A stretch of DNA of 37,194 nt. It comes from Deltaproteobacteria bacterium (GTDB lineage: Bacteria; Myxococcota_A; Polyangia; Polyangiales; Houyiibacteriaceae). The position numbers and the translations under genes were made by a program. Each line of letters opens with the position of its first letter. The stretch's first letter is position 1. The notes under the pieces were generated by a model. It worked only from the letters and a program-made list of their open reading frames with translations, searched no databases and had not been told where the DNA came from. The DNA is taken from contig JAFDAJ010000012.1 of NCBI GenBank assembly GCA_019313915.1, positions 1-37,194 on the forward strand, given 5' to 3'. Positions 1-37,194 of the stretch are shown piece by piece.

Positions 1-2
1 TC

Positions 3-209
3 GCCGCCGGCCCAATCGTGGTCCCGACGATGTATCTACACGGAGAGCGTGACGGCTGCATCGGCCCCGAGATTGCCGAAGACCAAGAGGCGCACTTCAG
101 CGCGCTCTTCGAGATGGTCAAGCTGGCCGACGCCGGGCATTTCTTGCAGTTGGAGCGGCCAGCGGAGGTGAACGCGGCGATTCTACGGTGGTTCGAGGCG
201 CACCAATAG
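3..209 (+). CDS. alpha/beta hydrolase, C-terminal part (5' truncated by window edge)
   Basis: Frame is open to the window start; C-terminal signature VPTMYLHGERDGCIGPE...LADAGHFLQLERPAEVNAAILRWFEAH typical of epoxide-hydrolase-like alpha/beta hydrolases (Asp and His of triad region). Confidence 0.8.
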   Translation, partial: AAGPIVVPTMYLHGERDGCIGPEIAEDQEAHFSALFEMVKLADAGHFLQLERPAEVNAAILRWFEAHQ

Positions 210-256
210 CGCCGTAAGTCGTCGCTCGTAGGTCTCGAGTCTCGGTCCCGGGGTCG

Positions 257-1627
257 CTACACGCCGACGAGCGGCAACTGCCGTCGCAATCCGACGTCGT
301 CTGTCACTGGGATTGGGTAGCGGCCGCTGAAACAGGCGCTGCAGAACCCTTTGCCGCCGACCGCGCGCTTCAAGCCATCGAGGGACAAGTAGCCGAGGCT
401 GTCGGCGGTGACGTAGTCGTTCACTTGCTCAACCGAGTTGTGCGCAGCGATCAGCTCGTCGCGAGTCGGAGTATCGATGCCGTAGAAGCAGGGCCAGGTA
501 GTGGGTGGGGAGCTGATTCGGAGATGTACTTCCTTGGCACCGGCGTCGCGGATCATCTTCACGATCTTGCGGCTGGTGGTGCCGCGCACGATCGAATCGT
601 CGATCACCGCGACGCGCTTGCCTTCGAGGAGGCTTTTCACCGGGTGTAGCTTGAGGCGGACGCCGAAGTGGCGGATCGATTGGGCGGGCTCGATGAAGGT
701 GCGGCCGACGTAATGGCTTCGGATCAAGCCGAGCTCGAAGGGGAGCCCTGCGGCTGGTACCGGAACCACGAGGTCGGCTTCGACCGGCTGGTCTTCGGCG
801 AGGGCGTGGCCCATGCGCTTTCTGGCGTCGTACACGCTGATCCCGTCGAACGAGGCGTCGGGCCGGGCGAAGTACACGTACTCGAAGATGCACATGTATC
901 GGCGCTCCGCGTCCATGCGAAATGGTCGGAGGCTTTGCAGCCCGGATTCGTTGATGACGACCATCTCGCCGGGATTGATGTCGCGTATGAACTCCGCCCC
1001 GATCAACTGAAATGCCGGCGGCTCCGAGGCAAGGACGTATGCGCCGTCGAGCTTGCCCAAGCACAACGGACGAAATCCATACGGGTCGCGCACCGCTACC
1101 AGCTCGTCCGGAGAAAGGAAGACCAGTGAGTAGGCGCCCTCGACCTGATGCAGCGCATCGGCGACACGATCGACCATGGTCGCGGCTTTCGAACGCGCTA
1201 TCAGGTGAACGAGCACTTCAGTGTCGCTATCGGACGAGAAGATCGACCCGTCCCTTTCGAGTTGATGTCGAAGCGCGAGACCGTTGGTTAGATTGCCGTT
1301 GTGGGCGACGGCGATGGAGCCGTGCCCGCAGTCGACGGCAAGCGGTTGTGCGTTCTTGATGTGGCTGCCGCCCGCGGTGGTGTACCGAACGTGGCCGATG
1401 GCACTGCTGCCGGGCAGCTTTTCGAGCTGGTCGGCGGTGAAGACGTCTTGCACCAAACCCATCCCACGATGGACGAAGAGCTGCCCGCCGTTGCTCGACA
1501 CGATGCCTGCGGCTTCCTGCCCCCGATGCTGCAAGGAATGCAAGCCGAGGTACGCCAGGTTCGACGCCTCCTGGGCCCCAAACACGCCAAACACCCCACA
1601 TTGATCATGAAAATGATCGTCGTCCAT
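257..1627 (-). CDS. purF: amidophosphoribosyltransferase
   Basis: [36 protein letters not shown] (class II glutamine amidotransferase N-term) plus [37 protein letters not shown] (PRPP-binding). ORF extends to 1672; ATG at 1627 better fits the N-terminal propeptide/Cys. Confidence 0.97.
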
Positions 1628-1709
1628 CACCGACACCGCGCCTACATAGCGCTGGCGCTGCCCGCCGTCCATGACCCCGCATGCCCCCCGCCCAGGCGTG
1701 CGCTAGAAC

Positions 1710-4355
1710 GTGTCAGTCGAGATGCCGCGGGTATTGAAGCGAATCGAATCGGTCGTTCCTCGAAGGGCGTCCGGCTATGGTGGCAAGGCTCGCGGCTTGG
1801 CTGCGCTCGCTCGAGCAGGGTTCCCGGTTCCGGCTGCGTACGCGATGCCCGGCTGGGTCGGCGATTCGTTCTTTTCGAGCGTGCTGGAGATCGAGGACCG
1901 TCCGAGGGCGCTTCTGAATAGTCCGTATGTGCCCGAGGCACGCTTGCAGTCGATCGCTGAGCGCGTCCGCGAAGCGACGCTTCCGCAGGACGTCGTTCGA
2001 AGCGTCAGCGACGCGCTGCTCGCCCTGACCAACGAAGGTGCGACTAGCTTTGCGGTTCGCTCGTCGGCGATGCACGAAGACCAGGAGGGAGCGTCAGCTG
2101 CGGGAATGCACTCGACCCTGCTCAACTTGATGCGCGAGGATGAAGTTCTCAACGCCATCAAGGTCTGTTGGTCGAGCCTCTTTCGTCCCCGCGTGCTTTC
2201 GTACTTGCGAGCGCTTGGCGAGGACATCCCGGTTTCGGTCGGGGTCGTGATTCAGGCCATGGTGCCGACCGAGGTTTCCGGTGTTCTGTTCACCGCCAAT
2301 CCGCTTACCGGCGATGCGGGCGAGGTCGTCATCAACGCCGCATACGGGCTCGGTTCTGCGGTCGTCGATGGCCGCGTGACCCCCGACACCTATCGGGTCG
2401 ACAAAGCCACCGGTCAGCTACGCGACCAAATCATCGGTGACAAAGCCCAACAAACCGTGCTCGAACGCTCAGGCGGTGTTCGTGAAGTCGCGGTCGCCCG
2501 GGCGCAGCGGGAACGCCCGGCGCTCAGCGAGCAGCAGCTCCTGCAATTGACTGACCTCGCGACCCGCATAGAAAGTCACTTCGGAGATCCCCGCGACGTC
2601 GAATGGGGCATCGCCGAGCATCAGATCTACGTCCTTCAAGCGCGTCCGGTCGTCGTTCCGAGCACAGGCAGCCGTCGGGGCTCCCGACGCGACCGTCCAT
2701 GGGACCGACGAAAGATCGTCTGGAGCAACGCGAACGTCGGAGAGGCTCTGCCCGGTGTCGTCACCCCTTTGACCTGGTCCGTTCTCAGCCAGTTCAGTGA
2801 CCTCGGCTTCCGCCGAGCCTTTGGCGCCATGGGCTGCACGGTTCCGCGCGACGCGGAGCTCGTGGGGGATTTCCGCGGACGCATTTACATCAATCTGACC
2901 GAGTTCAGCTCGGTCATGTCGCAGGTTCCTTGGATTCATCCGTCGACTCTGGTGCGGCTCGGTGGGGGTCAGTATGCCTCCGAGCTCGACGAGGTCGTGG
3001 CCGAGCGGAGCTCGACCGGGTTTTTTCTGCGCCTGCCACAAACCGTTTCCCGATACGTCCGTGAGAACTTCCGCCTTCAAGCGCGCGTCGATGACTTCCA
3101 GTCGTATTTCTCGGACGAGCGCATGCGGATCAACGGAATCGACCCGCGGCTTCTCGAACCGAGCGGCCTCGACCGCATGCTTGGCGACGTCGAACACCTG
3201 TTGGACGAAACCGGCTCGATCATGCTGACCGCCTACGCAAACCTGCTCACGGCAGTGCTCGTGTTGATCGGCGTATTGCGCACATTCGCCCGAGATCAGG
3301 GTTCAGGCTTCTACCGTGAGTTGCTCTCCGGGTTGCAGGACGTTGCCAGCGCACGCCCGGGCTTCGTCCTGCGGCATGTCGCGGAGCTTGCCCGCGACGA
3401 GCCCGAAGTGGCGGAGCGCATCCGTACTGCCAAGCTCTCGGAGCTCACCGTGGCGGGCCTGCCCGCAGGCCCCACGCGTGATGCCTTGCGGCGCTTCGTC
3501 GAAGACTACGGATACCGCGGGATTCGCGAAGCCGAGATCGCCGCGCCGCGATGGTCTGAAGATCCGACGGTCATGTTCGCCGCGATCCGTTCGCATCTTT
3601 CGAGTCCGACCGACCTCGACCATCGCGTTCGCGATCTGCGGCGCACGCGCGAAGAGGCCGAGGAGAGGTTTAAGAAGAGCGTTCCGTTCCCGCTTCGACC
3701 TTCCGTGACGAAGTTGCTCCACGTGGTTCGACGCTTCACTCGGATGCGCGAGGATTTGCGGGGTCACGTGGTGGAGGTGCTCGGCATGTTTCGTCGCGTC
3801 GCACTCGAGGCCTCGCGCCGGATCGAAGCGCGTGAGCCCGAAGCAGGTCCGGACGCAGCGTTCTTCCTGACGCTCGCGGAGGTTCGTCGCGTCTTCCATG
3901 ACGAGAACGAGCGGGTTGCGATTCGCGTGCAGCGGCGTCGGCTGGAGTACGAACGCAACCAAGCGCTCCCCGAGCCACCCTCCACGTTCGTAGGGTTCCC
4001 CCCAGATGATGCCGGTGTTGCTTCGACATCCAAGCGTCTGCGAGGTCTCGCTGCGAGCGGCGGCGTGGCCGAGGGCAGGGTGCGGATCCTTCGAGATCCG
4101 TCCCAGGCGGCGGACTTCAAGCGCGGCGAGGTGCTCGTCGTTGCCGCTGCCGACACAGGGTGGGCTCCGCTCTTCCTAGCGGCGTCCGGGGTAGTGACCG
4201 AGCTCGGTGGTCCTCTTTCTCACGCGGCGATCATCTTGAGAGAGTACGGGGTTCCTGCAGTGGTCAATGTGACGAATGCCACGCGGTCGCTTCGTGACGG
4301 CGACCTGATTCGCCTCGACGGCGATGTCGGAACGGTGGAGAGACTGGGTGTCTGA
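1710..4355 (+). CDS. PEP-utilizing enzyme / PEP synthase-like, rifampin phosphotransferase (Rph)-like architecture
   Basis: N-terminal ATP-grasp (GYGGKARGLAALARAGFPVPAAYAMP ... DPRDVEWGIAEHQIYVLQARPV), middle VWSNANVGEALPGVVTPLTWSVL, C-terminal phosphohistidine domain TELGGPLSHAAIILREYGVPAVVNV. Confidence 0.85.
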   Translation: MSVEMPRVLKRIESVVPRRASGYGGKARGLAALARAGFPVPAAYAMPGWVGDSFFSSVLEIEDRPRALLNSPYVPEARLQSIAERVREATLPQDVVRSVSDALLALTNEGATSFAVRSSAMHEDQEGASAAGMHSTLLNLMREDEVLNAIKVCWSSLFRPRVLSYLRALGEDIPVSVGVVIQAMVPTEVSGVLFTANPLTGDAGEVVINAAYGLGSAVVDGRVTPDTYRVDKATGQLRDQIIGDKAQQTVLERSGGVREVAVARAQRERPALSEQQLLQLTDLATRIESHFGDPRDVEWGIAEHQIYVLQARPVVVPSTGSRRGSRRDRPWDRRKIVWSNANVGEALPGVVTPLTWSVLSQFSDLGFRRAFGAMGCTVPRDAELVGDFRGRIYINLTEFSSVMSQVPWIHPSTLVRLGGGQYASELDEVVAERSSTGFFLRLPQTVSRYVRENFRLQARVDDFQSYFSDERMRINGIDPRLLEPSGLDRMLGDVEHLLDETGSIMLTAYANLLTAVLVLIGVLRTFARDQGSGFYRELLSGLQDVASARPGFVLRHVAELARDEPEVAERIRTAKLSELTVAGLPAGPTRDALRRFVEDYGYRGIREAEIAAPRWSEDPTVMFAAIRSHLSSPTDLDHRVRDLRRTREEAEERFKKSVPFPLRPSVTKLLHVVRRFTRMREDLRGHVVEVLGMFRRVALEASRRIEAREPEAGPDAAFFLTLAEVRRVFHDENERVAIRVQRRRLEYERNQALPEPPSTFVGFPPDDAGVASTSKRLRGLAASGGVAEGRVRILRDPSQAADFKRGEVLVVAAADTGWAPLFLAASGVVTELGGPLSHAAIILREYGVPAVVNVTNATRSLRDGDLIRLDGDVGTVERLGV

Positions 4356-5106
4356 CGCCGAAGACGCGGCACCCGAAATCATCCACCATGACGAGCAACT
4401 GCTCGTCGTCCACAAACCGCCGGGGTTGCCGACCACGGCTCCGACTTCAACGGAGCCCTGCCTTGCGCGTTGGGTTCGCGAGCGGTTTCCGGACCTTCAG
4501 GCGCACGCGACGTCGAGGCTCGACTCCCAAGTCAGTGGCCTGGTGACCTTCGCGCTCACCCGCGACGCTAATCGGTGCCTTCTCGACGCGCGGCGCGCCG
4601 GGACTTACGAGCGCGTCTATCTGGGTATCACGATTCGTGGCGTGTCCCTCGACCAAGGGGAGTGGTGCTGGCCGATTTCAATTGATCCGCGCAACCCCAA
4701 GCGCCGGATCGCGGGGCCGGGTCGCGGCGAGCGTGAAGCCCTCACCCGATACGAAGTCGCCGCACGCACGCCCAGCGCCACGCTTCTTCGGCTCAGACCC
4801 GCGACGGGACGGACTCATCAACTACGCGTACATGCAGCCGAAGCCGGTGCGCCGCTGTTCGGCGACTCCTTGTACCAAGGGGAACGGCGCAAAGTCTTGC
4901 CCGAAGGAAGCGTCGTCACCGCGCGCCGTGTGATGCTTCACTGCGCCCGGGTGAGCTTTCCATTGGTTACCGGTGGTACCGGTGGCGCGCTCGCCGGGGA
5001 GCGCTGTACCGACGGCCAGCGCATGTGCCTCGACGCGCCGGCGCGACCGGACATGGATCGCGTGTGGCGGGCGCTCGGCGGGGCCTCAGCAGACCTTCAG
5101 GCCTGA
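4324..5106 (+). CDS. RluA-family pseudouridine synthase
   Basis: VVHKPPGLPT, SRLDSQVSGLVTFA (catalytic Asp), RLRPATGRTHQLRVHAAEAGAPLFGDSLY; overlaps the 3' end of the upstream gene. Contains a 30-bp repeat unit at 4981-5010. Confidence 0.93.
   Translation: MSERWRDWVSDAEDAAPEIIHHDEQLLVVHKPPGLPTTAPTSTEPCLARWVRERFPDLQAHATSRLDSQVSGLVTFALTRDANRCLLDARRAGTYERVYLGITIRGVSLDQGEWCWPISIDPRNPKRRIAGPGRGEREALTRYEVAARTPSATLLRLRPATGRTHQLRVHAAEAGAPLFGDSLYQGERRKVLPEGSVVTARRVMLHCARVSFPLVTGGTGGALAGERCTDGQRMCLDAPARPDMDRVWRALGGASADLQA
4981..5010 (+). repeat. 30-bp dispersed palindromic element, copy in the RluA-family gene
   Basis: ggtggcgcgctcgccggggagcgctgtacc, translated GGALAGERCT. Confidence 0.85.
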
Positions 5107-6134
5107 CGCTTAGGCGAGAACTTCGTGCCAGGGGATTCGTTCTCGGGCCGATTGAAATGTGCCTCGAGCTCTCGATTCAGAATCTCGAGCACGTCTTCTT
5201 GCAGCCCGAGCGGATGACGAATCAGGCGCTCGATGTTGCGCTGGTACACGAACAGTCGTCGTTGTTCGTCGCCACCTGCAGTGGTCGCCATCTCATCCAG
5301 CAAGAGTGGAGTGCGCGGGTCGACGCCCTCGGCGACGACTTCCAGACCGGGCAGGTCGGTCACCATGATCAAATTGCCCTCGAGCCGCTGCGCCACCTCG
5401 GGAGGCAACTCTCGCAGCGCGGTCTGCACGATCTTTTCGAAACGGGCATGTGAAGGCGACCAGGGCGGCCGCGGCAGAAGACCGTCGAGATGTCGGGTCT
5501 TGAGGAACGCGAGAGGGGCCTCGTCGGTGCGCCCCTGCCGATCACGGAGCAGGCCGAGGTAGTACAACACGTCGGGGGATGCGTCCGAGCGTGAAGCCGC
5601 GCGTTCGATCAGAGTCGCCGCAGCGTCGGTCTGGTCGAGCTCGAAATGAGCCCGCCCGATCAGAAACTCGAGTTGTTGATTTTCGAAAGGGCCTTCGGGG
5701 AGCCCCAACAGCAGCTCGGCAGCTGCCGCTTGGTCGCCTTGCTGGAGCAGTGCGTCGACCTTGAGCACGGAGGCATCGGCGATGTCGTCCGCCGTCTGGC
5801 AGCTTTCGAGCGCCTGGTCGAGGATGCGAATCGCCTCCGCAAAGCTTCCGAGGGGGTGGATTAGAAGCTCGGCGGCATTCAGCATGGCCTCGAGATAGTG
5901 CTCGTCGAGGTCAATCGCCTGGCGGTAGTGCTCGAGGGCCATGTCGAGGTTCCCGTTGGCGGCGTGGATGTATCCGATGAGGTTGTGCGCATCGGGCGAA
6001 TCGCCGTCGAGCTCCAGGGTCTGCTCGGCCGACGCCATGGCGCCGTTCAAGTCACCCTGCGTGACCAGCTCCCAGCCGCGGTCGAGATGCGCGCTCAGGC
6101 GGTCCATGAACCCTTCGTTTTGTTCCGACATCAA
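5097..6134 (-). CDS. TPR protein with C-terminal degenerate minigluzincin-like domain
   Basis: TPR helices (DSPDAHNLIGYIHAANGNLDMALEHYRQAIDLDEHYLEAMLNAAELL); C-terminal HARFEKIVQTALRELPPEVAQRLEGNLIMVTDLP...LFVYQRNIERLIRHPLGLQEDVLEILNRELEAHF resembles bacterial minigluzincin metallopeptidase family. Confidence 0.8.
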   Translation of the reverse strand: MMSEQNEGFMDRLSAHLDRGWELVTQGDLNGAMASAEQTLELDGDSPDAHNLIGYIHAANGNLDMALEHYRQAIDLDEHYLEAMLNAAELLIHPLGSFAEAIRILDQALESCQTADDIADASVLKVDALLQQGDQAAAAELLLGLPEGPFENQQLEFLIGRAHFELDQTDAAATLIERAASRSDASPDVLYYLGLLRDRQGRTDEAPLAFLKTRHLDGLLPRPPWSPSHARFEKIVQTALRELPPEVAQRLEGNLIMVTDLPGLEVVAEGVDPRTPLLLDEMATTAGGDEQRRLFVYQRNIERLIRHPLGLQEDVLEILNRELEAHFNRPENESPGTKFSPKRQA

Positions 6135-6202
6135 TATAGCGCCGAAACTTACGTGGCCGGTTTAGGACGTCAAGCCGAACCGTGCGCTATCATGCATTTG
6201 GA

Positions 6203-7087
6203 ATGCTTAGGGTTTTCAGCGCACTCGTAATCACAGCGATCTGTTCGTGCGTCAGCGAGCCCCTACCTGCAGGGCAGACGATCTCGGTCGGTACCACCAA
6301 CCACGGATACCTCCACGACCCGGTCCGCCTGGAGGATCGGGGCAGGGGCTATCGGCGGTTGCGTCCCGGCGAGGGAAGCCGATTCGGCACGCCGACCCTG
6401 GTGGGCGCGATTAAGCGTGCGGCGCGGGAAGTAGCGGCTGCTTTTCCCGGCGGCCACCCCCTTCGCGTCGGCGATCTGTCGAACCCCTATGGAGGAGCAC
6501 ATTCCCGGCATCGCACCCACCGTACCGGTCGTGATGCGGATCTGTTGTTCTTCGCGCGAGACGCCGGCGGCCTGGCCACCCATGGCAAGGGCTGGCTACG
6601 TTTCGACAGCCTCGGGCTGGCGACCGTGCGCGACCGCGCGTTCCGCTTCGATGAAGCGCGGAACTGGCATCTGGTGCGGACCCTAATCATGGACGATCGG
6701 GCGCGCGTGAAGTGGCTGTTCTGCTCCAATGAGCTCAAGGCGCGCCTCCTGCGATACGCGGCTCGGCATGAGAACTCGCCACAAGCGGTGGTTCGGGCAA
6801 CCTGGGTTCTTCACGAACCATCACGCGGCGACCCGCACGACGATCACTTCCACCTGCGTGTCGGGTGCGGAACGGACGAACGAAGCCTCGGCTGCCGGGA
6901 GCAGGCCCCGCACTGGCCGTGGTTGAGTGACACCGCGCGCAAAGAAGACGTCGGCGCGGGTGTGGCCGCGAGCGACTCGCACTTGGTCGGTTGGTTACTT
7001 ACCGAGGAGCATGTGAATCAGAGACGCGATATCGTCAGGCGTCGCCTCGACACCACAGCGAAGCCAACCTCGATCGCGGGTCGCTAA
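6203..7087 (+). CDS. penicillin-insensitive murein endopeptidase (MepA/M74-like), probable lipoprotein
   Basis: NPYGGAHSRHRTHRTGRDADLLFF and DPHDDHFHLRVGC zinc-ligand motifs; N-term MLRVFSALVITAICSC signal/lipobox-like. ORF in track begins at 6182 (GTG). Confidence 0.8.
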   Translation: MLRVFSALVITAICSCVSEPLPAGQTISVGTTNHGYLHDPVRLEDRGRGYRRLRPGEGSRFGTPTLVGAIKRAAREVAAAFPGGHPLRVGDLSNPYGGAHSRHRTHRTGRDADLLFFARDAGGLATHGKGWLRFDSLGLATVRDRAFRFDEARNWHLVRTLIMDDRARVKWLFCSNELKARLLRYAARHENSPQAVVRATWVLHEPSRGDPHDDHFHLRVGCGTDERSLGCREQAPHWPWLSDTARKEDVGAGVAASDSHLVGWLLTEEHVNQRRDIVRRRLDTTAKPTSIAGR

Positions 7088-7768
7088 GTCGGTCAGCTCC
7101 CGGTGTTCCTCGGTCGCGCCCCAAACCAATACGTTCGAGTTCCGTGGCAGTTCGTGTGCCAGCGTGGCGATCGTCGAGGGCTGGATCGATGCCGCGACGC
7201 AATCGATCACGACCAACGGGCTCAACGATGCTGTGGCCTTGAGGTTGTCGAGAAACGCGACGACATCTTCGATCTGCTGAACCGCGGCGGCGTCACCGAC
7301 CTGCTTGGCGATCCCATCGCATCGTTCGCGATCGCGGGTGGCGACGAAGACCATGGGCAGCGCGCATCCCATCGGTTGCACCGTCGGGTACTTCGACGTG
7401 TCGGTCTCGGGCAGGTCGATTGGATCTTTGCGCGTGACACCCGAGTGTTGCCGCTCGCGACCGAGTTTCCGCGTTTCGTCCGCACGTGTGGTCGTGCGCG
7501 GAGGCTGTGAGCTGACCTTGTCCGCGAGCATGAGCATGGGCGCCAGGTTTTGCATCACCGCTTCGCTGACCTCGTTGCCCAAGTAGAACGCTATCGCGGT
7601 CCGTAAGTGCTTGTCTGCAAACTGGCGCAGCGGCTCTCCTGCCGGCGGGACCTCGTGCTCGTGCGCCATGTGGAGCGCGCGATGGAGGATCTGTACCCGT
7701 ACCTCGGGCGTGGCGACCGTTTCGATCGCCTCACGCACCATGCGGGCGATAGGGCTTTCCCTCTGCAT
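6995..7768 (-). CDS. conserved hypothetical protein with receiver-like C-terminal domain
   Basis: Long ORF (track 6995..7810); C-terminal half MVFVATRDRERCDGIAKQV...SPLVVIDCVAASIQPSTIATLAHELPRNSNVLVWGATEEH is receiver-like alternating beta/alpha; internal ATG at 7768 is a likely start. Confidence 0.6.
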   Translation of the reverse strand: MQRESPIARMVREAIETVATPEVRVQILHRALHMAHEHEVPPAGEPLRQFADKHLRTAIAFYLGNEVSEAVMQNLAPMLMLADKVSSQPPRTTTRADETRKLGRERQHSGVTRKDPIDLPETDTSKYPTVQPMGCALPMVFVATRDRERCDGIAKQVGDAAAVQQIEDVVAFLDNLKATASLSPLVVIDCVAASIQPSTIATLAHELPRNSNVLVWGATEEHRELTDLATRDRGWLRCGVEATPDDIASLIHMLLGK

Positions 7769-7886
7769 CTGATCCTCTTCCCCAGAGGCAGCATGTATCC
7801 GAGCTACCACAACACCATAATATTACCGTGATTTGGCTATCTGGCCAACCCTGCCCGAGTGGTGCTGGCTCCGGGCCCCGTGGTAC

Positions 7887-8819
7887 ATGGCGAACATGCT
7901 CGTGATGGGGGTCGACGAGAATGGTCTCGGGCCGCGTTTGGGGCCCCTGGTGGCGACCTCGGTGGCCCTGCAGGTGCCTCGATACGCACGGTCCACCCTC
8001 TGTGATCGGGGACTCGCCTTGGGGCTCACCGACAGCAAAGAAACGGGGGGGTTCGGTCGAATGGGGTTTACCGAGTCGGTAGCCCTGGCGTTGGTGAAAC
8101 GTGGTGGCATTGGGCTGCCGGTGTCGGTAGACGGGTTTCTCCACCAGGTTTCGCCTGGTACCCGCTCGCGCCTTCGAGAGCGCTGTCCCGATGAGCCGAC
8201 CGCTGGGCAATGCTGGGCCGTCAATTTCCCGCTCCCGGTCTTTGGCGGTGATGTGTCTTACGGAGAGGAGCTTCTCGATCAACTCGTCGGTCGCTCCAGT
8301 CTTCGCATCGTCGACGTGCAAAGCCGTATCGCCTGTGCCGGGGTGCTCAACGCGAAGCTCGCTGCCGGCAAGAACAAGCTCGCGGTCGACCTCGAGCTCT
8401 TCGAGGATCTGATTTGCGCCGTCCATGACCGGCATGGCTCGCCGTTGCTCGCTGTCTGCGGGATGATCGGCGGTATTCGCGACTATGCGTCGCGCCTTGC
8501 CCGCTTCGAGCCGGATCGAGTTGGGGAGCTTTCCGGGCGTCGCGGTCAACGCAGATACATGGTCGATGGGGTCGGTGAGGTTCGTTTCGAGGTCGACGCC
8601 GACGCGCGTCACCTCCCGGTCGCGCTAGCCTCGATTGTTGGCAAGTACGTACGTGAAATCTGCATGCGCCGCATCGGAGAGTTCTATCAGCAGGGGATCC
8701 CAGAGTTGAAGCTTGCCAGTGGCTATCACGACCCTGTGACGACGCGCTTCATCGACGCGACCGAATCATCCCGCCGGCAACTCGGCATCGTATCCGATTG
8801 CTTCAGGCGACAGGCCTGA
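7887..8819 (+). CDS. divergent RNase HII-like (RNase H fold) protein
   Basis: MGVDENGLGPRLGPLVATSVAL resembles RNase HII DEaGrGplaGPvvaaav; ALASIVGKYVREICMRRIGEFYQQGIPELKLASGYH resembles AASIvAKvtRDrlM...hkGYgT. ATG at 7887 preferred over TTG at 7833. Confidence 0.65.
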   Translation: MANMLVMGVDENGLGPRLGPLVATSVALQVPRYARSTLCDRGLALGLTDSKETGGFGRMGFTESVALALVKRGGIGLPVSVDGFLHQVSPGTRSRLRERCPDEPTAGQCWAVNFPLPVFGGDVSYGEELLDQLVGRSSLRIVDVQSRIACAGVLNAKLAAGKNKLAVDLELFEDLICAVHDRHGSPLLAVCGMIGGIRDYASRLARFEPDRVGELSGRRGQRRYMVDGVGEVRFEVDADARHLPVALASIVGKYVREICMRRIGEFYQQGIPELKLASGYHDPVTTRFIDATESSRRQLGIVSDCFRRQA

Positions 8820-8840
8820 CGCGTGTGGTAGAAGGCTCGT

Positions 8841-9971
8841 ATGTCCGAGCGTGACAAGGTGCCCCGTTGGGTTCTCTGGCTTGGCGTTTCCGTCGCCATG
8901 GGTTGGCTTCTCTACACCTTGCGCGGGGTATTGGCGCCGGTGTTTTTTGCGTTCCTGATCGCATACATGCTCGACCCGCTGGTCGATCGCGTCGAACAGA
9001 GCCGCCTGCTCCGCGGAAGACCGATCGCGCGCGCCGTCGGCATCGCGGTGCTGCTGGTGGGGGTGTTTGCCGTCGCCGCGGTGCTCATTCTGGTCATTGC
9101 ACCGATGGTCTACGAGGAGATCGCCAACTTCGTGAGGCGGTTGCCTGGGCTCGTGGCGCGCAGCACGGCCGAGTGGGAGCCGCTTCTCGCCGAATACGGG
9201 CTGGAGGTTCCGACGTCGGTCGGTCAGGCGTTCGAGGATCTCCATTTCGACCTTCAGTCGGTGGTCACCAAGGGCTACACCCCAGCAACCGCACTGGTGA
9301 AATGGCTCCTCGGTGGAACTGTCTCGGCGGTCGGTGCCATCGTCGCCGCGCTCATCGTGCCGGTGTTTGCGTTCTATCTGCTCTACGACTTCGATGTTCT
9401 CGTCGCGAAGGTCGGCGAGCTGATCCCGCCGCGTCATAGGTCGCAAGCGGATAGCTTCTTCGGTGAGGTCGACGCGGTCCTCGGGCAGTTCTTCCGAGGT
9501 CAGTTCACCGTCATGGCCATCCTCGCAGTGCTCTACTCCGTGGGGTACGGCGTGATTGGCGTGCCCCTCGCGCTGCCGATCGGGATCATGGCGGGGGTGC
9601 TTTCATTCATTCCGTACGTTGGCAGCACCCTGGCGTTGGCGACCGCATTGCTGATGACAGGGCTCGATTGGCAAGGCTGGACCCAGATTCTATGGGTGCT
9701 TGGCGTTCACGCCGGGATTCAAGGTTTGGAAGGTTTCGTGATCACGCCGAAGATCATGGGAGACACGGTCGGGATCTCTGCGATCGCCGTCCTGTTCGCG
9801 CTGTTGGTGGGCGCGGAGCTTCTGGGATTCACCGGCGTGCTTCTTGCGGTGCCGGCGGCCGCGGTCACCAAGATCCTGGTGCAGCGAATCGACGAACGGT
9901 ACCGGCGGTCCGAGTTCTTCGTCGGCGGCTCCACCGATGGGAGCAGCCCTAGCGAGTCGCCGAAAGACTAG
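8841..9971 (+). CDS. AI-2E family transporter (PerM-like)
   Basis: Multi-TM protein with FFAFLIAYMLDPLVDRVE, VLSFIPYVGSTLALATALL, GFVITPKIMGDTVGISAIAVLFALLVGAELLGFTGVLLAVPAAA motifs. Confidence 0.92.
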   Translation: MSERDKVPRWVLWLGVSVAMGWLLYTLRGVLAPVFFAFLIAYMLDPLVDRVEQSRLLRGRPIARAVGIAVLLVGVFAVAAVLILVIAPMVYEEIANFVRRLPGLVARSTAEWEPLLAEYGLEVPTSVGQAFEDLHFDLQSVVTKGYTPATALVKWLLGGTVSAVGAIVAALIVPVFAFYLLYDFDVLVAKVGELIPPRHRSQADSFFGEVDAVLGQFFRGQFTVMAILAVLYSVGYGVIGVPLALPIGIMAGVLSFIPYVGSTLALATALLMTGLDWQGWTQILWVLGVHAGIQGLEGFVITPKIMGDTVGISAIAVLFALLVGAELLGFTGVLLAVPAAAVTKILVQRIDERYRRSEFFVGGSTDGSSPSESPKD

Positions 9972-10884
9972 ACACGTCGAGCGTCACCATGATGGTGCGT
10001 TCACGAACCTGCACGCGCGCCGATTGGAGCACCTCGGTCCACGGCGCTTCCACGGCGTCTGGCGGGGATGAAGCCCAGGCCCTGATGAGCGCGGCGTCTT
10101 TCACGGCTAGGTCCTCGTTCGTGACGTCCACGTACAGGTTGACCGTCTGCTCGCTCCCCGACGGGACAGACAAGGCGATGCTTTGCAGCCCCTGTAGGGC
10201 CGAGGCCTCGTCGCCCAGCTTCGCCACGCGCTCGAGCGCCGATTTCCAGTGCTCCGGAGGATCGAGCACCGCGGCGATGCTCGCCCCTGCGTTCACATGT
10301 GGCCAAAGCAATGCGATGCGTGGCCGTTCGATGAGAGCGGGCGCGGTGCCGCGCAGGACCGCCATGGCCTCTGCAACTGTCGTTACCGAGCCCGTGACGA
10401 TCGTCTTGTCATCGACCAGAGCGATCGCGCTGCGCCGGTCACGGCTTGCCAGAAGCGGCCCGCCGGGACCTTCGAGGCGAACGATTGTGCCCCCTCGCGC
10501 TTCGACCAACAGTCGGTGACACTCGGCCAGCGTCGCGGCGTCCACCGCGCGCCCTCGCAACATCAGCCCAATCGATTGAAACGGCTGATCCTCAGGCCCG
10601 CGCACCCAAACCGTGGCTTCGCTCAGGGCCGCCAGCGGGTCCAAGCCGCACATCGCTTCGATCTCGCTGAGCTGCTCCTTCGCCACGAATGCATCGACGA
10701 GTGTCTTGGCCGCTGCCGTCCGCTCGAGCGCTCTGGTGTCGATTCGCAGCACAGCTCGGGCGGTGCTCGGCAGCTCGCGAAGCGCTTGGCTTGCCCGAAG
10801 CGTGCGACCGTGGTGCATCATGGCGACCAGCAGGCCGGCCATCGCAATTGAGACCACGGCGGCTACCTTGAGTGAGCGAGACAC
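9949..10884 (-). CDS. hypothetical membrane-anchored protein
   Basis: Long ORF (track to 11187); GTG at 10884 gives an N-terminal TM helix VSRSLKVAAVVSIAMAGLLVAMMHHG and avoids overlapping rnhA. Confidence 0.6.
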   Translation of the reverse strand: MSRSLKVAAVVSIAMAGLLVAMMHHGRTLRASQALRELPSTARAVLRIDTRALERTAAAKTLVDAFVAKEQLSEIEAMCGLDPLAALSEATVWVRGPEDQPFQSIGLMLRGRAVDAATLAECHRLLVEARGGTIVRLEGPGGPLLASRDRRSAIALVDDKTIVTGSVTTVAEAMAVLRGTAPALIERPRIALLWPHVNAGASIAAVLDPPEHWKSALERVAKLGDEASALQGLQSIALSVPSGSEQTVNLYVDVTNEDLAVKDAALIRAWASSPPDAVEAPWTEVLQSARVQVRERTIMVTLDVSSLSATR

Positions 10885-10941
10885 GGGTCGAGGGTAGGAA
10901 GTTCTTTTCACGGAGCAAGCCCTCGTGCTAACGCGTGCCCC

Positions 10942-11646
10942 ATGCCGTGGCGCCGAATGCGGTTGCGCAATGCCGAAGTGCTCGCCCGTTGTGATGCGAG
11001 TGGGGAGCTCGTGTCGAACGAGGGCAGGGTCGAGGTGCGCTATAGGCCCAACGACGGGCGGGCGTATTTTGCTGGTGTATCGAACCTCAAGCCACTCAGC
11101 GGCGCACCGAAGATCGAGCCGGATTCGTTTTGTGGTGCTGGCGAAGCGGTCAAAAAGCCATCCAACACCAAGAAGAAGGCTTCGCAAACTTCGAGCTCGA
11201 CACCGGCACCGGAAAAGCCCGAAGGCGACGAGATCCTTGCCTACGCGGACGGCGCGTGCAGCGGGAACCCAGGCCCGGCGGGAGTGGGCGCCGTTGCCCT
11301 CTGGGCGGATCAGATGCGGGAGCTCAGCGAATACATCGGCGAGGCGACCAACAACATCGCGGAGCTCACCGGGATTCTTCGCGCCATAGAGCTTGCGCAG
11401 GAGCTCGGCAGGCCACTGCGTCTGTACACCGATTCGAAATATTCGATCGGGGTGCTGACCCAGGGTTGGAAGGTCAAAGCCAACAAAGAGCTAGTCGCCA
11501 AGGTGCGCCGGGCACTCGACGCGCATCCCGACACGAAGCTCTTTCACGTGCGTGGCCATCAGGGCGTACGGCTCAACGAGCACGCCGACGAGCTTGCGGT
11601 TCGCGCGGTGCAGAGCAGAGAGTCTACCGGTTGGGTCGGGACCTGA
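10942..11646 (+). CDS. rnhA: ribonuclease HI with N-terminal extension
   Basis: ILAYADGACSGNPGPAGVGAV, NNIAELTGILRAIELA, LYTDSKYSIGVLTQGWK, VRGHQGVRLNEHADELA; ~95-aa N-terminal extension. Confidence 0.93.
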   Translation: MPWRRMRLRNAEVLARCDASGELVSNEGRVEVRYRPNDGRAYFAGVSNLKPLSGAPKIEPDSFCGAGEAVKKPSNTKKKASQTSSSTPAPEKPEGDEILAYADGACSGNPGPAGVGAVALWADQMRELSEYIGEATNNIAELTGILRAIELAQELGRPLRLYTDSKYSIGVLTQGWKVKANKELVAKVRRALDAHPDTKLFHVRGHQGVRLNEHADELAVRAVQSRESTGWVGT

Positions 11647-12559
11647 AGCGGTTCGCGGCTTCTTCGAGCGTGACTAGCTCATAGCCCGCTTCACGAATCA
11701 CCCGAACTGCTGCACGGATCGAGCGAAGCTTGTCGGCTGCCGTCCGTTTCAGGTCCGCGCGGTGCGGCGTGAGCGTTTGCAATCCGTCTTGCAGCGCATC
11801 GGCTGCATCGAATCCATGCAGCTCGAGGTTGATCAGCTCCCGTCCGAGCATTTGCTTGGTCAGTTGTTCAGCAATTCGCTCCCCGCCCAGCACCAGCGAG
11901 GTGCCGATGAAAGGAAGCTGCAGAGGCGTCACGCCGATCGGGAGCTCCAATACGCCGTCACCCCTCCGCCAGTACGGCTGACCCACGCGGTACGGCTGCC
12001 TCGGCGCCCGTAGCACCGCGGGGGTGTCCAACATGCTTGCGCTCGTCCTGCCCCGAACCCTGATCGCGGCCCGTGCCGCAGCTTTGGCGGCGTAGTAGAT
12101 TGCACATGGAAAGACGCTCGAGTCGTACTCGACGCCTGATGCTTCGAGCGCGCCAAACAGCGGGTCGCTGACCGTATACCCGGGCGCCCGAAAACCGACC
12201 GGCCGCTTGCCGCACGCCCCCTCGATGGCATCCGCGCCTCGCTCGACTTCTTCCAGGATGTCAGTGGCCGCGCGTCGCGTGAGATCGTAGTGGTGGCTGT
12301 GCGAGTGATTCCCGATTTCGTGGCCCGCCTGGTGGAGCGTCCCGATGGTCGTGCGGTTCTCCTCGCGTTCGAGGTCTTCGCCGATCGCAAAGAACGTGGC
12401 CCGAATGGATTCGTCATCCAGCCACGTGGTGAGCCGCGGAACGCAGCGATCGTACACCGCATGTGCACTCGGTCCCGCTGGAGCTCCGAGGCCGTGGATT
12501 GCCGCGTAGCGAGGGACCTCGTCCAGATCGATCGATATCGATGCCAGTCTAAGGCTCAC
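11624..12559 (-). CDS. polysaccharide deacetylase (NodB homology)
   Basis: [65 protein letters not shown]. Confidence 0.9.
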
Positions 12560-13272
12560 CGTTTGATCCGTATGGCGATGAAGAGCTTCGCCAAGTTCTT
12601 CAAGACGTTGGGCACGCGCCTAGCCAATCCGACCGTCGGCGGGCGCTTTTCCAACACGCGAACAGGGATCTCCTGGACGCCGAGCCCGGCGCGCTCCGCC
12701 CGGATGACGAGCTCGGAGGCGAAGAGATCGCGGTCGACCACGCAGGCGCGGGCGATCGGCTGCACCGGCTCTCGCCGAAACGCCTTCAGCCCATGGGTGT
12801 CGGTTCCCTTGAACCCGAGGGTGACCCTGAGCATGCCGTTGATCACGACCGTGCCGAGGCGTCGATAGAAGGGCCGCTCATCCTTGGCTCCCTCCATCAC
12901 CTTCGAGCCAATGACGAAGTCCACAGACGGATCTTGTAACAATGCGACGGCGCGCTCATGGAAATCGGTATCGCAAAGGTCGATCTCATCGCAAATCACG
13001 AGCTCCCCTCTTGCGTGAAGGATGCCGTCTCGCAGGGCCTTGCCGTAGTTGGGCTCATCGGTATGCCGGTACACGAGCTGGTCGAAGCGCTTCGCGAGCT
13101 CCGCTGCCACCTCGCTCGTTCCGTCCGTTGAGCCGTTCTCCGCGATCAGCAGCTCATACGACCAGGAAAGGGCGCACAGGCGATCGATGAGGTCCACAAC
13201 CGCGGCACGCAGGATCGCTTCCTCGTTGTAGACGGGGATGACGATCGAGATGAACGGCTCCGAGATTCCCAA
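12556..13272 (-). CDS. glycosyltransferase family 2 (dolichol-P-mannose synthase-like)
   Basis: [25 protein letters not shown]...[23 protein letters not shown]; 4-bp overlap with the deacetylase gene. Confidence 0.9.
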
Positions 13273-13305
13273 GGCGCGGCACTGTCTTACGCGGGCATCG
13301 CCTCG

Positions 13306-14376
13306 TCAAGCCAATGTGCAGAGCATCGCGTGCGTGCCATGCAACTCGACGTGTAGTGAGCCGAGGCACGCGGGGAGGGCCGCAGTCTGACCGCGGGCCA
13401 GCTCAAATGTGGTCCCATCATCGCGCAGCTCGAGACGTCCGTCCAAGACCGTGAGCGAGCGCAAGCGGTCGCCCGCCGCCAGATCGAGGTTGCCCGATCC
13501 GGTCAGGCGCTGCAGGGAAAAAACATCGGACCGCAGAGGGCCGTTGTTTCCTGCAAAGACCTCCAAGCGCGCTGAGCCTGCGACCGCAGCCGGGCCGGCT
13601 CGGTGGCGCGCTCGATCGAGGAGTGCGTCCGCCCGCGGGCCTGCCCAGTCGGTCACTGCGAGCGCGCGCTCGCGGTGAAGCGTACGGGGCTGCCCGTCAG
13701 GGTCGAGCTGCCCAGCCGGATCGTACTTGCGGTTCCAGTCCCAGTAGCGGTAGGTGAGGCCGCGTTTCCCCGGGGAGACACGCTGCGGCTCGAGTAGTAG
13801 GATTCCCTTGCCGATCGCGTGGGGCGTTCCCGGTTCGATCAGGAACACGTCTCCGGGCGAGACTGGAACGAACGACATGAGCGCGTCGACGTCTCCTTGA
13901 TCGTCGATGGCCGTTTCGATGTCTTGCCGAGACACGCCGTCACGAAACCCGAGGTACAAACCTGCGCCCGGATCCGCGTCGATGATGTACCAGGCCTCCG
14001 GTTTCCCACTCTCGTCCGGGGCGAGGAGCGGATCCGCGTCGGATGGATGAATTTGGACGGAGAGATCGTCGGCGGCATCGACTAGCTTCACGAGCAACGC
14101 GGTCGAACCAAGCGCCGCCTCCGTTCCGAGCAGAGCGGGGTCGGAGCGGAGCACCTCGTCCAGCGTCGGCCCGTCAACGACTTGACTCGGGAAATCGGGC
14201 TCCACCGAGAGCTCCCACGCTTCCCCAACCACACCGCCCACCCTCAAGCCTGCGTTCAGCTTCAGTCCTTCGGCGATTCGGCGGCCTCCCCACGGGGTTC
14301 GAGCCGCGGGCGTGAAGTTGTCCGGCTGCAGGAGGAGCGGCCGCCGCCAGTTTCTTGGTCCTACTTTATCCCACAT
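13306..14376 (-). CDS. manA: mannose-6-phosphate isomerase, class I-like
   Basis: TPWGGRRIAEGL, LLVKLVDAADDLSVQIHPSD, GDVFLIEPGTPHAIGKGILLLEPQ cupin motifs. Confidence 0.87.
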   Translation of the reverse strand: MWDKVGPRNWRRPLLLQPDNFTPAARTPWGGRRIAEGLKLNAGLRVGGVVGEAWELSVEPDFPSQVVDGPTLDEVLRSDPALLGTEAALGSTALLVKLVDAADDLSVQIHPSDADPLLAPDESGKPEAWYIIDADPGAGLYLGFRDGVSRQDIETAIDDQGDVDALMSFVPVSPGDVFLIEPGTPHAIGKGILLLEPQRVSPGKRGLTYRYWDWNRKYDPAGQLDPDGQPRTLHRERALAVTDWAGPRADALLDRARHRAGPAAVAGSARLEVFAGNNGPLRSDVFSLQRLTGSGNLDLAAGDRLRSLTVLDGRLELRDDGTTFELARGQTAALPACLGSLHVELHGTHAMLCTLA

Positions 14377-14421
14377 GTAAGGTGGCTCTGGATCCTATGG
14401 TAGCGCCTGAGGAGGGTTTTG

Positions 14422-14739
14422 ATGGGCTATTTGGGCAAAGAACGCCGAATTCATCGCATTTTCGTGACTCGTAACAGTGAGTATCATGTGCGCCGCAACG
14501 TGTGTGTGGGCGTCCGCGACCGCCGGAGTGGGGATTGGCTTGCCGGTCACCTCGCACTGCGCAGCACCGTCTCGGGCGGTCTCAAGTTCCACGACAATGG
14601 CGCGATCAGCGCATCGGAGGGCTTGCCCACGGTCGGCGAGTCGCTTTTCTTCATTGCTGCGGGCCGGGATCTGATCACGAGCCCGGTGCTGAATGTCGAA
14701 CGGCCGGCGCGCGAGATCGTGCACAGCTACCCCATGTAA
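14422..14739 (+). CDS. small conserved hypothetical protein
   Basis: ORF MGYLGKERRIHRIFVTRNSEYHVRRNVCVGVRDRRSGDWLAGHLALRSTVSGG...ERPAREIVHSYPM; preferred over the antisense ORF 14395..15366, which also overlaps the NUDIX gene. Confidence 0.6.
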   Translation: MGYLGKERRIHRIFVTRNSEYHVRRNVCVGVRDRRSGDWLAGHLALRSTVSGGLKFHDNGAISASEGLPTVGESLFFIAAGRDLITSPVLNVERPAREIVHSYPM

Positions 14740-14772
14740 ACAACATCGGGATGGGATGCTATATCCCGCATC

Positions 14773-15174
14773 GTGCCGTCGGAGATGAAGACCATTCGCG
14801 TCGTGGCTGCTCTCGTAGAGCGTGACGGGCGGTATTTGATCACCCAACGTCGCGAGAACGCCGTGCTGCCCTTGCTCTGGGATTTTCCGGGCGGTCGCGT
14901 GGAAGAAAATGAGAGCGACGAGGCGGCCTTGGCGCGCGAAGTGGACGAACGCCTCGGTGCAAGCGTCGAAGTGGGCCAGCTCATTTCGTTCGTGAATCAT
15001 CCGTACGAGAAGTACGCCGTCGATTTGTACCTCTACGAGTGCACGCTGCTTAGCGACCAACTCCATTGCCGCGCGGTTACGGAGTACGCATGGGTGACGT
15101 CGAAGGAGATGGAATCGTACTCCTTCACCCCGGTCGATGAGGTCTCGATGAGCAAGCTCCTCGGCGAAGGGTGA
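14773..15174 (+). CDS. NUDIX hydrolase
   Basis: Nudix-box-like GGRVEENESDEAALAREVDERLGA; RVVAALVERDGRYLITQRRENAVLPLLWDFPGGR. Confidence 0.9.
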   Translation: MPSEMKTIRVVAALVERDGRYLITQRRENAVLPLLWDFPGGRVEENESDEAALAREVDERLGASVEVGQLISFVNHPYEKYAVDLYLYECTLLSDQLHCRAVTEYAWVTSKEMESYSFTPVDEVSMSKLLGEG

Positions 15175-15206
15175 CCGGTGGTGCGCTCGCCGGAGAGCGC
15201 TGAGCA
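15175..15206 (+). repeat. 30-bp dispersed palindromic element, intergenic copy between NUDIX and PilZ genes
   Basis: ccggtggtgcgctcgccggagagcgctgagca directly after the NUDIX stop. Confidence 0.9.
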
Positions 15207-15209
15207 GCG

Positions 15210-16232
15210 CTATACGTCGTAGAAGATCGGTGGGCGCCTGCGGATGAAGCGAAGCACCAAGTCTCGCGCTTCGGCCGATAACCCCTCGAATTGAATCCCC
15301 ATGCCGGGCTCGGATTCCGACATGAAGTCCATCGGGTCGCGCACGAAGCGAACGTAGCCGTCGCACTCGAAGTCGAAACCCCCGGGCAACGTCACCAGCA
15401 TCTTGACCGATGTGTCTTTCGGGAACGCTTCGTACGTGGCGAGGAACACGCCACCGTGCGCGATTTCGCCACTGAAGCCCACGTAGAAGTTGGACTGCGT
15501 CGTCGCGCCCAGGTTCGCCTCCACCGGTTGTCGTTCGCCGACCGGAATGGGTGCGGGTGGTGGCAGCATCGAAGTCGGGATCGGCGCCGGCGCCCCGGAC
15601 AGCGGCCGGATCGAAGGGCGGCCCGAGGGAGAAAGAGGTCTCTGAGACGGCGGTGCGCTTGCGGGCGGCCTACTCGCCGGTGCGACGCTCGCCGGAGAGC
15701 GCTGAGACGGTGGTGCGCTCGCCGGAGGTCTCTGCGATGGCGGTGCGCTCGCCGGAGGTCTCTGCGATGGCGGTGCGCTCGCCGGCGGTGCGCTCGCCGG
15801 AGAGCGCTGTGATGCCGGGCGCTGTGATGCCGAGCGCTGTGACGCCGGGCGCTGTGATGCCGGGCGCTGTGATGCCGGGCGCCGCGAACGAGGCCCCGGC
15901 CTGCCGCTCGGCTTGTTCGTCAGTGGAAAGAGGATGCTGATGACGTCGGCGATGCTCTCCGTCGCTGTTTGCGCGCCCGCGTGCTCGCTCTTCACATCCT
16001 GAAGCAGCGCCAGCGTTTGGCTGAGCGTACCGAGCGCGTTCTTCACGCAGGTCTTGCCGTCCGGCTCGGTCGAGGCGTACTCCGCCTCGAAAAGCGCGCC
16101 GACGGACTTCGCGACGTTCTGGATGATGCCGAGCACCTCCTGCGGAACATCTTCGTCTTGCTGCAGTGCTTCGAGTGCTTTGCCGAGCGCTTCACGAGCT
16201 TGTCGCGCTTCGGCGGCCGATGAGTAGCCCAT
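15210..16232 (-). CDS. PilZ-domain (TIGR02266-like) protein with Pro/Ser/Ala/Gln-rich repeat linker
   Basis: C-terminal NFYVGFSGEIAHGGVFLATYEAFPKDTSVKMLVTLPGGFDFECDGYVRFVRD...GMGIQFEGLSAEARDLVLRFI; central low-complexity ASQRPASQRS...PPASAPPSQR linker. Confidence 0.8.
   Translation of the reverse strand: MGYSSAAEARQAREALGKALEALQQDEDVPQEVLGIIQNVAKSVGALFEAEYASTEPDGKTCVKNALGTLSQTLALLQDVKSEHAGAQTATESIADVISILFPLTNKPSGRPGPRSRRPASQRPASQRPASQRSASQRPASQRSPASAPPASAPPSQRPPASAPPSQRPPASAPPSQRSPASVAPASRPPASAPPSQRPLSPSGRPSIRPLSGAPAPIPTSMLPPPAPIPVGERQPVEANLGATTQSNFYVGFSGEIAHGGVFLATYEAFPKDTSVKMLVTLPGGFDFECDGYVRFVRDPMDFMSESEPGMGIQFEGLSAEARDLVLRFIRRRPPIFYDV
15637..15890. repeat. tandem array of 30-bp and 15-bp units derived from the dispersed palindromic element, inside the PilZ gene
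   Basis: Units such as ggtctctgcgatggcggtgcgctcgccgga (twice), gagcgctgagacggtggtgcgctcgccgga, then five ~15-bp units gcgctgtgatgccgg. Confidence 0.9.
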
Positions 16233-16287
16233 GCCTAGTTTTCCCCCCGCTTACCTGCTCCTCAGGATACTGGGAGTCGCCACCAGG

Positions 16288-16725
16288 TCAAAGCTCCTTT
16301 ACGAATACGACCCGCGAACGGCCCGGGCCCGCGTAGTCGGGGACCTCGGTGCTCTCGAAGCCCATCGCCTCATGGAACCGCACAGGTCCTTCGTGCCCCG
16401 CCGAAGCTAAGGACTTGAGTCTCTTCATGCCGGCAGCTCGGCATCGCTCGGTAAACTGGCTGTAGAGCCGCTTTCCGACCGCTCGCCGCCGGTGGTCAGG
16501 GTGAATCCCAACCAGGTGCACGTATCCAGTCGCGGACGGTGCAGGTACCATGACCCCAAGCAGGAAGCCGATCACTTGTCCATCGAGCTCGGCAACCAGC
16601 GCGTGCTCGCCGAACTCGTAGAAAAACATGGGATCGGCACGCCTTCCAGCTGGTCCACCCCACCACTGATCGAGCACGGAAATGATATAGTCGTAGTCGA
16701 CTTTTGTGAGGCCCCGAATCTCCAT
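16288..16725 (-). CDS. GNAT-family N-acetyltransferase
   Basis: HLVGIHPDHRRRAVGKRLYSQFTERCRAAGMKRLKSLASAGHEGPVRFHEAMGFE; ATG at 16725 preferred over 16782. Confidence 0.88.
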   Translation of the reverse strand: MEIRGLTKVDYDYIISVLDQWWGGPAGRRADPMFFYEFGEHALVAELDGQVIGFLLGVMVPAPSATGYVHLVGIHPDHRRRAVGKRLYSQFTERCRAAGMKRLKSLASAGHEGPVRFHEAMGFESTEVPDYAGPGRSRVVFVKEL

Positions 16726-16784
16726 TATCAGGGAGAGCGGATAACACGAACGCAGGACAAGCGCACGGCGACCCCGATCCAAGC

Positions 16785-17144
16785 ATGTCTCCGTCCAAAA
16801 GCTCGAAAATCCTATTCTGTCCCTTCTGCCGCGACGGCTTCGAGGGGCGCACCGAATGTCCGGAGCACGAGCTCACGCTGGTCCCCATCGACAAGCTCCC
16901 TCGCAAAGCCGAGGCCACGCTGCAGAGCGTGACCCTCTTCGTCGACCCGCGTTTGGGCCGAGGCGCGGTGTTGTTCGGCGCAGCGCTGCCTTTGATCTAC
17001 ACCACACGCCGAATCGGGCTGGTTGCCGAGAGCTACACCTCGAACGTCGAGTGGCTGTGGGGGTTATGGCTCATGGCGGCCGGTCTCGTGGTCGCCGCGT
17101 TTGGCAGCCGCCGGCTGGGAGCCACCCGCCGTGACGATGACTAG
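16785..17144 (+). CDS. small zinc-ribbon + transmembrane conserved hypothetical protein
   Basis: ILFCPFCRDGFEGRTECPEHELTLVPID (Cys/His cluster) followed by two hydrophobic helices. Confidence 0.65.
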   Translation: MSPSKSSKILFCPFCRDGFEGRTECPEHELTLVPIDKLPRKAEATLQSVTLFVDPRLGRGAVLFGAALPLIYTTRRIGLVAESYTSNVEWLWGLWLMAAGLVVAAFGSRRLGATRRDDD

Positions 17145-18181
17145 GCCGCGCCGGGGAGAGTGGGGCGGAAGATGTAACCCTGCTGTTGTACGACGCAGAC
17201 TCGATTCGGTCCGGCGACCCGGGCCCGGGCCACCGCGATGCTTGCCGCGTCCAGCAGCTCACTGTGCGAGCGAATGCTGCCGCTTGGATACAGCCCGACC
17301 CCAATTGAGATGGTCAGGTCGATCTGGATGGTGCTGGGCACGGCGCTCTGCGGTGAGCGCGCCGCAGTCTCAGCGCTCTCCGGCGAGCGCGCCACCGGTT
17401 CAAACGGTCGGAGCGCGACTTCGGACACGATGCGGTCGGCCAACGTGAGTGCTCTTGCAGGGCGGGTGTTGGGCAGCAGGAGTCCAAACTCCGCGGTCCT
17501 GAATTGCGCTGCGATGTCGGTTGCACGGATTGTGCGTTGCACTCGCTTGGACACCTCGTCGAGAACATCCCGGGCGATTTCAGCGCCGTGCTCTGACACC
17601 AGCTCTCGGAAGTCATCGACCGCGAGGATGCAACAAGCGAGCGGGTCCAAATGACGTTGGGCTTCGTCGAACTCGATCGCGATGCATTCGTGAAAGAAGC
17701 GGTGGTCGGGCAGCTTGCGGAGCTCGTCGTGCATGGGCGTGTAGCGGAGCTCGTTCTTGGCGAACTGCACGTCATCGTGCGCTCGCTTCACCCGAAGCAT
17801 GTTCTCGATGCGGGCTAGGAGCTCGGAGTCTTCGAACGGTTTCGTCACGTGATCGTCCGCGCCTGTGCGCAGCCCTTGGACCCGTGGGCTCAGGTCCCCC
17901 GGCGCCGCGAGAATGACGACCGGGACGAAGCGATCCTTGGTGATAGTCTTGACGACTCTGCAGGTATCGATGCCATTCAATCCGGGCATATCGACGTCGA
18001 GCACGACGAGATCGACGGGCTGTGCGCGAACCGCGTCGATCGCCTTCTGGCCGTCGTTTGCCGGGACAACCACGAGGCCGCGCGCCCGAAGCAGTTGAGA
18101 TATGCGTTCGCACGTCGCACGATCATCATCGGCGACAACCACCACCGCTTTCGGAAATGGACGGGCACTCCCCACTCCCAC
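17141..18181 (-). CDS. response regulator with receiver and degenerate GGDEF domain
   Basis: VVVVADDDR, LVVLDVDMPGLNGIDTC, TKPFEDSELLARI receiver motifs; GGDEF-like region RATDIAAQFRTAEFGLLLPNT. Confidence 0.88.
   Translation of the reverse strand: MGVGSARPFPKAVVVVADDDRATCERISQLLRARGLVVVPANDGQKAIDAVRAQPVDLVVLDVDMPGLNGIDTCRVVKTITKDRFVPVVILAAPGDLSPRVQGLRTGADDHVTKPFEDSELLARIENMLRVKRAHDDVQFAKNELRYTPMHDELRKLPDHRFFHECIAIEFDEAQRHLDPLACCILAVDDFRELVSEHGAEIARDVLDEVSKRVQRTIRATDIAAQFRTAEFGLLLPNTRPARALTLADRIVSEVALRPFEPVARSPESAETAARSPQSAVPSTIQIDLTISIGVGLYPSGSIRSHSELLDAASIAVARARVAGPNRVCVVQQQGYIFRPTLPGAA
17337..17396 (-). repeat. two tandem 30-bp palindromic units in the receiver-GGDEF gene
   Basis: Coding strand ggtggcgcgctcgccggagagcgctgagac + tgcggcgcgctcaccgcagagcgccgtgcc, translated (V)ARSPESAETAARSPQSAVP. 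Confidence 0.9.
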
Positions 18182-18289
18182 ACAATAGCCGAGCGAGGTG
18201 CGATTCGCGAGCCTTCGCGGTCGAGTTTCCCTGAGCGTCCGACCCGTCTATACTACCAATCGACGCGCCTTCCGTGGCGTGGGGCCTAA

Positions 18290-19711
18290 ATGGAGCTCAA
18301 GCAGCAACTCAAACTATCGCAGCAGCTCATCATGACGCCGCAGCTCCAGCAGGCGATCAAGCTGCTGCAGATGTCACGCATGGAGCTGAGCGAGCTCGTG
18401 CAGGAGGAGCTGCTCGAGAATCCCATACTCGAGGAGGGGCTCGAGTCGCGCGAGACGAGCAGCGCCGGCGTCGAGGAAGCGCCTGCGCCCGAGGTCGAAG
18501 CCCATGAGGCGAAGAAGCAAGAGATCGACTGGGAGCGCTACCTCGAGAATCAATCGAACGAGGCGCCGATGCCTTCGATACGTCGCGGGCCGGACGAGGA
18601 GATTCCCGGGCTCGAAGCGACGCTTTCGACCGTCGAAGATCTGAGCGAGCACCTCGAATGGCAACTGCGCATGGGCGACTTCGTCGAGGATGAGCGTCGT
18701 TTCGCCGTCTTGGTCATCGGAAATCTCGACGAGAACGGCTACTTGAAAATCGAAGGCCTTGCTCCTGAGAGCATCGTGCCGCGGCTTGCGGCCGAGGCCG
18801 GTCTCAATGCTGAAGACGCCGAAGAAGTTCTTGCGATGATCCAACAGTTCGATCCGCTGGGGGTTGCCGCCCGCTCGCTCGAAGAGTGTTTGATCATCCA
18901 GGCGAAGAACTACGGCATGGATGAGCTCGTGCTCCGCGTGCTGTCAGATCATCTGAGCGACCTCGAGAAGCGGCACTATTCAGCCGTCGCCAAGACATGC
19001 GGGTGCTCGCTCGAGGATGTGTACGACGTTGCGCAGATCATCGCGGAGCTCGAGCCGCGGCCGGCTCGCCGGTTCCAGACGGAGGAGCCGCGATACATCG
19101 TGCCCGACGTCTACGTACACAAGGTGGGGGACGAGTACTACGTCGTAGCCAACGACGATGGCATGCCCAAGCTCAAGATCAGCGGTTTCTACCGCACGGC
19201 CATGGCGGACAATCCCAAGGCCAAGGAGTACATCCAGGACAAGCTCCGAAGCGCCCAATGGCTGATTCGCAGCATCGACCAGCGCCGCAAGACCATCGTC
19301 AAGGTCACCGAGTGCATCGTCGAAAAGCAGCACGATTTCTTCGATAAGGGCATCGAGCACCTGAAACCGATGATTTTGCGCGACGTGGCCGAAACCGTAG
19401 GCATGCACGAGAGCACGATTTCCCGCGTGACCAGCAACAAATACGTTCACACGCCCAGGGGCACTTTCGAGTTGAAGTACTTCTTCAACAGCGCCATAAG
19501 ACGGGATCATCAGGACGATATCGCCTCGGAAAGCGTAAAACAGGCGATCAAGAGCATCATCGGCCACGAGGACGAGAAGGCCCCGTTGTCCGATCAAAAA
19601 ATCGTTGAAATACTTGGACAGGACGACATCAAGATTGCCCGGCGCACGGTCGCGAAGTACCGCGAAATGCTCGGCATCTTGAGTTCATCAAAACGTAAGA
19701 AGTACTTTTAG
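18290..19711 (+). CDS. rpoN: RNA polymerase sigma-54 factor
   Basis: N-term MELKQQLKLSQQLIMTPQLQQAIKLLQMSRMEL...ELLENPILEE; C-term RpoN box ARRTVAKYREMLGI. Confidence 0.98.
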   Translation: MELKQQLKLSQQLIMTPQLQQAIKLLQMSRMELSELVQEELLENPILEEGLESRETSSAGVEEAPAPEVEAHEAKKQEIDWERYLENQSNEAPMPSIRRGPDEEIPGLEATLSTVEDLSEHLEWQLRMGDFVEDERRFAVLVIGNLDENGYLKIEGLAPESIVPRLAAEAGLNAEDAEEVLAMIQQFDPLGVAARSLEECLIIQAKNYGMDELVLRVLSDHLSDLEKRHYSAVAKTCGCSLEDVYDVAQIIAELEPRPARRFQTEEPRYIVPDVYVHKVGDEYYVVANDDGMPKLKISGFYRTAMADNPKAKEYIQDKLRSAQWLIRSIDQRRKTIVKVTECIVEKQHDFFDKGIEHLKPMILRDVAETVGMHESTISRVTSNKYVHTPRGTFELKYFFNSAIRRDHQDDIASESVKQAIKSIIGHEDEKAPLSDQKIVEILGQDDIKIARRTVAKYREMLGILSSSKRKKYF

Positions 19712-19725
19712 TCGCTGGAGGGTCG

Positions 19726-20052
19726 ATGCGTATTAGCTACACATTTCGCAACATGGAGTCGTCTGACGGCATCAAGAACTACGCATCCGAGAAGATAGGC
19801 AAGGTCCAAAAGTACATGCGGGCTCCGCTTCACGCCGAGGTCACTTTTTCGATGGAGCGGCACTTGCACCGAGTCGACTTGAATCTTACTGGCGACGGCC
19901 ATCAGTACGCCGGTCATGGTCAGTCCGAGGACATGTACGCGACCATCGACCAGGTCGTCGACAAGATCGACCGACAGGTTCGGGACATGAAAGCTACGGA
20001 GACCCACCGCAGGCGGCATGGCGGCGAGTCCCTCCGTCACCCCGAAGATTGA
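19726..20052 (+). CDS. hpf: ribosome hibernation promoting factor (short form)
   Basis: MRISYTFRNMESSDGIKNYASEKIGKVQKYM...EDMYATIDQVVDKIDRQVRDMK; position directly downstream of rpoN. Confidence 0.92.
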   Translation: MRISYTFRNMESSDGIKNYASEKIGKVQKYMRAPLHAEVTFSMERHLHRVDLNLTGDGHQYAGHGQSEDMYATIDQVVDKIDRQVRDMKATETHRRRHGGESLRHPED

Positions 20053-20096
20053 TCCGCATTGCGCCCATGTGACGGGTGGGGTATCGCCTCGCCGTC

Positions 20097-20543
20097 ATGC
20101 TGGCCGACCTACTTCATCCCGAGCGCGTGCGCGTCGGGCTGACGATTTCCGACAAGGAAGCCGCGCTGCGCACCATCGCATCACTGCTCTGCATGCCGGA
20201 AGGAGCCGTCGACGAGGAAGTCGTCTACAACGTGCTCCGAGACCGCGAGCGATTGGCCAGCACGGGAATTGGGAGCGGGGTTGCCATCCCGCACGGCCGC
20301 TATGACGGAGTGGGCGAGCTGCGAGCAGCGGTTGCCGTGTGTCCCGCTGGTGTCGACTTCGACGCGGTCGACTCGTTGCCCGTGACGATTCTAGTCGGCA
20401 TCGTGGGGCCCAGGTCCATGCCGCAGAAGCATTTGGCCGCTCTGGCGGGCGTGTCTCGCGTCCTTCGAAACGACGAGAAGCGCGAAGCGCTCCTCAAGGC
20501 GGTCGATGCCGCCGATGCGTATCGCACGCTGGTCGAGCCCTGA
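20097..20543 (+). CDS. ptsN: PTS EIIA-Ntr-type protein
   Basis: LRDRERLASTGIGSGVAIPHGRYDG (active-site His); genome context hpf-ptsN. ORF in track begins at 20076 (GTG). Confidence 0.93.
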   Translation: MLADLLHPERVRVGLTISDKEAALRTIASLLCMPEGAVDEEVVYNVLRDRERLASTGIGSGVAIPHGRYDGVGELRAAVAVCPAGVDFDAVDSLPVTILVGIVGPRSMPQKHLAALAGVSRVLRNDEKREALLKAVDAADAYRTLVEP

Positions 20544-20582
20544 CGGGCAGACAGTGAAGCGGCACTCGCGTATGATGCGCAG

Positions 20583-21584
20583 GTGACGCAGTCCTCCTCC
20601 TCGCAGCGCGGTGGCCTTGCCAGCATGCGCGTCGAACGCGGCGTTACGGTCGCGGATTTGCTCGCCGAGCCTCGCCTGCAAGCCATCATGCGTTTGGTTG
20701 CCGGCGAAGAGGGACGGGACCGCGCGATCCACCATCCCCGGGTGCAAAAGCCGGGGCTCGCTCTGGCGGGTCATACCCACGGGGTCGTCCCCACCCGAGT
20801 TCAGATTCTGGGCGAGACCGAGCTCACTTTCCTCGAGGCGCTGTCTTCCGAAGAACAACTCGAGCGGGCGAGTGTGCTGTTCGGCCTTGGGCTATCGCTC
20901 GTGGTCGTCACACGGGGCGCCGAGCCCCCGGTCGCGCTTCTCCAGGCGGCAAGGGAAACCTCCACGCCTCTGGCCGTCGCCGAACCCCGATCGAGTCGCG
21001 CGATTCAGACGCTTCATCGGGTGCTGGACGGCATCCTCGCGCCTTCCGAGACCCGTCACGGAGTCCTGATGGACGTGCACGGCGTCGGCACGTTGCTGCT
21101 GGGACCAAGCGGAATCGGCAAGAGCGAATGCGCGCTCTTTCTCGTCGAGCGTGGGCATCGGTTCGTCGCCGACGACCAGGTGATTTTGTCGCTGCTTCCG
21201 TCCGAGCAAATCATCGGCCGCGCGCCGACTTTGCTGCGGAATCACTTGGAGGTGCGCGGCATCGGCATCATCAACGTCCGCGACTTGTTTGGCGCCAACG
21301 CCGTCCGCTTGGAAAAGACGCTGCAGCTAGTGGTCGAGATTTGCCTCTGGAATGATGACGAGCCCTATGATCGCCTTGGCCTCGACGAGTCCACATTGGA
21401 TATCTTGGGCGTGCCGATTCCCATGTTGCGAATACCGGTCCGGCCAGGGCGCAACATGGCCGTGATCTTGGAGGTCGCGGCGCGCAACCACATCCTCAAG
21501 GCCGCTGGCCAGCACGGCGCGCAGAAGTTCATCAGCACGTTGATGGGACACATGGAAGATCCGGGCTCGGAGCCTGGGCAATGA
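20583..21584 (+). CDS. hprK: HPr kinase/phosphorylase
   Basis: GVLMDVHGVGTLLLGPSGIGKSECALFLVERGHRFVADDQV Walker A; LEVRGIGIINVRDLFG; LGVPIPMLRIPVRPGRNMAVILEVAARN. Confidence 0.96.
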   Translation: MTQSSSSQRGGLASMRVERGVTVADLLAEPRLQAIMRLVAGEEGRDRAIHHPRVQKPGLALAGHTHGVVPTRVQILGETELTFLEALSSEEQLERASVLFGLGLSLVVVTRGAEPPVALLQAARETSTPLAVAEPRSSRAIQTLHRVLDGILAPSETRHGVLMDVHGVGTLLLGPSGIGKSECALFLVERGHRFVADDQVILSLLPSEQIIGRAPTLLRNHLEVRGIGIINVRDLFGANAVRLEKTLQLVVEICLWNDDEPYDRLGLDESTLDILGVPIPMLRIPVRPGRNMAVILEVAARNHILKAAGQHGAQKFISTLMGHMEDPGSEPGQ

Positions 21585-22510
21585 GCGGGTCTCCGCACGT
21601 CGTCGTCATCACCGGACTGTCGGGCGCGGGACGAACTAGTGCCCTGCGGGTGCTCGAAGATGCGGGTTTCTTTTGTGTCGACAACCTTCCGCCAGGTTTG
21701 GCGCCAGACCTGCTGGGGCTCGTCAGTCGGGAAGCGAAGTCGGCGGCGCGCTCGCCGGAGAGCGCTGTTCCGGTGGTGCGCTCGCCGGAGAGCGCTGTTC
21801 CAGAGCGCGTCGGCTTGGGTATCGACGTTCGCACCGGCGCCTTTCTGAGCGGAGCGGAGGAGACGATTTCGGCGCTCGAGGCTTCCGGGCATCGCGTGCA
21901 AGTGATCTTTCTAGACTGCGCCGACGACGTCCTCGTTCGGCGATTTAGCGAAACCCGCAGGCCCCACGCACTCGCCCGGGCCGGAGATTTGCACGGCGCC
22001 ATCGCTCGGGAGCGCGAACGGCTCGCGGGGCTCCGTGCGCGTGCCGACATCGTGATCGACACCACCGATTTCAGCGTCCACGACCTCCGACATCAGCTCA
22101 TCGACTACATTGGCCGCGACGCAGAACGGCCTTCGATGGTGGTTCGGTTGCTCTCCTTTGGCTTCAAGTACGGGGTCCCCGTGCACGCCGATTTGGTATT
22201 CGATCTGCGGTTTCTGCCGAACCCGCACTTCGTCGAAGCGCTACGGCCCAAGACGGGGTTGGACCCGGACGTGTCCGCGTATGTGATGGAGGCCCCCGAA
22301 ACAAAGGAGCTCCTTCGACACCTGCGGCCGCTGCTCGACTATTCGCTCCCGCACTATGCGCGCGAAGGGAAGGCCTATCTGACCGTGGCGCTCGGATGCA
22401 CCGGCGGGAGACACCGCTCCGTGGCGATGGCTGAAGAGCTTGGGCGTCAGCTCGGCGACGCCCACGAGGTGGTCGTGGTGCATCGGGACGCGCAGCGGGC
22501 TGCCACGTGA
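21581..22510 (+). CDS. rapZ: RNase adapter protein RapZ (YvcJ family)
   Basis: ITGLSGAGRTSALRVLEDAGFFCVDNLPPGLAPDLL; FGFKYGVPVHADLVFDLRFLPNPHFVEALRPKTGLD; AYLTVALGCTGGRHRSVAMAEELGRQL. Contains two repeat units at 21742-21801. Confidence 0.97.
   Translation: MSGSPHVVVITGLSGAGRTSALRVLEDAGFFCVDNLPPGLAPDLLGLVSREAKSAARSPESAVPVVRSPESAVPERVGLGIDVRTGAFLSGAEETISALEASGHRVQVIFLDCADDVLVRRFSETRRPHALARAGDLHGAIARERERLAGLRARADIVIDTTDFSVHDLRHQLIDYIGRDAERPSMVVRLLSFGFKYGVPVHADLVFDLRFLPNPHFVEALRPKTGLDPDVSAYVMEAPETKELLRHLRPLLDYSLPHYAREGKAYLTVALGCTGGRHRSVAMAEELGRQLGDAHEVVVVHRDAQRAAT
21742..21801 (+). repeat. two tandem 30-bp palindromic units in rapZ
   Basis: ggcggcgcgctcgccggagagcgctgttcc + ggtggtgcgctcgccggagagcgctgttcc, translated AARSPESAVPVVRSPESAVP. 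Confidence 0.95.
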
Positions 22511-22785
22511 GCGAACCGCTGACGGCTACCGTAGAGGTGCCCAACAGGTTGGGCCTGCACGCACGGGCTGCTGCGAAGTTGGTCAACCTCGCAAACCGAT
22601 TCGAGTCGCACATCGAGGTCAGCAAGGACGGACAGGTCGCCGACGCCAAGAGCATCATGGGCGTGCTCCTGCTTTGTGGTCAGCAAGGCGCTCAGCTCAC
22701 CATTCGTGCATTGGGGTCCGACGCCAAAGCGGCGCTCGCTGCGCTTTGTGGGCTGGTGGTCGATGGATTCGGGGAGACGCAATGA
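22507..22785 (+). CDS. ptsH: phosphocarrier protein HPr
   Basis: VEVPNRLGLHARAAAKLVNLANRFES (His15) and DAKSIMGVLLL (Ser46). Confidence 0.95.
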   Translation: MSEPLTATVEVPNRLGLHARAAAKLVNLANRFESHIEVSKDGQVADAKSIMGVLLLCGQQGAQLTIRALGSDAKAALAALCGLVVDGFGETQ

Positions 22786-24482
22786 CGAGCCCCGCGCGAT
22801 TCAAGGGGATCGCAGCATCGATCGGCGTCGCAGTGGGGCTGGCCCGAGTCGTAGGCCGCGAGCGTCGCCGACCCTCGTGCCGGCAGATCGACGACACGGC
22901 CATATCGTCCGAGCTCGCGCGATTTGCACGAGCGGTGTCGAATTCACGCGCTGACATCGAATCCGCCAAGCAGGAGCTCACGGATCGGCACGGCTCGACG
23001 TACGCGCCGATTATGGACGTTTATCTTTTGATGCACGGCGATGCGCTTCTCATCGACGCCACTTCCGACGCCATTCGCAACGACAAGGTCAACGCAGAGT
23101 GGGCCCTGTCCCGGGTGACGGAGCGTCTCAAGAAGCCGCTCCTCGAAGACCCGTCTCCTTACTTTCAAGAACGCGCGCGGGATATCGAGCACGTCCGAGA
23201 GCACTTGATGCGTCACCTGTGCGGAGAGCAACGAAGTGAGCCTTCCACCGATGGCCCGGCGGTGTTGATCGCCCATGACCTCACTCCTGCCGATGCCGTG
23301 CACATGTTGGCGCCGCCGACGGTTGGGTTGGTGACCGAAGTGGGTGCGGAGAGCAGTCACACCGCCATCCTCGCCCGCACCTTTGGTGTGCCGGCCGTCG
23401 TCGGCGTCGGTCCGCTACCCGCCGATATTGAGGACGACGACGTCGTTCTAGTCGATGGCTTTGCGGGCGAGGTGACCGTGGGCGCTTCTCCGGAAGAACG
23501 CCGCGCCGCGGAGACCAGGCGTGACCGTTTTTCCGCATTCCTGAAGGCGGAGCGCTCGACCAGCGCAGTCACGCGCGACGGGGTCTCGATTTCGGTTGCG
23601 GCCAACGTAGAGTTGCCGAGCGAGGTGGAGGCCGCACTCGCCCATGGTGCGGAAGGCATTGGCCTCTACAGAACCGAGTTCATGTGTCTCAGTCGCAGGG
23701 AGCCCCCTAGCGAAGAGGAGCAGCTCGAAGCGTATCGCGGCGTCGTCTCGGCGATGGCTCCAAGGCAAGTCGTGTTTCGCACGTTTGATTGGCGAGGTGA
23801 CAAGCGGTTGCGAGCGCACGATCTCGGCGAGCGGGGGCGGGCTTGGCTGAAGACCCAGATCAACGCGGTGCTGCGAGCAAGCAGTGAAGGTTCGGTGGCA
23901 TTGATGTTCCCGATGGTGGCGACCGTGGAGGAGTTTTGCGAGGCTCGGGCGCTGGTCGAAGAATGCCGAAATGGTCTGAGCGACGAACGCGCGAGGTCGG
24001 CACAGCTTCCGATTGGGATGATGGTCGAGGTGCCCTCCGCCGCGTTGCTCGCGGAGCGATTTGCCGAGCACGCCGATTTCTTTGCCGTCGGGACCAACGA
24101 CCTGGCGCACTACACGTTGGCGTTCGATCGTCGCGACAGCCGCTCGAGTGCCAAGCCGCTCGACCCGGCCGTGCTCGGGCTGCTCCAACGAGCCATCACT
24201 GCAGCGAGCGACGCGCAAACGCCTTGCTCGATGTGTGGCGACATGGCTGCCGACCCGGTGGCGCTCTGCCTGGCGTTAGGGCTTGGCTACCGGCAGATAT
24301 CGGTTCCGGTGAGCGTCATCCCATTGGCGCGCGCGGTCATTCGCAACGTGGATCTGCAAGTCGCTGCGGCGGTCGCTGGTGACGCCATGAAGTGCGTCTC
24401 CGCCGATGAGGTTCGTGCGTTGGTGGTCGATCGCCTGGACGCGCAGTTGGGCGCCCTGTGGAAAGAGCAGGGGATCGTCTAG
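22782..24482 (+). CDS. ptsI: PTS enzyme I (phosphoenolpyruvate-protein phosphotransferase)
   Basis: TEVGAESSHTAILARTFGVPAVVG (active His), GAEGIGLYRTEFMCLSR, MMVEVPSAALLAERFAEHADFFAVGTNDLAHYTLAFDRR, CSMCGDMAADP. ATGA overlap with ptsH; the track ORF start at 22440 is upstream read-through. Confidence 0.97.
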   Translation: MTSPARFKGIAASIGVAVGLARVVGRERRRPSCRQIDDTAISSELARFARAVSNSRADIESAKQELTDRHGSTYAPIMDVYLLMHGDALLIDATSDAIRNDKVNAEWALSRVTERLKKPLLEDPSPYFQERARDIEHVREHLMRHLCGEQRSEPSTDGPAVLIAHDLTPADAVHMLAPPTVGLVTEVGAESSHTAILARTFGVPAVVGVGPLPADIEDDDVVLVDGFAGEVTVGASPEERRAAETRRDRFSAFLKAERSTSAVTRDGVSISVAANVELPSEVEAALAHGAEGIGLYRTEFMCLSRREPPSEEEQLEAYRGVVSAMAPRQVVFRTFDWRGDKRLRAHDLGERGRAWLKTQINAVLRASSEGSVALMFPMVATVEEFCEARALVEECRNGLSDERARSAQLPIGMMVEVPSAALLAERFAEHADFFAVGTNDLAHYTLAFDRRDSRSSAKPLDPAVLGLLQRAITAASDAQTPCSMCGDMAADPVALCLALGLGYRQISVPVSVIPLARAVIRNVDLQVAAAVAGDAMKCVSADEVRALVVDRLDAQLGALWKEQGIV

Positions 24483-25024
24483 TTCGAGTCGCCCGACACG
24501 GGTTCCACCAGACGCGCGAGGTCGCCCTCGGTGACCAGTCCCGTCATACGGGCGAGCTCATACCCGTCGGCGCCGTACAGAATGAAGGTCGGCACGATCT
24601 CGATCTTGCCGAGCGAGCTTTCTCCGGTCTCGACGCGCCCGTACGGGTCGGCCCCGACGACAAAGGGCGGATCGAGCGCGTACGCCCATGCTTCGACGAG
24701 TTGCAGCGCACGCGGCTGCGCAGCGACACCGATCACGAGGAGATCGGGATGCTGCGGCACGAAGGGCCGCAGCGATTTCAACGATGCTTGGCTGACCGTG
24801 TCGAAGGTCGCGAAGACGAACAGGAGCACCGGCGTGCCACGGAGGTCCGCAAGTTCGAGCCACCGGCCGTCCGACAGACGGACTCCGAGGTCGAGTCGCT
24901 GGCCCTTCGTCGACTGCGGTGTGGTTTCCGATGGTCCGTTCGCTTTGTGTGCGCAACCCATGCTGAGCACGAGAAGAATCGAGAAGACGGACAGGCCGCG
25001 TTTGGGAAGACTGCTCCTGGTCAT
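24479..25024 (-). CDS. TlpA/redoxin-like thioredoxin-fold lipoprotein lacking CxxC
   Basis: SVFSILLVLSMGC lipobox-like; ELADLRGTPVLLFVFATFDTVSQASLKSLRPF...EIVPTFILYGADGYELARMTGLV thioredoxin-fold pattern with cis-Pro loop (VPTF). Confidence 0.8.
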   Translation of the reverse strand: MTRSSLPKRGLSVFSILLVLSMGCAHKANGPSETTPQSTKGQRLDLGVRLSDGRWLELADLRGTPVLLFVFATFDTVSQASLKSLRPFVPQHPDLLVIGVAAQPRALQLVEAWAYALDPPFVVGADPYGRVETGESSLGKIEIVPTFILYGADGYELARMTGLVTEGDLARLVEPVSGDSN

Positions 25025-25911
25025 TGCGGTTGACTCGGCAATATAGCAAGAACCCCAGGGAAGTGGACGGTCTCCGCGAACATCTGGACGCCCTGCTCGC
25101 CAGCTCCGACGCCAAGTCTACTCGAAGGCGAGACCCTGTCGATTTCGTCCACCGCTACGAGGAGCCTCGTGACCAGGAGATCGTGGGGCTGCTCGCCTCG
25201 AGCCTTGCCTTTGGTAACGTGGTCGCTGCCCGACGCAGCATCGATCGCGTGCTCACCGCGCTCGGCCCAGAGCCGGCAGTCACGGTTGAGGGTGCCAAGC
25301 CCGCGGAGCTTCGCCGCCGCCTCCGAGGGTTTGTCCACCGCATCTATCGGGACGAGCATCTTGCGTCGGTGCTCTGGCGGGCTGGGGGGCTGCTACGTGA
25401 GCACGAGACCCTCGGCAACGCCTTCACCCAGTTCCACGAGGCCAGCGGTGGCGACTTTCGGGAAGGGCTGGCCCGTTTCGCCGACGCGCTGCGCGGGGAT
25501 ACGACCAGTCGCAGCTTGCGTCACCTCGTCAGCGATCCTCGCGCCGGAAGCGCGTGTAAGCGCCTCGTCCTCTACGCGCGATGGATGGTTCGCCCTGCCG
25601 ATGGGGTCGACCTCGGCCTGTGGCCAATTGCGCCCTCCGAGCTCGTGATTCCTGTCGACACTCATATTCATCGCATCAGCCGCAACCTCGGACTGACGCA
25701 TCGCCGCACCGCAAGTTGGGCGACCGCCGAAGAGATCACCGCTGCGCTACGCCAATTCGATCCCGAAGATCCGGTCAAGTACGACTTTGCGCTTTGCCAC
25801 CTCGGCGTGTCGAGGGAGTGCCCAAGCCGCCCCGACCCGGCCAAGTGCGAACGCTGCGTTCTGCAAAGCGTATGCAGTGTCTGGAAGCCCGAGCGCCGCA
25901 ACGGGGCATGA
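25024..25911 (+). CDS. TIGR02757/DUF2400 family protein
   Basis: DPVDFVHRYEEPRDQEIVGLLASSLAFGNVVAARRSIDRVL; KRLVLYARWMVRPADGVDLGLW; C-terminal CPSRPDPAKCERCVLQSVC. Start uncertain (GTG at 25063 possible). Confidence 0.88.
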   Translation: MRLTRQYSKNPREVDGLREHLDALLASSDAKSTRRRDPVDFVHRYEEPRDQEIVGLLASSLAFGNVVAARRSIDRVLTALGPEPAVTVEGAKPAELRRRLRGFVHRIYRDEHLASVLWRAGGLLREHETLGNAFTQFHEASGGDFREGLARFADALRGDTTSRSLRHLVSDPRAGSACKRLVLYARWMVRPADGVDLGLWPIAPSELVIPVDTHIHRISRNLGLTHRRTASWATAEEITAALRQFDPEDPVKYDFALCHLGVSRECPSRPDPAKCERCVLQSVCSVWKPERRNGA

Positions 25912-25925
25912 CAACCCGTAAGGCG

Positions 25926-28511
25926 TCAGCGAAGGAACCCGGTGATCTTGGGCTCTAGCGCGTGCAGGTCGGCGACACTCTCGACGCCCTCGCCACGTTC
26001 GAGGATGTCTCCGTTCAGCTGGATGAGGCGGTAGTCTTGCAACGCCTTGAGGGCGGTCTCCAGCTTGAGCTTCGATAGCGACTCTCGACGCTCGATTTCG
26101 CCAGCGAGATACATCTGCTGTCCCAACGCGAGCGTACGCTTGTACCAATCCTTCTTCGGAATCGGGCCATCGAGGACGATTTCCGCGCCGCGCAGTGCGA
26201 GGAGGTAGCTCTCGAAAAAGGTCTGGAGCATCGCCGCGTATCGTTCTAGCCGGTGACGCATCGCGCCTTCGGTGGCTTGTGCGTACCCGTCGCGGACTTC
26301 GATCTCGCCGTCCTTGGCCATGTCACGGAGCGCGTCTTGGAAGATGTCGTCGAAGGTCGCGTCGGTTCGATACATGAACTCGTGCTTGAAGAGCTTCGAC
26401 AGCTGCTGGACCCGGTCGTTCAGGCGCGTGATGTCGACCCACTGCTCGGTGTCCACCAACAGCGCGGCCGAAATCAAACCGCGCGGCACGAAGAAGTGAA
26501 TGATCGTGTTTTGGTAGTACTCGAGCGCGATCCGCCGTTCGGAATCGATCGTGTAGATCGGCTCCGGACCCGTGTCGTGTGCGATGATGAGACGGGCGTC
26601 TAGGAACAGATGCAACGCCTCGTCGATCGTGTCCGCGCGAATGCGGCCGTCTCCGATGCGGAGCTGCTGTGCGATCCGAGCCTGCATGCCATCCAGCGTG
26701 GAGATCAGGTCCTCACATGCGCTCAGCAGAGAAGCCCTGGTCATGCCGCGTTTCTGGTGGCTCAACAACGCGGTGGCCACCAGCGCAGCCGGTGTCACCA
26801 CGGTGACCTCGTTGATCGAGTACATCACCTTGTGAGCCAGCGCGCGAACCGCGTTCTTCTTTTGCTCGGGTGTGAGGGCGTCCATGTCTTGGAGTTCGCC
26901 GCCAGCGCGCTCCATCGTCTCCTTTTGGAATTCGTCGAAGTCGATGATCTCGCCGAATTGCACGTACAGTCGACCCCACTTCGACCGGAGGATGCTCGAG
27001 CTCTTGATCAGGTCGCCCACGTTCTCCGACTGTTTGTCGCCGCCCGAGAGCTCGTGGACGAAAGAACGCTCCTCGATGATGCGCTCGTACCCGATCGAAA
27101 CCGGGACGAGCTTGACCTTGGTGCCGTGCAGCTTCGAGGCCGATTCGTAAAGCATCGACAGCAGGCCGTATTTCGGCGGCAGTGCCTTGCCGGTGCGGGA
27201 GCGGCCACCTTCTAAGAAGAACTCGATGGTGAAGCCTTCAACCAGCAGCTTACGAATATACGCCTCGACGAGTGCAGGGTACAGCGTGTCCCCGTGGAAG
27301 CTGCGGCGGATGAAGAAAGCGCCGCCCCGGCGTAGCCAAACTCCAATCGGCCAAAAGCTGAGATTGTCACCCGCCGCGATTATCGGCGCCATCATTGCGT
27401 GGCCGTAGAGCCTGTCGCTCAAGACCAAATAGTCGATGTGGCTTTTGTGACTGGGCAGCAGGACCAGCGAGGCGTCGCGGGCGGCCTCACGGACGCGCTC
27501 GAGGCCCTCCGTGTCGAAGTCGACGCCGTCATACATCTTGGACCAAACCCAGGAGAGGAACCGGTGCGAGACATCCACCACGAAGAGGCTCTGCTTGGCG
27601 CAAAGGCGCCGAAGCTGCTTGCGAGCCACTTTCTCCGCTTTGGCGTACGAAATGTTCTCTTCACCGGCGTAGCGCTCGATGTGCGCCCGGACTCTCGGGC
27701 TGCGCAGGAGCTCGTCTTGGAGACGCGCGCTGCTCTTCTTCATCGGGCCGATGATGATCGCCCGATCGCGCTCCATGCGTCGAAGCAGCGCGTACCGAGC
27801 TTTGTTGGCGGCCTGCGCATCGGTCAGGTCGGGATTGTTGGCGATGAGCTCCTGAAGATTGAAAGGCTCTCCAGAGCAGAGCTTTGCGTCCCGATAATTC
27901 AGCAAGAACTGGAAGAACACGCGCAACCGGCCTGGCCACTGCACCGGACCGAACAACAGGTCGAGCGGGCCCGGGCGCGCGGTCCCCGCTCGTTTGCTCC
28001 ATACGAACGTCTGTGGAACCAGCAGGATTGGTTGCGAGCACGTTCGCTGCTTTGCCACGAGTGTTTCGATCAGGTCGATGTCGAGCTCACGGCCACGGCG
28101 CGCCTGGCTTCCGAACTTCGGCGGGCGCCTGAGGAACAACAATGCGCTGTACCCATCGCCGACGGTTTGCTCCAAGGCTTCGGCTTCCGGGATCTGCCGC
28201 CGCAGGCTCAACCGGCGTTCACCCTTGCCGAAGGGCTCGAGAATCCACAGCCCGAGGTCATTGACGAACCGCACCAAGGGCAGGCCGAATTTTTTCAGCA
28301 AGAAGTCGAGACAGAGGAAGTCCAAGAACGAAAGCGATCGCATCACATAGACGACCACCCCCTTGCTGGCGGCCTCTCGCACGCCGCGGCTCCAGTTTTC
28401 GTCCACGCGGATGTGGGCGAAGAATCGCCGGTAGAGCCATCGCAAAATCGCGTTGGGCGCGTAGGGCGACGGCGTGGGTGAGCGCCGCGCAAGCTCCGGC
28501 ATGTTCGTCAT
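25926..28511 (-). CDS. plsB: glycerol-3-phosphate 1-O-acyltransferase
   Basis: LLPSHKSHIDYLVLSDRLYGHAMMAPIIAAGDNL, GAFFIRRSFHGDTLY, FTIEFFLEGGRSRTGKALPPKYGLLSML. Confidence 0.96.
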   Translation of the reverse strand: MTNMPELARRSPTPSPYAPNAILRWLYRRFFAHIRVDENWSRGVREAASKGVVVYVMRSLSFLDFLCLDFLLKKFGLPLVRFVNDLGLWILEPFGKGERRLSLRRQIPEAEALEQTVGDGYSALLFLRRPPKFGSQARRGRELDIDLIETLVAKQRTCSQPILLVPQTFVWSKRAGTARPGPLDLLFGPVQWPGRLRVFFQFLLNYRDAKLCSGEPFNLQELIANNPDLTDAQAANKARYALLRRMERDRAIIIGPMKKSSARLQDELLRSPRVRAHIERYAGEENISYAKAEKVARKQLRRLCAKQSLFVVDVSHRFLSWVWSKMYDGVDFDTEGLERVREAARDASLVLLPSHKSHIDYLVLSDRLYGHAMMAPIIAAGDNLSFWPIGVWLRRGGAFFIRRSFHGDTLYPALVEAYIRKLLVEGFTIEFFLEGGRSRTGKALPPKYGLLSMLYESASKLHGTKVKLVPVSIGYERIIEERSFVHELSGGDKQSENVGDLIKSSSILRSKWGRLYVQFGEIIDFDEFQKETMERAGGELQDMDALTPEQKKNAVRALAHKVMYSINEVTVVTPAALVATALLSHQKRGMTRASLLSACEDLISTLDGMQARIAQQLRIGDGRIRADTIDEALHLFLDARLIIAHDTGPEPIYTIDSERRIALEYYQNTIIHFFVPRGLISAALLVDTEQWVDITRLNDRVQQLSKLFKHEFMYRTDATFDDIFQDALRDMAKDGEIEVRDGYAQATEGAMRHRLERYAAMLQTFFESYLLALRGAEIVLDGPIPKKDWYKRTLALGQQMYLAGEIERRESLSKLKLETALKALQDYRLIQLNGDILERGEGVESVADLHALEPKITGFLR

Positions 28512-28596
28512 CGCTCGGTCAGAGCCTAGCAGCGTGCCAGATCGGGTCGAGTTTACGCAGTTCCGCTTCTATTCCGCGATCTTACTCAAATGGTCG

Positions 28597-29169
28597 TCAA
28601 AACTGCGCGCGTACTAAGCGGCGCTGTCCGGGGCGCAGATCAACGCTGTAGCGGCGCTCCTGGCCCGCGAGGCGGACGACGACCTCATAGCTGCCCGCGC
28701 TGAGGCGCGCGGCGACGCCACTTCCCAGTGTGCCGATGCGGGTGGAGCCGCGGTTTACCGTGACGATGCCGGTGCCGCGTTGCCCTTTCGTTTCAATCCG
28801 AACCTCGAGCACGCCAGTTTGGAAGTCGACGGAAACTGGCGTGACCTTTTCGGCGGTGACCTCGACGCGGACGCTCTTCGCTGGGTTGTCGAGCGTGCCG
28901 TCCAATCTCACGGTGACCTTGCACTTGCCGACCGGGACCGAGAGGGCTGCTCCGCACGATCCACCCCCTACTTCTCGCCCATTGCGTTCGACGACAATCG
29001 TGCCGCGAGCCGGGCCGCCGTTCTCGGTGATCGAGCAGCGGATCTGCCCGGTTTGCGCCTGGACCGTTCCCGCAGCGCAGAACGACACCATGGCCACCAT
29101 CAGGGATGGAACCCAAACCCCCAGGAACCCTCGTCTAGGCGCGGCGCCCGTTTGAATAAGAATTCTCAC
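28597..29169 (-). CDS. secreted beta-rich (PEGA-like) hypothetical protein
   Basis: N-terminal signal peptide ...SLMVAMVSFCAAGTVQAQ; repeated short beta motifs (GTIVVERNGREVGGG, GIVTVNRGSTRIGTLGSGVAARLSAGSYEVVVRLAG). Confidence 0.6.
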   Translation of the reverse strand: MRILIQTGAAPRRGFLGVWVPSLMVAMVSFCAAGTVQAQTGQIRCSITENGGPARGTIVVERNGREVGGGSCGAALSVPVGKCKVTVRLDGTLDNPAKSVRVEVTAEKVTPVSVDFQTGVLEVRIETKGQRGTGIVTVNRGSTRIGTLGSGVAARLSAGSYEVVVRLAGQERRYSVDLRPGQRRLVRAQF

Positions 29170-29268
29170 CGCTTACCTTTCTAACCCAATTCGGCGTGTA
29201 GGTGTGCAGGCGATTGGAACCGGGCCGAAACTAAGGGTTTGCGGTCACAACTATCGCGCCGTGCCTGC

Positions 29269-29297
29269 TTGACACCACTAGGGCCGGCGGCTACGAA
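29269..29297 (+). promoter_or_regulatory. sigma-70-type promoter for rplM-rpsI
   Basis: TTGACA (29269-29274) - 17 nt - TACGAA (29292-29297), upstream of rplM start 29331. Confidence 0.6.
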
Positions 29298-29330
29298 ACG
29301 CGCCCTGAAACGGGGTCTTAGGAGCGAATC

Positions 29331-29759
29331 ATGGCTACCCAGAGTGCCAAGGCGTCTGAAATCGAACGCAAGTGGTATGTTGTCGATGCTGCGGGCCAAC
29401 CGCTTGGCCGTCTTGCGTCCAAGGTGGCCCACGTCCTTCGTGGCAAGCATCGGCCCGAGTTCACGCCGCATGTCGACACGGGCGATTTTGTCATCATCAC
29501 GAACGCCGCCCAGGTGAGCCTTTCGGGCAACAAGCTCGAGGACAAATACTACCATCGGCACTCCGGTTACCCAGGCGGTCTCACCTCGGAGAGCTACGGT
29601 CATCTGCTCGAGCGGAAGCCGACGTTCGTCGTCGAGCGCGCCGTCAAGGGAATGCTCCCGAAGAACAGCCTCGGCCGGCAGATGTTTCGCAAGCTAAAAG
29701 TCTACCCGGAAGGGACTCATCCACACGTGGCGCAGAAGCCTGAGGCCTTTCCTTTTTGA
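29331..29759 (+). CDS. rplM: 50S ribosomal protein L13
   Basis: [59 protein letters not shown]. Confidence 0.98.
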
Positions 29760-29778
29760 TCTCGAGAGATTTGGTTAA

Positions 29779-30186
29779 ATGACACACTCTAAAGTCATAG
29801 ACGGACGCAACTACGGCACAGGCAAGCGAAAGAACGCGATCGCGCGCGTTTTTCTGAGCGCCGGCACAGGGAACGTGACCATCAACGGTCGCACCTTTGA
29901 AGACTACTTCCCCCGCGAGATCCTCCGGATCATCGCGATGCAACCCTTCGTCGCGCTCTCGAAGCAGGGCCAGTTCGACGTGGAGGTCAACGTGGCCGGT
30001 GGCGGTGTCTCGGCACAGGCTACGGCCGTTCGGCACGGCATCGCGCGGGCGCTCGTCGGGATAGACGAGGACAACAAGCCGGTCCTCAAGAAGGCTGGCT
30101 ACATCACCCGCGACGCTCGTCAGAAGGAGCGTAAGAAGCCAGGTCAGCCCGGCGCCCGCAAGAAGTTCCAGTACTCCAAGCGCTGA
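29779..30186 (+). CDS. rpsI: 30S ribosomal protein S9
   Basis: YGTGKRKNAIARVFLSAGTGNVTINGRTFEDYF ... ARKKFQYSKR C-terminus. Confidence 0.98.
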   Translation: MTHSKVIDGRNYGTGKRKNAIARVFLSAGTGNVTINGRTFEDYFPREILRIIAMQPFVALSKQGQFDVEVNVAGGGVSAQATAVRHGIARALVGIDEDNKPVLKKAGYITRDARQKERKKPGQPGARKKFQYSKR

Positions 30187-30207
30187 GAATTTCTTCTGCG
30201 AATCTCG

Positions 30208-30239
30208 AGCCGCGGCGCCTCTAGTGCCGCGGCTTTTTT
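30208..30239 (+). terminator. intrinsic terminator after rpsI
   Basis: AGCCGCGGC-gcctctagt-GCCGCGGCT followed by TTTTT: 9-bp perfect stem plus T tract. Confidence 0.92.
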
Positions 30240-30290
30240 GCTTAATGCCGTGGACAACGCACATGTCAGTATCAGGATGGAGTTGAGCAC

Positions 30291-31343
30291 ATGACCTCGA
30301 AGCCCATACGAGCGATCGTCGTCGGAGGGACCGGCTACACGGGAGCGGAGCTCGTGCGTCTGGTGTTGGGTCATCCTTCCACGGAGCTCGTCTCGATCGT
30401 CGGGAACACGACGGCGGGCCAAGCAGTTGCCGATGTGTTGCCCAGCCTGCGCGGAATCGTCGACGCCGTGGTGCAGCCGTTCGATCCTGACGCCGTCGCC
30501 GCGCAGGCGGACGTGGCGTTCTGTGCCTTGCCCCATGCGGCGAGCGCCGAAGCGGTGAGCGCGCTGCGGCAACGTGGGCAGAAGGTGTTCGACCTCTCCG
30601 CGGACTTTCGCTTCGAAGACCTAGCGGTGTATGAAGCTTGGTACGGCAAGCATCCGGTTCCCGAACGGTTGTCCGAGGCGGTGTACGGCTTGGTCGAGCT
30701 TCATCGCGAGGAGCTGCGCACGGCCGATCTGATCGCCGTGCCGGGTTGTTACCCGACGGCTTCGACCTTGGCGCTTGCCCCTCTAGTGAAGAACGGTCTG
30801 ATTCGGCTGGACGGCATCGTCGTGGACGCGAAGAGCGGGGTGTCGGGCGCCGGGCGGGGCGTCTCGAGCGCAACCCATTTCGCCGAAACGGCAGAGGGCG
30901 TCCGGGCCTACAAGGCTGGCGCCCACCGGCACGGCCCCGAAATCGAGCAGGAGCTCAGCCGGCTTGCCGGCGAGCCTCTCAAAATAGCCTTCGTGCCGCA
31001 TTTGATTCCGATGACTCGAGGCATTCTCGCGACGTGTTACGCGCAGCCCGCAGACTCGAGCCTGACTGCAGCGGCGTGCGTCGAGGCCGCCCGGACTCTG
31101 TACGCGGGGTCTCCTTCGGTACACGTGCTCGACGAGGGCGAACATCCCGACACCCTCTGGGTGCGCGGTTCCAATCGGGTCCATTTGGGCTATGCGCAAG
31201 ATCGAAACGGCCAGACGATCATCGCGATGAGCGCGATCGACAATTTGGTCAAAGGCGCATCCGGCCAGGCGATTCAATGTCTGAATGTTCGCTTTGGCCT
31301 CGATGAGGGGGCGGGGCTACAGGCGCCGGCACAATGGCCGTAG
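30291..31343 (+). CDS. argC: N-acetyl-gamma-glutamyl-phosphate reductase
   Basis: AIVVGGTGYTGAELVRLVLGHPSTEL; VPGCYPTASTLAL (active Cys); HRHGPEIEQEL; VPHLIPMTRGILAT. Confidence 0.97.
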   Translation: MTSKPIRAIVVGGTGYTGAELVRLVLGHPSTELVSIVGNTTAGQAVADVLPSLRGIVDAVVQPFDPDAVAAQADVAFCALPHAASAEAVSALRQRGQKVFDLSADFRFEDLAVYEAWYGKHPVPERLSEAVYGLVELHREELRTADLIAVPGCYPTASTLALAPLVKNGLIRLDGIVVDAKSGVSGAGRGVSSATHFAETAEGVRAYKAGAHRHGPEIEQELSRLAGEPLKIAFVPHLIPMTRGILATCYAQPADSSLTAAACVEAARTLYAGSPSVHVLDEGEHPDTLWVRGSNRVHLGYAQDRNGQTIIAMSAIDNLVKGASGQAIQCLNVRFGLDEGAGLQAPAQWP

Positions 31344-32239
31344 TCAAAGTTCTGCACGTCAGTGATGTGCACCTCGAGGATGGCTTCCCGGGCGTCCCCC
31401 TCAAGAGCTTCATGAACAAGCGCATCGTGGGCCTCGCGAATCTTCGCTTTCGGCGCCGCAGGGTGTTTGCCGAAGCAGTTCAAAAGGTCGAGGCGCTTGC
31501 GGCCTTCTCCAAAGAACAGGGAGCCGACTTGGTGATCTGCACCGGCGACTACACCGCGCTCGGCACGGAGCCCGAGATCGCCTACGCGCGCAAGATCATC
31601 GAGCCGCTCACCCACGCTCCGCTCGGCTTCTTCACGGTGCCCGGCAATCATGACCTCTACCTGCGGGATACGGTCGAGGCAGGGTGGTTCGACCAGCACT
31701 TCGGAGCGCTCATGAAGACCGAGCTTCCCGAGTACGCGGTGGACGGTGTCTGGCCGCAGGTTTGGTTTCCCGTTGACGGCTTGGCTGTCGTCGGGGTCAA
31801 CAGCGCACGGGCAAACCCAAAGCCGACCTACTCGAGCGGGCGCATCCCCGACGAACAGCTCGACGCGCTGGCCCGAATTCTGGACGACGCCCGCGTCCGT
31901 GATCGATTCGTGATGATCGCGACGCACTACGCGCCGCGCCTCGCCAACGGCAGGCCAGACCGCCCGGCGCACGGGCTCGAGAATGCGGACGACTTGTTGG
32001 CGATTAGCGCCGCCGCACGACGCGGCGTGATCATCCACGGTCACATCCATTGGCGCTACCACGTCCGCGTGCCGGAGACTCCGCTGACGTTGTGCTGCGC
32101 GGGCAGCACCACCCACGCTGGCCGGGAAGGGCTATGGATGTACGAGGTCGGTGATGACCGCGTGACGGCCACGCCTGGGACATGGGATCAAACGCGCTAC
32201 GTCCTCGAAGCCGACCAGGCCATCCGCATCGACCCGTAA
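31334..32239 (+). CDS. metallophosphoesterase
   Basis: HVSDVHLED, VICTGDYT, VPGNHDLY, ATHYAP, IHGHIHWRYH motifs. Confidence 0.92.
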   Translation: MAVVKVLHVSDVHLEDGFPGVPLKSFMNKRIVGLANLRFRRRRVFAEAVQKVEALAAFSKEQGADLVICTGDYTALGTEPEIAYARKIIEPLTHAPLGFFTVPGNHDLYLRDTVEAGWFDQHFGALMKTELPEYAVDGVWPQVWFPVDGLAVVGVNSARANPKPTYSSGRIPDEQLDALARILDDARVRDRFVMIATHYAPRLANGRPDRPAHGLENADDLLAISAAARRGVIIHGHIHWRYHVRVPETPLTLCCAGSTTHAGREGLWMYEVGDDRVTATPGTWDQTRYVLEADQAIRIDP

Positions 32240-32277
32240 CTTGCCGCCCGAGGGCCAGCTCGAATACAAGCACGGGT

Positions 32278-32901
32278 ATGGCAGCTCGCCAGTTCGGGGC
32301 CAAACGCGAGGCGCGGAGGGCCGTTCGACGGCTCGTCGATCTCGAGTGCGCGGTTTACTCCGAGCTCTGGGGCGAGGCGATCGCACACCAAGCGACCGAC
32401 GTGAGCGAGGACGGGCTCTGGATCCAGACCGACCTGCTCCTCGAGATCGGCACCGAGGTTACGCTCACCTTCTATCCGCCCGACTGGGAAGAGCCGCTCT
32501 ACGTGGCCGGCCGAGTTCAGCGTGTGGAGCTTCAACCAAGGCAGGGGGACGCGAGTGCGGTCGGCATGGGCATCGAGTTCGAGGCCTTGCGGACCGATGA
32601 GCGCCGACGCCTGACGCGCAGTATGCGGTGCCTGCGAGCGCATGAGGCTTTCATCTTGGATCAGCGTACGCTCACCGGCGTCCCGGTCGGCGTGGGCGAA
32701 GCGTACGAACCTGCGCCAACGCCTGGGGGCACCGTTGCCGGGTGGGCCGCCCCGACGCTATCCGTGGAGTACTCCGGCCGTCCGTCGCGCGTTACAGCAA
32801 CGCCGGCGCAACGCGAGGTAGACGCCGAGCAATCGCAGGGCGCGTTTGCGGGCGGGCTCGATTTGGCCACCTCCGTGTTCACAGATTGTGGCTCGGACTA
32901 G
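32278..32901 (+). CDS. PilZ-domain protein
   Basis: RRAVRRLVDLECAVYSELWGEAIAHQATDVSEDGLWIQTDLLLEIGTEVTLTFYPP: RxxxR...DxSxxG PilZ motif. ATG at 32278. Confidence 0.82.
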   Translation: MAARQFGAKREARRAVRRLVDLECAVYSELWGEAIAHQATDVSEDGLWIQTDLLLEIGTEVTLTFYPPDWEEPLYVAGRVQRVELQPRQGDASAVGMGIEFEALRTDERRRLTRSMRCLRAHEAFILDQRTLTGVPVGVGEAYEPAPTPGGTVAGWAAPTLSVEYSGRPSRVTATPAQREVDAEQSQGAFAGGLDLATSVFTDCGSD

Positions 32902-35114
32902 CGAACGGACAGGGTGCCAGCGTTGACCCGATTCTCCTCATCGCCGGGCCCTGACTTCACTTCGAGCCGCTTGCCTCCGCTGAACAGGCCGATGTAGATG
33001 ACGTACTCGCCGACCTGGTAATTCGCGGGAACCGTGAGCTCTTGTGTGTCGACGATCACGTCTCCCTTCTCCCAGAGCTTGGTCGGGTATCGCCCGCCAA
33101 CGGCCACGTGGTCACCGTTGAGCCTCATTCCATGGCCATCGATGTGTACGAAGACCTTGTACCCGCTTGGGACTTTCCCTAGGACTCGCCAGTACCAGGT
33201 CACCTGAAAGCTCTGGCCTGCGCCGACCGAGTCTCCTTCGGGAAGGTCGAGGTCGTAGCCCACGAGCTCGACGCGGTCTTCGAAGTTGGCGCCTACCGAG
33301 TGCTGTGCTTCGGGAACGTCCCTCAAAACCGCGTTTGCGATGAAGCTCTCGTTGGGCCGCCCGTCGATCGGCTTGGCCGCGAGCAAGAGCAATCGCGCAC
33401 TGCGGGCATCGGCCACGTACAAGTGCTCGCCCGTCTCACGGCGATAGGCACGGTTGAGCCCCGGCAGGTCGTCGGCTCGGATTACCGCCCAACGTTGCCC
33501 CCTCTCCTGCAAGAAGCTCACGAGGTCGGCCTGCGCGGTGATCTCCTCGATCGGCGCGTTGGTGTAGTAGTGCGCGGCGGTCGACGGCAACTTGTACGAG
33601 GCCAGAGGGGAGGGTGTTCCGCCTGCCAGCTCTTCGTACGCGTCGTACACCGGCTTGGGGGAGAAGTGCTGGCTCAGCGCGGGCTGGAACGAAAGGGACA
33701 CGAAGGCCCCAACCGCCAATCCTCCCCCGAGCGCGGGGAAGATGCGTCGATCTCCAAGCCGCCCATACGCGTACCGTAGCCATGGGAGCCCGAAGACCAA
33801 GGCCACGAGCACGACGGGAACGAGCAGTGCCACGCGACCCACGCGGACCACGATCGACGCGACACCAAGGTCGAGCACGAAGCACATCAGTCCGAAGGAG
33901 AAACAGGCGGCGAGGAGGAGCGCACCGAGGAGGAGCCACCCACGTTGCGCCCCGCCGACATCCCACTGGGCGCGGAACCATTGGACGTTGGCGCGCGGCT
34001 CGGGTCGTGCAATCCCCTCGTGGCTCACTAGCGTGAGGCAAAGCAGGGCGCCCGCGATTGAAAACAGGAGGGCCCACGCACCTCTTGGATTGTACACCTC
34101 TGGGACATTCAATCCCTCCACCGCCAAGGACCGAAGCGGGCTGTCGGGGTACAACGCGTAGTCGCGGATTAGCAGGCCGACCAGCAGAGCGACCACCACC
34201 GCTGCTGGCCACCGGACGACGCGCTCACGGCTTACCTCGGCCAGCCAAATCGAGACCAGCCCGGCGAGTGGAACGAGCGCTAGATACGGCGGCGTGCCGT
34301 AACGCGAGGCGAAGACCGTCCACGAAACGAATGCAAAGGCCGCCCAGAGCACGAGAACCCACGCGACGCTCTGTGCGTCTGCGCTTCGCGTCGGCCGTGG
34401 GATCAGTGCCCAAATTGCAGCTACCGGGAGGGCGGCGCTCCATGGCGCGAACCCGTGGAAGACGAGCTCCGCGGCCTTGTCGAAAGTTGGCGGGTCGCCT
34501 CCAATCGCGCCTCCTCCGAGCCAGAGACTGAAGCCGGGATCATCCATGGAGGCCGCTCGGAGCACGCCCAACACGAGGACGGTGGCGGCGACCGGGAATA
34601 GCCAGCGACCCACTCGGTTGCCGCGCCCGGTGTCGTCTGAGAGCAAGCTCCAGGCTGCGACCGCAAGAATCGGGGGCAGGGGACCGAGCAGCACTCCGCT
34701 AGTGTGCGTGCTGACCGCCAAGCCGATCCCGAGAAGGACGTAGCGCGAAAGTGTTCGCGGAGTGCTGTCCGAGCCCCCGCAAGCGGCAATGGCAGCCAGA
34801 CCGACCCAGGTCTGCGCGAAGACTGCGACCGAATCCCCCATGAGCAGTCGGGCATTGAGCAAGAACAGCGGGGTGGATGCGATCACGGCGATTGCGATGA
34901 CGCCGGCCCGCTGGCTGAAGTGCCTGCGCAGCAATAGAAACGCCAACAAACACGTTAGCCACCCGGCGACCACGCCAGGGAGCCGGCCAACGCGCCCACC
35001 GTCGGCAGCGTCGAGCTCCCACGGGTCCCAGAATCCGTGCGACCAGATCCCCCAAACGGTCAGCAACAGGGCGACGGTGACCACCAACCGTTCGAGTACG
35101 ACGGACCGGTTCAT
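32898..35114 (-). CDS. GT39/ArnT-like membrane glycosyltransferase with shortened first periplasmic loop
   Basis: WSHGFWDPWELDAADGGRVGRLPGVVAGWLTCLLAFLLLRRHFSQRAGVIAIAVIASTPLFLLNARLLMGDSVAVF; multiple TM helices; C-terminal soluble domain. Confidence 0.78.
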   Translation of the reverse strand: MNRSVVLERLVVTVALLLTVWGIWSHGFWDPWELDAADGGRVGRLPGVVAGWLTCLLAFLLLRRHFSQRAGVIAIAVIASTPLFLLNARLLMGDSVAVFAQTWVGLAAIAACGGSDSTPRTLSRYVLLGIGLAVSTHTSGVLLGPLPPILAVAAWSLLSDDTGRGNRVGRWLFPVAATVLVLGVLRAASMDDPGFSLWLGGGAIGGDPPTFDKAAELVFHGFAPWSAALPVAAIWALIPRPTRSADAQSVAWVLVLWAAFAFVSWTVFASRYGTPPYLALVPLAGLVSIWLAEVSRERVVRWPAAVVVALLVGLLIRDYALYPDSPLRSLAVEGLNVPEVYNPRGAWALLFSIAGALLCLTLVSHEGIARPEPRANVQWFRAQWDVGGAQRGWLLLGALLLAACFSFGLMCFVLDLGVASIVVRVGRVALLVPVVLVALVFGLPWLRYAYGRLGDRRIFPALGGGLAVGAFVSLSFQPALSQHFSPKPVYDAYEELAGGTPSPLASYKLPSTAAHYYTNAPIEEITAQADLVSFLQERGQRWAVIRADDLPGLNRAYRRETGEHLYVADARSARLLLLAAKPIDGRPNESFIANAVLRDVPEAQHSVGANFEDRVELVGYDLDLPEGDSVGAGQSFQVTWYWRVLGKVPSGYKVFVHIDGHGMRLNGDHVAVGGRYPTKLWEKGDVIVDTQELTVPANYQVGEYVIYIGLFSGGKRLEVKSGPGDEENRVNAGTLSVR

Positions 35115-35117
35115 GCT

Positions 35118-36608
35118 TCAGTCCATGATCTCGTCGACTTGCTCGACGAGGGGCTCATCCGCACCCGCAACGACCTTTGGAACATTCTCGATGCCGCCCA
35201 ACTGGGCCTGCCAATCCGCGATCACGTTTTTGTACGAAGGCAGGTCGCGCGTCGCCATGCGCAAGCCGGGGCCGTTCAGCTCCGTAAGCGGGTCGAGGGG
35301 GCGTTTGTATTTCTTGAGGCCGAAGTGCAGATGTGGACCGGTAGAGCGGCCTGTGGATCCGACGAAGCCGATCAACTCCCGTTGTTTCACAAGCTTGCCC
35401 GGGCGAATGCCGCCCTTGATCCGATACAGATGCGCGTAGGCGGTTTCGAATCCCCCGCCATGCCGAATGATCACGAGATTGCCGTTGGGTCCCTTACGCC
35501 CAGCAAACTTCACGCGGCCGTCGGCCGCCGCCCATACCGGCGTTCCGGTCGCCGCGGCGTAGTCCACGCCGAGGTGGGGAACCGTGCGCTTCAGAATCGG
35601 ATGGAAGCGCCTTGGGTTGTATCGGGACGAGAGCCGCTCGTAGCGAAGTGGCGTGCGCAGCCACCCGCCCTGCATGGCGCGCCCGCTGTCATCGTAGAAC
35701 TGCCCCCGGCTGTTGCCCGCTTGATAGTAGAATGCCTGCACTTTTCCGGTGCGCTGGCCGTCGTACTCGAGCGCATGCACACGGCCATAGCGCAGGAACT
35801 CGCCGTCCACCCGCTCCTCGTCGACGATGATTCGGAAGACGTCGCCCTTGCGTGCTTGCAACGCGAAGTTGATCTGACCTTCAAACGCCTCGACGAAAAA
35901 TACGGCCAGTCCGGCGGGAAGCCCGATGCCAACCAAGCCGTCGCCGATCGACGTTTCCACCGAAGTGGCGCGCGCGATCGGCGTCCGCTCGACCTTCACG
36001 CGGATTTGCTCCGCTCGGAACAACCCGTCCTCGCCGCGTGTGACCTCGACGAACTCCGTCGCGGATGGGTGGTACTCGAAGCGCTTCAGTCGGGCGGTTT
36101 CGTCCCGCTCGACGATGAGCGTGTGTTCGGGGCGGCACCGCCTGAAGTCCACGATGTGCTGCAGCGCTCGCTCGACGGCCGCACACTCGTCCGCCTCGAG
36201 CCCAGCGTTGAGCAGCGCGCCGCGAAAGCTCGGAACGCCTCCGAACAGGGTTTCGTACCGCGCGTTGGGCCGGGAGCGGGCGAGGGCGAGCTGTTGCTCC
36301 TCGGTGAGCTCTTCCTCGATGCCGCCGTCGGCGTCCCCTGGGACGAGGTCTTCCGGCATTCCCAGGTCAGCCGCTAGCTTGGCGTCCTGGCGGCCGAGCC
36401 TGTCCTCCATCCAATCCCAAGTCTGAGGAATGACGCTTCGCGCGACCCAAAGCAGAAGAGCACCCAACACGACGGCGCCGACCACGGCACCCACTACCAA
36501 ACGCCGCGTCCGCCGAGCGCGGAGCTCGTTGGGAAGCAGAGCCATATTGACCGACGGCAAAGGCCGCAGCCCGCTTGGCTCGTTTTCAGTAGAGGGATCG
36601 CCGCTCAT
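35118..36608 (-). CDS. M23-family peptidoglycan metalloendopeptidase, membrane-anchored
   Basis: HLGVDYAAATGTPVWAAADGRVKFAGRKGPNGNLVIIRHGGGFETAYAHLYRI...VGSTGRSTGPHLHFGL; N-terminal TM RRLVVGAVVGAVVLGALLLWVA. Confidence 0.95.
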   Translation of the reverse strand: MSGDPSTENEPSGLRPLPSVNMALLPNELRARRTRRLVVGAVVGAVVLGALLLWVARSVIPQTWDWMEDRLGRQDAKLAADLGMPEDLVPGDADGGIEEELTEEQQLALARSRPNARYETLFGGVPSFRGALLNAGLEADECAAVERALQHIVDFRRCRPEHTLIVERDETARLKRFEYHPSATEFVEVTRGEDGLFRAEQIRVKVERTPIARATSVETSIGDGLVGIGLPAGLAVFFVEAFEGQINFALQARKGDVFRIIVDEERVDGEFLRYGRVHALEYDGQRTGKVQAFYYQAGNSRGQFYDDSGRAMQGGWLRTPLRYERLSSRYNPRRFHPILKRTVPHLGVDYAAATGTPVWAAADGRVKFAGRKGPNGNLVIIRHGGGFETAYAHLYRIKGGIRPGKLVKQRELIGFVGSTGRSTGPHLHFGLKKYKRPLDPLTELNGPGLRMATRDLPSYKNVIADWQAQLGGIENVPKVVAGADEPLVEQVDEIMD

Positions 36609-36660
36609 CGAACGGAGGGCTTATCAGCGGCCCAATCAATAAGCAAAGCCGGAGGCCTTC

Positions 36661-36688
36661 TTGACACCCCTGAGGGTCAGAGTTAAGA
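36661..36688 (+). promoter_or_regulatory. putative sigma-70 promoter for tRNA-Val
   Basis: TTGACA (36661-36666) - 16 nt - TTAAGA (36683-36688) upstream of tRNA at 36721. Confidence 0.45.
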
Positions 36689-36720
36689 CGCCGCTTCCGC
36701 CGTCGGTGGACATGATGAAC

Positions 36721-36792
<72 letters not shown>

Positions 36793-36795
36793 CTA

Positions 36796-37194
36796 AGGGA
36801 TCGTGAGCTTCGCACGTCCCTCGAGACGCCTCTGTGGCCTTGGCACGGAGGCATCGCCGAGGCCCTCACCGAAAGCTACTGGTCCATCGGCCAACGCATC
36901 GGGAAGGAAAAGCTCAACACCCGCGCGCGGTACCACAACGCCATCCTCACCGACCTCTCCGCCGACCTAGCCATCGGCGTCCGCACCCTGCAGCGCACCG
37001 TCACCTTCTACCAAACCTACAAACGCCCCCCGCGCATCGAAGGCTTGAGCTGGGCCCACTACCGCGTGCTGATGCAGTTGCAGGACCCAGACGAGCGCAG
37101 CTTCTACGAAGACCTCGCCATCGACGACGCTCTCTCGGTAAAACGCCTCACCGCCGCCATCCAAGGCGATCACTACCTAAGCGCCCTAGAGCAG
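36796..37194 (+). pseudogene. DUF1016/YhcG-like (PDDEXK nuclease family) N-terminal region, no recognisable start codon; truncated by window end
   Basis: In-frame translation LETPLWPWHGGIAEALTESYWSIGQRIGKEKLNTRARYHNAILTDLSADLAIGVRTLQRTVTFYQTYKRPPRIEGLSWAHYRVLMQLQDPDERSFYEDLAIDDALSVKRLTAAIQ; the frame runs upstream into the tRNA with no ATG/GTG/TTG before the domain. Confidence 0.6.

Follow-up and report, generated by a model that had tools for sequence, protein, structure and literature searches.

In one group of uncultured myxobacteria, near-palindromic 30-bp units that make up part of the linker of a PilZ-type signalling protein recur, mostly in frame, in unrelated genes both close by and far away, and in gaps, which suggests that a commonplace repeat in a protein can become the source of a DNA element that spreads. 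Our preferred reading, held with some confidence but not with a strong one, is that the PilZ linker gave birth to the element, and that one junction between its two half-units (A-B, described below) then spread in one clade of the genus. The stretch of DNA analysed, hereafter the window (37,194 nucleotides), is contig C221 of a 4.41-Mb draft genome of 448 contigs (G000), and it was compared with 18 further species genomes of the same genus, mostly drafts.

The PilZ gene and its repeat array

15210 to 16232, minus strand: gene for a PilZ/TIGR02266-type protein of 340 residues, with an N-terminal part, a Pro/Ser/Ala/Arg linker and a C-terminal PilZ domain
15573 to 15908, minus strand: the linker (residues ~109-220, ~112 residues)
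15640 to 15803, plus strand: 30-bp units of the array (the A+B palindrome and its variants)
15804 to 15882, plus strand: about five B-derived units of 15 bp, GCGCTGTGATGCCGG

In a domain model search, the C-terminal domain of the protein matched TIGR02266/PilZ, although the PilZ score exceeded the Pfam cut-off only with the domain scanned alone and the TIGR02266 score was below its cut-off. Tandem Repeats Finder delimited two arrays: one with a 30-bp period at positions 15686-15789, with 3.5 copies and 90% matches, and one with a 15-bp period at 15804-15882, where GCGCTGTGATGCCGG is repeated 5.3 times with 93% matches. The initial annotation had described 30-bp units followed by some five 15-bp derivatives encoding SQRPPASAPP / PASQR, which these arrays bear out, as does the translation into (PA)SQR and SQR(P/S)PASAPP. 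The 30-bp palindrome, GGYGGYGCGCTCGCC-GGAGAGCGCTGTNCC, consists of two 15-bp halves, A (GGTGGTGCGCTCGCC) followed by B (GGAGAGCGCTGTNCC), B approximating the reverse complement of A. Translated in the frame of PilZ, half A gives ASAPP and half B gives SQRSP. The unit length is a multiple of three, and stop codons are absent in all six frames.

The PilZ array has the features of a coding minisatellite, i.e. tandem units, a unit length divisible by three and a unit number varying between relatives. Linker length ranges from 88 to 175 residues across the array-bearing species and array length differs between them, array lengths in the draft genomes being uncertain because several contigs are interrupted, or contain N, within the array (G007, G013 and G014). 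Another short tandem repeat of ~15 bp is located at 33911-33940 of the window, in another gene region.

Abundance and distribution of the element

With up to three mismatches, the 20-base core GCGCTCGCCGGAGAGCGCTG has 10 matches in the window vs. 0.08 expected from shuffles. The PilZ repeat had been claimed to be the same sequence as a palindromic element found elsewhere in the window, in the opposite orientation; both points agree with the present data, the PilZ array being antisense relative to the copies in rapZ, the GGDEF gene and the RluA-like gene. As for the rest of the 4.4-Mb genome, the core (up to two mismatches) occurs at one further place only, in two copies, and a reversed control pattern gave zero matches in any genome scanned.

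The element is nearly confined to one genus. When one genome per species was searched for 84,980 species, the 20-base pattern was found in 18 stretches, 14 of them in records that match genomes of the genus and four elsewhere, and the named exact matches are draft assemblies of metagenome-assembled Myxococcales/Deltaproteobacteria. Likewise, 12 of the 58 genomes scanned had matches, and ten of these 12 belong to the genus. Pattern matches beyond the genus concern G047, G051, Paenibacillus, Denitromonas and a relative, and one proteobacterium; those of G047 and G051 stand in contexts without the 30-bp flanks. Copy counts depend on the mismatch thresholds. Weak model hits with E above ~1e-4, namely trkA-like coding sequence in G008 and G014, were rejected as chance.

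Dispersed copies and their empty sites

Four dispersed sites are present in the window:

4973 to 5011, plus strand: one copy in the RluA-like pseudouridine synthase gene (4324-5106, plus strand), read as GGALAGERCT
15174 to 15207, plus strand: one copy in the nudix/PilZ gap, overlapping the stop codon of the nudix gene (14773-15174)
17337 to 17398, minus strand: two copies in the response regulator-GGDEF (RR-GGDEF) gene (17141-18181, minus strand), read as VARSPESA/AARSPQSA
21738 to 21801, plus strand: two copies in rapZ (21581-22510, plus strand), read as SAARSPESAVPVVRSPESAVP

As a whole, 13 distinct dispersed sites were found, most of them intragenic, with 0 to 5 sites per genome and 1 to 4 tandem units. 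Orthologs in the congeners provided clean empty sites, from which net insertions of usually 15, 30, 60 or 90 bp, in frame, were deduced. Between the VDNLPP and GIDVRT motifs of RapZ, the interval is 57 bp in 15 empty orthologous loci and 117 bp in the window's genome (exactly +60), while G017 has 72 bp (+15), corresponding to half B only. The RR-GGDEF interval is 51 bp in empty orthologs, 66 bp in G007, 111 bp in the window's genome (+60) and 141 bp in G014 (+90); for mannose-6-phosphate isomerase (PMI), 12 genomes share an interval of 21 bp and G017 has 51 bp (+30). Since these net insertions are exact unit multiples, no added target duplication is evident at RapZ, RR-GGDEF and PMI. The RluA-like site shows a duplication, of 9 bp (ACCGGTGGT): the interval is 75-81 bp in empty orthologs and 120 bp in the window's genome, with a net gain of 39 bp (30 + 9). 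In G012 it reaches 117 bp, through an insertion of 36 bp at the same place, carrying the same CGGGGAG variant in a different reading frame.

Several other features were observed around these sites. In G012, a (CCGTCG)n run that encodes SPSPSPSPS stands ahead of the RluA-like element (L226:4990-5045, G012:C79). Shortly upstream of the element copy in the RluA-like gene of the window, at 4916-4958, a 22-bp stretch is tandemly duplicated (2 copies, 82%), and the RluA-like ortholog of G009 (L216, G009:C143:3942-4682) has one TAG within the matched stretch. The PilZ-nudix gap contains a ~110-bp stem-loop (GTGCGCGGATCTTTTT...GACCACAAGAAAAAATCT...CGCACAC) in G008, G014, G017 and G007 and a short form of it in G004, G016 and G018, in place of which the window's genome has the 30-bp element (positions compared: window 15175-15209, L126:7906-7925, L118:4515-4534, L128:7243-7262 and L041:518-537). 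In G014, which is a single contig (C1), RR-GGDEF (461147-462208) and PilZ (897316-897642) are 436 kb apart vs. ~1 kb in the window, and a run of N inside the G014 PilZ gene suggests a scaffolding join there.

Concerning the remaining sites, a copy pair was found in the DUF501 gene on contig C335 of the window's genome (L006:1264-1790; C335 ~25817-26343), beside the loss of ~38 conserved residues and a frame change. This gene is probably disrupted, and the coincidence indicates that insertion is not always harmless; it is the only frame-disrupted case. The DUF501 genes of three congeners (G007, G012 and G014) also carry the element. G017 also carries the element in hrcA and before a glycosyltransferase domain, G007 in the gene for a YoaA-type helicase and in a gap, G004 between divergent genes in a promoter region, and G014 within a protein of low complexity. 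The element is in frame in RapZ, RR-GGDEF, the RluA-like enzyme, PMI, DUF501 (G007 and G012), HrcA and the YoaA-type helicase, so that conserved proteins such as RapZ, the GGDEF enzyme, the pseudouridine synthase and HrcA have gained 5-30 foreign residues. Four reading frames (+1, +2, -1 and -2) are used by the dispersed copies; the other two, which would encode the Arg-rich peptides CARRRAL and YSALRRAH, were not encountered in any recognised gene.

Age of the linker

The initial annotation had also taken the low-complexity region of the PilZ protein to be new and to have been seeded by insertion of the repeat. This proposal was contradicted by the congeners lacking the element, which already have Pro/Ser/Ala linkers of similar length: the finding that it had itself named as adverse was obtained in G003, G015, G010 and G018, whose linkers of 90-102 residues occupy the same place with no element-like units. 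A linker is present in all readable PilZ orthologs of the genus, whereas element units are found only in two clades (X and Y, see below). No A/B unit was detected in the linkers of G001, G003, G009, G010, G015, G016 and G018 (best match 8-12 of 15 bases), most of these seven being Pro/Ser/Ala-rich. The element-free linkers of G003 and G015 display a significant 15-bp periodicity (z ~6) and tandem S-x-R-P pentapeptides with an exact 5-residue spacing, B' (SQR[PS]x) being a version of this motif; the lag-15 z-score of G014 is an artefact of its N run. The linker and its pentapeptide habit are therefore older than the element, and the direction from linker to element is better supported than the reverse.

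Phylogenetic spread and clustering around PilZ

In a tree based on four genes, clade X comprises G000, G017, G004, G007, G008 and G014, and clade Y comprises G005, G013, G011, G002 and G006; the node joining the two clades as sisters is weakly supported (64/73). G012, not included in the tree, is similar to clade X, and PilZ was not found in G005. The PilZ array is present in both clades; dispersed copies were found only in X, by a sensitive sequence model as well as by mismatch search. The array is carried by each of the four Y genomes in which PilZ is readable, and every clear match in Y falls in the PilZ gene, including one split over two G013 contigs, with no dispersed copy in this clade. 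Two of the Y genomes are rated 100% complete; dispersed copies may have been lost from clade Y.

Six of the 13 dispersed sites (RluA-like, nudix/PilZ gap, RR-GGDEF, RapZ, PMI and glycosyltransferase) are located in an 18-kb block around PilZ, which represents 0.4% of the genome (binomial P ~8e-12). In the window's own genome, four of the five sites fall within this block. Roughly half of the sites, the repeatedly hit DUF501 gene among them, have no known proximity to PilZ. Both the restriction of dispersed copies to X and their clustering around PilZ point to PilZ as the source, the direction of spread resting on the weakly supported X/Y node and on the clustering.

Junction, hairpin and mobility

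Inside PilZ, A-A and B-B junctions together number 50 vs. 35 for A-B. Outside PilZ, 24 A-B copies were found (22 by pattern and two by model), while A-A was seen a single time, adjoining an A-B in the DUF501 gene of G012, and B-B never. This excess of A-B outside PilZ is significant (Fisher P ~4e-7), with the reservation that tandem copies are non-independent. The A-B near-palindrome can be drawn as a hairpin with a 6-bp inner stem and a weaker outer stem, with a predicted energy of -11.1 kcal/mol (z -3.2) for the dispersed consensus and -7.6 kcal/mol (z -1.1) for a PilZ-type copy. Folding of an A-A stretch is within chance (z +0.6), whereas a B-B stretch (-6.2 kcal/mol, z -3.2) folds better than shuffles and yet has not spread. 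A spread of A-B only fits hairpin-dependent copying; it would also fit a mobile A-B element as the starting point, followed by its decay within PilZ.

A TACCGG tail is common to many dispersed copies and absent from the PilZ copies, which indicates that some dispersed copies descend from a lineage that had already separated. On average, palindromy is not clearly higher in the dispersed copies (2.43 outer pairs vs. 2.27 for PilZ copies), although the TACCGG form is more palindromic. Within the inner stem, 99% of the cells are paired and four of the six pairs are invariant; stem covariation is not significant, its score not exceeding that of shuffles. The variant GTGCTC/GAGCAC, found in the G007 gap and in hrcA of G017 (L230:1121-1153 and L223:1793-1819), provides the only clear candidate compensatory changes, of unproved independence.

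As for the insertion sites, no homology to the element above that of the rest of the gene was found in 24-nt windows at the empty sites of RapZ, RR, the RluA-like gene and PMI, the regular expression used having missed many RapZ loci. A link with Y1/RAYT transposases was also considered and rejected: in a search covering the Y1 family only, PF01797 was present in 13 of the 19 genomes irrespective of the element, and absent from G007, which has three dispersed sites. In the multi-contig genomes, contigs bearing PF01797 genes contained no element match, and none lay near PF01797 in G014. Neither intermediates nor transposition events were seen among the genomes compared.

Origin of the element

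That a mobile palindromic element of the RPE or REP kind, moved by some enzyme, entered an older insertion-tolerant PilZ linker, where slippage broke it into A/B arrays while the other copies arose by further insertions, seems to us unlikely but far from negligible. It would readily account for the dispersed copies all being complete A-B units, for the more palindromic TACCGG-tailed form missing from PilZ, and for the unrelated genes and gaps in which the copies sit. It agrees poorly with the strong clustering around PilZ, with a clade Y devoid of dispersed copies in spite of an array in each of its four readable PilZ genes, with the match between half B and the S-x-R-P pentapeptide tiling element-free linkers, and with Y1/RAYT genes that do not track the element, G007 and its three sites being an example. 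Misjoined repeats in draft metagenome assemblies, or faulty binning, are a very improbable source of the pattern: even though the named records are such drafts and the array meets a contig end or contains N in several cases, insertions of this kind are found in six congeners, at shared sites, in open reading frames and with differing copy numbers, and the insertion flanks align to empty orthologs. Hardly credible at all is an independent origin of the copies through GC-rich codon usage and Pro/Ser/Ala/Arg composition, by chance or under selection for similar linkers. Chance does explain the weakest, trkA-like matches; identical DNA across four different reading frames amounts to a refutation, to which are added the clean net insertions, the excess of core matches over shuffles (10 vs. 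0.08) and the empty reversed control.

The origin in the PilZ linker would start from an old coding minisatellite, rich in Pro/Ser/Ala/Arg and presumably disordered, whose period is 5 residues (15 bp). Two unit types, B' (SQR[P/S]x) and A' (ASAPP), would have become established in the ancestor of the two sister clades, and the DNA of the A'/B' junction would have formed a 30-bp near-palindrome capable of folding into a hairpin. In one clade, this palindromic junction alone would then have been copied elsewhere, preferentially near PilZ and usually as 1 to 4 tandem units. As the unit is a multiple of three without a stop in six frames, most intragenic copies can survive as short in-frame loops. 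We infer that PilZ was the donor, and that copying proceeded via single-stranded hairpins with template switching or ectopic repair, not via a transposase. More tentatively, and as a possibility to which we give rather less than even credence, the element may be a transposase-free mobile hairpin born from a linker minisatellite, which delivers 30-bp modules into neighbouring, then distant genes, in any open frame.

The origin of short palindromic repeat families, and whether a transposase is always required, are open questions in the field. The present family looks young, with a low copy number, a distribution nearly limited to one genus, empty sites in many relatives and a probable source gene, which makes origin, direction and mechanism testable. 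It also cautions that low-complexity linkers may donate sequence and not merely receive it.

Comparison with known repeat families

A description of the present element was not found in the literature searched, which covers few subscription papers. REP sequences and REPINs (GTAG- and CGTC-tagged) are hairpin-forming palindromes of 20-40 bp repeated within a genome (PMC3733652, PMC3116915). They lie mainly outside genes, carry tags and are associated with RAYT transposases, whereas the present copies are mostly intragenic, occupy 0-5 sites per genome, and have neither a GTAG/CGTC foot tag nor a link with Y1 genes. PARCEL elements are palindromic DNA encoding tandem protein repeats, thought to be shuffled within genomes (PMC2996958). 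Their motif of 25 residues occurs in unassigned ORFs of many distant taxa, while the present unit of 10 residues is found in nearly one genus, inserted inside conserved genes.

With intragenic minisatellites, the element shares tandem 15/30-bp units in a low-complexity linker, in numbers that differ between species. To our knowledge, however, ordinary coding minisatellites stay in their own gene; the palindromic junction described here is also found in others. MITEs have terminal inverted repeats with a target-site duplication and are mobilised by a transposase in trans; what bears on them here is the 9-bp duplication at the RluA-like site, set against the exact unit multiples at RapZ, RR-GGDEF and PMI.

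Among known kinds, the Rickettsia palindromic element (RPE) comes nearest, in the way the element works and with no claim of kinship. RPEs are palindromic repeats in unrelated protein genes, often in frame, which leave the host protein readable (PMC10969869, PMC3733652), and the present element is likewise inserted in frame within unrelated protein genes. RPEs are ~150 bp in length (PMC10969869) and carry an end tag, CGTC (PMC3733652); here, the unit of 30 bp is made from two 15-bp halves in 1-4 tandem copies, with net insertions of 15-90 bp, and the dispersed copies end in TACCG, TTCCG, AGCAG, AGACT and similar sequences without the CGTC tag, CGTC being seen beside the stem only in the PilZ-array copies. 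On account of this tag and of the length, the element is said to work like an RPE and is not classed as one. It also differs from RPEs in that a probable source gene is visible: if the origin proposed here is true, the source gene of a protein-coding palindrome family could be named.
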